NCBI GenBank assembly: GCA_002813895.1
Contig: CP024912.1
Coordinates: 2,635,836 to 2,699,835 of the forward strand
Direction: 5' to 3'
Length of the DNA: 64,000 nucleotides
Source of the DNA: Cyanobacterium sp. HL-69
GTDB lineage: Bacteria > Cyanobacteriota > Cyanobacteriia > Cyanobacteriales > Cyanobacteriaceae
The position numbers and the translations under genes were made by a program. How positions within the stretch are numbered: the stretch's first letter is position 1; each line of letters starts with the position of its first letter. Below, piece after piece: positions 1-64,000 of this stretch. The notes below the pieces were generated by a model. That model saw only the letters and a program-made list of their open reading frames with translations, had not been told where the DNA came from and ran no database searches.

Positions 1-784
1 TTCTAGTTTGATTCCTGAATATTTACCTAAAAATCCCTATGAGTTTACGGGAAAATTGGAGTTTCAAAATATCTCCTTTGGTTATCATCCTGATAGTTTG
101 GTGTTAGACAATATCAATTTTAAGGTTGAACCTTATCAAACTGTGGCACTGGTAGGACGTTCGGGGTCTGGTAAATCTACGCTGGTTAAGCTCTTATTTC
201 GCTATTTTGACCCCTTGGAAGGAAAAATTTTTTTGGATGGTCAAAATATTAAAACCTTTGATATTAGCCGTTATCGTCGCCGTATGGCTATTGTGCATCA
301 AGAGGTGGATATGTTTAACGGTAGTATTGTGGATAATTTGACCTATGGTAATCCTAATGTTAGTTTAGCAGAGTTGAAACAAGCCTGTGCGATCGCCCGT
401 GTGGATGATTTTATCCAAAAACTACCCGATAAATATAACACCATCGTCGGAGAAAGGGGAGTAAGACTATCAGGAGGACAAAAACAAAGATTGGGCATTG
501 CAAGGGCATTAATTGTCAACCCAGATATATTGATATTTGATGAAGCCACATCCAGCCTTGATTATGAATCAGAAAGGGAAATTCAACTGGCAATGAAATC
601 TATTTTTGGCACCCGTACTACCATTATTATTGCCCACCGTCTTAGCACCGTGAGGGAAGCGGATAAAATTATTGTGGTTGATAATGGCAAAATTGCAGAA
701 GTAGGTAATCACGAGGAGTTACTTCGCCAAGGAGGTATTTATCAAAGGTTACATTCTCTCCAAGAAAGCGGAGATTTGTATTAA
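1..784 (+). CDS. ABC exporter, ATPase part (5' end cut by window)
   Basis: This is the C-terminal, nucleotide-binding part of an ABC transporter of the exporter (MsbA/lipid or peptide) type. The reading frame is open to the window edge, so the membrane domain must lie upstream and the TTG at position 8 is not a real start. Counting from that TTG, Walker A GRSGSGKST is at residues 50-58, the Q-loop at VHQEVDMF near 96, the signature LSGGQ at 154-158, Walker B ILIFDEA at 174-180 and the switch histidine in IIAHRLST at 210. All catalytic elements are intact, so the ATPase should be active. The substrate cannot be told from this part. Confidence 0.93.
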   Translation, partial: SSLIPEYLPKNPYEFTGKLEFQNISFGYHPDSLVLDNINFKVEPYQTVALVGRSGSGKSTLVKLLFRYFDPLEGKIFLDGQNIKTFDISRYRRRMAIVHQEVDMFNGSIVDNLTYGNPNVSLAELKQACAIARVDDFIQKLPDKYNTIVGERGVRLSGGQKQRLGIARALIVNPDILIFDEATSSLDYESEREIQLAMKSIFGTRTTIIIAHRLSTVREADKIIVVDNGKIAEVGNHEELLRQGGIYQRLHSLQESGDLY

Positions 785-887
785 TTTCGTGATTACAGAG
801 TTCTAGGTAGCCTGTGTTACAGTATCTTGATAATTGGTTAGGTTATCCTTAAGATATTAAAATTTCAAGACATTGGGAAAAGCGGAA

Positions 888-1691
888 GTGATTTACATAT
901 CCATAGTTGAAGGGAATCCCCATTTGCGATCGCTCCTAGGATGGCACTTACAACAAGCGGGTTACATCACCCATCAATATAGCACTATTCAACAGGCAAG
1001 AAGTAACCTCACCCAAAATCCGCCTACCCTAATGATTATTGATTCAGACTTACCAGACGGTGACGGGGTAGAATTTTGCCGTTGGTTATCCCAATCAAGA
1101 CAAACCCTCATCTTAGTCTTGTCCGCAAAAATAGGAGAGAAAGATGTGGTCAATGGTTTAAAAGCAGGGGCTGACGACTACATCAAAAAACCCTTTGGAA
1201 TGCAAGAATTTTTAGCCCGGGTTGAATCCCTACTCCGTCGCTTTCGAGTTAATAACGCTCCCCTCATTCTCGATTTTGGAGATCTAAAAATAGACTTAGT
1301 CCAAAGAAGAGTAGAATTTAGAGGGGAATTTATCGACCTAACTCCCCAAGAATTCAGTTTACTCTATGTCTTGACCCAAGCCCAAGGAACAGCCCTTAGT
1401 AGAACGGAATTACTACGTCGAGCTTGGCCAGAGGCGATCGAAAATCAACGCACTATCGACACCCATGTATTATCATTGCGCAAAAAAATAGAAATTGACC
1501 CTCGACAACCTAACTTAATTCAAACGGTACGTAATGTGGGTTATCGATTTAACCTTGAATTATTGCAACAGAATAAACTTTCATCCCCAGAAGCCTATCA
1601 ACACCCAAAACACTATCATAGCCATAACAATCATAACAATGGTCATCTTTCTCCTTCAACCCTAAACCAAGAAAGAATAATGGCAAGATAA
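888..1691 (+). CDS. OmpR/PhoB-type response regulator with altered acidic pocket
   Basis: A two-domain DNA-binding regulator: receiver (about residues 1-120) and winged-helix effector (about 135-230) ending in the usual TVRNVGYRF strand. I place the start at the GTG at 888 because it gives MIYISIVEGNP, the normal first strand of a receiver; a TTG at 873 would add five residues. The phosphoacceptor Asp (IIDSDLPDG) and the Lys (DDYIKKPF) are present. The N-terminal acidic pair is VEGN instead of the usual EDD/DDD, so one Mg-binding acid is missing. The C-terminal tail after the effector is His/Asn-rich (HYHSHNNHNNGH). It may be related to NblR-type cyanobacterial regulators, but I cannot assign a symbol. 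No histidine kinase is adjacent. Confidence 0.85.
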   Translation: MIYISIVEGNPHLRSLLGWHLQQAGYITHQYSTIQQARSNLTQNPPTLMIIDSDLPDGDGVEFCRWLSQSRQTLILVLSAKIGEKDVVNGLKAGADDYIKKPFGMQEFLARVESLLRRFRVNNAPLILDFGDLKIDLVQRRVEFRGEFIDLTPQEFSLLYVLTQAQGTALSRTELLRRAWPEAIENQRTIDTHVLSLRKKIEIDPRQPNLIQTVRNVGYRFNLELLQQNKLSSPEAYQHPKHYHSHNNHNNGHLSPSTLNQERIMAR

Positions 1692-1726
1692 GAGCCATTG
1701 ATAATTTAAAAAATGCCCATAAAAAA

Positions 1727-1748
1727 GGGTTAACAATATTGTTAACCC
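1727..1748 (-). terminator. Perfect 22-bp palindrome, terminator of typA
   Basis: A perfect 11+11 inverted repeat (GGGTTAACAAT and its complement) lies between the convergent ends of the response regulator and typA. On the minus strand the stem is followed directly by six T (A run at 1721-1726 on the plus strand), as in a factor-independent terminator for typA. It may also slow transcripts from the plus strand. Confidence 0.7.
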
Positions 1749-1773
1749 TCAGACAATTAATGGACAGTAAAAT

Positions 1774-3567
1774 TTAACGCTTAACTAACTTTTTGGTGTT
1801 AACTTTGCGTAAGCGAATAGATTCGGGAGTTACTTCTAACAACTCATCGGGCCCGATATATTCTAAAGCGCGTTCTAAATTCATTTCCACAGGAGCTTGT
1901 AATTGTACTAATTCATCCCCTGTTGCCGCACGGTGGTTAGTTAACTGCTTAGTTTTACAAACGTTAATCTCCACATCTTGGGCGCGGTTACATTCACCGA
2001 TAATCATGCCTTTGTAAACCTTGGTACCAGGATGAATAAAGAATACTCCTCTATCTTCAGCATTTTTCATGGCGTAGAAAGTAGAAACACCCTCTTCAAA
2101 GGAGATAAGGACACCGTTGTAACGGGTTTCTAAATCTCCCACCAAAGGACGATATTCATGGAAACTATGGTTCATGATACCAGCGCCTTTTGTCATACGA
2201 ATAAAGTCACCACGGAAACCAATTAAACCACGGGCAGGGACGACAAATTCTAACTGAGTACGTCCATTATCCCCTGATTGCATATCCTGCATTTCCGCTT
2301 TACGTTGTCCTAAGCGTTCGATACAAGAGCCTTGGGCTTCTTCGGGTACGTCTAAAACAAGGTATTCAAAAGGTTCGTAGGGTTGTCCATTTACCTCACG
2401 GTAAATTACTTGAGGCTGAGATACTTGAAACTCGAAACCTTCACGACGCATATTCTCGATGAGGATACCGAGGTGTAATTCTCCTCTTCCTGAAACAATA
2501 AATTGATCAGCGGATTCTCCATCTTCTACTCTTAAAGCTACATTAGTTTGTAACTCTTTGTCGAGGCGATCGCGAATTTGACGAGAAGTAACAAATTTAC
2601 CTTCTAATCCAGCGAAAGGAGAGTTATTAACAGAGAAAGTCATTCTCAAAGTAGGCTCATCAACCCGAATCAAAGGTAATGCTTGAGGTTCATTTGGACA
2701 GGTAATAGTTTCACCAATATTGGCATCGGTAAATCCTGCCACAGCAACGATATAACCAGCGCTTGCTTCTTCTAATTCGACCCTTTGTAAACCTTCAAAA
2801 CCCAACAGTTTGCTAATTCTGGCCTTAACCATGGTACCGTCTTCTTTCATTAGAGCAGCCTGTTGTCCTGCTTCAATTTTACCATTATGAATTTTACCAA
2901 TAACGATTCTGCCTAAATAGTCAGAATAATCGAGGGTAGTTACTTGCAATTGTAAAGGTTTTTCAGGATCTCCAGCTGGGGGTGGAACATGGTGTAAGAT
3001 AGCCTCAAACAAAGGCTGCATATCAACATTGTCATCGTCGATTTTATTTTTAGCAAATCCAGTCAAACCAGAAGCATAAAGGGTGGTGAAATCGCATTGA
3101 TCATCATCTGCACCTAATTCTACGAATAAATCAAATACTTTGTCCACAGCCCTGTCAGGGTGGACGTTAGGGCGATCAATTTTATTAACAACTACAATGG
3201 GGCGTAAACCTTTTTCCAGAGCTTTTTTAAGTACAAAACGAGTTTGAGGCATGGGGCCTTCGTTGGCATCGACGATTAATACACAACCGTCAACCATTCC
3301 TAAAACCCGTTCAACTTCACCGCCAAAGTCGGCGTGTCCAGGGGTATCTACAATATTAATTAATGTATCTTTGTAGCGTACAGCAGTATTCTTGGAAAGA
3401 ATTGTAATTCCTCTTTCTTTTTCTATATCATTAGAATCCATGACACAGGTAGGAACTTCTTCTCCTTCTCTGAAGATTCCAGACTGTTGTAATAAAGCAT
3501 CTACGAGGGTGGTTTTGCCGTGGTCAACGTGGGCAATAATCGCAAGATTGCGAATGGGGAGAGACAT
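1774..3567 (-). CDS. typA: Ribosome-associated GTPase TypA/BipA
   Basis: A translational GTPase of the EF-G family that binds the 70S ribosome and helps stress and low-temperature growth and 50S assembly. All G motifs are visible: [10 protein letters not shown] (G1) at about residue 11, ERGITI (G2), DTPGHADF (G3) and NKIDRPN (G4). The length of 597 residues is usual for the family, and the C-terminal TypA-specific domain is complete. It starts with ATG at 3567 and is transcribed divergently from dnaK across 306 bp. A strong hairpin terminator follows the stop. Confidence 0.97.
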
Positions 3568-3873
3568 ATATACTCTTTAACTTATTGTAATGATTATTTA
3601 TAGTTGCCTTAATTCTAACTGATCATTGTTATTTTTTGTTAATCTTGTGAGTCACTTTGGTTTTTTTATTGTATTTGGATTAAAAAATGTATGGGATACA
3701 AAACAAATCAAACCCTAGGTAAATAAATCAATGTACGGAAAACTACACTACCTGAACTGCCCTAATTTGCTTCATTATAGAAGATGAAAATAATCAAATT
3801 ATGAGCAATCATTAGGAAACTTTGATTATTCCAATATTTTAAATTTGTAAATATATTAAATCATTAATCATTT
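3568..3873. promoter_or_regulatory. Divergent typA/dnaK intergenic region
   Basis: This 306-bp AT-rich stretch must hold the promoters for both typA and dnaK. I see no CIRCE-type heat-shock operator (TTAGCACTC-N9-GAGTGCTAA). An AATGTACGG motif near 3731 resembles one upstream of chlD (reverse complement ACCGTACATT at 26177-26186) and of the chlD fragment (29211-29220); this may be coincidence. No small gene is supported here. Confidence 0.4.
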
Positions 3874-5781
3874 ATGGGAAAAGTAGTAGGTATAGATTTA
3901 GGTACAACAAACTCCTGTGTGGCTGTAATGGAAGGTGGTAAACCTGTTGTTATTGCTAATGCTGAGGGTTTTAGAACCACTCCTTCTGTGGTTGCCTATG
4001 CGAAAAATGGCGATCGCCTCGTAGGACAAATTGCCAAACGTCAAGGGGTAATGAACCCCGAAAACACCTTTTATTCTGTAAAACGTTTCATTGGTAGAAG
4101 ACATGACGAAGTAACCAACGAAACCACCGAAGTATCCTATCAAGTATTAAACGTAAACGGTAACGTAAAATTAGACTGTCCTTCTCAGGGTAAACAATTC
4201 GCCCCCGAAGAAATCTCCGCCCAAGTATTACGTAAATTAGTAGAAGACGCTAGTAAATACCTCGGAGAAACCGTTACCGAAGCGGTAATCACCGTTCCTG
4301 CATACTTCAACGACTCCCAACGTCAAGCCACTAAAGACGCTGGTAAAATTGCCGGGATCGAAGTAAAACGTATCATCAACGAACCCACCGCCGCTTCCTT
4401 AGCCTACGGTTTAGATAAAAAAAGTAACGAAACCATCCTCGTATTTGACTTAGGTGGTGGTACTTTTGACGTATCTGTATTGGAAGTAGGGGACGGAGTA
4501 TTTGAAGTATTAGCCACCTCTGGAGATACCCATCTAGGGGGAGATGACTTCGACAAAAAAATTGTTGACTTCCTCGCCGCCGACTTCAAAGCAAAAGAAG
4601 GTATTGATTTACGCAAAGACAAACAAGCCTTACAACGTTTAACCGAAGCGGCTGAAAAAGCAAAAATTGAACTTTCCAACGTATCTCAAGCAGACATCAA
4701 CTTACCCTTCATCACCGCCACCCAAGACGGCCCCAAACACCTAGAATTATCTTTAACCAGAGCTAAATTCGAGGAAATTTGTGCCGACTTAATCGATCGT
4801 TGTGCCATTCCTGTACAAAATGCTCTCAAAGACGCTAAATTAAGCCCTAGCGACATTGACGAAGTCGTATTGGTAGGGGGTTCTACCCGTATTCCAGCGG
4901 TTAAAGAAGTCGTTAAAAAAGTATTAGGAAAAGATCCTAACCAAACCGTTAACCCCGATGAAGTAGTAGCCGTCGGTGCCGCTATCCAAGGGGGTGTATT
5001 ATCTGGGGAAGTTAAAGATATTCTCTTATTAGATGTTACCCCTCTATCCTTGGGTGTTGAAACCCTAGGCGGTGTAATGACTAAAATTATTCCTAGGAAT
5101 ACCACTATCCCCACCAAAAAATCTGAAACCTTCTCCACTGCGGTAGATAGTCAAAGCAATGTAGAAATTCACGTTTTACAAGGGGAAAGAGAATTTTCTA
5201 AAGATAACAAGAGTTTGGGAACTTTCCGTTTAGACGGTATCCCCCCTGCACCCCGTGGCGTACCTCAAATTGAAGTAACCTTCGACATTGACGCTAACGG
5301 TATCCTCCATGTAACTGCGAAGGATAGAGGCACTGGTAAAGAGCAGTCTATCAGCATCACTGGGGCTTCTACCTTACCTGATGAGGATGTTGATCGTATG
5401 GTCAAAGAAGCTGAGGCTAATGCGGCGGCAGATAAGGAAAAACGGGAAGCTATTGAGCGTAAAAACCAAGCCGACTCTTTAGTATATCAAGCTGAGAAGC
5501 AATTAACAGAGCTAGGAGACAAGGTTTCTGCGGATGATAAAGCCAAGGCAGAAGGTTTAATCGCAGATCTAAAAGATGCGGTAGCCAAGGAAGATGACGA
5601 GAAGATCAAAACCGTAATGCCCGAATTACAACAAGTTCTTTATACCATTGGTACTAATGTTTATCAACAGTCTGCTGATGGTGCAGCCCCTGGAGGCGCT
5701 CCTGGTGCGGATGCGTCTTCTGCTCCTAGTGATGATGGTGACGATGTCATCGATGCGGAATTCTCTGAAGAGGATAAGTAA
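3874..5781 (+). CDS. dnaK: Chaperone Hsp70/DnaK (DnaK2-like)
   Basis: An ATP-driven protein-folding chaperone that works with DnaJ and GrpE in the cytoplasm or at the thylakoid. The ATPase domain shows GIDLGTTNS at the N terminus, [11 protein letters not shown] near residue 140 and [11 protein letters not shown] near 190. The substrate-binding domain starts around [13 protein letters not shown], and the lid ends in the acidic DVIDAEF tail. At 635 residues it matches the main cyanobacterial DnaK2 type; cyanobacteria usually have three paralogues, so the number is a family-based guess. It is monocistronic, followed by a clear terminator. Confidence 0.97.
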
Positions 5782-5815
5782 GTTTTTTACTAAAACCATT
5801 TAATTTTTGAATTAG

Positions 5816-5844
5816 GAGGCGTTGTTTTCAACGTCTCTTTTTTT
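5816..5844 (+). terminator. Rho-independent terminator of dnaK
   Basis: GAGGCGTTG pairs with CAACGTCTC (nine pairs, one G-U) around a TTTT loop and is followed by seven T. It sits 35 bp after the dnaK stop. Confidence 0.88.
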
Positions 5845-5982
5845 ATGGGAAAAATCATAGGCATAATTTGCCATAGCAAAAATATAACGATCGCTCTTTA
5901 TCCTTGAGTGGCAATGGAAAAATAATATTATGATTAAAATGTAGCACTTCAATAATCGGGAAAAACCTCGAATATATTTTAT

Positions 5983-6327
5983 ATGACTGATTCAGACAAA
6001 AAAGAAACAAAAATCACCACCAATCAAGAGCAAAGTGAATCCATTGATAAACCCATCACCCCCCCTCGTTGTTTTGTTGGGGGAGCAATATCAGGAGCAT
6101 TGGCGATCGCCGCTTATTTATTAACCAAGTCCATAGTACAAACCTACGCAGGAATTCCCATCAGTTTCGACAACCCCATGGCCGCCCGTATTGCTTCCAC
6201 CGTCAGAACCCTAATCATGGGCATCACCACCATGGCAACCTTTGTATTTGTCATGGTAACTGTGGGTTTATTCGCCCTAGGAATTCAATTAATTTTCAAA
6301 AAACAAGGTTCTAGCCCCAACTCTTAA
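5983..6327 (+). CDS. Small cyanobacterial membrane protein (DUF3082-like)
   Basis: A 114-residue protein with a charged N terminus (residues 1-28), a first hydrophobic segment GGAISGALAIAAYLLTKSIV and a second, longer one with VFVMVTVGLFALGIQLIF near the C terminus. The pattern matches the cyanobacterial DUF3082 family as I remember it; the function is unknown. It is probably in the thylakoid or plasma membrane. It stands alone between dnaK and two further small cyanobacterial genes in the same direction. Confidence 0.75.
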   Translation: MTDSDKKETKITTNQEQSESIDKPITPPRCFVGGAISGALAIAAYLLTKSIVQTYAGIPISFDNPMAARIASTVRTLIMGITTMATFVFVMVTVGLFALGIQLIFKKQGSSPNS

Positions 6328-6424
6328 CCATTATTCTGAGAAAACTTAACTATTTATGTAAATTTATGTAAAGTTTGTTAGGATCATAGATAGAGTAGTA
6401 ATATATAGATATATAAAAAATAAT

Positions 6425-6751
6425 ATGCAACCATCTCAACCCACAGAAAGAGAGCTACTAGCCAAGGTTCTTGCCCCTTTACTAGAAGATTTTAAATACT
6501 GGTTTTCCCGCTCTATTACTTTACTAGAATCCGAGAGAATAACTTTCTTATCAGAAGAAGAACAAAATGATCTAATTGCCAGAATCAAAAATTCTCAGGA
6601 AGAGGTGAAAACGGCTTCTATGCTCTTTAAAGCCACCGATGGGAGAGCGGGAATAGATACAAAAGTTCTAATGCCTTGGCACAGCCTTGTAGGGGAATGC
6701 TGGAGTGTTGCCCGTAGATGGCGCAAAGAAAAAGAACTAAACCAAAACTAG
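6425..6751 (+). CDS. Conserved cyanobacterial protein (DUF2605-like)
   Basis: A soluble 108-residue protein, acidic in its first half and basic at the end (RRWRKEKEL). Conserved-looking stretches are LLAKVLAPLLEDFKYWF, an alpha-helical middle, and PWHSLVGECW. This looks like the DUF2605 family, found next to DUF2973 genes in cyanobacteria, and the next gene here indeed looks like DUF2973. No enzymatic motif is visible and the function is unknown. Confidence 0.75.
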   Translation: MQPSQPTERELLAKVLAPLLEDFKYWFSRSITLLESERITFLSEEEQNDLIARIKNSQEEVKTASMLFKATDGRAGIDTKVLMPWHSLVGECWSVARRWRKEKELNQN

Positions 6752-6836
6752 ATTTTTCTCAATCAAAGAAAAAACTAAAACATTAACAAGCTATTTAACT
6801 AAAAACTATTACAAGGAATTCTGAGCGGAGACTTTA

Positions 6837-7151
6837 ATGCTACACCTAATTTATATTCTTGCCTTTACCGTGATTGCTTTTTTCGCCATCAGCAACTTAA
6901 TCCGTAGTCTCATCACCATCAGTGCTGAGTCTCAAAGAGGCTCTTGGACCGATACCCCCAAACCTCTAAATAGAAGACCATCCCAGTCTTACAGGGTACC
7001 TCATCCTGAATTGTTGGATGATAACGGAGATCCTGTGGATGAGCCTTTATTGGTAATTCGTTCTGTATCCGTAGAAGATGCCCGTCAAAGATTAGATTCT
7101 ATCTATCAATCGTCCCCCGGACAAACTAGACAAACCGAAGAAGACAGTTAG
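6837..7151 (+). CDS. Small membrane-anchored protein (DUF2973-like)
   Basis: A 104-residue protein with one N-terminal transmembrane helix (LIYILAFTVIAFFAISNLI) and a hydrophilic tail containing a proline-rich stretch (RRPSQSYRVPHPELL) and DNGDPVDEPLLV. This is the DUF2973 pattern. It follows the DUF2605-like gene by 85 bp in the same direction, and the two probably work together. Function unknown. Confidence 0.75.
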   Translation: MLHLIYILAFTVIAFFAISNLIRSLITISAESQRGSWTDTPKPLNRRPSQSYRVPHPELLDDNGDPVDEPLLVIRSVSVEDARQRLDSIYQSSPGQTRQTEEDS

Positions 7152-7220
7152 AATAATTGATAATTGATAATTAATAATGGATAATTGAAGCTAACGTAAT
7201 TTTTTCCCTTACTTTGCTTT

Positions 7221-7895
7221 ATGGTAATCACTGCTGCGGATGTTAATATAGCCGATTATATAGATCATTCTCTCTTAAATCCTCTGGCGACAACCAAGGA
7301 TGTAGAATTGTGTTGCAATCAGGCTATTGATTGCGGTTTTCCCGCAGTATGTGTCTATCCTGTCCATGTCAAAAAAGCTGTGTCTATCCTTCATACCCAA
7401 AAGATTAAGGTGGCGACAGTTATCGGTTTTCCCACAGGGGCAACTACTCCCCACGTAAAGCTACACGAAGCCCAAGAAGCCACTAATTACGGGGCAGGGG
7501 AGTTGGATGTGGTTATTAATTTAGGTTGGTTAAAGTCTGGGAAGTTTGACTGGATTCATAAGGAAATAGCCTCTATTTGTGAGGAGACGGGTATTCCTGT
7601 TAAAGCGATTTTGGAAACTACCTGTTTGACAGATGAGGAAAAAAAAGTGGCCGCTGAGATATGTTTGGATGCGGGGGTAAGTTTCTTAAAAACTAGCACT
7701 GGTTGGTTTGGGGGGGCAACGGTGGAAGATGTGGCTCTATTGCATCGTATTTCTAAGGGGCGTGTTGGTGTTAAGGCTTCTGGGGGTATTAAGGATTTAG
7801 AAAGTGCGATCGCCCTTATCAATGCAGGGGCAACCCGTCTAGGCACATCAAGGGGAGTCGAAATAGTCAGACAACAAAAGGACAACGTCAGATAA
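7221..7895 (+). CDS. deoC: Deoxyribose-phosphate aldolase
   Basis: Cleaves 2-deoxy-D-ribose 5-phosphate to glyceraldehyde 3-phosphate and acetaldehyde, in deoxynucleoside salvage. The protein is a complete 224-residue TIM barrel. The Schiff-base lysine is K157 in SFLKTSTGW, the second active-site lysine is K185 in VGVKASGGI and the proton-relay aspartate is D96 in GELDVVIN. It starts with ATG at 7221. The upstream gap holds AT-rich AATTGATAATT repeats (7152-7190). No other nucleoside salvage gene is adjacent. Confidence 0.96.
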
Positions 7896-8031
7896 ATCAT
7901 TGTAACCATTGCTCATCTTTGCCATTGTTCATTGCTTTCCTCGACCTTAATGGCGAAAAATGTTATGATAGAAGATCATAGTCGAACTTGCCCATAAAGA
8001 GAAGTTCAGCAGATTTCAAACATATAGTCTA

Positions 8032-8772
8032 ATGACAATAACTGATCCTCGTCGTCGCATAGAGTTACAGAAACTACTTAAAAAACTAGGTTTAACAGAT
8101 TTATCAAAAGTTAACTGGACATTATTAGATACCGCCCTGACTCATCCGAGTTTCTCTCATCAAAACAATTACGAACAGTTAGAATTTGTCGGTGATGCCG
8201 TGGTGAGACTGGTTGCCGCCGAATTACTAAAAGAAACCTACCCTGAGTTACCCGTAGGGGAATATGCCGCCATTCGTTCGGTCATTGTGAGTGATCGCTT
8301 TTTGGCCGAAATAGCAGAACAGTATGGGGTAGAAATGTATCTACTAATTGCTCCTAATGTAAGGGGCGATCGCATGGGCCGCATCTCTCGTCTTGCTGAT
8401 GCCTTTGAAGCCATCCTCGGTGCATTATACGAAAGCACCAGAACCATGGAATTAATACGCCATTGGCTTGACCCCATTTTATCAGAAAAGGCCGCCCAAG
8501 TTCACGCCGATCCTGCCCGACAAAATTATAAAGATGCCTTACAAGAATGGACGCAAAGGGTACACAAATCCCTACCGACTTATCTTGTGCAAGAACATCG
8601 TTTGAGCAAAGGAGAAGAAAATGAGCGTTTTGTGGCGCAAGTATGGTTAAAAGATAAGCTCTTGGGTGAAGGTAAGGGTGCAACCAAAAAAGCATCCCAT
8701 CAGGCCGCTGCTAAACAGGCTTTTTATGCTTTTGTTAATCAAGAGCAAGTTTCTCCGACCAAAAATCAATAA
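8032..8772 (+). CDS. rnc: Ribonuclease III
   Basis: A double-strand-specific endoribonuclease for rRNA and mRNA processing. The catalytic domain has the signature YEQLEFVGDAVV at residues 47-58, with the acidic residues in place, and a second acidic site in RLADAFEAILGALYE. A double-stranded-RNA-binding domain follows from about residue 165 (NYKDALQEW) to the KKASHQAAAKQAF helix. Length 246 is normal. Cyanobacteria usually have more than one RNase III-type enzyme, so this may be one paralogue. Confidence 0.95.
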   Translation: MTITDPRRRIELQKLLKKLGLTDLSKVNWTLLDTALTHPSFSHQNNYEQLEFVGDAVVRLVAAELLKETYPELPVGEYAAIRSVIVSDRFLAEIAEQYGVEMYLLIAPNVRGDRMGRISRLADAFEAILGALYESTRTMELIRHWLDPILSEKAAQVHADPARQNYKDALQEWTQRVHKSLPTYLVQEHRLSKGEENERFVAQVWLKDKLLGEGKGATKKASHQAAAKQAFYAFVNQEQVSPTKNQ

Positions 8773-8808
8773 TTAGGCTCTGACGGGGAAACTGTTAGCA
8801 ATTATTTT

Positions 8809-9378
8809 TTAATATAAATCGTGATCTTGAATGTATGATTTTACTTTCGGGGTCAAGATTTCTTGATTTTGATTCTGACGATACTCTGTAGAAGATACAG
8901 GGGGTAGTGAATAGTCTGCCAGAGTGTAGCCAAGGGTATATTTATCTAGCTTTTTCTGAGTTTGAGTATCAATTTGATAACCTTCACGGGGTAATATTAA
9001 AACCTTTACCTGTTGCCAGAGTTTTTCTGCCTCATACCAGCTAAATATTTGCGGGGCTAAGTCACTACCAATAACGAAAGTTAAGTCGGCTTTGTTACCC
9101 CATTTTTTTTTCGCTTTTTCAATGGTGTATAAGGTGCGCCGATCGCCTATATCCGTTCCCAGTTTAATGTTATCATTACCAGAAGATAGACTCAGTTCTT
9201 CTATGAGTAAATTCAACATTTGACTACGATGGTATAGGCTTTTTTGACCCTCTTTAAATGGGTTGTCAGAAGCATACACTGCTACCAAATCATATTTTTG
9301 ACTCAGATAACCTAAAATTGTTTGATGGGCAATGGTAGGGGGATCTGCACTGGTTCCAAAAATAGCAATTTTCATCAA
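8809..9378 (-). CDS. nadD: Nicotinate-nucleotide adenylyltransferase
   Basis: Adenylylates nicotinate mononucleotide to deamido-NAD in NAD biosynthesis. The nucleotidyltransferase fold shows IAIFGTSADPPTIAHQ at the N terminus (a variant of the GTFDPIHxGH motif) and PPVSSTEYRQ near residue 160 (the ISSTxIR motif). Length 189 is usual. It lies 8 bp after hisA and is probably cotranscribed with it. nadE, which uses the product, is at 13.3 kb, in a separate unit. Confidence 0.85.
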   Translation of the reverse strand: MMKIAIFGTSADPPTIAHQTILGYLSQKYDLVAVYASDNPFKEGQKSLYHRSQMLNLLIEELSLSSGNDNIKLGTDIGDRRTLYTIEKAKKKWGNKADLTFVIGSDLAPQIFSWYEAEKLWQQVKVLILPREGYQIDTQTQKKLDKYTLGYTLADYSLPPVSSTEYRQNQNQEILTPKVKSYIQDHDLY

Positions 9379-9386
9379 TCAACTGT

Positions 9387-10163
9387 TTAAGCTAAGGCCG
9401 AATCACCAAAATTAAGGGGAATATCCTGTAATCTGCCATCTCCCACTGCTTTAATGGCTTCCGTTAAATCTACCTTTCCAGTATAAATTGCTTTACCCAC
9501 AATAACGCTCTTTACCCCAACGGGTTCGAGGGATAGTAAACTAAGAATATCGCTCAATGAACTAATACCTCCAGAGGCGATAATGGGAATATCGGTAACA
9601 CTAGCAATTTCCCTTAAGGCTTCTTGGTTTGGGCCTACTAAGGTACCATCCCGATGGATGTCGGTATAAATGATGGCGGCGGCTTGGGGTGATATGGCTT
9701 TGGCTAATTCAGTGGCTTCTACTTCCGAGGTTTCTAACCATCCCTTGGTGGCTACTTTTCCATTTCTAGCATCGATGCCGATGGCTACCTTTTGGGGAAA
9801 TGCTTCGCACAATTCCTTGACTAACTCAGGATTTTCTACGGCTACGGTGCCCACAATGGCTCTATCTACCCCTAATTTAAAGAGGGTTTCTACTGAAGTG
9901 CGATCACGCAAACCCCCACCCACTTGTACAGGAATATCTAAAGCCGAAACAATTTCTTTAATCACATCCACATTAACAGGATGCCCAGCTTTTGCTCCAT
10001 CCAAATCCACGAGATGTAAACGGGTAGCCCCCTGATTCTGCCATTGTAGGGCAACTTCCACAGGATTTTCGTTGAATACTTGAGATTGGGCATAATCTCC
10101 CTGATATAAACGTACACAATGCCCACGTAATAAATCAATTGCTGGTATTACTTCCATAACCAC
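9387..10163 (-). CDS. hisA: Phosphoribosylformimino-AICAR-phosphate isomerase
   Basis: Catalyses the fourth step of histidine biosynthesis, isomerising ProFAR to PRFAR. A (beta-alpha)8 barrel of 258 residues with the catalytic aspartates in [15 protein letters not shown] (about D9) and [11 protein letters not shown] (about D131). Phosphate-binding loops VQVGGGLRD and IIASGGISS are present. The ATG at 10163 could be replaced by the second M two codons later. It heads a two-gene unit with nadD. Confidence 0.96.
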
Positions 10164-10235
10164 ATTAGTGAAATGTCAAGAATTTTAATTATACCCCATT
10201 AGCAATGGACAACGAATAATGGACAATAAATTAAC

Positions 10236-11534
10236 TTACTCATTACCTATTATCTCACCAACACATTTTATTCTGCGAGGGGGGTGATAAAGCCTTGTTA
10301 AAATAAAACCGATTATCAGTAAACCCGTGGCACCATAAAGGGCATAGTTGTAACTGGCGGTGTTGTCCTTTATCCAACTAAAAACAAAAGGCCCCATAAC
10401 CCCTGCACTGCCCCAAGCGGTTAACATTGCCCCATAAATACGACCAATATTTTCTGAGCCAAAGGTATCAGCGGCAAAGGCTGGCATGGTAGCAAATCCA
10501 CCCCCAAGGCAAGAGAGAAGATAACAGGCAATGAAGACAAAAAGAATATAGCTATGGAGATAAGGGGTTATCAAATATAAAACGGCTTGGGTGATAAACA
10601 TGGTAGAGAAAATCGCTTTTCTGCCAAAAATGTCCGATAGCCATGCCCAAAATAGTCTCCCTAAACCGTTAAAAATAGCTGCGATCGCCACTACAAAAGA
10701 GCCTGCCCTATCCCTTAGCAAACTAACCTCTTGGGGGCTTAAATCCTCAAAACTAGGCAGGTAATATAAATCCCTCGCAATGCTTGATAACTGAGAAATA
10801 AACCCCAATCCAGCACTAACATTGACAAATAAAATTCCCCACAAAATCCACCACTGAGAAGCCCTAATGGCGCGATGGAAGTCATAGGAGTCAATGGTTT
10901 TACTTCCCGTGGGCAACTCATAACCGAGGGGTAACCATCCCTGGGGCGGATTTATCAATAACTGGGCAGACATGACTATTAAAATCAAAAAACAAATTCC
11001 CCAGAGATAAAAAGTGTTAGGCACCCCAAAATTGTTAATACAATAAGGTGCAATTAAACCAATAAAAAATGAACCAGCCCCAAAACCCATTACGGCTAAT
11101 CCTGTCACCAAACCCCTTTTGTCGGGAAACCAACGAATGAGGGTAGCAATGGGAGTAACATAACCAAAACCATTTCCCAATCCAGCAATTAATCCATAAC
11201 CTAAATAGAGAATAAGGAGATTATTTAATTGGATTCCTACCCCTGCGATAATAGTACCAATACCAAAGAGTAAACCCCCTAAAGTTGCCACAAACCGAGG
11301 CCCTTTTTTATCTACCAAGATACCTCCCACAGCAGCAGCAAACCCGATAACACCCAAGGCGATGACGAAAGCCAAGGAAGTGCCAACCTCTTGCCAACCT
11401 TGGTTAGTGACTAATTCATTTTTTATGACACTCCAAGAGTAGATAGTGCCTAAACACAACTGGATAAGAATAGCGGCGAAGGCAATCCACCATCTTTGTT
11501 TATCTAAATTATCCTTGATAAGAAATGTGACCAT
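10236..11534 (-). CDS. MFS permease of the OFA (oxalate/formate antiporter) family
   Basis: A 432-residue, 12-helix major facilitator. The first helix contains LCLGTIYSWSV, typical of the OFA family, and the loop after helix 2 has DKKGPRF. The second half repeats the pattern (DIFGRK). Members exchange small carboxylates or monocarboxylates; the substrate here is unknown. It lies 12 bp after the small CRR7-like gene and is probably read through from it. I see no formate or oxalate metabolism genes nearby. Confidence 0.85.
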   Translation of the reverse strand: MVTFLIKDNLDKQRWWIAFAAILIQLCLGTIYSWSVIKNELVTNQGWQEVGTSLAFVIALGVIGFAAAVGGILVDKKGPRFVATLGGLLFGIGTIIAGVGIQLNNLLILYLGYGLIAGLGNGFGYVTPIATLIRWFPDKRGLVTGLAVMGFGAGSFFIGLIAPYCINNFGVPNTFYLWGICFLILIVMSAQLLINPPQGWLPLGYELPTGSKTIDSYDFHRAIRASQWWILWGILFVNVSAGLGFISQLSSIARDLYYLPSFEDLSPQEVSLLRDRAGSFVVAIAAIFNGLGRLFWAWLSDIFGRKAIFSTMFITQAVLYLITPYLHSYILFVFIACYLLSCLGGGFATMPAFAADTFGSENIGRIYGAMLTAWGSAGVMGPFVFSWIKDNTASYNYALYGATGLLIIGFILTRLYHPPRRIKCVGEIIGNE

Positions 11535-11546
11535 GAAAGTAGAAAG

Positions 11547-11804
11547 TTAGTTTTTTTCCCAACGTACGACATACCATTGTAAGTAACTATTTTCGTCGGG
11601 ATTAAATTCGCAGTAGTTTTCTAGTAAATATTCGGCTTTTGCCTCAATACTATTATGTTGTGCCACATCACGGGGTAAATCTGTGGCATTGGTTACAACT
11701 TGTTGGAGTTTGTCTAGTAATTCTGTCTTACTCATCAATTCTTCTGGCTTGTCGTTTTCTAATACAACATAACCATCTTCTTGATACATGATTGAGTCAG
11801 CCAT
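11547..11804 (-). CDS. Small protein, CRR7-like
   Basis: An 85-residue soluble acidic protein. The layout (MYQEDGYVVLE at the start, PEELMSKTELLDKL, LPRDVAQHNSIEAKAEYLL, and an end YLQWYVVRWEK) resembles the CHLORORESPIRATORY REDUCTION 7 family, which in plants is needed for the NDH-1 complex. The match is from memory of the family. Its neighbours include a photosystem II repair protein and other small cyanobacterial genes. Confidence 0.6.
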   Translation of the reverse strand: MADSIMYQEDGYVVLENDKPEELMSKTELLDKLQQVVTNATDLPRDVAQHNSIEAKAEYLLENYCEFNPDENSYLQWYVVRWEKN

Positions 11805-11927
11805 AGAAAAAAAATTAATTAAAATGTACTTTTTACCATTAAAAAGAGAGGACTAAAACCGAATTTAAATTAATAGTATTCGATGTTAGCCCTCACCCTT
11901 AAATATTGTTGTGATTTCAAGAAAAAT

Positions 11928-12182
11928 TTAATAGAAATCATGTTCTTTTTGCATCTGAGGCATTGCCAATTCAAAGTTAGAAGGATCTCTTAGAAAGCGA
12001 AATGCTTCTTCTTCGAGACGATGAATTAGGTAAGGTTCGATAATATTTGTTTGACGTAAACAAGCCAAATATCCTTCCATATAAACCCTTAATTCTTCGT
12101 AGCGACTGCCTCTAGCCCACAAATCAACCATTCCATCGGTTAGTTTTTGGTAGTATCTGATAGCGATTGTGTCTGTAATCAT
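11928..12182 (-). CDS. Conserved cyanobacterial small protein (DUF6761-like)
   Basis: An 84-residue, mostly helical soluble protein with IAIRYYQKLTDGMVDLW, a basic/acidic RGSRYEELRVYMEGYL segment and PYLIHRLEEEAFRFL. This composition is widespread in cyanobacteria (a DUF6761-type protein, as I recall). Function unknown. It is in the same direction as, and between, the psb32-like and CRR7-like genes. Confidence 0.65.
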   Translation of the reverse strand: MITDTIAIRYYQKLTDGMVDLWARGSRYEELRVYMEGYLACLRQTNIIEPYLIHRLEEEAFRFLRDPSNFELAMPQMQKEHDFY

Positions 12183-12251
12183 CTTCTTAATTAGGTAGTT
12201 ATTAAAAGTTTTATGTTATGAAATACTGAGCTTCCATACCTTCATTCTAGC

Positions 12252-12944
12252 TTAACTACCAGGAAATCCTACATACCAAAAGTATGTCACCATAGGGATA
12301 ACCGTAGCAAGGATTACTAAAAGCACTATCCAGATGGTTGCAATGCCATCATCGGTTTCTTCGGCGGTGGAAAATGTTCCTTCTATGTTCAACTCTTGAA
12401 TTTCAGGGGGTCCCGGGTCTTCTTGTCCTGATAATATGGCAATCATGCGATCGCCAGCATCCACTATGGCTTGATTATATTGCTGATTTTTGAGGGCATA
12501 ACCGATGGTTTCTTTACCCACACTTTCGATGATGTCGGGGGTTAACAAATTTTGTACCGATTCACCCACACGAAGCCCACTGCGATTGGTAAGAGTATCA
12601 AGGGTTAGCAATACTTGATTTTCTTGCTCTTCGGGGCTAGGATACCATTTTTCAAATACATCATCGGTGAAACTATCAATGGTTGCGCCATAATCTAGGC
12701 GACGGAGGGTAATTACTCTCAACTCAACCCCTGTAGATTGGGCAAGTTTATCAAACATACCATCCAATTTGGCTTCGGTAGCTCGGCTAAGGGTATCGGC
12801 TTCATCCACTACCCACACAGATTCCCCTGCACTGACGAGAGGCATATCATAAACCCCAGTGGCATAAGCGTTACCCATGCCCATACTAAATACGATGGTT
12901 AGGGTTAACCATAAACTGGTAATAATGCGATACAGTTTTGTCAT
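12252..12944 (-). CDS. psb32: Psb32-like TPM-domain protein (photosystem II repair)
   Basis: Residues 1-29 form a signal peptide (hydrophobic TLTIVFSMGMGNAYA). A TPM domain follows (about residues 35-170, with WVVDEADTLSR, VELRVITLRRLDYG and QNLLTPDIIESVGKE), then a linker and one C-terminal transmembrane helix (IWIVLLVILATVIPMVTYFW) with a short tail. This is the architecture of Psb32, a thylakoid-lumen protein that supports photosystem II protection and repair. The first gene in a minus-strand run of small genes. Confidence 0.78.
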   Translation of the reverse strand: MTKLYRIITSLWLTLTIVFSMGMGNAYATGVYDMPLVSAGESVWVVDEADTLSRATEAKLDGMFDKLAQSTGVELRVITLRRLDYGATIDSFTDDVFEKWYPSPEEQENQVLLTLDTLTNRSGLRVGESVQNLLTPDIIESVGKETIGYALKNQQYNQAIVDAGDRMIAILSGQEDPGPPEIQELNIEGTFSTAEETDDGIATIWIVLLVILATVIPMVTYFWYVGFPGS

Positions 12945-13335
12945 GGCAATGTATCCTTTATCTTTAACTTATAATTTCTTTTACATTATCTCACTCAGAG
13001 CGGATTTAGAAAACTTAACTTTGCTTAAATTAATGAAATTTCATTTTCTAAAGGATGTAAAATTAAAGGTAATAAACTACCTGATTAGTTTAATTATTAT
13101 TGATTTTTATTTAATTATTTAACTTTGCTCTCGGGTGGTTAATTTTTTAGTTCTAATGCTTCGATTTTGATGGGTACTAATTATTAGAAGTGATGAAAAA
13201 AATTATAATCAATATGTTTGATAGAAAGCTATGAAAAGCTGACTCAGACTTTGTTATCGACTTTTTCTTATTCCTAAATATTCTGTCATTAATGTAGTGT
13301 TGATTTTTCCTTAAATTTTATTCATTTTTAATTTT
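12945..13335. other. Intergenic region psb32/nadE (391 bp)
   Basis: A very AT-rich divergent spacer that must contain the promoters of psb32 (minus) and nadE (plus). An open frame crosses part of it on the plus strand, but it begins inside psb32 and has no protein-like composition. I see no RNA gene, hairpin or repeat that I can support. Confidence 0.4.
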
Positions 13336-14997
13336 ATGATGAAAATTGCGATCGCCCAGTTAAACCCCATTATTGGGGATATAAAAAACAATGCCAAACA
13401 AATCATCGAAGTAGCCCATCAAGCCTCCCAAGACGGGGTGCAATTGTTATTAACCCCCGAATTATCTCTCTGCGGTTATCCCCCCAAAGACTTACTATTT
13501 CGCCATGATTTTATTACCATGATGGCAGAAGAATTAGAGGCGATCGCCCTTAGTATCCCCAAAAATATAACCATCCTCGTCGGTTTAGCCACCGAAAATC
13601 TCTACGCCATGGAAAAAGGAGAAAAACCCCTCCATAACAGCGTTGCCCTAGTGCAAGAAGGAGAAATTAAACAAATCTTCCATAAACAACTCCTCCCTAA
13701 CTATGATGTTTTTGAAGAAAAAAGGTATTTTGAAATAGGAGAAAAGCCTAATTATTTTGAGTTAAATAATGTTAAAATAGGTGTAACTATTTGCGAAGAT
13801 TTATGGAATGATGAGTTTTTTTGGGGGCGAAAAAATTATAAGATTAATCCATTACAATCAATTGATAAACATGGGGTAGAGTTGATTTTAAACCTTTCGG
13901 CTTCTCCCTATGTTTTGAGGAAACAGCAACTAAGAGAAACCATGTTAAAATACTTGGTTAATAAACATAAAATACCCATCATCTATGCTAACCAAATCGG
14001 GGGAAATGATGAATTAATTTTTGATGGAAATAGTTTCGCTGTCAACAAAGAATCCCAAGTAATGGTACGGGGCAAAGGTTATAAAACAGATTTAATCTAC
14101 CTAGAATATTCTCCCGAAACCAAGGATATATTAACCACCGACATTATCAACTCTATTCCCAGCGAAGAAGAAGAAATCTATCAAGCCCTTACCCTGGGAG
14201 TGAGAGACTACGCCCGAAAATGTGGTTTTAGTAAAGCTGTTTTAGGTTTAAGCGGTGGTATTGATTCGGCGCTCGTTGCCAAAATCGCCGTAGATGCCCT
14301 CGGCAAAGAAAATGTTTTAGGGATACTCATGCCCTCCCCCTATAGCTCAGAACATTCTATCATTGACGCTCTACACCTTGCCAAAAACCTTGGTATCCAA
14401 ACCCATAAAATTCCCATCGCACCGATGATGGACGACTTTAACACCTCCCTAGAAACCATTTTTGACGACAAAACCTTTGGTATCACCCAAGAAAATTTAC
14501 AGTCACGGATTCGAGGTACAACCCTAATGGCGATCGCCAATAAATTTGGTCATCTTCTTCTATCCACGGGCAACAAATCAGAAATGGCCGTGGGATACTG
14601 CACCCTCTATGGAGACATGAATGGAGGACTAGCCGTCATTGCCGACATCCCCAAAACCAAGGTTTTTGCCCTTTGCCGTTGGCTAAATCACGATCAAGAA
14701 ATTATTCCTAACAATATCATTATCAAACCCCCCAGCGCGGAACTAAAACCAGGACAAAAAGATGAAGATTCTTTACCTCCTTACCCCATTCTCGATGATA
14801 TTCTGGAACGGTATCTCAATTTTCATCAATCAGAAGAAGAGATTATCAACTCAGGCTATGATTTAGAAACGGTCAAAAAAATATTACGATTAGTGGTTAA
14901 AGCAGAATTTAAACGAAAACAAGCTCCCCCCGTACTCAAAATTACTGACAGGGCTTTTGGCACTGGTTGGAAAATGCCCATTGCCAGTCGATGGTAA
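13336..14997 (+). CDS. nadE: Glutamine-dependent NAD+ synthetase
   Basis: Converts deamido-NAD to NAD+ using ammonia taken from glutamine. The N-terminal nitrilase-type glutaminase (1-260) has the Glu-Lys-Cys triad in LLLTPELSLCGYPP, HKQLLPNYDVF and VTICEDLWND. The C-terminal synthetase has the PP-loop LGLSGGIDSALVAK (about 305-318) and LSTGNKSEMAVGY. At 553 residues this is the shorter bacterial form. Two M codons stand at the start; either would do. Monocistronic, with a HIP1 site over codons 5-7. Confidence 0.95.
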   Translation: MMKIAIAQLNPIIGDIKNNAKQIIEVAHQASQDGVQLLLTPELSLCGYPPKDLLFRHDFITMMAEELEAIALSIPKNITILVGLATENLYAMEKGEKPLHNSVALVQEGEIKQIFHKQLLPNYDVFEEKRYFEIGEKPNYFELNNVKIGVTICEDLWNDEFFWGRKNYKINPLQSIDKHGVELILNLSASPYVLRKQQLRETMLKYLVNKHKIPIIYANQIGGNDELIFDGNSFAVNKESQVMVRGKGYKTDLIYLEYSPETKDILTTDIINSIPSEEEEIYQALTLGVRDYARKCGFSKAVLGLSGGIDSALVAKIAVDALGKENVLGILMPSPYSSEHSIIDALHLAKNLGIQTHKIPIAPMMDDFNTSLETIFDDKTFGITQENLQSRIRGTTLMAIANKFGHLLLSTGNKSEMAVGYCTLYGDMNGGLAVIADIPKTKVFALCRWLNHDQEIIPNNIIIKPPSAELKPGQKDEDSLPPYPILDDILERYLNFHQSEEEIINSGYDLETVKKILRLVVKAEFKRKQAPPVLKITDRAFGTGWKMPIASRW

Positions 14998-15111
14998 GGA
15001 AAAATTTGGCTTGTATGTATGTTAATTGTTTTTTACCCTAGTTATCAATTATCATGCTAATGAAAAGATCGTGTTGGTATCAGGATAATTGAGGAGAAAA
15101 CTAAAGATAAT

Positions 15112-16506
15112 ATGGCTGAACATTCTATTACAGATAAAGATTCTCGTCATCAGTTAAGGGATTTAGTGGCTTCTCAATTAAAGTTGATGTTGGATGCCAA
15201 TAACCTTGAAGGGGCTAAATCTCTGCTTATTCCTGTGCAACCCGTGGATATTGCCGAAGCCATTGAATATTTACCCGAAACCATGCAATTAATTGCTTTT
15301 CGTCTTCTGAGTAAAACCGAAGCTATCGATGTTTATGAACATTTAGACTATAACACCCAACAATGTTTGATTGAAGAATTTAAGCGTCAGGAGGTGTTGG
15401 ACATTGTGGATAAGATGTCCCCTGATGATAGGGCAAGATTATTTGATGAGTTACCCGCATCGGTGGTAAAACGTATTTTAGCTCAACTTACCCCAGAAGA
15501 AAGACAAGCCACAAATCTACTTTTGGGTTATGAGGAGAATACTGCTGGGCGGATTATGACTCCTGAATATATTTCTTCTAAGGCCCATGTTACCCTTGAA
15601 GAAATGTTGGATAGATTGCGATCGCACGCTAGGGTATCAGAACTAATTTACTATATATATGTCACCGACGAATCCCGCCATTTAACTGGGGTAGTATCCC
15701 TCAAAGACTTAGTCACCCATGACCCCCATCATACCCTAGGGGAGGTGATGAAATCCGACGTTATCTATATTAAAACAGATATGGATCAAGAAGAAGTTGC
15801 CAAGCTCGTGCAACGGTACGACTTTTTGGCAGTGCCTGTGGTGGATAAAGAGTTGCGTTTGGTGGGCATTGTCACCGTAGATGATGTTATTGATATTTTA
15901 GAACGAGAAGCCACCGAAGATATTTATGCTTTGGGTGCCGTCCAATCTGACGGAGATAACTACTTTGAAACCAATCTTTTCACCGTTGCCCGTCGTCGAG
16001 TGAGTTGGTTATTAATCTTATTATTTACCAATACTTTCACTGGTAGTATTATTGGTGGACAAGAAGAACTTTTGACCAGAATTACTGTTTTAGCCGCTTT
16101 TATTCCCCTTTTAATTGGTAGTGGTGGCAATATCGGCACTCAATCATCTACGGTGGTTATTCGTGGCTTAAGTACCGACGAATTAAAAGATTTGGGAGTA
16201 GCTAAAGTTATCTTAAGGGAAGCCACTGCAGGGGCGCTTTTAGGGCTAGGGCTAGGTTTAATTACTGTCGTCTGGGCTTATTTTCTACCCCAGAGTCAGC
16301 GTAATCTAACCGTTGCCATTACTGTGGGTATTAGTTTGATGGTGATTTCCATTTTAGCATCCATCGCTGGTTCGAGCTTACCATTTTTATTTAAATTTTT
16401 AAAATTAGATCCAGCCCTCATGTCTGGCCCTTTTATTTCCACTGCCGTTGATGTTGTCGGGGTGCTAATTTACTTTAGCATTGCTCAATATATGTTAGGC
16501 ATTTAA
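15112..16506 (+). CDS. mgtE: MgtE-family magnesium channel
   Basis: An Mg2+-gated Mg2+ channel of the plasma membrane. The N domain spans residues 1-130 (LPASVVKRILAQLTPEERQ), a CBS pair about 135-265 (EENTAGRIMTPEYIS and VVSLKDLVTHD), and five helices about 285-464 with IGSGGNIGTQSSTVVIRGL, the pore-lining part. All domains are complete at 464 residues. A good Shine-Dalgarno GAGGAGA lies 13 bp before the ATG. An Nramp-like transporter follows after 83 bp in the same direction. Confidence 0.94.
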   Translation: MAEHSITDKDSRHQLRDLVASQLKLMLDANNLEGAKSLLIPVQPVDIAEAIEYLPETMQLIAFRLLSKTEAIDVYEHLDYNTQQCLIEEFKRQEVLDIVDKMSPDDRARLFDELPASVVKRILAQLTPEERQATNLLLGYEENTAGRIMTPEYISSKAHVTLEEMLDRLRSHARVSELIYYIYVTDESRHLTGVVSLKDLVTHDPHHTLGEVMKSDVIYIKTDMDQEEVAKLVQRYDFLAVPVVDKELRLVGIVTVDDVIDILEREATEDIYALGAVQSDGDNYFETNLFTVARRRVSWLLILLFTNTFTGSIIGGQEELLTRITVLAAFIPLLIGSGGNIGTQSSTVVIRGLSTDELKDLGVAKVILREATAGALLGLGLGLITVVWAYFLPQSQRNLTVAITVGISLMVISILASIAGSSLPFLFKFLKLDPALMSGPFISTAVDVVGVLIYFSIAQYMLGI

Positions 16507-16589
16507 AATAATTGACAATTAACAATGGACAACGGACAATTAGAATTTAAATTCTAACGTTCCCAATCTCAATAAAATTACCGTTATAA

Positions 16590-17873
16590 ATGGTTAAAAA
16601 AAGTGTAAATGTTAATGAAAAATATCAAAAATTAATTTTCGCTATCGGCCCAGGAATTTTGATGGCAGGGGCAGCCATTGGGGTTTCCCATCTTGTCCAA
16701 GCCACTAGGGCAGGGGCAGAATACGGTTTTTCTTTACTATGGTTATTGATATTGGCGGTGGTGAGTAAATACCCTTTTATGGAATTTGGGCCCCGTTATG
16801 CTTCTGCCACAGGAGAAACTCTAATACAAGGTTATCGGCGCATGGGCAACTACGCTTATGGTACTTATATTGCCCTCACCATTGGCACTATGTTTATTAT
16901 TCAAGCTGCCGTCACCGTGGTAACAGCGGGGTTAGCCGAACAATTATTCAAATTTGGTTGGTCTGCGGTGCAATGGAGTGGGGTAATTTTGGCTTTATGT
17001 ATTGCTTTGTTATACATTGGTCATTACAAAGTCCTTGACCTTACCATGAAGTTTATCATTTCTTTACTTACTATCTGTACAGTCTTAGCGGTAATCATGG
17101 CATTGGGAGCAAGGGCAGGTAGTGAAGCGGTTACAGCTGTTCCTCCTTCCTACTGGACTCCTGCGGGAATTACCTTTGCGATCGCATTTATGGGCTGGAT
17201 GCCTATTCCCCTTGATGCGGCGGTGTGGCATTCTATTTGGACAGGGGAAAGAGCAAAACAAACCCATTATTTACCCACTTTAAAAGAAGCAAATATTGAC
17301 TTTAATTTAGGTTATTTATCCGCAGGTTTTATTGGTTTATTATTCTTTCTTTTAGGTGCTTTAGTAATGTTTGGTAGTGGGGAAAGTTTTTCTAATAATA
17401 GTGTCCAATTTTCTGTGCAAGTAATTCAGCTTTATAGTAATACCCTCGGAACTTGGAGTACCCCTATAATTGCGATCGCCGCTTTAATAACCATGTTTAG
17501 CACTACTTTGGCGGTAACGGATGCTTACCCAAGGGTAATGGCTACCTTATGGACAGAGCATCATCCTAACTCCAAAAAAGAACAAAGTAAATCCACTATT
17601 TACAGAGTATCATTATTTGTGGTACCTGCGATCGCCCTTATTATTTTACAATTTTTGGCAGGACAAGCCTTCACTGTCTTAATCGATTTTGCCGCAGGAT
17701 TATCCTTCATCGCTGCTCCTATTTTGGGTTGGTTTAACCTCAAATTAATTACAGGAAAATTTACCCCTGCCATCGCTAGACCAAATAAATGTTATAAATA
17801 TTTTAGTTGTCTTTGTTTATTATGGTTAATTGCCTTTACTCTCATTTGGTTTTATTGGCAATTTTTCCGTTAA
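16590..17873 (+). CDS. Nramp-related metal transporter without DPGN motif
   Basis: A 427-residue membrane protein with about 11 helices that matches the Nramp/APC fold: AIGPGILMAGAAIGVSHLVQ at residues 18-37 aligns with helix 1, where true Nramps have DPGN. Here that site reads AIGVSH. The helix 6 MPH motif is also absent (GWMPIPLDAAVWHS instead). Metal choice therefore differs from Mn/Fe Nramps. It stands 83 bp after mgtE, so a Mg2+ or other cation role is possible but is only inference. Confidence 0.75.
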   Translation: MVKKSVNVNEKYQKLIFAIGPGILMAGAAIGVSHLVQATRAGAEYGFSLLWLLILAVVSKYPFMEFGPRYASATGETLIQGYRRMGNYAYGTYIALTIGTMFIIQAAVTVVTAGLAEQLFKFGWSAVQWSGVILALCIALLYIGHYKVLDLTMKFIISLLTICTVLAVIMALGARAGSEAVTAVPPSYWTPAGITFAIAFMGWMPIPLDAAVWHSIWTGERAKQTHYLPTLKEANIDFNLGYLSAGFIGLLFFLLGALVMFGSGESFSNNSVQFSVQVIQLYSNTLGTWSTPIIAIAALITMFSTTLAVTDAYPRVMATLWTEHHPNSKKEQSKSTIYRVSLFVVPAIALIILQFLAGQAFTVLIDFAAGLSFIAAPILGWFNLKLITGKFTPAIARPNKCYKYFSCLCLLWLIAFTLIWFYWQFFR

Positions 17874-17962
17874 AAAAAATACAATAATTACTAAATAATA
17901 TTCTTATTTTAAAGCCTAATTAAATCTGTTATAAATATAGTAAATTCACTAAATCCTGAGCA

Positions 17963-20900
17963 ATGGTATATGTTAAACGAGTAGAATTATCTAAGTTTAA
18001 ATCATTTGGCGGTAGTAACGCCGTTCCTTTTTTACCTGGTTTTACCGTCATTTCTGGACCCAATGGCTCTGGAAAGTCTAACATATTAGATGCTCTTTTA
18101 TTTTGTCTTGGTTTGGCAAGTTCCAAGGGAATGCGCGCCGACAGGTTACCTGATTTAATTAACAATAGTCAAAAAAGTAATAATAAGACTTTAGAAACTA
18201 TCGTTTCTGTAACTTTTGATGTGTCTGATTTTGATGATTTAGATAGTTTTGAAGCACAAAATAATGAGGAAGAGAAAGAGAGTAATATTGATTTAAAATC
18301 TTTAACAGAATTAAAAATTACCCGTCGTTTAAGGGTTACAAAAAAAGGGAGTTATGCTTCTACTTTTTATGTAAATGATCAACCTTGTACGGCTACAGAA
18401 TTACAAACTCAATTAAACCGTTTACGGATTTATCCTGAAGGTTATAACGTGGTATTGCAGGGGGATGTGACTCGCATTATCACCATGAATGTGAAGGAGA
18501 GAAGGGAGATAATTGACGAGTTGGCAGGGGTGGCAGAATTTGATCGTAAAATTAATCAAACTAAGTCCACTTTGGATGCGGTAAAGCAGAGGGAAGAAAA
18601 GTGTCATATTATTACCCAAGAGTTATCGGCTTATGGGGAAAAGTTACAAGAAGATTCGCAAAAGGCGGCTAAATATCAGAAATTAAAAGCGAAAATTCAA
18701 GAGAAGCAACAATGGGCTATTGTTATTAATTGGCGTTATCTTCAAGAGAAAGAAAATCAGCTTAATCAGGAGATAATTAGGTTAGAAAATGAGCAAGAAA
18801 ATAAACAACAGGAATTAATTTTAATTACGGAAAAAAGTGCGATCGCCCTTAACCGTTTAGAGGAACTAAATCAGGAAGTAAAAGCATTAGGAGAAGAGGA
18901 ACAAATTTCTATCGCTTCTAAACTTGCTACCCAAAAAGCCAAACGACAACAGCTACATCAAAGACAAGAAGAATTACATAAAATCTCTCAAGAAACTATA
19001 GTTAATCAAAAAAAAAGTAAAGCTAGTCAACAGGAATATCAACAACAATTAGTTACCCTTAATCAACAAAAAGAAGAACTAGAAAACAATCAAATTCCGA
19101 AGCTAGAAAATGATAAAAATAACTTAAAACAAACCCTTGAAACATTAAAACAATCTGCCCAACAAATAGCTTCCCAATCTCAAGCATGGGTAGAAAAGCA
19201 AACAGCCTTAAACCAAGAAATTAATCACATTCAAAACCAATTAAATCCCCAATTAACCCAAAAAGCATTATTAGAAGAACGTTGTCAACAACTACAAACT
19301 ACCATCAAAAATGATAACGAACAATTAGCCTATTTAGAAGCCCAAATTAATCATCAATTTCACTCACAAACCGACTTTGAACAAGACATAAAGGCGATCG
19401 CCCTTACCATCGAAAACCTTACCCAAAAACTAACCAACTTTGAACAAGAAATCACCCTCAACCAAGAAACCGTCAACCGTTTGTTAATCGAACAACGAGA
19501 AAAACAAAGACAACTAGACAAACTAGAAGCCACCAAACAAGCCCAACAAGAAGCCCAAGGCACCTATGCCAGTAAAATAATTCTCAACTCCGACTTACCA
19601 GGGGTATGCGGCTTAGTAGCCCAACTAGGACAAGTGGAAACCGTCTATCAACTCGCCCTCGAAATTTGTGCAGGGGGAAGACTAGGCTTTATCGTAGTCG
19701 AAGATGACTCCATCGCCGCAGCAGGAATAAAACTTCTCAAAGAAAAAAAAGCAGGAAGAGCAACCTTCCTTCCCCTCAACAAAATTAAAGCCCCTCGAAT
19801 CCATCAAATAGGTGGCATCCAATATGCCCAAGGGTACATCGACTTAGCCGTTAACCTCATCACTTGCGAGGATAAACATTACCCTATTTTCGCCTATGTT
19901 TTCGGTAATACCATGGTATTTTCCGACCTAGAATCCGCCCGTAGCTTTATTGGTCAACAAAGAATCGTTACCCTCGATGGGGAGTTATTAGAAGCCACTG
20001 GGGCGATGACTGGGGGTAGTATTAACAAGCGCAACTCACTTCATTTCGGCACTGCCATCAATACTGATTCTGCTGAAGTAGATATGTTGTACAAACGTAT
20101 TCAGGAAATTGAAGACATAATTATCCAGCTTAACCTTAAAATAACTGAAAAAAGGCAAAAAATCAAGGACTTCACCGAAGAGCTAAATCAAGGAAGACAA
20201 AATAAGCAGAAAAAACAACTGGATTTTGAACAATGGCAAAAAGAAAATAATCGTTTAGAAACAGAAAAAGAAAAAATAATCACTAACAATGCTCAAAATT
20301 ATCAACAGTTAGTTGACGGAAAACAAGAGTTAACAAACCTAGAGCAAAATATTCCTTTATTGCAAAATAAATTGACCGAAAAACAAGCTCAATTAAAAGA
20401 ATTAGAGTCTAGTTATGACAATCAAGAATGGCAAAAGTTACAAGTACAAATTCAAAATCAAGAATTACAATTAGAGGAACAACAAAACCTAATTAATAAA
20501 GCTCAAAAAACATTACAATCTTTAATCAATCAATGTATAGATATAGAGTTAAAACACACTCAGAATCAAGAAAAATTAGCTAGTCTTATTGAAGCTCAAG
20601 AACAAACAGCCACTGAAACTAAAGATAATCAACAAAAGTTAAACCAGTTAGAGCAAGAAATTAAAAATTATGAAACTCAATTCCAAGAACTAGCTCAAAA
20701 ATTAGCAACGATAAAAAAAGCTAGGGATACCCAAGAAAAAGAACTGAAAAAGTTAGAAAATCAGCAACAACAACTTAGCTGGAATTTAGAAAAATTATTA
20801 TTACAACATCAAGAAAGCCAAACTAAATTAACAGAATTAAAAACTCAATTAGAAGAAATTACCCCAGATTTACCTAATCCTTTACCTGATATTCCCTACT

Positions 20901-21595
20901 TGATTAATAAAGAAGGAGAAGACAGTAAAATTGTTTTTGATAACTTACAAGAACAACTAGAGCAAATTAATAAAGAAATTCGTAACGGACAAAAAAGACT
21001 AGAAGCCCTCGAACCTGTGAATATGTTAGCCCTAGAAGAGTATGAAAAAAACCAAGAAAGACTCAAAGAATTATCCGATAAACTGGCAACTTTAGAAGGA
21101 GAAAGAACTGAATTATTATTACGAGTAGAAAATTTTACTACCCTCAGATTAAGAGCATTTAAAGAAGCCTTTACTGCTGTAAATGAAAACTTTAAAACTA
21201 TTTTTGCCACCCTTTCGGAAGGGGATGGTTACTTAAAATTAGAAGATGAAAATAATCCTTTTAATGGTGGCTTAACCCTCGTTGCTCACCCCAAGGGAAA
21301 ACCCGTCACCCGCTTAAGTTCCATGTCTGGGGGAGAAAAATCTTTGACCGCCCTAAGTTTTATTTTCGCTTTGCAAAGATACCGCCCTTCTCCCTTTTAT
21401 GCCTTCGATGAAGTAGATATGTTTTTGGATGGGGCAAACGTAGAAAAACTCTCAAAAATGATTCAACAACAAGCAAAATTAGCTCAATTTATTGTGGTGA
21501 GTTTACGTCGCCCCATGATTGAAGCCTCCGAGCGCACCATAGGCGTAACTCAAGCCAGGGGGGCTTATACTCAAGTATTGGGGATAAAATTGTAA
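17963..21595 (+). CDS. smc: Chromosome segregation ATPase SMC
   Basis: A 1210-residue condensin subunit that organises and segregates the chromosome together with ScpA and ScpB. The N-terminal head has Walker A SGPNGSGKSNILDA (about 32-45). Two long Gln/Glu/Lys-rich coiled coils flank the hinge (about 540-690, GVCGLVAQLGQVE onward, GGSIN). The C-terminal head has the signature LSSMSGGEKSLTA and Walker B FYAFDEVDMFLD. The coiled coils are unusually rich in Gln and Asn, fitting the AT-rich genome. The ATG at 17963 gives the expected VYVKRVELSKFKSFG start. Confidence 0.96.
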   Translation: MVYVKRVELSKFKSFGGSNAVPFLPGFTVISGPNGSGKSNILDALLFCLGLASSKGMRADRLPDLINNSQKSNNKTLETIVSVTFDVSDFDDLDSFEAQNNEEEKESNIDLKSLTELKITRRLRVTKKGSYASTFYVNDQPCTATELQTQLNRLRIYPEGYNVVLQGDVTRIITMNVKERREIIDELAGVAEFDRKINQTKSTLDAVKQREEKCHIITQELSAYGEKLQEDSQKAAKYQKLKAKIQEKQQWAIVINWRYLQEKENQLNQEIIRLENEQENKQQELILITEKSAIALNRLEELNQEVKALGEEEQISIASKLATQKAKRQQLHQRQEELHKISQETIVNQKKSKASQQEYQQQLVTLNQQKEELENNQIPKLENDKNNLKQTLETLKQSAQQIASQSQAWVEKQTALNQEINHIQNQLNPQLTQKALLEERCQQLQTTIKNDNEQLAYLEAQINHQFHSQTDFEQDIKAIALTIENLTQKLTNFEQEITLNQETVNRLLIEQREKQRQLDKLEATKQAQQEAQGTYASKIILNSDLPGVCGLVAQLGQVETVYQLALEICAGGRLGFIVVEDDSIAAAGIKLLKEKKAGRATFLPLNKIKAPRIHQIGGIQYAQGYIDLAVNLITCEDKHYPIFAYVFGNTMVFSDLESARSFIGQQRIVTLDGELLEATGAMTGGSINKRNSLHFGTAINTDSAEVDMLYKRIQEIEDIIIQLNLKITEKRQKIKDFTEELNQGRQNKQKKQLDFEQWQKENNRLETEKEKIITNNAQNYQQLVDGKQELTNLEQNIPLLQNKLTEKQAQLKELESSYDNQEWQKLQVQIQNQELQLEEQQNLINKAQKTLQSLINQCIDIELKHTQNQEKLASLIEAQEQTATETKDNQQKLNQLEQEIKNYETQFQELAQKLATIKKARDTQEKELKKLENQQQQLSWNLEKLLLQHQESQTKLTELKTQLEEITPDLPNPLPDIPYLINKEGEDSKIVFDNLQEQLEQINKEIRNGQKRLEALEPVNMLALEEYEKNQERLKELSDKLATLEGERTELLLRVENFTTLRLRAFKEAFTAVNENFKTIFATLSEGDGYLKLEDENNPFNGGLTLVAHPKGKPVTRLSSMSGGEKSLTALSFIFALQRYRPSPFYAFDEVDMFLDGANVEKLSKMIQQQAKLAQFIVVSLRRPMIEASERTIGVTQARGAYTQVLGIKL

Positions 21596-21671
21596 TAAAA
21601 ATTTAAGTATCTTTTTGATTTTGCCGTGATATAAATAGATGATCACTTAAAGAAATAATCAGCTATCAAAA

Positions 21672-22550
21672 ATGTTAACAAAATTTTGGTTGTTGCAGTT
21701 ACCCGTTGACGAAATTCAAGTAGAAAGAGTCAACGTTTTTTTACAAACCATTAAAGAACAACTTGCCAATTTTGGTATTAAATTAGTAGGAGCAATTTTG
21801 CTCTGGATTGTCGGTCAATGGTTAATTAATAAAGGAGTTAAATTATTATCTCGCCTGTTAAAAAGACAGAATATTGATATAACCTTAATCGCCTATTTAA
21901 GTAACTTTATCATCGTTGCCCTAAAAATCATCCTCATTGTGGCGATTTTAGGCTATTTTGGCATCGAAACCACCTCTTTTGCGGCCCTACTCGCCGCCGC
22001 TGGTATCGCCATTGGTGCCGCTTGGGGAGGGCTTTTAGCCAACTTTGCAGCGGGAGTCTTTTTAATTCTATTTACTCCTTTTGCGGTAGGTGATTTTATC
22101 TCAGCGGCGGGGGTAACTGGTACAGTGGACGAGATTGGTTTATTTGTCACCACCATTAACACCCCTGATAATGTTAAAACCATTGTGGGTAATAACAGCA
22201 TCTTTTCTGATAACATTCAAAATTATTCGGCTAACCCTTATCGTCGTGTGGATTTAGTTGCCCAATTAAATCATAATGCCGATCATCAAGAAGCCATTGC
22301 TTTGTTAAAACAAAAACTTCCCACCATTGCCAATGTAATTGATGCACCCGCACCCACGGTGGAGATTTTGGAATTTAATTTAGCTGGCCCTGTTTTAGCT
22401 GTACGTCCTTATTGTAATAATGACCATTATTGGCAAGTCTATTTTGACACGAACAAACTAATCCGAGAAACCTTTGGAGAGGCTGGTTATCCGATTCCTG
22501 AACAACATTACGCCGTAAGAGGGTTTGAAAAAGTAAGTTCCCATGGATAA
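21672..22550 (+). CDS. Small-conductance mechanosensitive channel (MscS family)
   Basis: A 292-residue membrane protein: three N-terminal helices (about residues 30-135), the last being the Gly/Ala-rich pore helix AALLAAAGIAIGAAWGGLL, then the MscS beta domain (AVGDFISAAGVTGTVDEIG) and a C-terminal alpha/beta domain. These channels release solutes on hypo-osmotic shock. It starts with ATG at 21672, 76 bp after smc, and may have its own promoter. The following 165 bp lead into an insertion sequence. Confidence 0.88.
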   Translation: MLTKFWLLQLPVDEIQVERVNVFLQTIKEQLANFGIKLVGAILLWIVGQWLINKGVKLLSRLLKRQNIDITLIAYLSNFIIVALKIILIVAILGYFGIETTSFAALLAAAGIAIGAAWGGLLANFAAGVFLILFTPFAVGDFISAAGVTGTVDEIGLFVTTINTPDNVKTIVGNNSIFSDNIQNYSANPYRRVDLVAQLNHNADHQEAIALLKQKLPTIANVIDAPAPTVEILEFNLAGPVLAVRPYCNNDHYWQVYFDTNKLIRETFGEAGYPIPEQHYAVRGFEKVSSHG

Positions 22551-22671
22551 GAGGTATTAAGTGTTAGGTTAAAATCTCTGTAATATCAATTATTAGGATA
22601 ATATTGGTTTTCACAATTAAATCTCAGTACAGAACAAAAAAATAAAAAGAGGGGTTGCAATATTAGAAGGT

Positions 22672-22715
22672 AGGAGGTTTGATAGAAATTAACAAAAAAT
22701 CAAACAAATCCTCCT
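22672..22715 (+). promoter_or_regulatory. Leader hairpin hiding a Shine-Dalgarno-like AGGAGG
   Basis: AGGAGGTTTGAT (22672-22683) can pair with ATCAAA (22699-22704) and CCTCCT (22710-22715), leaving a CAAAT bulge. The second CCTCCT touches the transposase ATG. The AGGAGG itself is 38 bp from the ATG, so either translation starts without a normal site or the hairpin restrains it. Insertion sequences often limit transposase translation with such leaders. Confidence 0.45.
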
Positions 22716-23777
22716 ATGAATCAGGTTAACTTACTTCGTGATAGTTTGAAAAAACATTTACCATGGCACGGTGCAAGACTAAATTTTCTAGCATTATTTT
22801 TGATGGCATTGATTCGTGTGCGAACCGTTGATTTAACAAGTCTTTCCTTAGCTTTTCGTACCTGTGCTAAACCAGAATCGAGCTATAAGAGACTTCAACG
22901 ATTTTTTGCTAATTTTAACCTTGATTTGAGTCTAATTGCTAAAACCATAGTTTCCTTGATGAATATACCTCAACCATGGGTTTTAAGTATTGACCGAACA
23001 CAATGGTGTTTTGGCTCTACTTGTTTTAATATTTTTGTTTTGGGTATTGTTCATAAGGGTGTTGCTTTTCCCATCACTTGGACAATGTTAGAAAAGAAAG
23101 GTAATTCTAACAGTTGTGAAAGAATGGATTTATTGGATCAATTCTGGGAGATTTTTCCCACAGCTCAAGTATCCTATATTTGTGGTGATAGAGAGTTTAT
23201 CGGTAAGGAATGGTTGACTTATCTAATGATTGAACCTCAAATTCCTTTTCGTTTGAGGATTAAAGCAGATCATAAGATTGGTGATGGGCAAAAAAGTCTG
23301 GCCTCATCAATTCTTTTTGCTCATCTTCGAATGGGGGAATCTCAAACTCTTTCAGGTAAACGTTGGGTTTGGGGAAGACAAGTTTATGTGTCTGCTTTAC
23401 GTTTAGAAGATGGGGAGTTACTAATTGTAATTAGCAATGACTCTGGGAAGAGTGCAATTGCTGATTACGCTCATCGATGGAGCATTGAAACACTATTCGG
23501 GATGTTTAAAACCAGAGGATTTCATTTAGAATCTACTCATTTTAATCAGCCAGAAAGACTAAGTAAATTGTTCGCATTAATGAGTTTAGCTCTGTGTTGG
23601 GCAATTTTAATAGGAGAATGGTTACATGAACAGATACCATTAAAAATCAAAAAACATGGTCGGCGAGTAAAAAGTATTTTTCGTTATGGACTCGACCATC
23701 TAAGAATGATCTTTCTTGACATCGATCTAAAACAGAATGAATTTATAAGATGTTTAAATTTTTTGTCCTGTACTTAG
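22716..23777 (+). CDS. IS4-family transposase
   Basis: A 353-residue DDE transposase. Catalytic residues are visible: first Asp in VLSIDRTQW (about 93), second Asp in YICGDREFIG (about 147) and the Glu in YAHRWSIETLFGMFK. That last stretch fits the Y-(2)-R-(3)-E-(6)-K signature of the IS4 family exactly. The frame is intact from ATG to the stop inside the right inverted repeat, so the element may be active. Confidence 0.92.
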   Translation: MNQVNLLRDSLKKHLPWHGARLNFLALFLMALIRVRTVDLTSLSLAFRTCAKPESSYKRLQRFFANFNLDLSLIAKTIVSLMNIPQPWVLSIDRTQWCFGSTCFNIFVLGIVHKGVAFPITWTMLEKKGNSNSCERMDLLDQFWEIFPTAQVSYICGDREFIGKEWLTYLMIEPQIPFRLRIKADHKIGDGQKSLASSILFAHLRMGESQTLSGKRWVWGRQVYVSALRLEDGELLIVISNDSGKSAIADYAHRWSIETLFGMFKTRGFHLESTHFNQPERLSKLFALMSLALCWAILIGEWLHEQIPLKIKKHGRRVKSIFRYGLDHLRMIFLDIDLKQNEFIRCLNFLSCT

Positions 23778-23913
23778 GTAAATATTTAAAATATTCGTAG
23801 TTACGCACATCAAAAAACAAGGTAGAGTAGGCAGAACAATAATCATCAATGACCGGCACCGTGTCCATGGGATTTCTAGGTAAATGTTTTCTAATTTGCT
23901 GAGCTACATCCAT
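23778..23913 (-). pseudogene. N-terminal remnant of an IS701-like transposase
   Basis: On the minus strand an ATG at 23911-23913 opens 45 codons that look like the start of the cyanobacterial IS701-type transposases (MDVAQQIRKHLPRNP, then DDYCSAYSTLFFDVRNYEYF and KYL). The frame then runs into the right end of the IS4 element. On the far side of the element (below 22623) the same frame continues for only about 19 codons before a stop and does not look like the rest of the transposase. The old element is therefore truncated. Family assignment is from memory. Confidence 0.5.
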
Positions 23914-24048
23914 TGCTGTGAGTACCTTTAATTTTTATTATTATTCTACATTTTTATTCCTCTTTTCGGAAAGTGACAAAAAAGGGATATAATAGCTTTC
24001 TGGTCAATTATATCCGTCATTTCATCTAATTTACTGTTCGCTTTTTGT

Positions 24049-24074
24049 GGTGGATAACACGAATATTATCCACC
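24049..24074. other. Hairpin downstream of chlD
   Basis: GGTGGATAA (24049-24057) and TTATCCACC (24066-24074) form a nine-pair stem, extendable by two pairs, with an eight-base loop, 12 bp after the chlD stop. It lacks a T run on the minus strand, so it is either a weak terminator or an mRNA 3' stabiliser. Confidence 0.45.
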
Positions 24075-24085
24075 GCATAAATAAA

Positions 24086-26128
24086 CTACTTCATATCAGA
24101 AATAGCACCTTTAGCCATATTGGCGATCGCCTGATCCGTTGCTTTAGGTAGCTGATAATAAGTACCCCCTGCGGTTTTTGCCAACTCCTTACCAAAACCA
24201 GTGGAGACAAACTTCTTCTCCGTGTCGATTACCAACAACTTCATGCCCACACCTCGAATTTTGGCAGCAATTTCCAGTAACTCCGCCTTAATATCAGGCT
24301 TTTCCCCTTCAGGGATTTCATCCCCCAAAGAACGAGCGAGGGGAATATTCCCCCGTCCATCGGTAATAGCCACAATTACCACCTGTCCAATATCCCCAGA
24401 CATTTGGGCATTCATCCCCACATGAACCGCTTGGGTAAGGGCATGGGATAGGGGCGAACCACCGCCACAGGGGAGGGTTTCTAGGCGTAAACGAGCGAGG
24501 GTAATAGAACGGGTGGGGGGTAACAATACATCCGCCTGTTCTCCTCGGAAGGGAATCAGAGCCACCTGATCTCGATTTTCGTAGGCTTCGGTAAGAAGAC
24601 GCATTACAGCACCCTTTGCCGACTGCATTCGATTGAGAGCCATAGAACCTGACGCATCCACCACAAAGACGATTAAAGCCCCTGCTTTGCGTACGAGACG
24701 TTTTGACCTCAAATCACTCCGTTCCACGATGACACGGCGATCTGGATAGCGTTCTCGGCGACTTTTTTGGTAGGGTGCAGAGGCTCTGAGGGTGGCATCT
24801 ACGGCAATGCGGGTAACTTTACCCTTGGGTAACATGGGTTTGATATAGCGCCCCCTATCGTCGGAAAAGATCATATTACGAGCGCCCGATTTTCCTTGTC
24901 GTTGCATCTGTTGGGCAAAATAAAGCACACTGGGATCTAAGATTACCCCTTCTACATCAAAGACAAATTCTTCTGGAATTTGGGGTGCTTCCTGTTCGTC
25001 CTGATTATCCTCATTTTGTTTATCTTCCTCTTGCTCATCCTGATTATCTTGTTCTTCCTCTCCTTCATCCCCTTGATCTTGAGATTGGGGCGGTGGTGGT
25101 GGTGGGGGGGGTTGCATCTGATCTTCGGGGGGTTGCTGTTGTATCATGGTAGAGCGGGGTACGATGACCAACTCTACAGCTTTACGCAGATCATCAGCAC
25201 TGACATTATTCCTCCCCTCAAGGGCGGCCGCCGCCATGGCTACCCTCACGGCAAAAATTTCGGCTCTATGTCCTTCTACAACACCTCTGACGGCTTCTTG
25301 GACGAGGTATTGAACTTGTTCGGTGCTGATGCTTACTTCTTTAATCCATTCCCTTGCTAGGATAATTTCCGTGCGTAGAGCGTCCATATCTTCGTCATAC
25401 TGTTGCAGGAATTTAATAGGGGAAGAAGCATAGTCGATAACTTGATCTACTGCTTGGACTCTTTCATCCAATGCCAATACTCCATCGGCACTAAGGGCGA
25501 TCGCAATGCGGTCTAGTAAATGTTCCCGTAATGCTCCTTCTTCGGGGTTGTAGGTAGCAATCAAGAGGGGGCGACAAGGGTGAGAAAAACTAATCCCCTC
25601 CCTTTCAATCTGATTTCTACCATCGGTTAATACCGTCAAAAGTTGGTTAGCAATTTGTTCATCAAGGAGGTTCAATTCATCGATATATAAAACCCCTCGA
25701 TGGGCTTTGGCTAACAACCCCGGTTGGAATATTGGTTCACCCTGTTTAACTGATTCTTCCACATCCACCGAACCCAAAAGCCTATCTTCCGTGGCATTGA
25801 GGGGAATTTGCACGAAAGGTGCAGCGATAACTTCTGTGGGAATTTCTTCCCTAGGGGTATCACCATATTTTTCAAGGGTTTCGTTATCCCATTCATCTCG
25901 GTTATCGGGATTACAGTTAAAGCGACTGCCTTTGATAACTTCGATGGGGGGTAAAAGGGAGTGAACACCTCTTGCCATGACCGATTTGGCTGTACCTCGT
26001 TTACCGGCGATCGCAATTCCCCCCAAAGCAGGGTCAACCGCCGCCAAAAGTAGGGCGGTTTTAATAGCTTGTTGTCCGATAACTGCCGTTAAAGGAAAAT
26101 TTATATCTTTAGTAGTTAATGTTGGCAT
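24086..26128 (-). CDS. chlD: Magnesium chelatase subunit D
   Basis: A subunit of the ATP-dependent chelatase (ChlI-ChlD-ChlH) that inserts Mg2+ into protoporphyrin IX, the first committed step to chlorophyll. Residues 1-330 form an AAA+ domain ([16 protein letters not shown] as Walker A-like loop, [13 protein letters not shown] as Walker B-like). A Pro-rich then acidic linker follows (about 335-390), with an octaproline run and long Glu/Asp/Gln stretch. Residues about 485-680 are the integrin I domain with the MIDAS motif DASGSM. Length 680 is usual. A fragment of the same 5' end recurs at 29.0-29.2 kb. Confidence 0.96.
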
Positions 26129-26398
26129 TAATATAAGTAATAACTATAATTGCAATGTTACTCAAACCTATATTTTACCGTACATTGGTGATTGACTTGC
26201 TTTGTTGCTGATTGAGTATCCAAAATTTTCAAGGATTTTTTTGCCAAAATTCATTAGCTGAAGAATGACCAAGTATATATTCTACTACTCTAATTTTGTG
26301 GGTTAATTCAGAAAGAATGAAGTTAACTTTTTATTCTCAAGTAAAATCAATTTAATAACATTTTTTAGGCTTTACTTTGCTTCTCCAAATAATTGCAG
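26129..26398 (-). promoter_or_regulatory. chlD upstream region
   Basis: This 270-bp AT-rich spacer should carry the chlD promoter. The segment with ACCGTACATT (26177-26186) recurs upstream of the truncated chlD copy (29211-29220), so the duplicated block includes regulatory DNA. I see no other feature. Confidence 0.45.
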
Positions 26399-26794
26399 TT
26401 AATTATTCTTTTTTAAAATTTTTTGTTCAATTAAGCTAATAATTTCTATGGTACTTCTCAATTTACTTGGTTTGACTATAGACTCATCACTAATATGAAC
26501 ATGATGAGGGAAATTAGCTAAATCAGGAAAATGTTTAACATTGTCCCATCTTTTTATCAGCTTTTCTTTATTCACATTCATCCACTGATAGCGATAATCT
26601 GCTGATATACACTGTTTATTCTCTATTTTAAAAAACTCTGCGACTTCCAGAAAATCTCCGTTCTTCAGTGTAATCTTAGCTCTAAAATAACCTTGATCTT
26701 GGATAGCTTTTTCTTTAACTATTTCTACTGTCTCAATTATTTTACTTGTATTTAATATTTCCTTGATTTTATTAATATAATTTTGACTAATCAT
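26399..26794 (-). CDS. TumE-type toxin (DUF6516-like)
   Basis: A small protein with the hallmarks of the TumE toxin family as I know it: YFRAKITLKNGDFLEVAEFF, SADYRYQWM, RWDNVKHFPDLANFPHHVH. I choose the ATG at 26794 (131 residues, MISQNYINKIKEIL) over an upstream start at 26866. The upstream start would overlap the previous gene by 70 bp, while 26794 starts 2 bp after that gene's stop. The adjacent small coiled gene is the likely antitoxin. Biochemical activity is unknown; toxin identity is inference from family and pairing. Confidence 0.7.
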   Translation of the reverse strand: MISQNYINKIKEILNTSKIIETVEIVKEKAIQDQGYFRAKITLKNGDFLEVAEFFKIENKQCISADYRYQWMNVNKEKLIKRWDNVKHFPDLANFPHHVHISDESIVKPSKLRSTIEIISLIEQKILKKNN

Positions 26795-26796
26795 TT

Positions 26797-27117
26797 TTAT
26801 AACTGAGATTGAAGTAGATTTAATCTCTCGTGCAATGAATGCCACATTTGATAGTATGCTTTCCATTCGACAAAATCTATATCATCACCTAAAATTCCTT
26901 TTTCAAACTGTTCATAAAATTGCTCCGATGACATTTTATATTGTTGTTCAAATGCTTTTAAATCAATCTTTATATCTTTAATTTGTTGCTCAATATTGTC
27001 AATTTCTGTCAAAAAAATGTTTCTCAGTGCAGAAATAAAGGTATCACTATAGGAACCTTCTTGAGAGATATTAGTTAGGATTTGAAGTTGATTGAGTATC
27101 TTTTCTTGAGTAGCCAT
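26797..27117 (-). CDS. Putative antitoxin partner of the TumE-type toxin
   Basis: A 106-residue, highly helical, acidic protein. The N-terminal half is coil-like; the C-terminal half has MSSEQFYEQFEKGILGDDIDFVEW, a pattern seen in small proteins paired with this toxin family, and ends in a leucine-rich helix (HERLNLLQSQL). It is the first gene of the pair and ends 2 bp before the toxin start, typical of translationally coupled toxin-antitoxin genes. No DNA-binding motif is obvious. Confidence 0.6.
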   Translation of the reverse strand: MATQEKILNQLQILTNISQEGSYSDTFISALRNIFLTEIDNIEQQIKDIKIDLKAFEQQYKMSSEQFYEQFEKGILGDDIDFVEWKAYYQMWHSLHERLNLLQSQL

Positions 27118-27233
27118 TTTTCTGTTACCTTTTTGAATTGTAAGTTAATTAAATTACTATCTAGTTATCCGTATTTTAGCTATATTAGTAATGATTTTAT
27201 AGAATAATTATTATGTTTAATGAATGGAAATTA

Positions 27234-27254
27234 GTGGGCAGTGCATTGCCCTAC
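27234..27254. repeat. REP-like palindrome, copy 1
   Basis: GTGGGCAGTGCATTGCCCTAC is an imperfect palindrome about 35 bp past the kinase stop. Related sequences occur at 32024-32040 and 45514-45533, always next to a gene end. Confidence 0.6.
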
Positions 27255-27288
27255 GTTATTGAGAGGGAAAAGAATCAACAATTAATGG

Positions 27289-28908
27289 CTACCCCTGAAA
27301 AATAATACGAAAACCGATTATATTGCTAATCACCATATGCACATAATAAGATTTACGACGTGCAGAGGATCTGCATTGCTTGGATCGGCTATACCACGAG
27401 CCACCACGCATTATTTTATGAAGCGGAGCCGATTTATGAAGCCAAGACGATTTATGAAGCCAAGACGATTTATGAAGCCAAACACTACCATCAGTAGGAG
27501 CATTTCTATAGTTATCATGCCAAGTATCAGCGCACCATTCCCAGATGTTACCGTGCATATCGTATAAACCAAAGCCATTAGGCGGAAAACTTCCCACAGG
27601 AGTTGTTTGTTTACGGTATTGGTCTTTTTTCCCGTTACCATAGGCATAAGTAGCATCATAATTGGCTAAATCATCACTAAGGGTTTCTCCAAAATAAAAG
27701 GGTGTCGTTGTACCTGCACGACAAGCATATTCCCATTGTGCTTCGCTAGGTAATTGGTATTGTTTTCCCATTTTTTTTGATAGTTGCTGACAAAATAAGT
27801 TTGCCATAATCCAAGAAACAGAGTCCACAGGGTTATTATGATGCCCTTTAAACCAAGAAGGATTTTCTCCTCCCATAATGGCTTGATATTGAGCTTGAGT
27901 AATGGGATATTTTGCCATATAAAAGGCTTCTAAATTTACTCGATGCTGAGGATACTCAGACTCATAAGCACCCTTCTCCTCAGTATTAGCTCCCATCAAA
28001 AAAGTACCAGCAGGGATATAAACCATTTCTAAGTTAACTCCATTACCCAAGTTTTCCACAAAATCTTTGCCTTCATTGACAGAGATTGCAGGGGATTGAT
28101 TACCAGATAAAGCGTTTAAAACTTGTGATGCTGTCCATCTTTGCCTTCTTTCCTTCTGTAAACAACCCTCGACAATGGGCTTAAATTCACTGGGTAAAGG
28201 AGGAATTTTTATGTTTCCTTTCATCACCTGCCCCATCAACTTATGATTGTTATTCTCAAAATTATAGGGTAATTCATCGGTGAGCATTTCCACTAACATA
28301 ATACCCAATGACCACATATCCCAAGCAGAAGAAATTTCACCATCGAAGGCTTCAGGAGGCATATAAACGATAGTACCTGCGGTGTTGATAGTTTGAGTAT
28401 AACTGTTATTATTTAACTGACGAATTAGCCCAAAATCCGATAATTTCCATTGTTGATTTACAGAGAGAATATTGGCAGGTTTTAAGTCACGATGCACTCG
28501 ACTATTTTCATGGAGAAATGTTAAACCTCTGGCTACTTGTATCGTAATGTCTTTGACGGTATCTGTTGTTAATTTGCCTATGGTAATTTTTTCATCTAAA
28601 CTACCATTCGCCAATTCCATAGCTAAATACAGCATTTCGGTATTAAAAAATTCACATTCACCGACACCATAAGAACGAATTAAGTAGGGATGTTCTAATG
28701 CTCTGGCGGTTAATAATTCTTGTAATTGCTCATCACTACTTTCGGGAATAATTTTGATAGCAACTTCTTTAACGGGGGTATTGCGCACCATTTCACTAGC
28801 TTGAAAAACTCCCCCAAAGCCACCGACACCAATAAATTTATCGAGACGATAAGAGCCTATTTTTTGCCCCACTATTCCCCATAACATCTTCTCTAAAATA
28901 GGATTCAT
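27289..28908 (-). CDS. Ser/Thr kinase fused to an FGE/sulfatase-modifying fold
   Basis: Residues 1-270 form a Hanks-type protein kinase: glycine loop IGVGGFGGVF, Lys in VAIKIIPES, catalytic HRDLKPAN, SDFG, and GTIVYMPPEA. Residues about 285-539 form an FGE (formylglycine-generating-enzyme) fold: MVYIPAGTFLMG, YPITQAQYQAIMG, QLPSEAQWEYACRAG, GLYDMHGNIWEWC, RGGSW and IGFRI. The catalytic cysteines of true FGE are not obvious, so this is probably a binding domain. Two oddities: a hexapeptide repeat before RGGSW, and an unusual residue mix between RGGSW and IGFR that recalls variable regions of diversity-generating retroelements. It lies between the toxin pair and a chlD fragment. Confidence 0.9.
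   Translation of the reverse strand: MNPILEKMLWGIVGQKIGSYRLDKFIGVGGFGGVFQASEMVRNTPVKEVAIKIIPESSDEQLQELLTARALEHPYLIRSYGVGECEFFNTEMLYLAMELANGSLDEKITIGKLTTDTVKDITIQVARGLTFLHENSRVHRDLKPANILSVNQQWKLSDFGLIRQLNNNSYTQTINTAGTIVYMPPEAFDGEISSAWDMWSLGIMLVEMLTDELPYNFENNNHKLMGQVMKGNIKIPPLPSEFKPIVEGCLQKERRQRWTASQVLNALSGNQSPAISVNEGKDFVENLGNGVNLEMVYIPAGTFLMGANTEEKGAYESEYPQHRVNLEAFYMAKYPITQAQYQAIMGGENPSWFKGHHNNPVDSVSWIMANLFCQQLSKKMGKQYQLPSEAQWEYACRAGTTTPFYFGETLSDDLANYDATYAYGNGKKDQYRKQTTPVGSFPPNGFGLYDMHGNIWEWCADTWHDNYRNAPTDGSVWLHKSSWLHKSSWLHKSAPLHKIMRGGSWYSRSKQCRSSARRKSYYVHMVISNIIGFRIIFQG
27415..27486 (-). repeat. Four 18-bp tandem repeats within the kinase-FGE gene
   Basis: Four head-to-tail 18-bp units (consensus TTTATGAAGCCAAGACGA on the plus strand) lie in frame. 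They encode SVWLHK, SSWLHK, SSWLHK and SAPLHK on the minus strand. Units 2 and 3 are identical; unit 1 and unit 4 carry changes. The repeat replaces the normal loop just before RGGSW in the FGE fold. Confidence 0.95.
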
Positions 28909-28982
28909 CTCGTTTAATCTGACTGTTGCAATTACACTTTATTTTTAGTTTAGCTAAAGTTTGTTCATGGTTTACGTTAAGT

Positions 28983-29153
28983 TTAATTGCCCTTTCTTGC
29001 CACAACTGATTTGGCTGTACCTCGCTTACCTGCGATCGCCACTCCCCCCAAACCAGGATCAACGGCGGCCAAGAGCAAAGCCGTTTTGATGGCTTGTTGT
29101 CCGATAACTGCCGTTAAAGGAAAATTTATATCTTTAGTGGTTAAAGTTGGCAT
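28983..29153 (-). pseudogene. Truncated duplicate of the chlD 5' end
   Basis: An ATG at 29151-29153 opens 56 codons. The first 53 match ChlD with only three changes (A34G, I38V, M51V), through the nucleotide-binding loop GKRGTAKS, then diverge into KGN and a stop. By eye the DNA is about 87% identical to the start of chlD at 25970-26128, with 46 bp unchanged, and most changes are silent. The upstream ACCGTACATT motif is also duplicated. Translation would give a useless stub, so I call it a pseudogene fragment. Confidence 0.9.
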
Positions 29154-29316
29154 TAATAATTAATATAGCTTTTTAAAATGGTCACTTTTAATCTATCAAA
29201 CGTATATCTTACCGTACATTCGCCATGGATCACGGAAACATGAAGGGAACAATAACTTTTTGATCTTTTCTCCTAAAAACAAACTATCATTTCATGGACG
29301 TAAATTGAATAAAGCC

Positions 29317-30405
29317 ATGAATAAAAAAAATCTGATATTCGGTACTCTTTTAATTTTTATACCCATGTCCATTGCTGGTCATTTCCTCCATTGGGGAGAA
29401 ACCTTCATTTTTATCACCGCAGCCTTAGCTATTATTCCTTTAGCGGCTTTTATGGGGGAAGCCACCGAAGAAATTGCGGTAGTTGTAGGCCCTAATTTGG
29501 GGGGATTACTAAATGCCACCTTTGGTAATGCGACGGAATTAATTTTGGCTTTTATTGCCCTCAAAAGTGGTTTAGTGGCCGTGGTAAAAGCAACCCTAAC
29601 AGGTTCTATTATTGGCAACTTACTATTGGTAATGGGTTTTTCTATGCTGTTGGGCGGACTACGCTTCAAGGAACAAAATTTTCAACCCACCACTGCTCGT
29701 TTAAATGCTTCTGTGATGAATTTAGCTGTCATTGCGATTTTACTACCTACAGCGGTGCAATATACATCGACGGGTATAGAATCGATTACCCTACAAAAAT
29801 TATCGGTAGCAGTGGCAATAGTATTAATTCTCGTTTATTTGCTTACATTACTTTTTTCTATGAAAACCCATTCCTATCTTTATGATGTGGGCATAGCTGA
29901 AAATGAGGAGGAAGGAGAAGAAGCTTATCAACCTAATCTATGGTTATGGATAGGAGTTTTATTAATTGTAACAGTGGGCGTGGCGATCGAGTCAGAGTTG
30001 TTGGTAGAATCTTTGGAAGTTGCTACGGCAGATTTAGGATTGCCCACTCTGTTTACAGGGGTGATCTTTTTGCCTATTATTGGTAATGCAGCAGAACACG
30101 CCACGGCAGTAACGGTTGCCATGAAGGATAAAATGGATTTATCTGTATCCGTTGCCCTCGGTTCTAGTTTACAGATTGCTTTATTTGTTGCTCCTGTATT
30201 GGTCATTGCTGGATGGTTTATGGGGCAACCTATGGATTTGAATTTTAATCCCTTTGAATTAGTTGCGGTTATGGTATCAGTATTAATTGCTAATTCTATT
30301 AGCTCTGATGGTAATTCTAATTGGTTAGAAGGGGCTTTACTTTTGGCTACCTATGCGGTGGTTTCTCTTGCTTTCTTTTATCATCCTGCCATTGAAGGAT
30401 TATAA
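29317..30405 (+). CDS. Calcium/proton antiporter (CaCA/CAX family)
   Basis: An 11-helix exchanger that exports Ca2+ against H+. Two conserved repeats are visible: GNATELILAFIALKSGLV (about residue 72) and GNAAEHATAVTVAMKDK (about 253), whose Glu residues bind Ca2+. An acidic loop (ENEEEGEEAY) separates the halves. I start at the ATG at 29317, giving MNKKNLIFGTLL; the frame extends up to a TTG at 29260, but those extra 19 residues are not typical. The gene is divergent from the duplicated chlD fragment. Confidence 0.9.
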   Translation: MNKKNLIFGTLLIFIPMSIAGHFLHWGETFIFITAALAIIPLAAFMGEATEEIAVVVGPNLGGLLNATFGNATELILAFIALKSGLVAVVKATLTGSIIGNLLLVMGFSMLLGGLRFKEQNFQPTTARLNASVMNLAVIAILLPTAVQYTSTGIESITLQKLSVAVAIVLILVYLLTLLFSMKTHSYLYDVGIAENEEEGEEAYQPNLWLWIGVLLIVTVGVAIESELLVESLEVATADLGLPTLFTGVIFLPIIGNAAEHATAVTVAMKDKMDLSVSVALGSSLQIALFVAPVLVIAGWFMGQPMDLNFNPFELVAVMVSVLIANSISSDGNSNWLEGALLLATYAVVSLAFFYHPAIEGL

Positions 30406-30635
30406 ATTTTTTTTATCGAGGAGTTGGGAAAGTTGGCAATTTTGACCTTAAATAAGATATTCATTAATCATAAATATCTTAGATGAAGAGGTTAGTTTTG
30501 TGGTAATTTTTGATTTAATTCAGTTAATACAAGTACCGTAAGGATTTCCCACCTTCGATACTTCTCTCATCATATTTTTGTCAATAAATGATTTAGGATT
30601 ACTATATATTTATTTCTTTATTCTTAATCATTTAC

Positions 30636-31928
30636 ATGATCCAGTTTCTGTTTGGTTTAGTTATCGGATTAAGTTTTTTTTTCTGGAAACAACGTCAAGT
30701 TGATAAGCAGTTAAATAATGTTCTCCACTCCTTATCTAACTTTGAACAAATTCCATCTTTATCAAAAGTTAGTCAAGTGAGAAGAACTGTTAATTTATTA
30801 AATGAAGATTATACTTTATTACTCAATGAACGAGATTTATTTAAACAAATTCTTGATAAAGCTCCATTTGGCTATCTTAGAATAGATGCAGACAATCATT
30901 TAATTGAATGTAATAAACAAGCTAAAAAATTACTTTTTATTCAACGATGGAATCCAGAAAAGTCAAGACTTTTTTTAGAGTTAGTTCGATCTTATGAACT
31001 AGATCAATTAATTCAACAGGCGAGAAAAACAGCTCATAAATTAAGTATTAAATGGAGTTTTTTCCCTACTTCTAATTATATTTTAGATGATGCAAATATT
31101 AATAATAATATTGAAAGTTATGAACCTATTTTTTTAAAGGCGATCGCCCTCCCTGTAGAAGATGATCAAGTAATTATAATTATTGAAAATAGACAAATAA
31201 TTAAGGAATTATCCCAAAAAAGAGAACAGGCTTACACTGATTTGAGTCATGAATTAAGAACTCCCCTTACATCTATGTCTTTGTTAGCCGAAACACTAAT
31301 TAAGCATAATGAAAACAATAATAAAATTTGGGCAGAGCAAATTTATCAAGAAATTAACCGCCTCATTAACCTTGTAGAAAATTGGTTGAAAATTGCTCAA
31401 TTAGATGGAAATCCTTATGATAATTTACAATGGCAAAAATTAGATTTACAGCAATTAATTATTTCTGCTTGGCAATCTTTAGCAATTTTAGCAGAAAAAG
31501 AACAAATTTCTTTAGAATATAAAGGACTAGAAAATTTAATTATTGGCGCTGATTTAAACTGCTTAACTCAGGTTTTTGTAAACTTATTTGACAATAGCAT
31601 TAAACATACGGGTACCAATGGCAGGATTACTGTTAATGTCACAGAATCAAACCTAGATCAGCCAATAATAACTATTGATGTCATAGATAATGGTAATGGT
31701 TTTAACCCTAAAGATTTACCTCATATTTTTGAAAGACTTTACCGTGGCGATAAATCTAGGGCAAGAACATCGAGAGAGGGCAGTGGACTCGGTTTGAGCA
31801 TTGTGAAACAGATTATTAATGCCCACGGCGGTTCTATTTCCGCTCAAAATCACCCCACAACTAAAGGGGCTTGGTTTCAGATATGTTTCCCTAAAAATCT
31901 TTCGAAGACAGAAGAATCATTACTATAA
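30636..31928 (+). CDS. Membrane-associated sensor histidine kinase, SphS-like
   Basis: A 430-residue histidine kinase: one hydrophobic N-terminal segment (IQFLFGLVIGLSFFFW), a PAS domain (about 65-190), HisKA with phospho-acceptor His205 in DLSHELRTPLTS, and an ATPase domain with DNSIKHTG, DNGNGF and GSGLGLSIVKQII. Architecture and length resemble SphS, the cyanobacterial phosphate-limitation sensor (PhoR group). No response regulator gene lies next to it, so the partner must be elsewhere. The SphS assignment is inference. Confidence 0.85.
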   Translation: MIQFLFGLVIGLSFFFWKQRQVDKQLNNVLHSLSNFEQIPSLSKVSQVRRTVNLLNEDYTLLLNERDLFKQILDKAPFGYLRIDADNHLIECNKQAKKLLFIQRWNPEKSRLFLELVRSYELDQLIQQARKTAHKLSIKWSFFPTSNYILDDANINNNIESYEPIFLKAIALPVEDDQVIIIIENRQIIKELSQKREQAYTDLSHELRTPLTSMSLLAETLIKHNENNNKIWAEQIYQEINRLINLVENWLKIAQLDGNPYDNLQWQKLDLQQLIISAWQSLAILAEKEQISLEYKGLENLIIGADLNCLTQVFVNLFDNSIKHTGTNGRITVNVTESNLDQPIITIDVIDNGNGFNPKDLPHIFERLYRGDKSRARTSREGSGLGLSIVKQIINAHGGSISAQNHPTTKGAWFQICFPKNLSKTEESLL

Positions 31929-32023
31929 TCTGATTTCAAGATAACAAAAAAACAAATACTAACCTACTAAAAATGCTAAATGGCGAAGTTACAGGAATTG
32001 AGATTTAGAAGATAAAATCGAAT

Positions 32024-32040
32024 GGTGGGCAATGCCCACC
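32024..32040. repeat. REP-like palindrome, copy 2
   Basis: GGTGGGCAATGCCCACC, a nearly perfect palindrome, sits between the convergent ends of the histidine kinase and chlN, eight bp from the chlN stop. It could act as a bidirectional transcript end. Copies 1 and 3 are at 27234 and 45514. Confidence 0.65.
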
Positions 32041-32047
32041 CTACAGA

Positions 32048-33448
<1,401 letters not shown>

Positions 33449-33479
33449 TTACTCCTATGTATAGATTTTTGTGTAGGTA

Positions 33480-33605
33480 GGCAATGGGGAATAGGCAATA
33501 GTAGATGACCCTAAATATAGGGTTTATTATTAAGGTTGGTATTTTTCAAGTTCCCCCTCTCCCCTTTTAAGGGGAGATACCAAAGGCAGAGGGGTAGGGA
33601 TTTAG
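33480..33605. repeat. Intergenic repeats between chlL and chlN
   Basis: GCAATGGGGAATAGGCAATAG (33481-33501) belongs to a family of CCCATTGCCTATTCC-like repeats, also at 42981, 60162 and 62611. A perfect nine-pair hairpin, TCTCCCCTT/AAGGGGAGA (33558-33577), lies in a C-rich stretch. It could stabilise or split the chlL-chlN transcript. Confidence 0.5.
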
Positions 33606-33662
33606 GGAGTAAAACCCATAATCTAAGAAAGTTTTATTATTCATTCTCAATTATCAATTAAC

Positions 33663-34535
33663 TTAAACCATCATCAAATCAAGCTCATCAACTTCTTGCT
33701 TAGGTGCATCTTCGGGGGGATTGAGATAATAATCAGAAAGTAAAGTAAATAAATCTCTGTCTTGGGCTTCACTAGGCACAACCCCCTCTGGCATTGCCAA
33801 AATTTGATCGGCAATATTGAGATAATAATCGCATACATAACTTAAACTAGGATCTTTTTCGGTCATTTCAAACAAGGTTTTACCCTTAACCCTTGATACC
33901 CGTATATCTTCAATGAGGGGTAATACTTCCAATACAGGCATGGCTACATGGGAGATGTATTTATCAATTAAATCTCTTTTTGAGGTACGATTACCGATCA
34001 AACCCGCTAGGCGTAAAGTGTGGGTACGCGCTTTTTCTCTGACGGAGGCGGCGATACGATTGGCGGCAAATAAGGCATCAAAACCATTATCGGTGACAAT
34101 GAGACAATAATCAGCATAGTTAAGGGGCGCTGCAAAACCACCGCAAACAACGTCTCCCAATACATCAAACAAAATTACATCATACTCATCAAAAGCGTTC
34201 AATTCTTTAAGCAGTTTGACAGTTTCACCCACTACATAACCACCACAACCTGCGCCTGCAGGAGGGCCTCCTGCTTCGACACAATCCACCCCTGCATAAC
34301 CTTTATAAATTACATCTTCGGGCCAAATGTCTTCATAATGAAAATCTTTTTCTTGGAGGGTGTCAATAATAGTGGGAATTAAAAACCCTGTCAGGGTAAA
34401 GGTGCTATCGTGTTTCGGGTCGCAACCTATTTGTAGTACTTTTTTTCCTCTTTTGGCTAGGGCTGTGGAAATATTACAGCTGGTGGTGGATTTACCGATA
34501 CCGCCTTTTCCGTAAACTGCTAATGTCAATGTCAT
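33663..34535 (-). CDS. chlL: Light-independent protochlorophyllide reductase ATPase ChlL
   Basis: NifH-like iron-sulfur ATPase that donates electrons to ChlN-ChlB. P-loop [14 protein letters not shown] at residues 8-21; cysteines for the bridging 4Fe-4S cluster in [10 protein letters not shown] (about 95) and [11 protein letters not shown] (about 129). The protein is complete at 290 residues. Transcribed ahead of chlN. The 455-bp region upstream is AT-rich and must hold the operon promoter. Confidence 0.97.
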
Positions 34536-34990
34536 TTTGTCAAACTCCAGAATTTTGCTCTGTTTGCATTATTGACTAATTTTTTATTTTTAACAGGATA
34601 GTTTGTATCGTAATTGCCTTTAAAAGAGATTAAAAGTTTTTTTGAGCTTAATAAAGACGTTTAATGTTGTTAAAAATCTCTTTAATCTTAAGTAAATGAT
34701 TTAATTAAGTTTTTTATTTATAAAATACTATAATTACTACCAAAAGCAAAAAATATAATCAAAAATATGTAAAATAACTTATTATGTTGAAAAGGTATAT
34801 GGATAAAGGTTTTTGGCTTTTTTAAAATTTAGTATCATCATAACGGTTTGGTTTTGTTTATAATTAATTAAGATTGACCTTGTAACCTTTTGATTAATAG
34901 GCTTTTTGAGTGTTTACTGGGTTAATATTTTGGAATTATGATAGGTTTTCTCAAACGGAATGTTAACATTTGCTACGATTTGATTTTTAG
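34536..34990. other. Upstream region of chlL (455 bp)
   Basis: A very AT-rich spacer between the divergent chlL and a small membrane protein gene. It must carry the chlL promoter, but I find no clear operator, hairpin or RNA gene in it. Confidence 0.35.
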
Positions 34991-35194
34991 ATGGGAAAAA
35001 TGCGTATAAATACTCAGACTGTTACCAAGGTATTAAGAATTCTAACGATTACCACTGTCCCTTTATCGATGATTGTTTATTTGTTGAGAGGTTTGGGGTT
35101 ACTTGGTTTTTTGTATGGATGGGTGGTAATTTTGTTGATTATGACAGCAATATTTAGTTCTATTTTCTTTTTCATCGAAAAAACTTATTACTAA
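34991..35194 (+). CDS. Small two-helix membrane protein, unknown
   Basis: A 67-residue protein with a short basic N terminus and two hydrophobic helices (ITTVPLSMIVYLLRGLGLL and YGWVVILLIMTAIFSSIFFF) separated by a Gly-rich turn. I do not recognise it. An in-frame ATG three codons downstream (MRINTQ) is an alternative start. It precedes two insertion sequences and shows no link to the chl genes beyond position. Confidence 0.5.
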   Translation: MGKMRINTQTVTKVLRILTITTVPLSMIVYLLRGLGLLGFLYGWVVILLIMTAIFSSIFFFIEKTYY

Positions 35195-35222
35195 ATCAAA
35201 TAACTGATGTTACGCAAAAATA

Positions 35223-36252
35223 TAGCATTTACTGAAGTTATGAGGTACAGTAAAGTTAAGTATTTTTAAAATTAAAGTTAATCAGAAAATGAAATCTTAT
35301 TCCAAGGATTTTAGAGAAAAGATTATAGAGGTACGTGAGCAAGAAAAAATATCGATTCGAGGATTAGCAGCTCGTTTTTGTGTAGCTAAAAGTTTCATCC
35401 AGAAAATTGTCAAACAGTATCAAGAAACAGGGGACATATCTCCTCGTCCAAGGGGAGGAGGTAAAAAGCCGAAAGTGTCCTCAGAAGATTTAATCATTCT
35501 TGAAGAAATTATTGAGCAAAATAATGATTGTACATTAAGAGAATTATGTGCCTTATTAGAGTTAAAAACAGGAATAACCGTTAGTACGTCTACAATGAAT
35601 AGACTCTGTGGAAAATTAAACTTAACCGTCAAAAAAAACCTTGCACGCTACAGAAAAACACAGCCAGAGAGTTCAATTAAAACGTTGTGAATATTGGAAT
35701 TAAATTAGACACATCAAAGAAGAAGACCTAATATTTATCGATGAATCGGGAGTAAATTTAGCCCTAGTAAGATTATATGCTCGAAGTTTGAAAGGGGAAA
35801 GAGCTAAAGGAGAAAAACCACAAAAAAGAGGGAAAAATGTTTCCATATTAGGTGCTTTATCATTAAAGGGAGTCATAGCTTCGATGAATATATATGGTTC
35901 AGTAGATGGATTAACATTTGAGGCTTTCATCATCACCCAACTAATTCCGAAACTATGGAAAGGAGCTTGTGTTGTCATGGATAATGCTAAAATTCATTTG
36001 GGAAAAATCATTAGACAAGAAATAGAAAAGGTAGGGGCAAAGTTAGTTTATTTATCACCATACTCTCCAGATTTTTCCCCCATTGAAAATTTTTGGTCTA
36101 AGGTCAAAGCAATATTAAAAAAAATATCTCCTCGAACAAATTTTGATTTAGTTCAGGCTATTGATTTAGCAATGGAAAAAGTAACAGAAAAAGATATTCA
36201 CCATTGGTTTACTCATTGCTGTTACTGTACCTCATAACTCAGGGAAACGCTA
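35223..36252 (+). mobile_element. IS630-family element A (inactivated)
   Basis: Inverted repeats of about 34 bp (35220-35253 and 36222-36255) share the inner half TTATGAGGTACAGTAA exactly. Ends read TAGC...GCTA flanked by TA (35221-35222 and 36253-36254), the usual TA target of the IS630/Tc1 superfamily. The transposase inside is broken. Confidence 0.85.
35289..36237 (+). pseudogene. IS630-family transposase, frameshifted and stopped
   Basis: The N-terminal helix-turn-helix part (35289-35690) is in one frame and ends after KNLARYRKT. The DDE part continues in another frame: LIFIDESG, CVVMDNAKIH and SPDFSPIENFW supply Asp, Asp and Glu. The second frame has a TAA at 35701-35703, after the first frame has already stopped at 35690. 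The two frames therefore do not overlap, and a programmed frameshift cannot join them. At least two lesions are needed to explain this. Confidence 0.85.
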
Positions 36253-36343
36253 TATAATTAGTTTGAGATGTTAAAAACGTTAGATGTTCATATTGTGTTT
36301 GTACACGTGGTGGGTAAGGGGCTAGGAGGGCTAGGAGTTGGGC

Positions 36344-36361
36344 AAGGGGCTTAAGCCCCTT
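36344..36361. repeat. 18-bp palindrome AAGGGGCTTAAGCCCCTT
   Basis: A perfect palindrome between the two IS630 elements. It is a close variant of AAGGGGTTTAAACCCCTT, found at the centre of the MITE-like elements at 47351 and 50544. Only the core is shared here. Confidence 0.6.
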
Positions 36362-36385
36362 ATTAAAATTTACAGATAAAACTTA

Positions 36386-37334
36386 TAGTCAATCAAAATA
36401 AGACTGAGACATTTAGCTAGTACAATAATTACAAATTATTTCATATAAAGTTATTGTACTATTGCTATACATTTTTGCTCTTTTTAAAGCACTAAAATCG
36501 TGTTCAATATCATTTAAATCTGGTGAATAAGTTGGTAAAAACATTACTAGATGACCTGCTTCTTCTACTAATTCTTTTATCATATTTTTTCGGTGGATTG
36601 GTGCATTATCCATTATTAGTATTGAAAATTGTTTTAGTGATGGTAATAAATACATTTTTAGCCATGATTCAACACTTTCTGCATTTAAACTTCCTGTAAA
36701 GATCATTGGAGCAATAAAATCTTTTTCTTTCTTTCTTCTTCCTGCTACTAAATTTTCTCTTTTTCCTCGTTTTCCTTGTTTCTCATCATAAATTTTTTTT
36801 CCTTTTTTTGACCACCCATAAATGCAAGTACTTATTTCCTCAAATCCTGACTCATCAATAAATACCATACTCTTACTTCCGTATTTTTTGACTAATTCTC
36901 TTAATTTTTGTAAGTATTCTATTCTTTGTTTTCTATTTCTTTCTCTATAACGTAACTGTTTTTTTTTCTTGTTATGTTCATTTTTTTGAATGCATGAGAT
37001 ATTGCTGACATTGTTACTCCAAATTTTTTCGCTCTATCTATTAATTTATCATCTGGATTTTTCACTACATCTTCATATAGTGCTGATTTATCTAATTTTC
37101 TTTGACGAGTTTTGACCACTGTTGGTCTTAAATCTTTTCTATTCAACCATCTATATATTGATGCTCTTGATATTCCAAATATTCTCGATGCTTTTGTTAC
37201 GTTACCTCTATTTTCTACATAGTCAATTACTTTTTGTCTTAATTCTATATCATGGGGCATTATACTTAAATATAAAAATAATTACTTCATCCATTATTTT
37301 ACCCTTGATTGGTTCATACTTAAGTAAAGTGACT
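36386..37334 (-). mobile_element. IS630-family element B (apparently intact)
   Basis: About 949 bp. The ends read TAGTCA inwards from both sides, each flanked by TA (36384-36385 and 37335-37336), as expected for IS630 insertion at TA. The inverted repeats are imperfect beyond the first nine bases (TTATAGTCA). It differs from element A in sequence and orientation, so the two are separate insertions. Confidence 0.75.
36413..37260 (-). CDS. IS630-family transposase made by -1 frameshift
   Basis: Two frames encode one transposase. The first (37260 to 36919, 113 residues) holds the DNA-binding domains (SRIFGISRASIYRWLNRKD). The second holds the DDE domain (MVFIDESGF, ILIMDNAPIH, SPDLNDIEHDF) and is open from 36958 to 36413. 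The first frame contains A AAA AAC at 36964-36958, in the correct phase for -1 slippage. Slipping there continues as QLRYRERNRKQRIEYLQ without a stop and fits IS630 proteins. Frameshifting is inferred from sequence. Confidence 0.75.
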
Positions 37335-37452
37335 ATAACTTATAAATGAGTGCGTAACGTCAGTCAAATAATAGAGTTATTAAATTTCATTACTTTAAGT
37401 GGAGTTACAATTTTATTGTTGTTTTTTCTACCTTTGCTAGGTTGATGGTTTT

Positions 37453-38868
37453 TTAAAGAGGGTTTAATGTATCGGCGACGACTCTGTTACGACCATTTTT
37501 TTTTGCTTTGTATAATGCTTTGTCTGCACTGTTAAGCAAATCTTCGGGAGAATAGTTGCAGGAAGGGGTGACGGTGGCAACTCCTAAACTGAGGGTGATA
37601 TACTGACTAATTTTTGATTTGTGGTGGACAAGATGAGCGTTTTCTACTTCTGTTTTAATGGTGTTGGCAATGATGAGGGCGCCTTGGGATGGTGTGTTGG
37701 GCAAAATGATGGCAAATTCTTCTCCTCCATATCTTGCTAAAAAATCCGATGACCTTTTTGCAATGGTATCCATGATACTGGCGACGGTTTTAAGACATTT
37801 ATCCCCTGCTTGATGTCCATAGAAGTCGTTATATAGTTTAAAGTAATCTACGTCACACAATATTAATGATAAAGGTTTTTGGGCGCGATCGCACCTAAAC
37901 CATTCATTTTTGAGACGAAAATCAAAGCTCTGTCGGTTATAGACATTTGTTAAACTATCGATAGTTGCTAGTCTATTTAATTTTAATTCCAAATTTTTTC
38001 GAGCGGTAATATCTCGAATAGTAATGGAAAAACCATCTCCTAATTTAACAGCGGTAATGTGAAACCAATTTTTCTTTCTATTATGAACGAGCTTAATATC
38101 TTTTTTGATGATACTATCATTTTCTACCACTTTCACAAGATATTTTAGTAAATCATATTTTTTTTTATTAATAAATTCTTTAAAAAGTAATTTATCGATT
38201 AAATTTTCTGTTTTTAAATTAAAAAAGTTAGCTGTAATAGGATTAACTAAAACACAACGAAAATCCTCAATTTCCCCTGTTTTATCATTTCTTACTGCTT
38301 CAAGGGCTGCAATACCATCAAGGGAAGAATTAAGAATACTAAAAATAAAAGCCCGTGATTGAGACAAAATTAATTCAGCTTCTTTTCTTTGTTTAATTTC
38401 TTCTTCTAATTTCTGCTGCTTAATTTGTAATAATTTTTTGTCTTTTTCTAATAGTCTTTTTTGAGCTTGAATGGTTAATTGACTATTTATTCTGGCTAAA
38501 ACTTCTTCCTCTTGAAATGGTTTTGTTATATAGTCAACTGCTCCTATTTCAAAGGCTTTTATTTTATCAAAAACATCGTTTAAAGCACTAATAAATATTA
38601 CAGGAATGTGCTGAGTAAGAGGATTCGATTTTAGTTTTTGACACACTTCATAACCATGCATAATGGGCATCAAAATATCAAGCAAAATTAAATCAGGCGG
38701 ATTTGATAGAGCCGCCATAAGGGCGGTTTCTCCATCTTGGGCTTTTTTTACCTTATACTTTTTACCCTTTAACATAGTAGCTAATACCCTTAAGTTAGCA
38801 GGTTGATCATCAACGATCAAAATACTTCCAATTAAATCATTTTCTGTTGATAGTTCATCGAAAGTCAT
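37453..38868 (-). CDS. Response regulator diguanylate cyclase (REC-PAS-GGDEF)
   Basis: A 471-residue output protein. The receiver (12-135) has DD at 20-21, phosphoacceptor D64 in ILLDILMP and the Lys in ITKPF. A coiled segment (135-170) leads to a PAS-like domain (170-290). The GGDEF domain (300-465) has the active motif GGEEF at 381-385 and the inhibitory I-site RSSD at 372-375, five residues ahead. It should make c-di-GMP and be feedback-controlled. It begins 29 bp after the Amt-histidine kinase gene in the same direction, which suggests one signalling operon. Confidence 0.93.
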   Translation of the reverse strand: MTFDELSTENDLIGSILIVDDQPANLRVLATMLKGKKYKVKKAQDGETALMAALSNPPDLILLDILMPIMHGYEVCQKLKSNPLTQHIPVIFISALNDVFDKIKAFEIGAVDYITKPFQEEEVLARINSQLTIQAQKRLLEKDKKLLQIKQQKLEEEIKQRKEAELILSQSRAFIFSILNSSLDGIAALEAVRNDKTGEIEDFRCVLVNPITANFFNLKTENLIDKLLFKEFINKKKYDLLKYLVKVVENDSIIKKDIKLVHNRKKNWFHITAVKLGDGFSITIRDITARKNLELKLNRLATIDSLTNVYNRQSFDFRLKNEWFRCDRAQKPLSLILCDVDYFKLYNDFYGHQAGDKCLKTVASIMDTIAKRSSDFLARYGGEEFAIILPNTPSQGALIIANTIKTEVENAHLVHHKSKISQYITLSLGVATVTPSCNYSPEDLLNSADKALYKAKKNGRNRVVADTLNPL

Positions 38869-38897
38869 TTTTTTAAGGGTATCGATAATAGTATATT

Positions 38898-41723
38898 TTA
38901 ATTGATTTTTTCAATTAATTTTCTGATTTGTGATAGTTGAAAGTTATTGACTAGGTAGATTAATTTTTTAGCTAAATTTTCAAAATTTTGAGGAATTTCT
39001 GAAATTAATTCTAAAACTAAATCATCATCTAAGTCAATTACGGCTTTATATAGTTTGTCTAACCAACTAGAAGGCATTTTTTCTAATTCTTCAATGGTTA
39101 GAGGTTCATGAAATTTTGATGATGGGGCGATGGTTTCTTGTTCATAAATATATTTAATACCGAGATGTTTTGCCATGACATCAAAGATAACAGACTCTCT
39201 GAATGGTTTTCTGACAAAATCGTCACATCCAGCGGACATAACGATCGCCTTTTCTTCTTCTAGTACACTGGCAGTAAGGGCGATAATAGCGGTGGGATTT
39301 CCCCCTACACTTTTAATATACTTGGTGGCTTCATAGCCGTCCATGACAGGCATTCGCATATCCATCCAAATCAGATGAGGTTTCCACTGCTGCCAAATTG
39401 CGATCGCCTCTTGACCATTAATAGCCTCTTTTAATTCAAATCCTAAAGGTTGTAATAATTTTACTAGCAAAAGTCGGTTTACAGGGCGATCGTCAACTAC
39501 TAAAATACGATATGAAGGTTGTTTGTTTTTTAAACCAATGACCCTTTTTGTATGATAAGTTTCTGATACTTCTACCTCATTAATATTAATAATTTTAGCG
39601 ACAGTATCAAAATTAAAAATAGTACCTTTTCCGAGGATACTTCTAAGATTAATATCTCCTCCCATCAGCTGAACAAATTTGCGACTGATAGAAAGTCCTA
39701 ACCCTGTACCTTCCTGACTATTTCTGCCCACCTCTGTTTGAATAAAGGCATCAAAAACCTTGCTAATATCCTTCTCCGCAATGCCTATTCCCGAATCTTC
39801 AATGGCAAAATCTATTCTAACATTAGGATAATCTTGATAATCTACATCATCATAAAACATAGACTGATTAACATGATTAGTATTAACTACTTTTACAGTG
39901 ATTTTTACTCCTCCTTCCTCTGTAAACTTAATGGCATTATTAATAATATTAATCAAAACTTGACGTAATTTAGTTTCATCCGTACGAATATATCGAGGTA
40001 CATTATCATCAATATTAAAAGTTAATTGTAGATTTTTTTCCTCTGCCTTTAAATGTAATAAATCGTCAACTTCATCAAGTAAATGATATAAGTCAATATT
40101 TTTAAGATTGAGCATCATTTTTCCAGCCTCAATCTTCGATAAATCCAAAACATTATTAATTAAATTTAAAAGATAATTACCACTACGATTAATAATACTA
40201 ATATTTTCTAATTGCTCAGAATCGAGACTTTTAGAGCGCATCATAATTTGAGAAAATCCCAAAATAGCATTCATGGGAGTACGTAATTCATGGCTCATAT
40301 TAGCAAGAAAAATACTTTTAGTTTTATTTGCCACCTCAGCCCTTTCCTTGGCTTGGGCTAACTCCAAATTATTCGCTTGTAATGTTTCCGTAGATTTTTC
40401 TAAACTATCGATTAATTGATTGTAACGAAAAGCAATGTGTCCTACCTCTGTAAAAGGTTCGATAGGTACTCTTAAACTCAGGTCTTGGGTTTGGGTTTGT
40501 TGATCTATGATATTCATAAGATCATAAACCTCTGTTTTTGCCTGATGCTCAGAAACATTTAACCCTGTAATTTCCTCCTCCACCGATACTCGAAGGGGAA
40601 AAAAACGATTAACCCCCGAAAGAATTAACCAACTGATTCCAAAAGCCCAGATAAAACATACCAGCGCCCCTAGTAGTTGTACTAAAAATTGATTAAAAAG
40701 AGATAACCCCGTATTTAATAATTCTGGTTTAGCAAAAAGTGCCACGGCTAAAATACCCCAAACCCCAGCAGCGCCATGGACAGCCACCGCATCCACTGCA
40801 TCGTCTATATAATGATATTCTATGAAATTTTTGACTATGACCATCAAAATACCTCCCACTCCACCAATGATTACCGCCTCAGAGGTGGATATGATATGAC
40901 AAGAGGCGGTGATGGACACCAAACCTGCGATCGCACCATTCATCAAGGATTCCACTTGGGGAATTTTTTCTCGATACCATGTAAAAATGCAACTACTAAT
41001 CATTCCAGCTACTCCCCCCATGAGGGTATTAACTAAAATTAGAGCGACTTGGTTATTAAAGACTAAGACACTGCCCCCATTAAAACCAAACCAAGCAATC
41101 CATAACAACATTACTCCCAACACCGAAAGAGGTAAATTGGCCCCATGGATTTTATTTTTCTTTCCATCAGAGTTAAAACGTCCTGTACGAGGCCCTATAA
41201 TCAATAAAGTTGCCAATCCTACCCATGCACCAACACCATGGACTACACTACAACCAGCAAAGTCGATATAACCTAATTTTCCTAACCATCCCATCATTGT
41301 GTCTAATTCAAGTCCATTCCAAACCCAATGACCAAAAAGAGGATAAATTAACCCTGAAACGAGGATGGCAATGATAATATAAGAGTCAAACCTGAGTCTC
41401 TCTGCCACGGCACCGGAAACGATGGTGGTGGCGGTACTACAAAACATGGCTTGAAAAAGGAAAAAAGCCCCTAATTCCATGTCCGTATCAACATTGAGAA
41501 AAAAGCCCTCTGTGCCTATCAATCCCAAGGAGGATGCCCCAAACATGATGGCATAGCCAAAACACCAAAAGAGGGCAACGGATATACCAAAATCAGCGAG
41601 GTTTTTGACGGCTACATTGATATTATTTTTTGAGCGAGTTAAACCCGATTCTAGGCACATAAATCCGGGTTGCATCAGAAAGACTAACCCAGCACATATC
41701 AACAGCCATTGTAAGTCTGTCAT
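38898..41723 (-). CDS. Ammonium transporter domain fused to hybrid histidine kinase
   Basis: A 941-residue fusion. Residues 1-380 are a full Amt domain of about 11 helices: no signal peptide, D154 in [11 protein letters not shown], and the twin histidines H162 and H316 of the pore. A linker (380-460) with a HAMP-like stretch and coiled coil follows. HisKA has H478 in [14 protein letters not shown]; the ATPase domain (585-710) has NNAIKF, DSGIGI and [10 protein letters not shown] receiver (738-860) has D744, D745, phosphoacceptor D788 and K839. The last 70 residues are helical and may be a degenerate phosphotransfer segment. Amt-kinase fusions act as ammonium sensors in some bacteria. The GGDEF response regulator gene follows directly. 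Confidence 0.95.
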
Positions 41724-41908
41724 GGGGCGATTAAGTTAAAAGATAAAACCATTATAAGATGCCCTGAATAAAACGAAAATTACAGATGTGGTAATAAATT
41801 AATTGACATCCAATGAATCCCAATAATCCCTAACACCTAGTCCTTGAGAAAAGGGCAAAAAATGATAAGATTAGATCTGCTATAGCTAGAATTAATAAAG
41901 GAAAATAA

Positions 41909-42892
41909 ATGGCAGAAACTTTGATGTTTAACGCTTTGCGTGAAGCTATTGACGAAGAAATGGCAAGAGACGAAAGCGTATTTGTCCTCGGAGAAGACGT
42001 AGGAATTTATGGTGGATCGTACAAAGTTACCAAAGGATTATACGAAAAATACGGTGAATTTAGAGTATTAGACACCCCCATCGCCGAAAACAGTTTTACT
42101 GGGATGGCTGTAGGTGCTGCCATGACAGGGTTACGCCCCGTTATTGAGGGTATGAACATGGGCTTTTTGCTCCTTGCTTTTAACCAAATTTCTAACAATG
42201 CAGGGATGATGCGCTACACCTCTGGAGGAAATTTCAAAATTCCTACGGTCATCAGAGGGCCTGGGGGTGTGGGTAGACAACTGGGGGCTGAACACTCCCA
42301 AAGACTAGAAGCCTATTTCCAAGCAGTACCTGGTTTAAAAATCGTTGCTTGTTCTACTGCGTATAATGCCAAAGGATTATTAAAATCAGCTATTAGAGAC
42401 GATAACCCCGTTCTATTTTTTGAACACGTTTTATTATATAACCATAAAGAAAATCTCCCCGAACACGAATACACTCTACCTTTAGATAAAGCAGAAGTTG
42501 TCCGTAAAGGAAAAGATGTTACTATTTTGACCTATTCGAGAATGAGACACCATTGCACCCAAGCTCTCAAACAGTTGGAAAAGGAAGGTTACGATCCAGA
42601 AATTATCGATTTAATTTCTCTCAAACCCCTGGATATGGAAACCATTGGGGAGTCTATTCGTAAAACCCACAAGGTTATTATTGTGGAGGAATGTATGAAA
42701 AGTGGTGGTATTGGGGCAGAGTTGACCGCATCGATAAATGATCAACTGTTTGATGAGTTGGATGCGCCTGTGGTGCGTTTGGCTTCCCAGGATATTCCTA
42801 CCCCCTATAATGGAACTTTAGAAAGATTAACCATTGTTCAACCTAATCAAATTGTAGAAGCGGTTCAAAAAATCATGAATGGTCAAATTTAA
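41909..42892 (+). CDS. pdhB: Pyruvate dehydrogenase E1 component, beta subunit
   Basis: With the alpha subunit, decarboxylates pyruvate using thiamine diphosphate, supplying acetyl-CoA for fatty acid synthesis. The N-terminal domain shows [16 protein letters not shown] and the Glu in [19 protein letters not shown] that activates the cofactor; the C-terminal transketolase-type domain has VTILTYSRM and [14 protein letters not shown]. Length 327 is normal. The pdhA gene is not adjacent, as is usual in cyanobacteria. secD follows 152 bp later. Confidence 0.96.
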
Positions 42893-42980
42893 AACTCTTA
42901 TTTTCTATTCATGAAGATTAGGTTTAATAATTAGGAATCAGGGACGAGGCATTAGTTAATTTATGGGATTTATTCCCGTT

Positions 42981-43004
42981 GCCTATTCCCCATTCCCCAT
43001 TCTC
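42981..43004. repeat. Dispersed CCCATTCCCC repeat
   Basis: The stretch GCCTATTCCCCATTCCCCAT and following bases between pdhB and secD belongs to a low-complexity family also seen at 33481, 60162 and 62611. Such tracts are common between cyanobacterial genes and have no known function. Confidence 0.6.
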
Positions 43005-43044
43005 AAGGATTAGCATTTAAAAAAACTTTTATTTTAATTTTATT

Positions 43045-44463
43045 GTGGAAAGACAAAGAGCTTTTATCATATTAATTATAGTCATGGTGGTAACGGCGAT
43101 CGTCACCCTTGTAAATTTACCCCTACAGTTGGGATTAGATTTAAGGGGAGGCTCTCAGCTAACCATTCAACTACAGACCACTGATGAAGTACCAGAAATT
43201 ACAGAAGATCGTCTCGAAGCCGTTAGACAAGTAATTGATAGACGGGTTAACGGATTAGGCGTTTCTGAAGCCGTGGTACAGAGTGTGGGAGAAGACCGTA
43301 TTTTGGTACAACTGCCGGGGGTTGATAACCCTGAACAGGCAGAAAGAGTCCTCGGAGGTACTGCCCAGCTTGACTTTAGAACCCAAACTGATGATCCTCA
43401 AATACAGGCTCAAATTAACGTTCGTCAACAGGAATTACAACAACTTCTCGTTACTTTTCAGGAAATAGAAGATCCCGAGGAAAGGGAAAATCAGTTGAGT
43501 GTGATTGAGGAAAAACAAGAAGAACTTCGCACCCTTTCTGAAAATTTGTATGTTAGAAGTGAATTAAATGGAGAAAAATTACGCCGTGCTAGTTATCAGC
43601 CCACCCAACAACCGAACGTGTGGGAGGTGGTTTTAGAGTTTGATAATGAAGGGGGACAGTTGTTTGCAGAGTTAACCAAAGATATTGCTGGTACGGGTAG
43701 AACATTGGGAATTTTCCTTGATGGAGAGTTAATCAGCGCCCCTAGTGTCAGTGCGGAGTATGCTAGTACGGGTATTATGGGCGGTAGAGCGAGTATTTCT
43801 GGGGGTAGTCCTGGATTTACCCTTGATGGGGCTAAGGAGTTGGCTTTGCAACTGGAGGGAGGAGCTTTACCTGTGCCTGTGGAAATTGTGGAGAATCGCA
43901 TTGTGGGTGCGACTTTGGGCCAAGATAGTATTCGCCGTAGTGTAATCGCTGCTTTGGCTGGGTTGGGGTTAGTTTTGGTGTATATGGCGGTTTATTATCG
44001 TCTACCGGGGATATTAGCGGATTTTGCGCTGATGATTTATGGTTTATTAACCCTCGCTTGTTTTTCCCTTGCGGGAGTAACTCTTACTTTACCAGGAATT
44101 GCGGGTTTTATCCTTAGCATTGGGATGGCGGTAGATGCTAATGTACTGATTTTTGAACGTACCCGAGAGGAGTTGAGGGCTGGTAAGACTTTATATCGCG
44201 CTGTAGAGTCGGGTTTTTCTAGGGCTTTTTCTAGTATTTTGGATAGTAATGTAACTACCCTCATCGCCTGTGCTGCTCTTTTTTGGCTCGGTGCTGGTTT
44301 AGTGCGAGGTTTTGCTCTTACCCTCGCCATTGGGGTGGTGGTAAGTATGTTTACGGCGCTTACTTGTAGTCGTACTTTCTTGTTAATTGCTGTGTTGGGA
44401 TTTCCTTCTGTGCGTCAAAAACCTCAACTATTCTGTCCTGATTTGAAAACTAAAAATCCTTAA
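43045..44463 (+). CDS. secD: Protein translocase subunit SecD
   Basis: An accessory subunit of the Sec translocon that uses the proton gradient to pull proteins across the membrane. One N-terminal helix, the LDLRGGSQLTIQL motif at residues 30-42, a large periplasmic or lumenal P1 region containing coiled coil, then five helices from about 300 with AMAVDANVLIFERTREELRAG. Length 472 fits cyanobacterial SecD. The start is GTG at 43045. secF follows after 90 bp. Confidence 0.95.
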   Translation: MERQRAFIILIIVMVVTAIVTLVNLPLQLGLDLRGGSQLTIQLQTTDEVPEITEDRLEAVRQVIDRRVNGLGVSEAVVQSVGEDRILVQLPGVDNPEQAERVLGGTAQLDFRTQTDDPQIQAQINVRQQELQQLLVTFQEIEDPEERENQLSVIEEKQEELRTLSENLYVRSELNGEKLRRASYQPTQQPNVWEVVLEFDNEGGQLFAELTKDIAGTGRTLGIFLDGELISAPSVSAEYASTGIMGGRASISGGSPGFTLDGAKELALQLEGGALPVPVEIVENRIVGATLGQDSIRRSVIAALAGLGLVLVYMAVYYRLPGILADFALMIYGLLTLACFSLAGVTLTLPGIAGFILSIGMAVDANVLIFERTREELRAGKTLYRAVESGFSRAFSSILDSNVTTLIACAALFWLGAGLVRGFALTLAIGVVVSMFTALTCSRTFLLIAVLGFPSVRQKPQLFCPDLKTKNP

Positions 44464-44553
44464 GAAAAAAGCTTTCCAAGCCGCCCTTAAAAGGGAGAGG
44501 TAATAGTTAAAACATTATCAATTATCAACTATCAATTATTAATTATTTATCAA

Positions 44554-45504
44554 ATGATTCAGTTTAATGTTGTCAAATGGGAGAAGATATGGTGGAGTAT
44601 CTCTGCTATTTTGTGTATCCTCAGTGTGGTGGCGATGGTGGTTTCCTATACGACTATTGGTACTCCTTTACGTCCTAGTATCGACTTTGTAGGGGGTACT
44701 AGATTACAGTTGGAGTTGGACTGTAGTGTGGAAGGTAATTGCGATCGCCCTTTAACCACCAACCAAGTCAGAGAAGTATTAGAAGGTCAAAATTTAGCCA
44801 ATAGTAGTGTCCAAATAGTAGGAGATGAGCAAAGAAGTTTATCCATTCGTACCCAAACCCTCGATGTAGAGGCAAGAACCAGATTAGCAGAAGCTCTAAC
44901 CCAAGAAATAGGGGCTTTTGACCCAGAAAGTCAACAAATCGACACCGTAGGACCTAGCATAGGACAGGAGTTGTTTACCTCTGGGATTTTGGCTCTTTTG
45001 GTGTCCTTTTTTGGTATTGTGGTATACCTAAGTATTAGGTTTAAAACTGACTATGCTTTTTTTGCCGTTCTTGCCCTTCTCCATGATGCTTTAATCGCCC
45101 TTGGTTTCTTTGCCGTCCTAGGTTTAACCATAGGTGTGGAAGTTGACACCCTCTTTTTGGTGGCAATATTAACCATTATCGGTTTTTCTGTTAATGACAC
45201 TGTGGTAATCTACGATCGCATCAGGGAAATCAGCAAAGATGAACACATCGACGCAGAAACCATGAACGAAACCATCGTCATTGCTGTTAATCAAACCCTC
45301 ACTCGTTCTATCAATACCAGTTTAACTACGGTTTTACCCTTAGTTGCCATTTTCCTTTTTGGTGGAGAAACTCTCAAATATTTCGCCCTAGCTTTAATTG
45401 TCGGTTTCTTAGCAGGCTCTTATTCTAGTATTTTTGTGGCTAGTACCCTTTTGGGATGGTGGCGTAAAACCATTAATAAAAACAAGTCCGTAGCTGTGAG
45501 TTAA
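44554..45504 (+). CDS. secF: Protein translocase subunit SecF
   Basis: Partner of SecD in protein export. N-terminal helix, [12 protein letters not shown] at about residues 46-57, a P1 region with two cysteines ([11 protein letters not shown]), and five C-terminal helices with [16 protein letters not shown], the conserved helix 4 motif. Length 316 is normal. In an operon with secD; the 90-bp gap holds CCCTTAAAAGGG and AATTATCAATTATC repeats. Confidence 0.95.
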
Positions 45505-45513
45505 AAAAGTACA

Positions 45514-45533
45514 GGGTGAGCAATGCCCACCCT
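45514..45533. repeat. REP-like palindrome, copy 3
   Basis: GGGTGAGCAATGCCCACCCT lies 10 bp after the secF stop and before the convergent end of the sulfate/bicarbonate transporter gene. It resembles copies at 27234 and 32024 and may form a bidirectional transcript end. Confidence 0.6.
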
Positions 45534-45582
45534 CAAATCATTTCTCTAACAAGGGAAAAACTAAAATGTGTCCAATAAAAAT

Positions 45583-47283
45583 CTAACTATCTACGGCTAC
45601 TTGTTCGGTAGAAGGATCAAGACTTTGTTTTGCCCTGACAATGTTTAACCCTTCTTGTAAGGCCGTCAGGCGATCGCCCATCCAATGGTGTCCAGGAATT
45701 AATCCTGCAATACCAAGTTTTTCGAGACGACGTTTCACCTTCCCTGTAGCCCCCACCACAATAACTTCACGACCTAAATCGATAGCTTCATGGATAGCAT
45801 TTTCAATGGCAAGGGAAGAAGTTACCCCCAACACAGGCACTTCACTTAAATCCACCAAAAATACATCATAATTATCAATGGCACTGTGTTCCCGTGCGAT
45901 CGCCTTTGCCACCCCAAAAATCATTGGGCCACTAAGATGGAAAAGTAACAAACGATTATCCGCCAAATCAAGAATTTGTTTCTCCTCATCACTCAACAGA
46001 ATTTGATCATCATCATCCGTAATAGTTTTAACCGCCGTAGATTGTAACTCCGATAACTTCTCAATGGTCAAGATATTAGCAATAAATACCCCCACAGCCA
46101 CCGCAATCATCAAATCTACAAACACCGTTAACAACACCACCACATAGACAATTCCTGCCGCTTTCCAAGAAATTTTGTGAACCCGTTTGAGAAAACCAGA
46201 ATCAATAACGCTAATACCTACCTTCAACACAATGCCCGCCAACACAGCTAAAGGAATATCAGCGGTTAAGGGCGCTGCCCAGATAGCAATAATGAATAAA
46301 ACCCCTGCCCTTACCACACTCGCTAAAGTCGAACGTGCACCTGCCTGAATTGCTACCACACTAGGGGTTGTAGCCCCAGAACCAGCAATACCCCCACAAA
46401 CACCAGTGATGATATTCGCCAGTCCTTGACCAATTAATTCTTTATTCGATTTATGCTCACCACGGGTTAAACTATCACACACCAAACAGGTTAATAAACA
46501 GTCAATACAACCCACCGTTGCCAAGACAATGGCATTGACAAACATAAGTCGTAAATTTTCCATATTCCAAGTAGGCATTTGTAACTTGGGTAAACCAGGG
46601 GTAATTTCACCGATGGTACTGATGGTGCGAATATCATAGTCTCTCAAAAGGAAAACAGTGATTAATGTACCAATCAACAAAGCCGTTAACTGAGGAGGTA
46701 CAATAGCTTTCCATTTGCGAGGATAGAAAAATAAAATGGCGAGGGTAATTAAACCCAGTGCCAACTCTTGAGGATTAATATTTGTGATTAATTCAGGAAG
46801 ATTCCTAATAACTCCAATCACCCCTCCTGCCGGGGTTTCTTGACCCAAGAATGGGGCAATTTGTAAGAAAATGAGAATGACCCCGATACCTGTCATGAAA
46901 CCTGAGATGACGTTGTAGGGAAGCATGGTGATATATTTTCCCAGTTTCAAGACTCCAAAAAGAATCTGGAAAACTCCTGCCATCATAATGACAGTGAAGC
47001 CCATGGCTAAACCTGTTTCTGGATTGCGCGCGATCAATTCAGCCATCACCGCTGTGACGATAACTGTCATTGGACCAGTAGGTTCAGAAATTAGGCTTGG
47101 TGTACCCCCAAACAAGGAAGCAAAAAACCCCACAAGGATAGCTCCCCAAATTCCAGCTGAAGCCCCAGCACCAGAAGCAATCCCGAAGGCTAATGCCATG
47201 GGTAATGCCACCACTGCTGCGGTTAAACCTCCAAAAATATCCCCTTTGAGGTTATCAAATTTGATTGGATTGATTACTTGCAT
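45583..47283 (-). CDS. bicA: SulP-family bicarbonate transporter, BicA-like
   Basis: A 566-residue SLC26/SulP transporter with about 12-14 helices and a C-terminal STAS domain (about 430-550, LLFHLSGPMIFGVAKA and VFLVDLSEVPVLGV). The N-terminal stretch GDIFGGLTAAVVALPMALAFG and SEPTGPMTV are very close to BicA, the Na+-dependent HCO3- transporter of the carbon-concentrating mechanism. A sulfate permease role cannot be excluded by sequence alone. Convergent with secF; the 656-bp region upstream is unusually long. Confidence 0.8.
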   Translation of the reverse strand: MQVINPIKFDNLKGDIFGGLTAAVVALPMALAFGIASGAGASAGIWGAILVGFFASLFGGTPSLISEPTGPMTVIVTAVMAELIARNPETGLAMGFTVIMMAGVFQILFGVLKLGKYITMLPYNVISGFMTGIGVILIFLQIAPFLGQETPAGGVIGVIRNLPELITNINPQELALGLITLAILFFYPRKWKAIVPPQLTALLIGTLITVFLLRDYDIRTISTIGEITPGLPKLQMPTWNMENLRLMFVNAIVLATVGCIDCLLTCLVCDSLTRGEHKSNKELIGQGLANIITGVCGGIAGSGATTPSVVAIQAGARSTLASVVRAGVLFIIAIWAAPLTADIPLAVLAGIVLKVGISVIDSGFLKRVHKISWKAAGIVYVVVLLTVFVDLMIAVAVGVFIANILTIEKLSELQSTAVKTITDDDDQILLSDEEKQILDLADNRLLLFHLSGPMIFGVAKAIAREHSAIDNYDVFLVDLSEVPVLGVTSSLAIENAIHEAIDLGREVIVVGATGKVKRRLEKLGIAGLIPGHHWMGDRLTALQEGLNIVRAKQSLDPSTEQVAVDS

Positions 47284-47939
47284 AGTAGTTATTTTTTTTG
47301 GCGAAAATGATTATTTAGTTTGTTGTGTTTTTTGTTTTCATAGGATTCTTAAGTAGGTTGGCAAAATTAATTTTAAACTCTTATGAACAAGGGGTTTAAA
47401 CCCCTTGCCTAAATCGATTTAATTATGCCTACTTACTTATGATTATTTGTGAGAAAATTATCACCAATAATTTAGAGGTAATAAATTTTTACCTTTTGCT
47501 AAGTAATTGATTTTTAAATAGTTCACAAATTGATTGAGAATTCTATAGAACTTTTTAAGTTGAATAAGTATAAAAAAGTTTTTTAAGCAAGAACTAATAT
47601 ATTTTATTAATGGCAAAAAACAAGAGAATAACGGTTATAAACACTATCATAAATAGCGAACTATTGTTTTAGTCATTAACTAATTATGTAATTGTTACGG
47701 TATCAAATCTTTTGTAATAAAAGAATTAACAATAACTCTCTTAAAATATTAGAGATGATATAAGTTAAATTTTTGTTAAGAAAATATTTCTTTTTATCGC
47801 TATAGTGCGATAGTTTGGATTGTGCGATGATGCCAAACCCGTGACTATTTAACCTAATTTACAGTAAGAATTGATCAAATTATACCGAATCACGAGGGAA
47901 TATGGTTCATGGTGCGAGTTTTAATCTATTTTGTGTAAC
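47284..47939. other. Upstream region of bicA (656 bp)
   Basis: AT-rich spacer between the bicA start and the glycerate kinase stop. It contains the MITE-like repeat at 47351-47434. The rest (47435-47939) is AT-rich with small dyads such as ATCGCTATAGTGCGAT near 47800. No gene or RNA can be supported; bicA promoter and operator sites probably lie next to 47284. Confidence 0.4.
47351..47434 (+). repeat. MITE-like element, copy 1
   Basis: An 84-bp element with short inverted ends (AAGTAGG and CCTACTT) and the perfect palindrome AAGGGGTTTAAACCCCTT at 47389-47406. A close copy lies in inverted orientation at 50544-50643, sharing TTATGAACAAGGGG and CTAAATCGATTTAATTATGC. No coding capacity. It could be a non-autonomous transposon or a structured RNA. 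Confidence 0.7.
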
Positions 47940-48842
47940 CTAGTTATTATTTATCATATAATCTGCACAAAAATGATTTTGATCAATTTTTATTACCAGT
48001 GATTTGCTTACAGATAAGGTATTGATGAATAATTCTGGGTGCAGGGCTTTCCAAAAATACTCGACAAATTCTTTGATTTCTTGATTACTCATTCCTGTTT
48101 TTCCTTGGGCTTTCATTTTTTGTTCGGCTTCTTGGCGCCAAGGCAAACTGTAGTGATAATCAATGGGGTTTAGGATTATTTGATAGTCTATTAATTCCCA
48201 AAGAGGTAAATATTCTTTTAGTCTTTGGTTACAGTCTTTGGCAAATTGTTTGTCGGCTTCGGTGATGATAGGATGGGGAGGGTTATTAAATTTGTCTTCT
48301 GGAATGGGCTTTACTCCTACAAACCATCCTTCAAACAAAATTATATCCACTTTATTGGTTGTTTTATCAGATTTTAAATCACGAAGTGGTATCTGATCGC
48401 CCTTACCCCCATGTAAGGATTTATCAAAACGAGGAATAACCACGGGGCGACATTGCAATAGAGATTGTAGGACTCTTAAAGCTAAGGATACATCATGGGT
48501 GAGGGGAGGGCCACGCCAAATTAAACGGGGGTCAGATTTTGCTAACTCTTTTCTTTCTTCATAGGTTTTATAAAAGTCATCCAAAGAAATAGTTTCACTG
48601 TTAATATTTAACTGGGTTAATAAATACTTTAAAATTTTAGTTAGAGTCGTTTTTCCTGTACTTTGTCCTCCTAAAATTCCCACTAATAATGGTTGAGATT
48701 TTTCTTTAAATTGATTTGCCAAGTGGATAGTAAGAGGCATCCATAAATTATTATATAACTTGCTTACTTCTTGGTCATTTTTAAAGTCTAAATCATCACA
48801 TATTAGTTTAATGTTTTCTTTTATAATCAGATCATTATTCAT
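47940..48842 (-). CDS. D-glycerate 3-kinase
   Basis: Phosphorylates glycerate to 3-phosphoglycerate, the last step of photorespiration. The 300-residue protein is of the plant/cyanobacterial GLYK type (P-loop kinase related to uridine and phosphoribulokinases). The P-loop is GILGGQSTGKTTL at about 57-69; SLDDFYKTYEER, RGPPLTHDVS, PRFDKSLHGG and ILFEGWFVG follow. It begins 6 bp after the comF-like gene and is the last in a three-gene minus-strand operon. Confidence 0.88.
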   Translation of the reverse strand: MNNDLIIKENIKLICDDLDFKNDQEVSKLYNNLWMPLTIHLANQFKEKSQPLLVGILGGQSTGKTTLTKILKYLLTQLNINSETISLDDFYKTYEERKELAKSDPRLIWRGPPLTHDVSLALRVLQSLLQCRPVVIPRFDKSLHGGKGDQIPLRDLKSDKTTNKVDIILFEGWFVGVKPIPEDKFNNPPHPIITEADKQFAKDCNQRLKEYLPLWELIDYQIILNPIDYHYSLPWRQEAEQKMKAQGKTGMSNQEIKEFVEYFWKALHPELFINTLSVSKSLVIKIDQNHFCADYMINNN

Positions 48843-48848
48843 GATTAG

Positions 48849-49514
48849 TTATTCATTATTTTTAAAACTAGATGCGATCGCAATTACCCCTAAAACATCA
48901 ATTTTTAGAGCCTTTAAAACTTTAACTGCTTCCTGTACCGTTGCTCCTGTAGTATAAATATCGTCTAAAACTATAACAGAGTGTTGACGATTAAACCGAG
49001 AATAATCTTTCCCAATGGTAAAGGCTTGAGTAATATTATTTTGTCTTTCCAGAGGATTTAAGCCAAACATAGCATCAGTATTTTTTATCCTTGCTAATAA
49101 ATGGGGAAGATAATTATAACTTGTTATTTCACAGAAAGATTTAGCCACTAATTCTGCCTGATTAAAGCCTCTTTCTTTTAACTTTTTTTGATGCAGAGGT
49201 ATAGGTGCGATCGTGATTTTTTGACCTTTTTTTAACAAATTTTGAGTAATCCATTCCTTCGCCAGTAACTGCCCAAAAACTTCTCCCAATTTTGTTTGAT
49301 TTTCATATTTAAAAGTAAAAATAGCTCTTTTTATATAGTTTTCATATCTAGCCCAAATAAACAAAAGATATTTTTTATTCTTCTGAATTACTGGATTAGC
49401 TACTCTACAAGTAATTAACTGATTATGGCAATATTCACAAATGATACTATTACTTTTTCGCTCACACAATGCACAACTAGATTTAAATAAAAACGAAGAA
49501 AGAATATCTATCAT
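48849..49514 (-). CDS. ComF-family phosphoribosyltransferase-like protein
   Basis: A protein of the ComF/GntX family, linked to DNA uptake in competent bacteria. The N terminus has a zinc-ribbon-like pattern (SCALCERKSNSIICEYC); the C terminus is a type I PRTase fold with the PRPP loop VIVLDDIYTTGATV. I start at the ATG at 49514 (221 residues, MIDILSSFLF); a GTG at 49568 would add 18 unusual residues. The second gene of a three-gene operon; ends 6 bp before the glycerate kinase start. Confidence 0.82.
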   Translation of the reverse strand: MIDILSSFLFKSSCALCERKSNSIICEYCHNQLITCRVANPVIQKNKKYLLFIWARYENYIKRAIFTFKYENQTKLGEVFGQLLAKEWITQNLLKKGQKITIAPIPLHQKKLKERGFNQAELVAKSFCEITSYNYLPHLLARIKNTDAMFGLNPLERQNNITQAFTIGKDYSRFNRQHSVIVLDDIYTTGATVQEAVKVLKALKIDVLGVIAIASSFKNNE

Positions 49515-49582
49515 AATAATTAATACAAAATATTTAACATTCGTTATTTTTTTATAATACGTTACCACAAAAATAATAAAAC

Positions 49583-50503
49583 TTATTTAATATCTTTCAA
49601 ACTATAAGAAATTGTTGTTTCTACTTTTGTCTCCAAATCATCTAAACTATTACCTAAACTTTTTTGAATATTCTTAGTTAAATTAATACTAAAATCTATA
49701 CTATTACCTTTCTCATTAATTAGCCGTATTAAATTTTGTATAGTAGTTTTGATTGTATTCGTTTTTCTTTCAGACAACTTAAAATAATTATTTTCCTCAA
49801 GATTATTATCAAGCATTTTTTCTTTAATATTATCCTTTAAAAATTTGATTTCAGAATCTAAAAATAACCATTGTTCTTCGATTTCCCTATATCTTTTACA
49901 AAGATCTTCCAAACTAATATTATCTTGATTTTCTTTCATAATTTTATCTAACTTTAATAAATGTTGATAAACTTGAGCTAAATAGACACAATCCATTTGA
50001 GCATAATATAACTGATTTTTCTTTAAAGGACGAACTCCCCAATCTCCGCTCTGCTCATTTTTGTCAATGTCTTTGAAATCGGTAAAATACTCAGTTAGTG
50101 TTTTTAAAGACTTACTTTTAACAGGTAAAATATGATAAGGAATTGTTTTAGCGAGCTCATAAGTACAAAAAACATTTTTAGTTTGTTTTCCTCCCAAAAA
50201 TCTTAGATCATATTTAGCATTATGAAAAACCTTTGTGATGCTTTCATTCATCATAATATGGTCAACAAAATAACCTACCAATTCTTCCTGATTTAAAACA
50301 TCAAATAAATAAGTACGACTACCATCAATATTATCAGGATAAGCCAACACTTGAATAAGGGAAATTCGAGGAGTTTTGGTTTTATAGTCAGCGGTTTCTG
50401 TATCAACCCATAATATATCTATATCTCTCAAATCAAGAATTATACTTTTAATCTCATCTTTGTTTGTTAAATACATAAACTTAATATTAATTTTTTTAGA
50501 CAA
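49583..50503 (-). CDS. RNase D-like 3'-5' exonuclease
   Basis: DEDD-type exonuclease domain in residues about 8-190: IDILWVDTETADYK (Exo I, Asp and Glu), VFHNAKYDLRFL (Exo II) and YYAQMDCVYLAQVY (Exo III, Tyr-x3-Asp). The rest (190-306) is charged and coiled, and unlike the HRDC domains of true RNase D. It may act on RNA or DNA. The second Met, M10 at 50476, is an equally plausible start (MYLTNKDEIK). First gene of the operon with comF and glycerate kinase. Confidence 0.82.
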   Translation of the reverse strand: MSKKINIKFMYLTNKDEIKSIILDLRDIDILWVDTETADYKTKTPRISLIQVLAYPDNIDGSRTYLFDVLNQEELVGYFVDHIMMNESITKVFHNAKYDLRFLGGKQTKNVFCTYELAKTIPYHILPVKSKSLKTLTEYFTDFKDIDKNEQSGDWGVRPLKKNQLYYAQMDCVYLAQVYQHLLKLDKIMKENQDNISLEDLCKRYREIEEQWLFLDSEIKFLKDNIKEKMLDNNLEENNYFKLSERKTNTIKTTIQNLIRLINEKGNSIDFSINLTKNIQKSLGNSLDDLETKVETTISYSLKDIK

Positions 50504-50543
50504 GGCTTTTTTAACCTTTTTTCTATAAAACTACCACTTAAGT

Positions 50544-50643
50544 AAGTGGGCATAATTAAATCGATTTAGGTAAGGGGTTTAAACCCCTTGTTCATAAGAG
50601 TCTTAATAAAATAAGAGCTATAATTAATTTCGCCAACCTATTT
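50544..50643 (-). repeat. MITE-like element, copy 2 (inverted)
   Basis: Inverted copy of the element at 47351-47434, with the same AAGGGGTTTAAACCCCTT palindrome at 50572-50589. It has about 16 more bases (CTTATTTTATTAAGA region in the opposite strand). It stands upstream of the exonuclease operon. Together the two copies flank the three-gene operon. Confidence 0.7.
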
Positions 50644-50749
50644 ATCAGTAAAAAGAGTAAGTAATAAACAATTCGTTATCCATAACTTATTTGAATTAAT
50701 TTACATTACCTAACACCTTATCCCCTAAAGCAATTCCCTGTAGATGTTG

Positions 50750-51367
50750 TTACTTATAATTAACTTGTTTTAAAACAAAATCACGTATCACATTAATCTC
50801 TAAGGGTATAATTTCATGAGCCATTTGATACTCCTTATATTGTATATTTATACCCACATTTTCTAACTTTGTTTTGGCATCTCTCGCCGCTTGAATTGGT
50901 ACAATAAGATCATTTGTACCATGGCAAATCAGAGTAGGAGGAAAAGGATTTCTCTCGGTGCTAGGCTCAAAATGCAGATAGCCACTGAGACTGCATACCC
51001 CCGCTACAGGTAACTGTAAGCCCACATCTAAACTCATGGCACCACCTTGAGAAAAACCGCCCACAATGGTTTTACTGAGGGGAATATTAGTCTTATCTTC
51101 GAGGGTTAGTAACCAACGATAAAAAGTATCGACACTTTCTCTGATGCCCTGATTATTATTTTCTAGGGCATACCATGCTTTACCTTCTGGCACATGGGGA
51201 TGAGCATAGGGGGCATTGGGGAAGATATATTGACAGTGGGGTAAGTCTAAGAGTGGCGGAAGGGAAGATAAATCATGATAGTTTGCCCCCCAGCCATGGA
51301 GTAACACAAAAACATACTTGATTTCTTGCCCAGATGGAGGATTATGGATAATGGTATCTAAATTCAT
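50750..51367 (-). CDS. Carboxylesterase/phospholipase-type alpha/beta hydrolase
   Basis: A 205-residue serine hydrolase of the YpfH/acyl-protein thioesterase group. The nucleophile elbow is GFSQGGAMS (about residue 101-109); the oxyanion region is VFVLLHGWGANYHDL; the acidic residue is likely in CHGTNDLIVP and the His in MAHEIIPLE. It hydrolyses short-chain esters or lysophospholipids; the true substrate is unknown. Divergent from the next gene by 26 bp. Confidence 0.88.
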   Translation of the reverse strand: MNLDTIIHNPPSGQEIKYVFVLLHGWGANYHDLSSLPPLLDLPHCQYIFPNAPYAHPHVPEGKAWYALENNNQGIRESVDTFYRWLLTLEDKTNIPLSKTIVGGFSQGGAMSLDVGLQLPVAGVCSLSGYLHFEPSTERNPFPPTLICHGTNDLIVPIQAARDAKTKLENVGINIQYKEYQMAHEIIPLEINVIRDFVLKQVNYK

Positions 51368-51393
51368 TTTGTATCTATGCTGTGATAAATTAG

Positions 51394-51984
51394 ATGCTGT
51401 TTAAACAGTATTTTATCTTTTTGTTGGTGAAAATATTATTAATTAAAATTACTATTGCTTGTCTTTTTTTTGTCCCTGCTTTAGATTTATTGACCAAAGT
51501 GTTTGTTAATTCAGATTTATCTTATCGTTTCCTTTGCGGAGGACTTTTACTTTTTTGCTTGGAACAATGTAAGATGGCAATCATTGATTTAAGGGATTAT
51601 TTTGTGGTAAAAACAAATATAAAATATCATAATATTTCCTTCTATTTTACCATTTTGTGTTCCACGATCGCCCTTGAATTGATAGGATTTTACTATATGT
51701 ACTTCTATATAAATATTGGAGCAATCATAACTTTAATAAGTCAACTATGGTTTAATAGTTTAGCAAAAATAAAAATAAACATATTTAGAGAGCAAATAAC
51801 TATCATCCCTTGGGGAATAGAAAAAAGAATAGGGGAATTAATTGGGGCTATATTAGGAATAACCTTAATCATTTTATGGTCACTAAATATTTATCCTTTA
51901 ACCATGGGTTTCTTAATGCTAACCATGATGATAGCCTTTCTCACTATAAAATATGGATTACCAATGGTGATGAAAAATTCCTAA
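51394..51984 (+). CDS. Unknown membrane protein
   Basis: A 196-residue protein with about five hydrophobic helices (FIFLLVKILLIKITIACLFF; FLCGGLLLFCLEQ; FTILCSTIALELIGF; LIGAILGITLIILW; MGFLMLTMMIAFLTI). The loops are short and basic. A central piece, REQITIIPWGIEKR, is the only polar conserved-looking stretch. I do not recognise a family. It is divergent from the esterase gene, with about 26 bp between the starts, so both promoters overlap or lie within the genes. Confidence 0.65.
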   Translation: MLFKQYFIFLLVKILLIKITIACLFFVPALDLLTKVFVNSDLSYRFLCGGLLLFCLEQCKMAIIDLRDYFVVKTNIKYHNISFYFTILCSTIALELIGFYYMYFYINIGAIITLISQLWFNSLAKIKINIFREQITIIPWGIEKRIGELIGAILGITLIILWSLNIYPLTMGFLMLTMMIAFLTIKYGLPMVMKNS

Positions 51985-52027
51985 CACAAAAAATGGTGTT
52001 TTATGATGAATTACTATCTATTCTATT

Positions 52028-52132
52028 ATGAAAAGAATAGTTCAAAAAACAAAAAAAGACAATCAAAAAACTGTCACCGCCATAGCCAAAGAAATTAATA
52101 ATAGTTTTAAGCTAGAGAGAATAATAAATTAA
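52028..52132 (+). CDS. Possible 34-residue basic peptide
   Basis: A short frame (MKRIVQKTKKDNQKTVTAIA then KEINNSFKLERIIN) ends 9 bp before the acyltransferase start. It is very rich in Lys and Asn with no hydrophobic stretch. It could be a short upstream peptide or chance in AT-rich DNA. I include it with low confidence. Confidence 0.15.
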   Translation: MKRIVQKTKKDNQKTVTAIAKEINNSFKLERIIN

Positions 52133-52141
52133 TAAAAAACC

Positions 52142-52840
52142 ATGATTAATGAGCAAAAATTAACAAATTTACTTGCTAATAGCCACTCTCCAACCATTAT
52201 CTCAGAAGTAGCCCCTTGGCTTAGTAAAATAGTTTATCCCCTCGGAAAACAATTACTCCTTCCCTTTTTCTTCAAAAAAGTAACTATTACAGGGCAAGAA
52301 AATATTCCCACCGATGGGGCAGTAATCGTGGCACCCACCCACCGCTCTCGCTGGGATGCTATCATAGTACCCTATGCGGTAGGTAGATTGTCCAGTGGTA
52401 GAAATCCACATTTTATGGTATCTGCCAACGAAATGAAAGGAATACAGGGTTGGTTTATTCGTCGTCTAGGAGGATTTCCTGTTAATACAGAGCATCCAGG
52501 CATTGAAAGTTTAAAATATAGTTTTGAGTTGTTATGTCAAGGGGAAATGGTAGTTATTTTTCCTGAAGGGGGCATTTTTCGCACCAAGGAGGTACAACCC
52601 TTAAAAAGGGGAGTTGCTAAAATAGCCCTCGACACTGAGGAGGTAAAACCAGAAGTAGCTACAAAAATTTTACCAGTTAAAATCACTTATGATCAAGAGA
52701 TACCCAAAAGGGGAGCAAGTGTTGAAGTTAACATTGGTAAGCCTTTAATGGTCAAAAAATATTGTTCTTCTTCTCAAAGTGCAAAACGAAATAGTCTTGA
52801 TTTAACCCAAGATTTACAACAGTCGTTAATAGATTTGTGA
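52142..52840 (+). CDS. PlsC-family 1-acylglycerol-3-phosphate acyltransferase
   Basis: Adds an acyl chain to lysophosphatidic acid or a related acceptor in membrane lipid synthesis. The HX4D catalytic motif is APTHRSRWDAI (about 60-70); the glycerophosphate-binding motif is FPEGGIFRT (about 140). Length 232. There is no strong transmembrane helix beyond a mildly hydrophobic N-terminal part. A glycine-rich membrane protein gene starts 12 bp downstream, so the two are likely cotranscribed. Confidence 0.88.
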   Translation: MINEQKLTNLLANSHSPTIISEVAPWLSKIVYPLGKQLLLPFFFKKVTITGQENIPTDGAVIVAPTHRSRWDAIIVPYAVGRLSSGRNPHFMVSANEMKGIQGWFIRRLGGFPVNTEHPGIESLKYSFELLCQGEMVVIFPEGGIFRTKEVQPLKRGVAKIALDTEEVKPEVATKILPVKITYDQEIPKRGASVEVNIGKPLMVKKYCSSSQSAKRNSLDLTQDLQQSLIDL

Positions 52841-52851
52841 TTATATAGGTA

Positions 52852-53571
52852 ATGAAACAAGTTTTATTTCCCGTTACAGGTGCGATCGCAGGTAGTTGTA
52901 TTCCTTCGACAATGGGGGGCATCGGTATAGTGGGAAGTTTTGGAGGTATAGGCTTAGGATTAGGCTCAACCGCAGGGCTAGGTTTTATCACAGGTGGGGC
53001 TTTGTATGGTTGTATTCATGGCATCAACACAAAAGATTCCTCTGCAACTGTTAGCACTTGTGTAGGGATTTTAAGCGGAATTACAACCCATCAAACCATA
53101 GGAAACATAGGTATAGCGATGGGTGGCACAGCGTTAGGAGTGGGAATTGGTGCCATGGCTTTTTCTGGCGGAATTTTAGGTTTAGGAATATATGGTTTAG
53201 CCAGAATGTTTGATAACGGTAAGACATGCCCAGAGTCTTTTACTCAAACTTATTCTAGGATAGAAGACAAAGTTTTATGTTTAGAAGCCTATAACGAAGC
53301 TATGACGGAAGTTGACCCCACCTTAGCACAATTATCATGGGAGCATCGATGGGCAGAAATAGAAGTAGATTATGAATTAAATGACCTAAAGAAAAAATTA
53401 GGTTCTAAAATTGATTATGTAAGATTAAATAAGATGAAAATATTAAAAGCAAAAAGAGATGACTTAATGAATCAGTTAAAACAAACTTTTTCAAGCTATA
53501 AAAAATTTAATCTGTTACAAGAAATCGATAACATTGAAAAACAAATTAAGGAAAATAGTCTTTTCAAATAG
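52852..53571 (+). CDS. Glycine-rich membrane protein with coiled-coil tail, unknown
   Basis: Residues 1-125 are hydrophobic and unusually Gly-rich (SFGGIGLGLGSTAGLGF; GNIGIAMGGTALGVGIGAMA), with repeated GxxxG/Gly-zipper spacing. Residues 130-239 are charged and helical (YELNDLKKKLGSKIDYV). The first half could insert into a membrane and oligomerise, as in Gly-zipper proteins. I recognise no family. It follows the acyltransferase by 11 bp with its own ATG. Confidence 0.7.
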   Translation: MKQVLFPVTGAIAGSCIPSTMGGIGIVGSFGGIGLGLGSTAGLGFITGGALYGCIHGINTKDSSATVSTCVGILSGITTHQTIGNIGIAMGGTALGVGIGAMAFSGGILGLGIYGLARMFDNGKTCPESFTQTYSRIEDKVLCLEAYNEAMTEVDPTLAQLSWEHRWAEIEVDYELNDLKKKLGSKIDYVRLNKMKILKAKRDDLMNQLKQTFSSYKKFNLLQEIDNIEKQIKENSLFK

Positions 53572-53807
53572 CCTTATAGAATAACTCTAAAGTTTATTTT
53601 ATCTATTTTATTAGACACTAATATTAATAAAACTTGTCACTATAAAAAATGTTGGCAGGGTAATGTATCATAATTTCCAAAACAATAATATTTTTTACCC
53701 ACTCTACCTTTCTAGGATATTATTCGATGGAAGTATTTCACCAACAAAATAAATAAACTTGGCTAATCGTAGCAATTCTGAGAAAATAATCAGAGAACAA
53801 AATTTTA

Positions 53808-54281
53808 ATGAACGTTAATAAAAACAAGATGATGAAAAAAATACGTCCCATTCTATCCCTTCTTTTGGTACTGGTTACTACTTTATTAGTCAGTTGTAGT
53901 AGCCCTACTAAAGCCAAAATTCCTACAGTTTATAGCCCAGAAAAAATTGAGCAACTACAATTATACCGAGCCCCCATCGCCGAAGCACGGGAGAAAATGG
54001 CTACCCTCGAAGAGTTTATTAAAACTGAAAATTGGGTAGATACCAGAACCTTTATTCATGGTCCTTTAGGGGGCTTACGTCAGTCTATGGCGAATGCTTC
54101 TAGTCGTTTACTTCAAAAAGATCAAAAATCTGCTCAAAACCTTGCTAGAGAGTTGTTTAGTCATTTTGAAAGAATAGATGCTGCCGCCAAGGAAAGAAAC
54201 TATAATGCAGCAGAGGCTCAATATTTTGAAGCCCTCAAAGATTTTGATGCTTATCTTGATATTATTCCTAGCAATAGTTAA
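53808..54281 (+). CDS. psbQ: Photosystem II lipoprotein PsbQ (CyanoQ)
   Basis: An extrinsic lumenal subunit that stabilises the oxygen-evolving complex. A signal peptide (residues 8-28) ends in the lipobox LLVSC, so the Cys is lipid-modified. The mature part is a four-helix bundle with YSPEKIEQLQLYRAP, NWVDTRTFIHGPLGGLRQ and FDAYLDIIP, the typical CyanoQ pattern. Two further in-frame Met codons (M8, M9) are possible starts; MKKIRPILS is more usual for a signal peptide. Monocistronic, with 236 bp before it. Confidence 0.9.
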   Translation: MNVNKNKMMKKIRPILSLLLVLVTTLLVSCSSPTKAKIPTVYSPEKIEQLQLYRAPIAEAREKMATLEEFIKTENWVDTRTFIHGPLGGLRQSMANASSRLLQKDQKSAQNLARELFSHFERIDAAAKERNYNAAEAQYFEALKDFDAYLDIIPSNS

Positions 54282-54371
54282 TTAGCGTTAGGGAATAATT
54301 TAGGTGATGGTTATTAGTGTTAGGTATTTAATAAATTAATTTTTTTGATTTTGGAGAGTGGGGCAATATTG

Positions 54372-55700
54372 ATGGTTAAGTTTCCTTTGGCTTTGGCGGT
54401 AGCAACGGCAAAAATTGTCACTGGCACAGTGCGTCTGTTGGGTTTGGGGGCAGCGAGTGTTTTACCGGGGGCTATTGCTAGACGTTTCCATCCTCGTCTA
54501 TTGGCGGTTTTGTCAAAGCAGATTAAGAAAGGGGTAATTTTGGTAGTTGGTACTAATGGCAAAACGACTACTTCTCTTTTGTTGAAGGAAATTTTGCAAA
54601 ATGATGGTTATAGGGTAATTCACAATTCCACGGGGGCCAATTTAATCAATGGTTTGGTTACTTGTTTGATTGATAATAGTAATCTATGGGGAAAAATAGA
54701 GGCGGATTATGCCATTCTTGAGGTAGATGAAAATGTTTTACCTTTGGTGTTAAGGGAGTGCAACCCTAGCCATATTTTAGCTCTAAATTTATTCCGAGAT
54801 CAATTAGATCGTTATGGGGAAGTTGATACTATTAGTTATCGGTGGAAAGAGGCGATCGCACCTTTATCCCAAGCGACTACAATTGTTATTAATGGAGATG
54901 ATCCTACCCTTTGTTATTTAGGGCAAAATATTGATAAAAAAGTTCTCTTTTTCGGCTTAAATGAAAGAGATTTATACTTAGAAGAAATTCCCCATGCAGT
55001 AGATTCTATTTATTGTCCAAATTGTGGTCATTTCCTTGACTATGAAGGGGTTTACCTTTCTCATCTGGGAGACTATGACTGCCCAAAATGTGAATTTACT
55101 AAGAGTAAATTAAACGTAAATAGCCAAGAGTGGGGACAAATTTTAATCGGAGTTTACAACAAATATAATACTTTAGCCGCTGGATTACTAGCCCAATCTG
55201 TGGGAGTAGAAAAAGAAGTAATTAATCAAACTATTATTAACTTTAAAGCAGCCTTTGGTAGAGCAGAAGAATTAACCATTAATAATAAGCATATTCGCAT
55301 TCTTCTATCTAAAAATCCTGTGGGCATGAATGAAACTATCAGGGCAGTAAATGACCTGAAAAAAATTAACCCCCACTGTACCACTATGATGATTTTAAAC
55401 GATCGCACTCCAGATGGTACCGATGTATCATGGATATGGGATGTAGATACTGAAAAATTAGTGGAGTCTGGAGGCAATATAGTGGTTAGCGGAGACAGGG
55501 TTTATGATATGTCCCTAAGATTGAAATATAGCCTAGATAATATAGACAGTGACTTGAATTTAATTGTCAAAGAAAATCTACCTGAAGCCATAGAAGAAGC
55601 TTTAAAAATTACTCCCGAAAATCAGACACTATACATAATTCCCACCTATTCCGCCATGCTAGAAGTGAGAAAAATTTTAGTTGGTAGAAGTATTTTATAG
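54372..55700 (+). CDS. MurT-like Mur ligase with zinc ribbon
   Basis: A Mur ligase-type amide synthase (442 residues). The P-loop is VVGTNGKTTTSLLL (about 58-71); a four-Cys zinc ribbon (YCPNCGHFL and DCPKCEF) is inserted in the middle domain, as in MurT; DUF1727-type C-terminal domain with ILNDRTPDGTDVSWIWDVD. MurT amidates the D-Glu of lipid II with GatD supplying ammonia. No GatD gene lies next to it here; the next gene is on the other strand. I start at ATG 54372; the frame extends to a TTG at 54345. Confidence 0.85.
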   Translation: MVKFPLALAVATAKIVTGTVRLLGLGAASVLPGAIARRFHPRLLAVLSKQIKKGVILVVGTNGKTTTSLLLKEILQNDGYRVIHNSTGANLINGLVTCLIDNSNLWGKIEADYAILEVDENVLPLVLRECNPSHILALNLFRDQLDRYGEVDTISYRWKEAIAPLSQATTIVINGDDPTLCYLGQNIDKKVLFFGLNERDLYLEEIPHAVDSIYCPNCGHFLDYEGVYLSHLGDYDCPKCEFTKSKLNVNSQEWGQILIGVYNKYNTLAAGLLAQSVGVEKEVINQTIINFKAAFGRAEELTINNKHIRILLSKNPVGMNETIRAVNDLKKINPHCTTMMILNDRTPDGTDVSWIWDVDTEKLVESGGNIVVSGDRVYDMSLRLKYSLDNIDSDLNLIVKENLPEAIEEALKITPENQTLYIIPTYSAMLEVRKILVGRSIL

Positions 55701-55706
55701 CAAAAA

Positions 55707-56312
55707 TTAATATACCTGACCTCTATAGGTTTTCGGTTTTTTCTTTATTTTTGTGATACTTTCTTCTTTTTCTTCATGAATAAAGGCTGCCCCTCGATAG
55801 GTTTCATAACTTTGAACTTTTCTTTGAGGAGGAGAACTTGGGGTTGTGGTAGTAGGGGAATTTTTGTCACGAACACTAATATTCCATTGGACATTATTCT
55901 CTAGCTCTGTAATACTAGCACTCATGATATGTTCTTCCCTGTTAGTATTATTAACTATTTTTTTATTTGAAGCTCGGAAATTTTGACTAGAAAATTTTTG
56001 ACTATTATTGTTGTCGTTAATTACTCTATTATTTTCACTATTTACCTGCTTAGAAGGCACAAACTTTTTGCCCATCACTTCCACTTTTTCTTCCATCCAT
56101 ACGGTATAGGAAAATTTAGTTTCAGTGACAAAACTTTCTTCTCCCTTACTTAACAATTCAGCAGAAAGAAATAGAGCTTTTTCTCTAAATCTTTTAGGGA
56201 CATCAGATTTTCTGAGGAAACTTTTGCCAAAACATTTTATTTTAAGACCTTTTTGTATTTCTTCTGCTTTAACTCCGTGGGTTTGTAAATGTTCTAAAGA
56301 CAATATCTCCAT
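55707..56312 (-). CDS. Unknown protein with YRG motifs
   Basis: A 201-residue hydrophilic, basic protein. The N-terminal 80 residues look folded (KGLKIKCFGKSFLRKSDVPK, ELLSKGEESFVTETKFSYTVW). The middle is Asn/Ser-rich and disordered. The C terminus has two similar motifs, TYRGAAF and TYRGQVY. A YRG motif also occurs in small cyanobacterial proteins of the DUF4278 type, but the link is weak. It ends 6 bp from the convergent MurT-like gene. Confidence 0.6.
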   Translation of the reverse strand: MEILSLEHLQTHGVKAEEIQKGLKIKCFGKSFLRKSDVPKRFREKALFLSAELLSKGEESFVTETKFSYTVWMEEKVEVMGKKFVPSKQVNSENNRVINDNNNSQKFSSQNFRASNKKIVNNTNREEHIMSASITELENNVQWNISVRDKNSPTTTTPSSPPQRKVQSYETYRGAAFIHEEKEESITKIKKKPKTYRGQVY

Positions 56313-56417
56313 AACTCTATTTTTTCCTTGAACTGAAGTTTTTATTTAAACTATTCACCTATTACTGATTCCATGGTAGGGGATAGATTCAGGTCGTGAT
56401 GTAAAATAGCTTACATT

Positions 56418-56843
56418 TTAGTTTATTTGATAAGCAAAATATTTGTCTTCTCCATCTTCTTTATATTCTTTTAATAATCTCCAAGTTTCTCCTTGTTTTC
56501 TTCTTTCTATATCTAACTGAAATTCGTTTTTAATGGTTTTTGTTTTATTGTTATTTAGTTTAAGTTTAATGTTATAGATTCCTTCTAAATGATAAACTGA
56601 CAAATTATAAATTATTCTTGATTCTATGCGTTTAACATCTATCTTACTAAGCTCAAATGTAGCTGGTTTTGTCTTTAATTGATCACCTAAATTATTATAG
56701 CTTGATTGTAGGGTAAGGGCGATCGCCTTTTCAACTATAGAAGGAGGCGGGGCAAATTCTAGGGGAGCAGAAATAGAGGAACAACCCACACAGATAAAAA
56801 ATAATGATAAATTAATAATGATAAGTTGAATAATATTTTTCAT
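56418..56843 (-). CDS. Putative lipoprotein, unknown
   Basis: A 141-residue protein with a signal peptide (IIQLIIINLSLFFICVGCSS) whose Cys in a VGC setting may be lipid-modified. The rest is a single small beta-rich domain: alternating hydrophobic strands (RIIYNLSVYHLEGIYNIKLKL) and ending in EDKYFAYQIN. It is near the next gene (divergent, 87 bp apart). I recognise no family. Confidence 0.65.
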   Translation of the reverse strand: MKNIIQLIIINLSLFFICVGCSSISAPLEFAPPPSIVEKAIALTLQSSYNNLGDQLKTKPATFELSKIDVKRIESRIIYNLSVYHLEGIYNIKLKLNNNKTKTIKNEFQLDIERRKQGETWRLLKEYKEDGEDKYFAYQIN

Positions 56844-56930
56844 GTCCTAGCTACAATACGACCAAAATTGAATTTTTATCTAATTTAAAACAACAACTAT
56901 CTTAAAATCTAATTTATATTTATAAAATTA

Positions 56931-57950
56931 ATGGATAATCAAAAACCAGAGAATAAACCTGCTGATATAGAGATAAAAGAGACTATTATTAGTTTAAAAA
57001 AGACTATAAAGAAACTACAATTAACCCTAGAAAGAATTAATCAATCAGAAATACAAAAGTTTCCCACCATAGAAATTACTAACACTTTTATCGAGTCTAG
57101 TAACAACTTAATTAATAATATTAAACTTGCTCCCCGTTTTAAAGTTCAAGATAATTCTGAAACTATACCAAAGAATGTTCCCGAAAACCTACCCTCTCGC
57201 AAAAAAAGACTTAATTTTGATTTTCGTTTAGGAGCGCTCACAAAGTGGCAGACCTTTGGTCTGATCGCCCTTGTTTCAATTATAATTATCTTGGGAATAT
57301 GCTGGACTCTCATCAACCCCAACCTAGAAATAGATAATAGTGAAGATAAAACAAAGATTGTCGCCATCGAAACACCCCCAAATAAGCAAAATCCCCCCGA
57401 CATAGACACCCCAGACAATCAAACAAAAACAGAAAATATCATCAACTCAGAAACAAATATCAAGGAAAATGTCGTTAACGATAAACCTGACATAGAAAAA
57501 TCACTAGACAATAATTCCACCCAAAAAGGAATAGTAGAAACTCCCCCCGCTATTATTGCTGATGATACTCCCCCTCAACCAGAAAAAATTGAACAACCAA
57601 TTCCCGATAAAGAAGTAGAAATAATTATCGAACAAAAAACCGTTAGCGCCCTTACTATCGAACAAACATTATACGATAACATTCAAGAGCAAATTGACCA
57701 AATTACTGATAAATACGGTAAAAATTTAATTATTAATCTAAAAGCGAATTTTAGTGAAAACAATCTTCTTATCACCCTTACTCAAAATTGGTATCAAATG
57801 AATAGTAATGAACAAGATAATTTCGTCAATGATGTTTATGACATTGGCAGACTGCTTTATTTTAATAAAATTAATTTCCAAGATAGCCAAGGAAATTTAG
57901 TGGCAAGAAATGCAGTTATTGGAGATAAAATAATTATCACTCAAAGATAA
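56931..57950 (+). CDS. Unknown membrane-anchored protein with charged linker
   Basis: A 339-residue protein: N-terminal coiled part (1-60), basic segment, a single helix around residues 108-128 (FGLIALVSIIIILGICW), a long Pro/Asp/Asn/Glu-rich linker (130-235) and a folded C-terminal domain (240-339; NLIINLKANFSENNLLITLTQ, ending IIITQR). This arrangement of cytosolic N terminus, one helix and a distal domain recalls cyanobacterial envelope proteins, but I cannot name it. It is divergent from the lipoprotein gene. Confidence 0.7.
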   Translation: MDNQKPENKPADIEIKETIISLKKTIKKLQLTLERINQSEIQKFPTIEITNTFIESSNNLINNIKLAPRFKVQDNSETIPKNVPENLPSRKKRLNFDFRLGALTKWQTFGLIALVSIIIILGICWTLINPNLEIDNSEDKTKIVAIETPPNKQNPPDIDTPDNQTKTENIINSETNIKENVVNDKPDIEKSLDNNSTQKGIVETPPAIIADDTPPQPEKIEQPIPDKEVEIIIEQKTVSALTIEQTLYDNIQEQIDQITDKYGKNLIINLKANFSENNLLITLTQNWYQMNSNEQDNFVNDVYDIGRLLYFNKINFQDSQGNLVARNAVIGDKIIITQR

Positions 57951-58019
57951 ATCTATTATTAAAAATAACTTTAAATATTAATATTAAATCCATGAAATAA
58001 TTTAATACTTTAGTTTTTT

Positions 58020-58043
58020 AAATCTCCCAATTATGGGAGATTT
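58020..58043. other. Hairpin between convergent genes
   Basis: AAATCTCCC (58020-58028) and GGGAGATTT (58035-58043) form a nine-pair stem with a six-base loop, between the ends of the unknown membrane protein and aroK. A T run precedes rather than follows it on the plus strand, so a classic terminator is not proven. Confidence 0.45.
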
Positions 58044-58091
58044 ATAGAGCTAAACTGATAAGCATAATATGGAACTAATGTTTCTGATCAA

Positions 58092-58646
58092 TCAATTCAA
58101 ATTAGGATTAAATTCAGGCTTTACCTTACTAGGAATAACTCTAATAATTTCTGTAACAATATCATCCGTAGATTGGTCTCTAGTAACCGAAATGGTTATA
58201 TCTGCCTGTTGATAGAGACTTTTTCTTTGCTCTAAAATATTACTTAATTTTTCTTGTAAATCAGTGTCCTTTAACAAAGGTCTAGTGTTGTCATGTTGTA
58301 ATCTATCCACCAAAATATCCACAGGCACATCCAACCAAATAACCATACCATCTCGTAAATGAGCCCAATTATCGCTTTTCAAAACGATACCTCCCCCTGT
58401 ACTAATTACAGTATGTAGATAACTAGACACTTCCCCTAAAACTCGATTTTCTAAAGTGCGAAAAACGTCTTCTCCATCCTCCTCAAAAATTTTATTAATA
58501 CTTTTTTGAGCCACCACTTCAATAGTATTATCAGTATCTAAAAAACGGTATTCTAATTTATGAGCTAAAAACTTTCCTACAGTAGTTTTTCCTGAACCCA
58601 TCATCCCAATTAAATAGATATTTAAGCCTCGTAATAATTTATCCAT
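58092..58646 (-). CDS. aroK: Shikimate kinase
   Basis: Phosphorylates shikimate in the aromatic amino acid pathway. Walker A is GMMGSGKTTVGKF (residues 15-27); the shikimate-binding residues are in FLDTDNTIE (Asp), VISTGGGIVL (Gly-Gly) and the lid HDNTRPLLKD. Length 184 fits. In the same direction as folK, 129 bp upstream, so the two may form a unit. Confidence 0.95.
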   Translation of the reverse strand: MDKLLRGLNIYLIGMMGSGKTTVGKFLAHKLEYRFLDTDNTIEVVAQKSINKIFEEDGEDVFRTLENRVLGEVSSYLHTVISTGGGIVLKSDNWAHLRDGMVIWLDVPVDILVDRLQHDNTRPLLKDTDLQEKLSNILEQRKSLYQQADITISVTRDQSTDDIVTEIIRVIPSKVKPEFNPNLN

Positions 58647-58775
58647 AAATATTTTATTTGATAGTCAATAGTTTGTAAATATGTCAATTTTTAATAAGAT
58701 TGCTAATCTTATTTATCTTATATATAAGTAATTAGTCAGATTTTAAAGTTATTATGTTGATAAATATCTAAAGAT

Positions 58776-59303
58776 TTAATCATCAGATAATTTGATAATA
58801 TCATCATCACTATAATTAAGATTATTTTTTAATATTTGCACTGTTAAGTTTGTCACAGGATCAACCCATTGGGAAGCAATTTCAGCCAAAGGAATTAGGA
58901 CAAAAGCTCTTTCTCTCATCAAAATATGGGGAACTTTTAAATTAGGTAAATCAATGAGTAAATCATCATATAAAATAAGATCTAAGTCAAGGGTTCTCGC
59001 ACCCCATTTTTCTTTTCTTTCCCTACCAAATTTTTGTTCAATTTTGAGTAGAAAAGACAATAACTCAGAGGGATTAAAAGAAGTATTAATAGTAATACAA
59101 CCATTAATGTAATCGGGTTGGGCAGGGCCAATGGGCTTAGTTTGATACCAACTAGAACATCGGATTAAATCGATTTGGGGGGCCGATTGGATAATTTCCA
59201 CCGCTTTTTGTAAAGTATCTTTACTTTTTCCCAAATTACTGCCCAAAGCAATGGCAGATTTATACTTTCTGGTACAATGATTAACTTCAGTAGTAATAGA
59301 CAC
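58776..59303 (-). CDS. folK: HPPK, 6-hydroxymethyl-dihydropterin pyrophosphokinase
   Basis: Transfers pyrophosphate from ATP to 6-hydroxymethyl-7,8-dihydropterin in folate biosynthesis. The signature GARTLDLDLILYDDLL (about 108-123) with the Mg-binding aspartates is present, as are IALGSNLGKSKDTL and IRCSSWYQTKPIG. Length 175 is normal. Divergent from the HEAT-repeat gene across 46 bp. Confidence 0.95.
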   Translation of the reverse strand: MSITTEVNHCTRKYKSAIALGSNLGKSKDTLQKAVEIIQSAPQIDLIRCSSWYQTKPIGPAQPDYINGCITINTSFNPSELLSFLLKIEQKFGRERKEKWGARTLDLDLILYDDLLIDLPNLKVPHILMRERAFVLIPLAEIASQWVDPVTNLTVQILKNNLNYSDDDIIKLSDD

Positions 59304-59349
59304 TTAAAACTGTTTACCTGTGCATTAAGATAATGTATCATTATTTCAT

Positions 59350-60093
59350 ATGAATGACTCTAGCTTAAGTAACACTGCCATAGATTTTGATAACCTCGAT
59401 CCTTTAGATTTAATCGAGGATAACGAACCCGAAAAGCCAGATCCTGATGTGATGCTGGGTTTGTTATCTAGCGACAATTTACAAGAACAAATTGAGGGGG
59501 CAAGGGCTTTTTGTGAAATTTCTGATTCTAGGGCTGTTCCTTTGCTAGTGGAACGTTTAAATCATAATTGTCCCTTGATACGGGTTAGTGCAGCTTATGC
59601 GTTAGGTAGAAACACTGATTCATCTGCAGTACAACCCCTTATTTTGACCCTTCAGAATGATTGGAATGGTTATGTACGTAAAGGAGTGGTGTGGGCTTTG
59701 GGGAATAGTGGAGATCGCACTTCATTCCAACCATTACTCCATGCCCTCAAACATGATATAGCTGCCGTGCGTCTTTGGTCGGCTAGTAGTATCGCTAATA
59801 TTGCCAAATTGAACTACGAAGACATTATCACCTCCGTACCTTCCTTAATTACTACTTTACGGCAAGATGCGATCGCCGCTGTGCGTAGTAACTGTGCTTG
59901 GACAGTGGGCAAACTATGCCAAGAATTACCCTTTAACGTAGTCTATAACACCGCCATAGATGCCCTCATCGAAGCCCTAGTGGAAGACGAAGACTTAGGA
60001 GTAAAAGAAGACGCTAAAAGCTCTTTGCTCAAATTAGGAGATCCTAGGGGCTTACAAATGATCGAAGAATTAGAATTTGAAGGACTGATTTAA
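59350..60093 (+). CDS. HEAT-repeat protein (PBS lyase-type repeats)
   Basis: A 247-residue protein with about five HEAT repeats from residue 40 (RVSAAYALGRNTD, YVRKGVVWALGNSG, AVRLWSASSIANIA, AVRSNCAWTVGKL). The acidic N terminus (EDNEPEKPDPD) is separate. Such repeats occur in phycobilin lyase subunits (CpcE/F) and in NblB, as well as in scaffold proteins. Allophycocyanin genes start 345 bp downstream in the same direction, which makes a phycobilisome role possible but not proven. Confidence 0.8.
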   Translation: MNDSSLSNTAIDFDNLDPLDLIEDNEPEKPDPDVMLGLLSSDNLQEQIEGARAFCEISDSRAVPLLVERLNHNCPLIRVSAAYALGRNTDSSAVQPLILTLQNDWNGYVRKGVVWALGNSGDRTSFQPLLHALKHDIAAVRLWSASSIANIAKLNYEDIITSVPSLITTLRQDAIAAVRSNCAWTVGKLCQELPFNVVYNTAIDALIEALVEDEDLGVKEDAKSSLLKLGDPRGLQMIEELEFEGLI

Positions 60094-60438
60094 TTGCCTC
60101 CGTGGGAAAAAGCAACAGGTAAGAATTATCAATTCTCCATTATAAATTGTCAATTATTTAACCCATTGCCCATTGCCTATTCCCTGTTCCCCTTACTAAT
60201 TGTTAAAAAGTATTAAGAAAATGAATAAAAATGATACTTGATACTGCACAATAACATTCGGAAGGGAACATAACAATCCCAACCAAATAAACAAAGCTAA
60301 TCAATATAACAACATTAAGTTATACTGGTTCTCAGATTGACCCTGAAAAGTCAAACAAAATTTAAATACCAGAAACATCAAAAAACTGGTTTAATAAAAA
60401 AAAACTATCTAAATTAATTTACTTGGAGGAATCCATAA
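60094..60438 (+). promoter_or_regulatory. apcA upstream region
   Basis: A 345-bp spacer. It begins with AATTATCAATT-type and CCCATTGCCCATTGCC repeats (60120-60192), then turns AT-rich. The strong apc operon promoter and untranslated leader must lie within it. A clear Shine-Dalgarno GGAGGA is at 60425-60430, eight bases before the apcA ATG. No small gene is supported. Confidence 0.5.
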
Positions 60439-60924
60439 ATGAGTATCGTCACGAAATCCATCGTGAATGCTGACGCAGAAGCACGTTATTTAAGCCCCGG
60501 CGAACTAGACAGAATCAAGTCCTTCGTCTCTTCTGGTGAAAGCCGTCTAAGAATCGCTCAAACCTTAACTGATTCTCGTGAGCGCATCATCAAAGAAGCT
60601 GGCGATCGCCTCTTCCAAAAACGCCCTGACATCGTTTCTCCTGGTGGAAACTCCTACGGCGAAGAAATGACCGCTACTTGTTTACGTGACATGGACTACT
60701 ATCTACGTCTAATCACCTATGGAGTAGTAGCTGGTGACGTTACCCCCATCGAAGAAATTGGCTTAGTTGGCGTAAAAGAAATGTACAAATCTTTAGGTAC
60801 TGACATCGGCGCAGTAGCTCAAAGTGTACGTGAAATGAAAGAAGTTGCAACTTCCTTAATGTCTGCAGAAGACACCTCAGAAGCAGCTTCCTACTTCGAC
60901 TATGTAGTCGGAGCATTACAATAG
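60439..60924 (+). CDS. apcA: Allophycocyanin alpha subunit
   Basis: A 161-residue globin-like biliprotein of the phycobilisome core. Chromophore attachment Cys is in [15 protein letters not shown] (about residue 81). The sequence starts [19 protein letters not shown], typical of ApcA. It lies upstream of apcB by 94 bp. No apcE (core-membrane linker) is present upstream, as in some cyanobacteria such as Synechocystis where apcE is separate. Confidence 0.98.
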
Positions 60925-61018
60925 GTTTTACTCATAAATCCGTAAACCTATCGAGTCTAAAATTCTTTTAGTCCTGCAAAACTAACACAAAGTCAATTAA
61001 TTAGAAAGGAAAATAACC

Positions 61019-61504
61019 ATGCAAGACGCAATTACTGCAGTAATCAACTCCTCCGACGTACAAGGTAAATACCTTGACGCATCCGCTTTAACCAAATTAA
61101 AAGGCTACTTCCAAAGTGGTCAACTCCGTGTTCGTGCCGCTAGCGTAATCAGCGCTAACGCCGCTACCATCGTAAAAGAAGCTGTAGCTAAATCCTTACT
61201 ATACTCTGACGTAACCCGTCCAGGTGGAAATATGTACACCACCCGTCGTTACGCTGCTTGTATTCGTGACTTAGACTACTATCTTCGTTACTCCACCTAT
61301 GCTATGTTAGCTGGTGACGCTTCCATCTTAGATGAGCGCGTATTAAACGGTTTAAAAGAAACCTACAACTCCCTAGGAGTACCCATCAGTTCCACCGTTC
61401 AAGCTATCCAAGCTATGAAAGAAGTAACCGCTAGTTTAGTAGGTGCTGACGCTGGTAAAGAAATGGGTGTTTACTTCGACTATATCTGCTCTGGCTTAAG
61501 CTAA
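61019..61504 (+). CDS. apcB: Allophycocyanin beta subunit
   Basis: Partner of ApcA; 161 residues. The chromophore Cys is in [19 protein letters not shown] (about 81). The Asn in [12 protein letters not shown] (about residue 71) is the site methylated in beta subunits. Shine-Dalgarno GAAAGGA precedes the ATG. Highly biased codon use fits strong expression. Confidence 0.98.
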
Positions 61505-61525
61505 GACTTAAGGCTTGTAGATAGA

Positions 61526-61540
61526 TAAGGTAAAACCTTA
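61526..61540 (+). other. Small hairpin between apcB and apcC
   Basis: TAAGGT (61526-61531) and ACCTTA (61535-61540) form a six-pair stem 22 bp after the apcB stop. Within the 219-bp apcB-apcC gap this may be a processing or attenuation site that gives the small linker lower expression. The stem is short. Confidence 0.35.
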
Positions 61541-61723
61541 ACCCACAGGTTAGGAAAGTCAGGAGTAAGTGCCAGTTTGACTTCATCGTTTAGTTAATTT
61601 AGTATTGACTCTTGGCTCCTAACCGTAGCTTTTCATTGCATAAGAAAGAATTATATATATCTCTCTCAATATAAAAAAAATCCGCTTAATAAATTTTTCC
61701 ACAAACCAAGGAGACTACCTCAC

Positions 61724-61927
61724 ATGAGAATGTTTAAAGTAACGGCTTGTGTACCAAGTCAAACCAGAATCAGAACCCAAAGAGAATTACAAAACACCTA
61801 CTTCACCAAATTAGTTCCCTACGATAACTGGTTCAAAGAGCAACAAAGAATTCAAAAAATGGGTGGTTCCATTGTTAAAGTACAATTAGTAACTGGCAGA
61901 CAAGGTACTAACACTGGTTTACTTTAA
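61724..61927 (+). CDS. apcC: Phycobilisome core small linker LC
   Basis: A 67-residue linker that caps allophycocyanin trimers in the core. It has the CpcD-type fold: RMFKVTACVPSQTRIRTQREL, YFTKLVPYDNWFKEQQRI and IVKVQLVTGRQ. Shine-Dalgarno AAGGAGA is well placed. Last gene of the apcABC operon, followed by a terminator at 62003. Confidence 0.97.
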   Translation: MRMFKVTACVPSQTRIRTQRELQNTYFTKLVPYDNWFKEQQRIQKMGGSIVKVQLVTGRQGTNTGLL

Positions 61928-62002
61928 TTTATAGTTAGTAAAAAATAAAAATAAATTTAGGGGAAAATAAAACCATGAAATTCTCCCCAAAAGAATAAGA
62001 AG

Positions 62003-62029
62003 GGGTGTTAAATATAACATCCTTTTTTT
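62003..62029 (+). terminator. Rho-independent terminator of apcABC
   Basis: GGGTGTTA (62003-62010) pairs with TAACATCC (62015-62022), one G-U pair, around AATA, followed by seven T. It overlaps the stop codon of the convergent gene on the minus strand. Confidence 0.88.
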
Positions 62030-62555
62030 ATGCTTCCTTTACCTCATAATTAAAAGGGAAAGAAGTTTGTAAATTAATCAACTCATCCCGATGGGCTTGA
62101 ATAGTAAAAACAGTTTCCTTTTTCTCCTCCTCATCAACAACATTATCAATGCGAAAAGCGACTTCTTCCACTCGTTTAGAACCTTTCCAGTAAAAGAAAC
62201 CAGCTACGGGAGATAAAATAATTAAGCCGAGAAACCAGTTAATTTCAGGGTGAAATAACATTTGTAAGACAAGGGAAAAAGAAAATAAACCACATCCGGC
62301 CAAAAAACTGAGAAGGGCAGCCAAAAAGATACTCGGAGAAACTAAACCCTCCAAAGTAACCTTATTTCTTTCCCCATCGATCGCCTTTACTTGGTAAGAT
62401 CTTTGTTGAAAGTAATCCCGAAGATATGCCAAAATACTATCCTCACTTTCAGGACAACGAAGAGTTACAACTTCAATTCTATCCTTGGTACTAGCACGAA
62501 TAAAGAAAAATAAACCGATCATTAATAAAATAGTCAACAAAAAAGTAGAAACCAT
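62028..62555 (-). CDS. CCB1-like cytochrome b6f heme assembly protein
   Basis: A 175-residue membrane protein: one N-terminal helix (STFLLTILLMIGLFFFIRAS), a soluble domain (RSYQVKAIDGERNKVTLEG), two more helices (IFLAALLSFLAGCGLFSF; FLGLIILSPVAGFFYW) and an acidic C-terminal part. This resembles the cofactor assembly of complex C subunit B (CCB1) family, needed for covalent binding of heme ci to cytochrome b6. The assignment is from the family pattern. Its stop lies in the apc terminator. Confidence 0.65.
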   Translation of the reverse strand: MVSTFLLTILLMIGLFFFIRASTKDRIEVVTLRCPESEDSILAYLRDYFQQRSYQVKAIDGERNKVTLEGLVSPSIFLAALLSFLAGCGLFSFSLVLQMLFHPEINWFLGLIILSPVAGFFYWKGSKRVEEVAFRIDNVVDEEEKKETVFTIQAHRDELINLQTSFPFNYEVKEA

Positions 62556-62765
62556 AAAATTTAAAATATAAGATAGCTAAAATTTATTGTATAGCACCAA
62601 TGACTTAAACAATGGAGAATGGGGAATAGACATTAGTGAGTCCATAACAAAAGTGTAGAAATAATTGGCAAGAGATTATCTTCTCATAAAGGATTACTCG
62701 AATATCAGTTATCCCGAATTTAAGTTAATTAACTTTTTTTATTATCAACTATCAATTAATCATCC

Positions 62766-63008
62766 GTGGCTCAAAAACAAAAATTTCCTCATCTTTTAGG
62801 CTCAAAATGGACATCCACCCAACAAACTTGGGGCTGGAGACACTTTCAAGTAATTAACCGTAAAAATAAAGATAAATGGGTGTTTGCCGAAATGACAGCA
62901 TCCTGCGATGATAATGTGCGTTTTTGGATAAATGCTAAACAATTAAAAGATAGAGATTTATGGCTACCAGGCTGGAAAACCTTAGAAGACATCAAAGAAA
63001 TGGGTTAA
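62766..63008 (+). CDS. Trp-rich small protein (TIGR02450-like)
   Basis: An 80-residue soluble protein with seven or more Trp residues (SKWTSTQQTWGWRHFQV; RDLWLPGWKTL). This is the TIGR02450-type family of short Trp-rich proteins found in cyanobacteria and some proteobacteria. Function unknown. The start is GTG at 62766, with MAQKQKFPHLL as expected for the family. The 210 bp before it hold dispersed repeats (62611-62630, 62742-62760). Confidence 0.82.
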   Translation: MAQKQKFPHLLGSKWTSTQQTWGWRHFQVINRKNKDKWVFAEMTASCDDNVRFWINAKQLKDRDLWLPGWKTLEDIKEMG

Positions 63009-63060
63009 TAACAAAATGCGAATTTTTTACATCTTTTGCCTTTGCTAGACATCTCAAAAT

Positions 63061-64000
63061 TTAAGCCACTTGCCCCAAAATCAAATCAATAATTTGATGA
63101 CTAAGGTAAAACTTTGAAGATGGTTGTAAGGTTGTTTTTTGCCCATCCGCAGTAATAAATATCGCCTCATTGGTATCAGTGCCAAATCCTACATTTATTT
63201 TATCAATAGGATTCGCAACGATCGCACTTAACCGTTTACGATTTAATTTATCCAGTGCAGGGGTAACAATATCCCCCGTTTGGGCAGCAAAACCAATCAA
63301 AAGTTGTTCAGGTTGCTTCATTTTGCCCAACTTCGCCACAATGTCCGTCACCATATCCAATTCTATATAGGGAGGCAAATTGCCCTTACTCAGCTTCGTT
63401 TTATAACACTCCCTTGGTTTTACATCCGCCACTGCTGCCGCCATAATTGCCCAATGATGATGGGGAAAATTATTCACCATGGCTTTTTCCATTTCTTCAG
63501 CGGTAGTCACATCAATAAATTGTAGAGGGGGAAGATTTTTTAACAACTCAGGGGCAACATTTGCACCCACCAAAGTAACCTTTGCCCCCCGATGATGACA
63601 AGCCATAGCCAAGGCTATGCCCATCTTACCTGTGGAAGGGTTACCGATAAAGCGTACGGGATCAAAAAATTCCCTTGTGCCTCCCGTGCTAATTAAGATA
63701 TTTTTATCCTTTAAATCTTGTTTTCCCCCAGTATGTATCACCGATTCGAGGGCGGAAATAATTTCTTCCGACTCTGCCATTCTTCCCTGTCCAGTGCGAT
63801 CGCACGCCAACAAGCCCGTATTGGTGTGGAGAGGAAAAAAACGATCATTTTGCCCTAAAAGTTCCCAGTTTGCTTGTACCGTCGATTGTAGCCACATTTC
63901 CGTATTCATAGCGGGGGCGACTGCTATGGGGCAATTTGAAGCAAGAACCGTATTCGTTAAAAGGTTATCTGCCATGCCATGGACTAACTTAGCAAGGGTA
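63061..64000 (-). CDS. coaBC: CoaBC (phosphopantothenoylcysteine synthetase/decarboxylase), C-terminal part
   Basis: Two steps of coenzyme A synthesis. The frame runs off the window edge (TLAKLVHG precedes MADNLL), so the start is missing. The visible part holds the end of the flavin decarboxylase domain CoaC (VAPAMNTEMW, with the substrate-clamp Met) and the whole CoaB ligase (ILISTGGTREFFDPVRFIGN; NPSTGKMGIALA; KLSKGN). The ligase uses CTP to join phosphopantothenate and cysteine. Nothing indicates damage. Confidence 0.93.
   Translation of the reverse strand, partial: TLAKLVHGMADNLLTNTVLASNCPIAVAPAMNTEMWLQSTVQANWELLGQNDRFFPLHTNTGLLACDRTGQGRMAESEEIISALESVIHTGGKQDLKDKNILISTGGTREFFDPVRFIGNPSTGKMGIALAMACHHRGAKVTLVGANVAPELLKNLPPLQFIDVTTAEEMEKAMVNNFPHHHWAIMAAAVADVKPRECYKTKLSKGNLPPYIELDMVTDIVAKLGKMKQPEQLLIGFAAQTGDIVTPALDKLNRKRLSAIVANPIDKINVGFGTDTNEAIFITADGQKTTLQPSSKFYLSHQIIDLILGQVA

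Follow-up and report, generated by a model that had tools for sequence, protein, structure and literature searches.

Two inverted repeats on either side of three genes in the window, by which we mean the whole stretch of 64,000 nucleotides analysed, raise the question of what kind of element they belong to, how this element spread and whether the segment between the two copies can be inverted. The original prediction described two MITE-like copies of about 90 bp; both are real and do lie in opposite orientation, but their limits had to be redrawn (Table 1). The copies lie upstream of two genes, the first at a distance of 66 bp from a SulP-type gene and the second at 35 bp from the exonuclease gene, measured to the start listed first for each gene. 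Each of them contains an exact AAGGGGTTTAAACCCCTT, and the longest identical run common to both comprises 30 bases. For the gene that had been labelled glycerate kinase, this name could not be maintained, as there is no Pfam match at 1e-3 and the weak NCBIfam matches, to uridine/nucleoside kinases, remain far under the cut-offs; used as a query, the gene led to four named, distant relatives.

Table 1. Positions of repeats, hairpins and genes in the window.
Feature	Position	Strand	Remarks
Second mini-element, remnant cut by IS630 copies	36252..36385	-	limits by eye
24-nt hairpin, CTTAAG variant	36341..36364	-	1 mismatch; inside second mini-element
Second mini-element, other end	37336..37364	-	limits by eye
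MITE copy	47350..47439 (element 47352-47437 plus TA on each side)	+	90 bp, 16 inner bases absent
24-nt hairpin AACAAGGGGTTTAAACCCCTTGCC nested in MITE	47386..47409	+	
P-loop kinase-like gene	47940..48842	-	previously labelled glycerate kinase
ComF-like gene	48849..49568	-	score under curated cut-off
3'-5' exonuclease	49583..50503	-	Pfam DNA_pol_A_exo1, over cut-off
MITE copy, full length	50539..50644	-	106 bp including both TA
24-nt hairpin nested in MITE	50569..50592	-	1 mismatch (...CTTACC)

The complete element has a length of 102 bp, or 106 bp counting the TA on either side, and carries imperfect inverted ends (AGTAGGTTGGCGAAATTAAT / AGTAAGTAGGCATAATTAAA; end pattern TAAGTA..GCAAAATTAAT), in which 18 of the 28 outermost positions are identical between the two termini. 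In the genome of origin, 35 copies were analysed, the limits of 12 being set by hand after BLAST. Most of them (33) are 106-108 bp long, while the other two measure 93 and 90 bp. The long copies are very similar to each other, with 29 of the 33 differing from the consensus at 0-5 positions and three matching it at every position, one of these with one extra base. A TA is present on both sides in 28 of the 35 copies, and none of the 35 falls within an ORF of 80 codons or more. In the predicted fold, the outer stem of the element forms; such a pairing is expected for any inverted ends. The 18-mer core is found at 72 genome sites with at most one mismatch, as opposed to none for the reversed control, and with at most three mismatches it occurs three times in the window, where 0.11 would be expected by chance. 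The element is short, non-coding and bounded by terminal inverted repeats, it exists in many dispersed copies, and it shows both a TA duplication and an empty site, as a MITE does. Copy number, TA ends and the empty site back its earlier description as a dispersed MITE-like family that encodes no transposase, the latter holding for the element itself, and the element is neither restricted to this locus nor immobile.

The comparison with related genomes points in the same direction. A base-exact empty site was obtained once (n=1): G004 contains an exact 102-bp insertion and a second TA, and the corresponding site in the genome studied here (C1:777684-777686) is empty. Five MITE sites of this genome were checked in G001-G004, of which four could be compared on both sides in G003, G004 or both; the element was absent there from all four, and the fifth (L028) gave a one-sided match only. 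Both window sites lack the MITE in G004, and the first also lacks it in G003. The genes for SulP, the kinase-like protein, ComF, the exonuclease and an esterase follow each other in G004 in identical order and orientations, and G003 shares the order and orientation of the first three, with different genes after ComF. Within the genus, the full-length copies number about 35 here versus one in G004 and none in G003. Among 388 genomes of the order, 18 had relatives of the MITE at E<=1e-4, the genome of origin included; 12 of these genomes had not been used in model building. Full-length related elements occur in other genomes. The window repeats are most probably copies of a non-autonomous DNA transposon that targets TA and duplicates it on insertion, and the MITE in itself is ordinary.

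The core of the element is a 24-nt hairpin, AACAAGGGG(T/C)TTAA(A/G)CCCCTTGCC, with a stem of -12.7 to -14.9 kcal/mol. One genome contains GGGG/CCCC, TGGG/CCCA and TTTAAA/CTTAAG variants of it. The hairpin is also carried by two other mini-elements, whose ends and duplications are not those of the MITE; one of these explains the site at 36344-36361, to which the same core had been attributed. Two of the 18 bases differ there, and the repeat to which the site belongs is another one, located between two genes for IS630 transposases, so that the site was rejected as a third copy of the MITE and is classified as a hairpin variant inside another mini-element. In its other copies, this second mini-element ends in ACTGACGTTACGCA and has 5-bp duplications (read by eye); in the window, its two parts are split by an IS630 copy at about 36386-37335, and the IS630 ends at this place, TATAGTCA, are unlike those of the MITE. 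The third hairpin-bearing mini-element is found in G010, with an empty site in G007.

Outside the MITE, the hairpin was recovered at 60 sites in the sequence of the genome of origin that the search covered. After removal of 14 sites sharing flanks, 46 remained, and 43 after three more near MITE-end-like sequence were dropped; in both sets, the flanks are unrelated to each other. The pattern is matched without mismatch in 34 of the 46, and at the foot AA faces CC, the AA being preceded by a T in 38 of 46. The numbers differ greatly between congeners (79 vs 6; 123 vs 1). The hairpin recurs on plasmids from other cyanobacterial orders: the C variant of the 24-mer was found in 22 plasmid records, with Pseudanabaena and Leptolyngbya among the best, and the T variant in four, none of them cyanobacterial. 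Shorter plasmid matches of the C variant come from Klebsiella, Escherichia, Bacillus and others, and one Klebsiella match covers 20 of 20 bases, so that the 20-base palindrome lacks specificity by itself. The hairpin strings appeared in none of the cyanobacterial papers searched, a set that excludes supplements and most subscription papers. Overall, it is highly probable that a TA-inserting MITE with an independently dispersed 24-nt hairpin accounts for the repeats and that the window copies are ordinary insertions.

In this reading, the MITE carries a hairpin module whose dispersal does not depend on it, and from this independence it follows that the module is either a tiny mobile repeat landing in MITEs or a useful RNA hairpin, which would spread as a passenger of the MITE and be kept where it is harmless. 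Gene context bears on this choice. Free hairpins, whether 46 or 43 are counted, lie between convergent genes in 16 cases and between divergent genes in one (p 3e-4), as opposed to three and ten for the MITE copies (Fisher p 9e-5 between the two groups; p 0.007 or 0.004 for convergent against all other contexts). This distribution favours an immobile hairpin acting as a functional 3'-end element, which ends or stabilises transcripts, arises or is kept by selection and travels in MITEs as a passenger, as do the stability of the stem and one site (556848) at which the hairpin is conserved in four species, as seen base by base for G001 and G004 and from a spanning BLAST match for G003; consequently, not all free copies are young. 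However, the whole 24-base pattern, down to its unpaired AA and CC ends, is repeated at many sites without common flanks, the flank counts show no T run after the stem, and the orientation relative to transcription is mixed (11 same, 17 opposite). In co-directional gaps, just 17 of 28 hairpins have the stop rather than the following start as their nearer neighbour, the congener numbers are erratic, and the hairpin is missing from G003 or G004 at all three free sites whose two flanks could be matched there, the flanks being too diverged for an exact junction. A terminator scan of 47200-50800 gave two sites versus 1.7 in shuffles; the core hairpin is not among them, and one consists of a MITE end with its flank (50549-50534). 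We regard the 3'-end element as a real possibility, somewhat short of an even chance.

The other option, a free-standing mobile element that occurs across several cyanobacterial orders, inserts itself away from divergent promoters and repeatedly enters unrelated MITEs, which then carry it promoter-side, is a tentative proposal and rather unlikely in this complete form. In a comparison of 200 kb each of G010 and G007, five of six G010 hairpins and all three G007 hairpins had flanks without a counterpart in the other genome. If a RAYT (TnpA-REP) enzyme had distributed the hairpins as REP sequences, this would agree with their size, extragenic position and hairpin form as defined in PMC6006769, but the GT[AG]G tetranucleotide is absent from the foot, where AA and CC are found instead; although atypical REP without GT[AG]G are also described there, we consider this route improbable. 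It is the nested hairpin that deserves further attention: an identical 24-base sequence, its unpaired ends fixed, appears in different carriers, at numerous free positions and in several cyanobacterial orders. With strains that contain tens of copies and relatives that contain few, the long-standing question of how repeats too short for normal transposons spread becomes directly testable.

Two further explanations concern the MITE as a whole. If it were a conserved small or regulatory RNA family, its Y-shaped structure would be selected for RNA function and the copies would be paralogous RNA genes. The fold is strong (z -5.3 for the consensus copy, -3.0 and -3.5 for two relatives), the architecture is kept across several genera and some pairs have changed on both sides, yet this covariation is modest, with 10 both-sided changes versus 5.7 in shuffles (10 of 500 reach 10) and pair types not above shuffles (122 of 500). 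The TA flanks, the empty sites and the uneven copy numbers within the genus speak against such a family, which is very improbable, as do the absence of any Rfam hit in the window at gathering score, a fold predicted from the alignment alone that retains just the core hairpin, and the different inner parts that relatives' elements have at the same place. The weakest explanation takes up the inversion of the 3.1-kb segment suggested in the original prediction and treats it as a switch, with recombination between the two copies reversing the operon: opposite-oriented copies do flank three co-directional genes, but they belong to a family of at least 35 and no recombinase-like ORF was noticed by eye among those listed for 44-54 kb, and the gene order and orientation kept by G004 without the elements, together with an identical run of at most 30 bases, led us to reject it as extremely improbable. 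Both insertions in the window, each upstream of a gene, are ordinary and mark no invertible segment; at most, an inversion could occur rarely within a population.

A transposase of the Tc1/mariner/IS630 type, acting in trans, most likely moves the MITE by cut and paste or did so in the past. Since no IS with MITE ends was found in a limited search, we can only infer this type, and a 2-bp TA duplication also occurs in some IS5-family groups, so that IS630/Tc1 is not proven. End patterns at up to three mismatches revealed no such IS, and none of the IS630/DDE_3 and DDE_Tnp_1 loci (49 of 68 matches located) had MITE ends. Beside unpaired MITE ends, where ORFs were judged by eye, the single transposase belonged to an IS630 copy that ends in TATAGTCA and lies some 350 bp from the L069 copy. 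With regard to transposase families, the search covered these two in the present genome, single-copy IS such as L091 aside. Among the named plasmids, searched with the ends of related elements, five matches were opened and none had a transposase in the annotated 5 kb; three of the five fit the MITE model, one weakly, with other hairpins or short repeats inside. The MITE itself had no match in plasmids and phages, and viral contigs contained neither the exact 32-base MITE part nor the 24-mer pattern.

The element may be filed as a MITE; it may also be an IS630/Tc1-derived (type I) one, although no IS of matching ends was found in the limited search. Nezha is another example of a cyanobacterial type II MITE. 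Among the type II MITEs of Anabaena sp. 90 (PMC3542288), there are likewise elements of about 100 bp without genes and with inverted ends, in many intergenic copies and with no matching-end IS reported in the genome; according to a figure legend, one group also has three inverted-repeat sets. The likeness is one of description, and the exact TA duplication and the independently dispersed hairpin core distinguish the present element. Insertion into TA with TA duplication and inverted ends of about 20-24 bp are shared with Tc1/mariner/IS630 elements, as described for ISY100, of the IS630/Tc1-mariner type (PMC2170065). Unlike ISY100, the MITE has no transposase gene, and no autonomous partner with the same ends emerged from the limited search. 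As short extragenic hairpins in tens of copies, the hairpins resemble REP/REPIN, from which they differ in lacking the GT[AG]G foot, and inverted pairs were not noticed as a unit. The Nostoc SDR of Elhai et al. 2008 are reportedly hairpins of 21-27 nt with compensatory variants, dispersed and also located within mini-transposons. The 24-nt hairpin agrees with this description in size, compensatory variants, dispersal and nesting in mini-transposons. Elhai et al. 2008 is among the references of PMC3733652 and PMC3116915, and SDR5 is described as lying exactly within another motif (PMC4390886). Unlike the Nostoc SDR, the hairpin described here is found in other cyanobacterial orders.

The two repeats around the operon of the kinase-like, ComF and exonuclease genes are copies of one family, a 102-bp non-coding MITE that measures 106 bp when the TA at each side is counted. 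As originally predicted, they lie in opposite orientation, and an exact 18-mer, the inner part of a 24-nt core hairpin, is common to both; at ≤3 mismatches such an 18-mer is expected 0.11 times per window by chance. The family is dispersed, as predicted. Across the whole 3.30-Mb genome of HL-69 the 18-mer was found at 72 sites with ≤1 mismatch, and the reversed control gave none. The third site, at 36344, had been taken to hold the same core, but it differs from the 18-mer at two bases and is the remnant of a second mini-element, split by an IS630 copy. Window positions 35244-37338 contain two different IS630-family transposase genes facing each other (NCBIfam, just above cut-off), the right-hand one split in two frames and belonging to a group of about 15 genome copies with ends TATAGTCA.

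MITE copies in the window (C1:2635836-2699835)
Feature	Position	Strand	Remark
MITE copy 1	47350-47439	+	90 bp, 16 bases missing
MITE copy 2	50539-50644	-	

The order and orientations of the SulP, kinase-like, ComF, exonuclease and esterase genes are the same in the compared genome G004 as in HL-69, and the operon, whose inversion had been suggested, is therefore not inverted relative to G004. In the compared genome G003 the genes after ComF differ from HL-69. Both window sites are without the MITE in G004, and the first is also without it in G003. The named relatives of the kinase-like protein are four cyanobacteria; just 3' of its gene, positions 47880-47935 (ACCGAATCACGAGGGAATATGGTTCATGG...) are kept in G004, unlike most of that intergenic region.

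With the 90-bp copy as query, 66 matches were obtained in HL-69; among them are free hairpins (those outside the MITE) and palindrome hits counted again on the reverse strand. The analysis was made on 35 copies, 12 of them with limits set by hand after BLAST, and additional decayed or half copies were left out. Their length was 106 bp in 30 cases, 107 bp in two, and 108, 93 and 90 bp (window copy 1) in one each, and TA flanks both ends in 28 of the 35. Differences from the consensus number 0-5 in 29 of the 33 long copies and 9 in two; the copies at loci L067 and L068 reach 22 and 24 owing to a cut on one side. None of the 35 falls within an ORF of ≥80 codons (crude caller); the neighbours are co-directional in 22 cases, divergent in 10 and convergent in 3. 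At about 27.6 kb of contig C1 (L055, 1146-1272) there is a 127-bp variant with a CTTAAG hairpin and extra surrounding bases.

Mobility of the MITE is seen most exactly at the single copy in G004, which has 96% identity to the consensus and whose flanks match HL-69 at 95% and 93%, meeting at C1:777684-777686. The empty site in HL-69 reads GTATTGGTA-TA-AATTTT, and the filled site adds 102 bases and a second TA; read from the sequence, the insertion interrupts a stop codon that is rebuilt with the element's first base. Five MITE sites of HL-69 were compared with genomes G001-G004: at four (L014, L029, L012, L066) both sides were comparable in G003 and/or G004 and the MITE was absent, and at L028 only one side matched. 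None of these junctions is as exact as the one at C1:777684-777686, since the intergenic parts have diverged and, at L014, about 45 different bases stand in G004. The flanks of the G004 copy (L035, G004 contig C5) are 93-95% identical to C1:776984-778386, while the G004 kinase-like protein is only 73% identical; this may reflect an exchange of the region between these genomes.

One strand of the MITE is predicted to fold into a three-way junction of paired ends, a left hairpin and the core hairpin (-33.3 kcal/mol, z -5.3; z -3.0 and -3.5 for two relatives). Inverted ends pair in any transposon. In the alignment of 33 distinct copies, changes on both sides occurred at 10 pairs, compared with 5.7 (sd 1.7) after shuffling, where 10 of 500 shuffles reached 10, and with 1-7 in slid versions of the structure; the number of pair types showed no excess over shuffles (122/500). 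RNAalifold retained only the core hairpin, with its 8 pairs, from the same alignment. This and the modest pair statistics give good support to the core hairpin and weak support to the modelled three-way junction.

BLAST with the MITE at 1e-6 matched 8 of 60 genomes including HL-69, the one match in G003 being confined to 37 bases at the hairpin. With a covariance model made from an alignment of 34 copies, matches at 1e-4 were obtained in 18 of 388 genomes searched within the order (HL-69 included), from 7 families, with rough E-values and match numbers per genome that are at least those found; 6 of the 18 had supplied model sequences and 12 had not. By eye, far matches in five genomes (G037, G254, G305, G353, G220) keep the ends TAAGT..GCAAAATTAATT and differ in the inner parts; in G161 and G278 it is the inner part with the hairpin that is kept, and the ends differ. 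Plasmid matches were found in Geminocystis sp. NIES-3708 (pGM01) and Calothrix sp. PCC 6303, together with a weak one (E 0.003) in Gloeothece citriformis PCC 7424, all of which carry different hairpins or short repeats centrally; another two plasmid hits to the MITE end sequence had no match to the covariance model. On the NIES-3708 plasmid (L232, 2501-2623) the AACAA and GCC borders are unchanged and enclose another palindrome in place of the hairpin middle. Three related elements of genome G040 (L173, L174, L175) have the core hairpin AAGGGCGATCGCCCTT, with the HIP1 octamer GCGATCGC inside it.

Outside the MITE, the sequence common to the hairpin sites is limited to 24 bases, AACAAGGGG(T/C)TTAA(A/G)CCCCTTGCC, with unpaired AA and CC as ends. 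This pattern was present in 15 of 23 chosen genomes (reversed control 0), and its numbers among congeners are uneven: on both strands, with copies inside MITEs included and a few symmetrical ones counted twice, there are 94 in HL-69 and 67, 20, 8 and 1 in others of the genus (the last genome being 63% complete), 79 and 6 in congener group g4, and 123, 26, 3, 1 and 1 in group g5. The fetched HL-69 sequence has 60 hairpins outside the MITE at ≤2 mismatches, reduced to 46 by removing 14 with mutually common flanks, and to 43 by removing three with MITE-end-like sequence ≤110 bp away, of which the one at 77217 is clearly in a half MITE copy. With ORFs called by length only, the neighbouring genes of the 46 are co-directional in 28 cases, convergent in 16 and divergent in 1, and 1 hairpin is within an ORF (25, 16, 1 and 1 of the 43). 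The MITE copies, with 3 convergent and 10 divergent, are distributed differently (Fisher p 9e-5); setting convergent against every other context gives p 0.007 for the 46 or 0.004 for the 43. The preceding base is T in 38 of the 46. In co-directional gaps the hairpin is nearer the stop than the next start in 17 of 28, which says little.

The hairpin is also carried by other small elements. The second mini-element ends in ACTGACGTTACGCA, is flanked by 5-bp duplications (TTCTA, TAAAA, TATTA in three copies, by eye) and carries the CTTAAG variant. A third, known from one case of about 210 bp in genome G010 (L139, 9630-9840), has the hairpin inside and about 5-6 duplicated bases (TACCTA), and genome G007 is without the element there; an IS-like end in HL-69 (TAACCTGAGTTCGGGTTAAG, L096) resembles its ends. 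On plasmids of Pseudanabaena sp. ABRG5-3, hairpin BLAST gave 18 places in two records, many possibly partial, and two 50-kb stretches contained 5 hairpins at ≤4 mismatches, one exact. A plasmid of Leptolyngbya sp. BL0902 has one exact 24-mer (L238, 3001-3025), about 260 bp from the end of a gene annotated as transposase (1915-2742); the same plasmid BLAST also hit plasmids of Klebsiella, Escherichia and Bacillus over shorter lengths.

For 8 of the 35 HL-69 hairpins examined, both flanks could be matched in G003 or G004, and the hairpin was absent at all 8 matched positions. Four of the 8 belong to MITE copies, three are free (2110426, 753445 and 1502866), and one (115611) belongs to the second mini-element. 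At two of the three free sites the relative's gap is longer than that of HL-69, and divergence of the junctions prevents an exact gain of 24 bases from being demonstrated. The free hairpin at 556848 is kept base by base in G001 and G004, and a match spanning it indicates the same for G003; this site was found through the relatives' match there and does not count as an unbiased sample. Beside it (L294, 1198-1270), a short TTGAATAAT... unit differs in repeat number among HL-69, G001 and G004.

Among the cyanobacterial papers searched, none contained the hairpin strings. Of known kinds, the hairpin most resembles the Nostoc SDR repeats, reportedly described by Elhai et al. in 2008. SDR5 is mentioned in PMC4390886. 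According to PMC6006769 a typical REP has GT[AG]G, which the hairpin lacks.

No IS with MITE ends was found in HL-69 by end patterns, at loci with unpaired ends or in two transposase families (49 loci read out of 68 matches). The end patterns are mostly paired, about 106 bp apart; around the unpaired ones the sole transposase seen by eye is that of an IS630 copy lying about 350 bp from the L069 copy and having other ends. The multi-copy IS of the two families, for which the ends were read, have TATAGTCA, TAGGGCGTGTCATC, TATAGAACCCATTTGG or others, unlike the MITE. As ISY100 duplicates TA (PMC2170065), we infer by analogy that the MITE is probably moved by an IS630/Tc1-mariner mechanism. By the usage in PMC3542288 the MITE would belong to type II, and it is an element of an already known kind.
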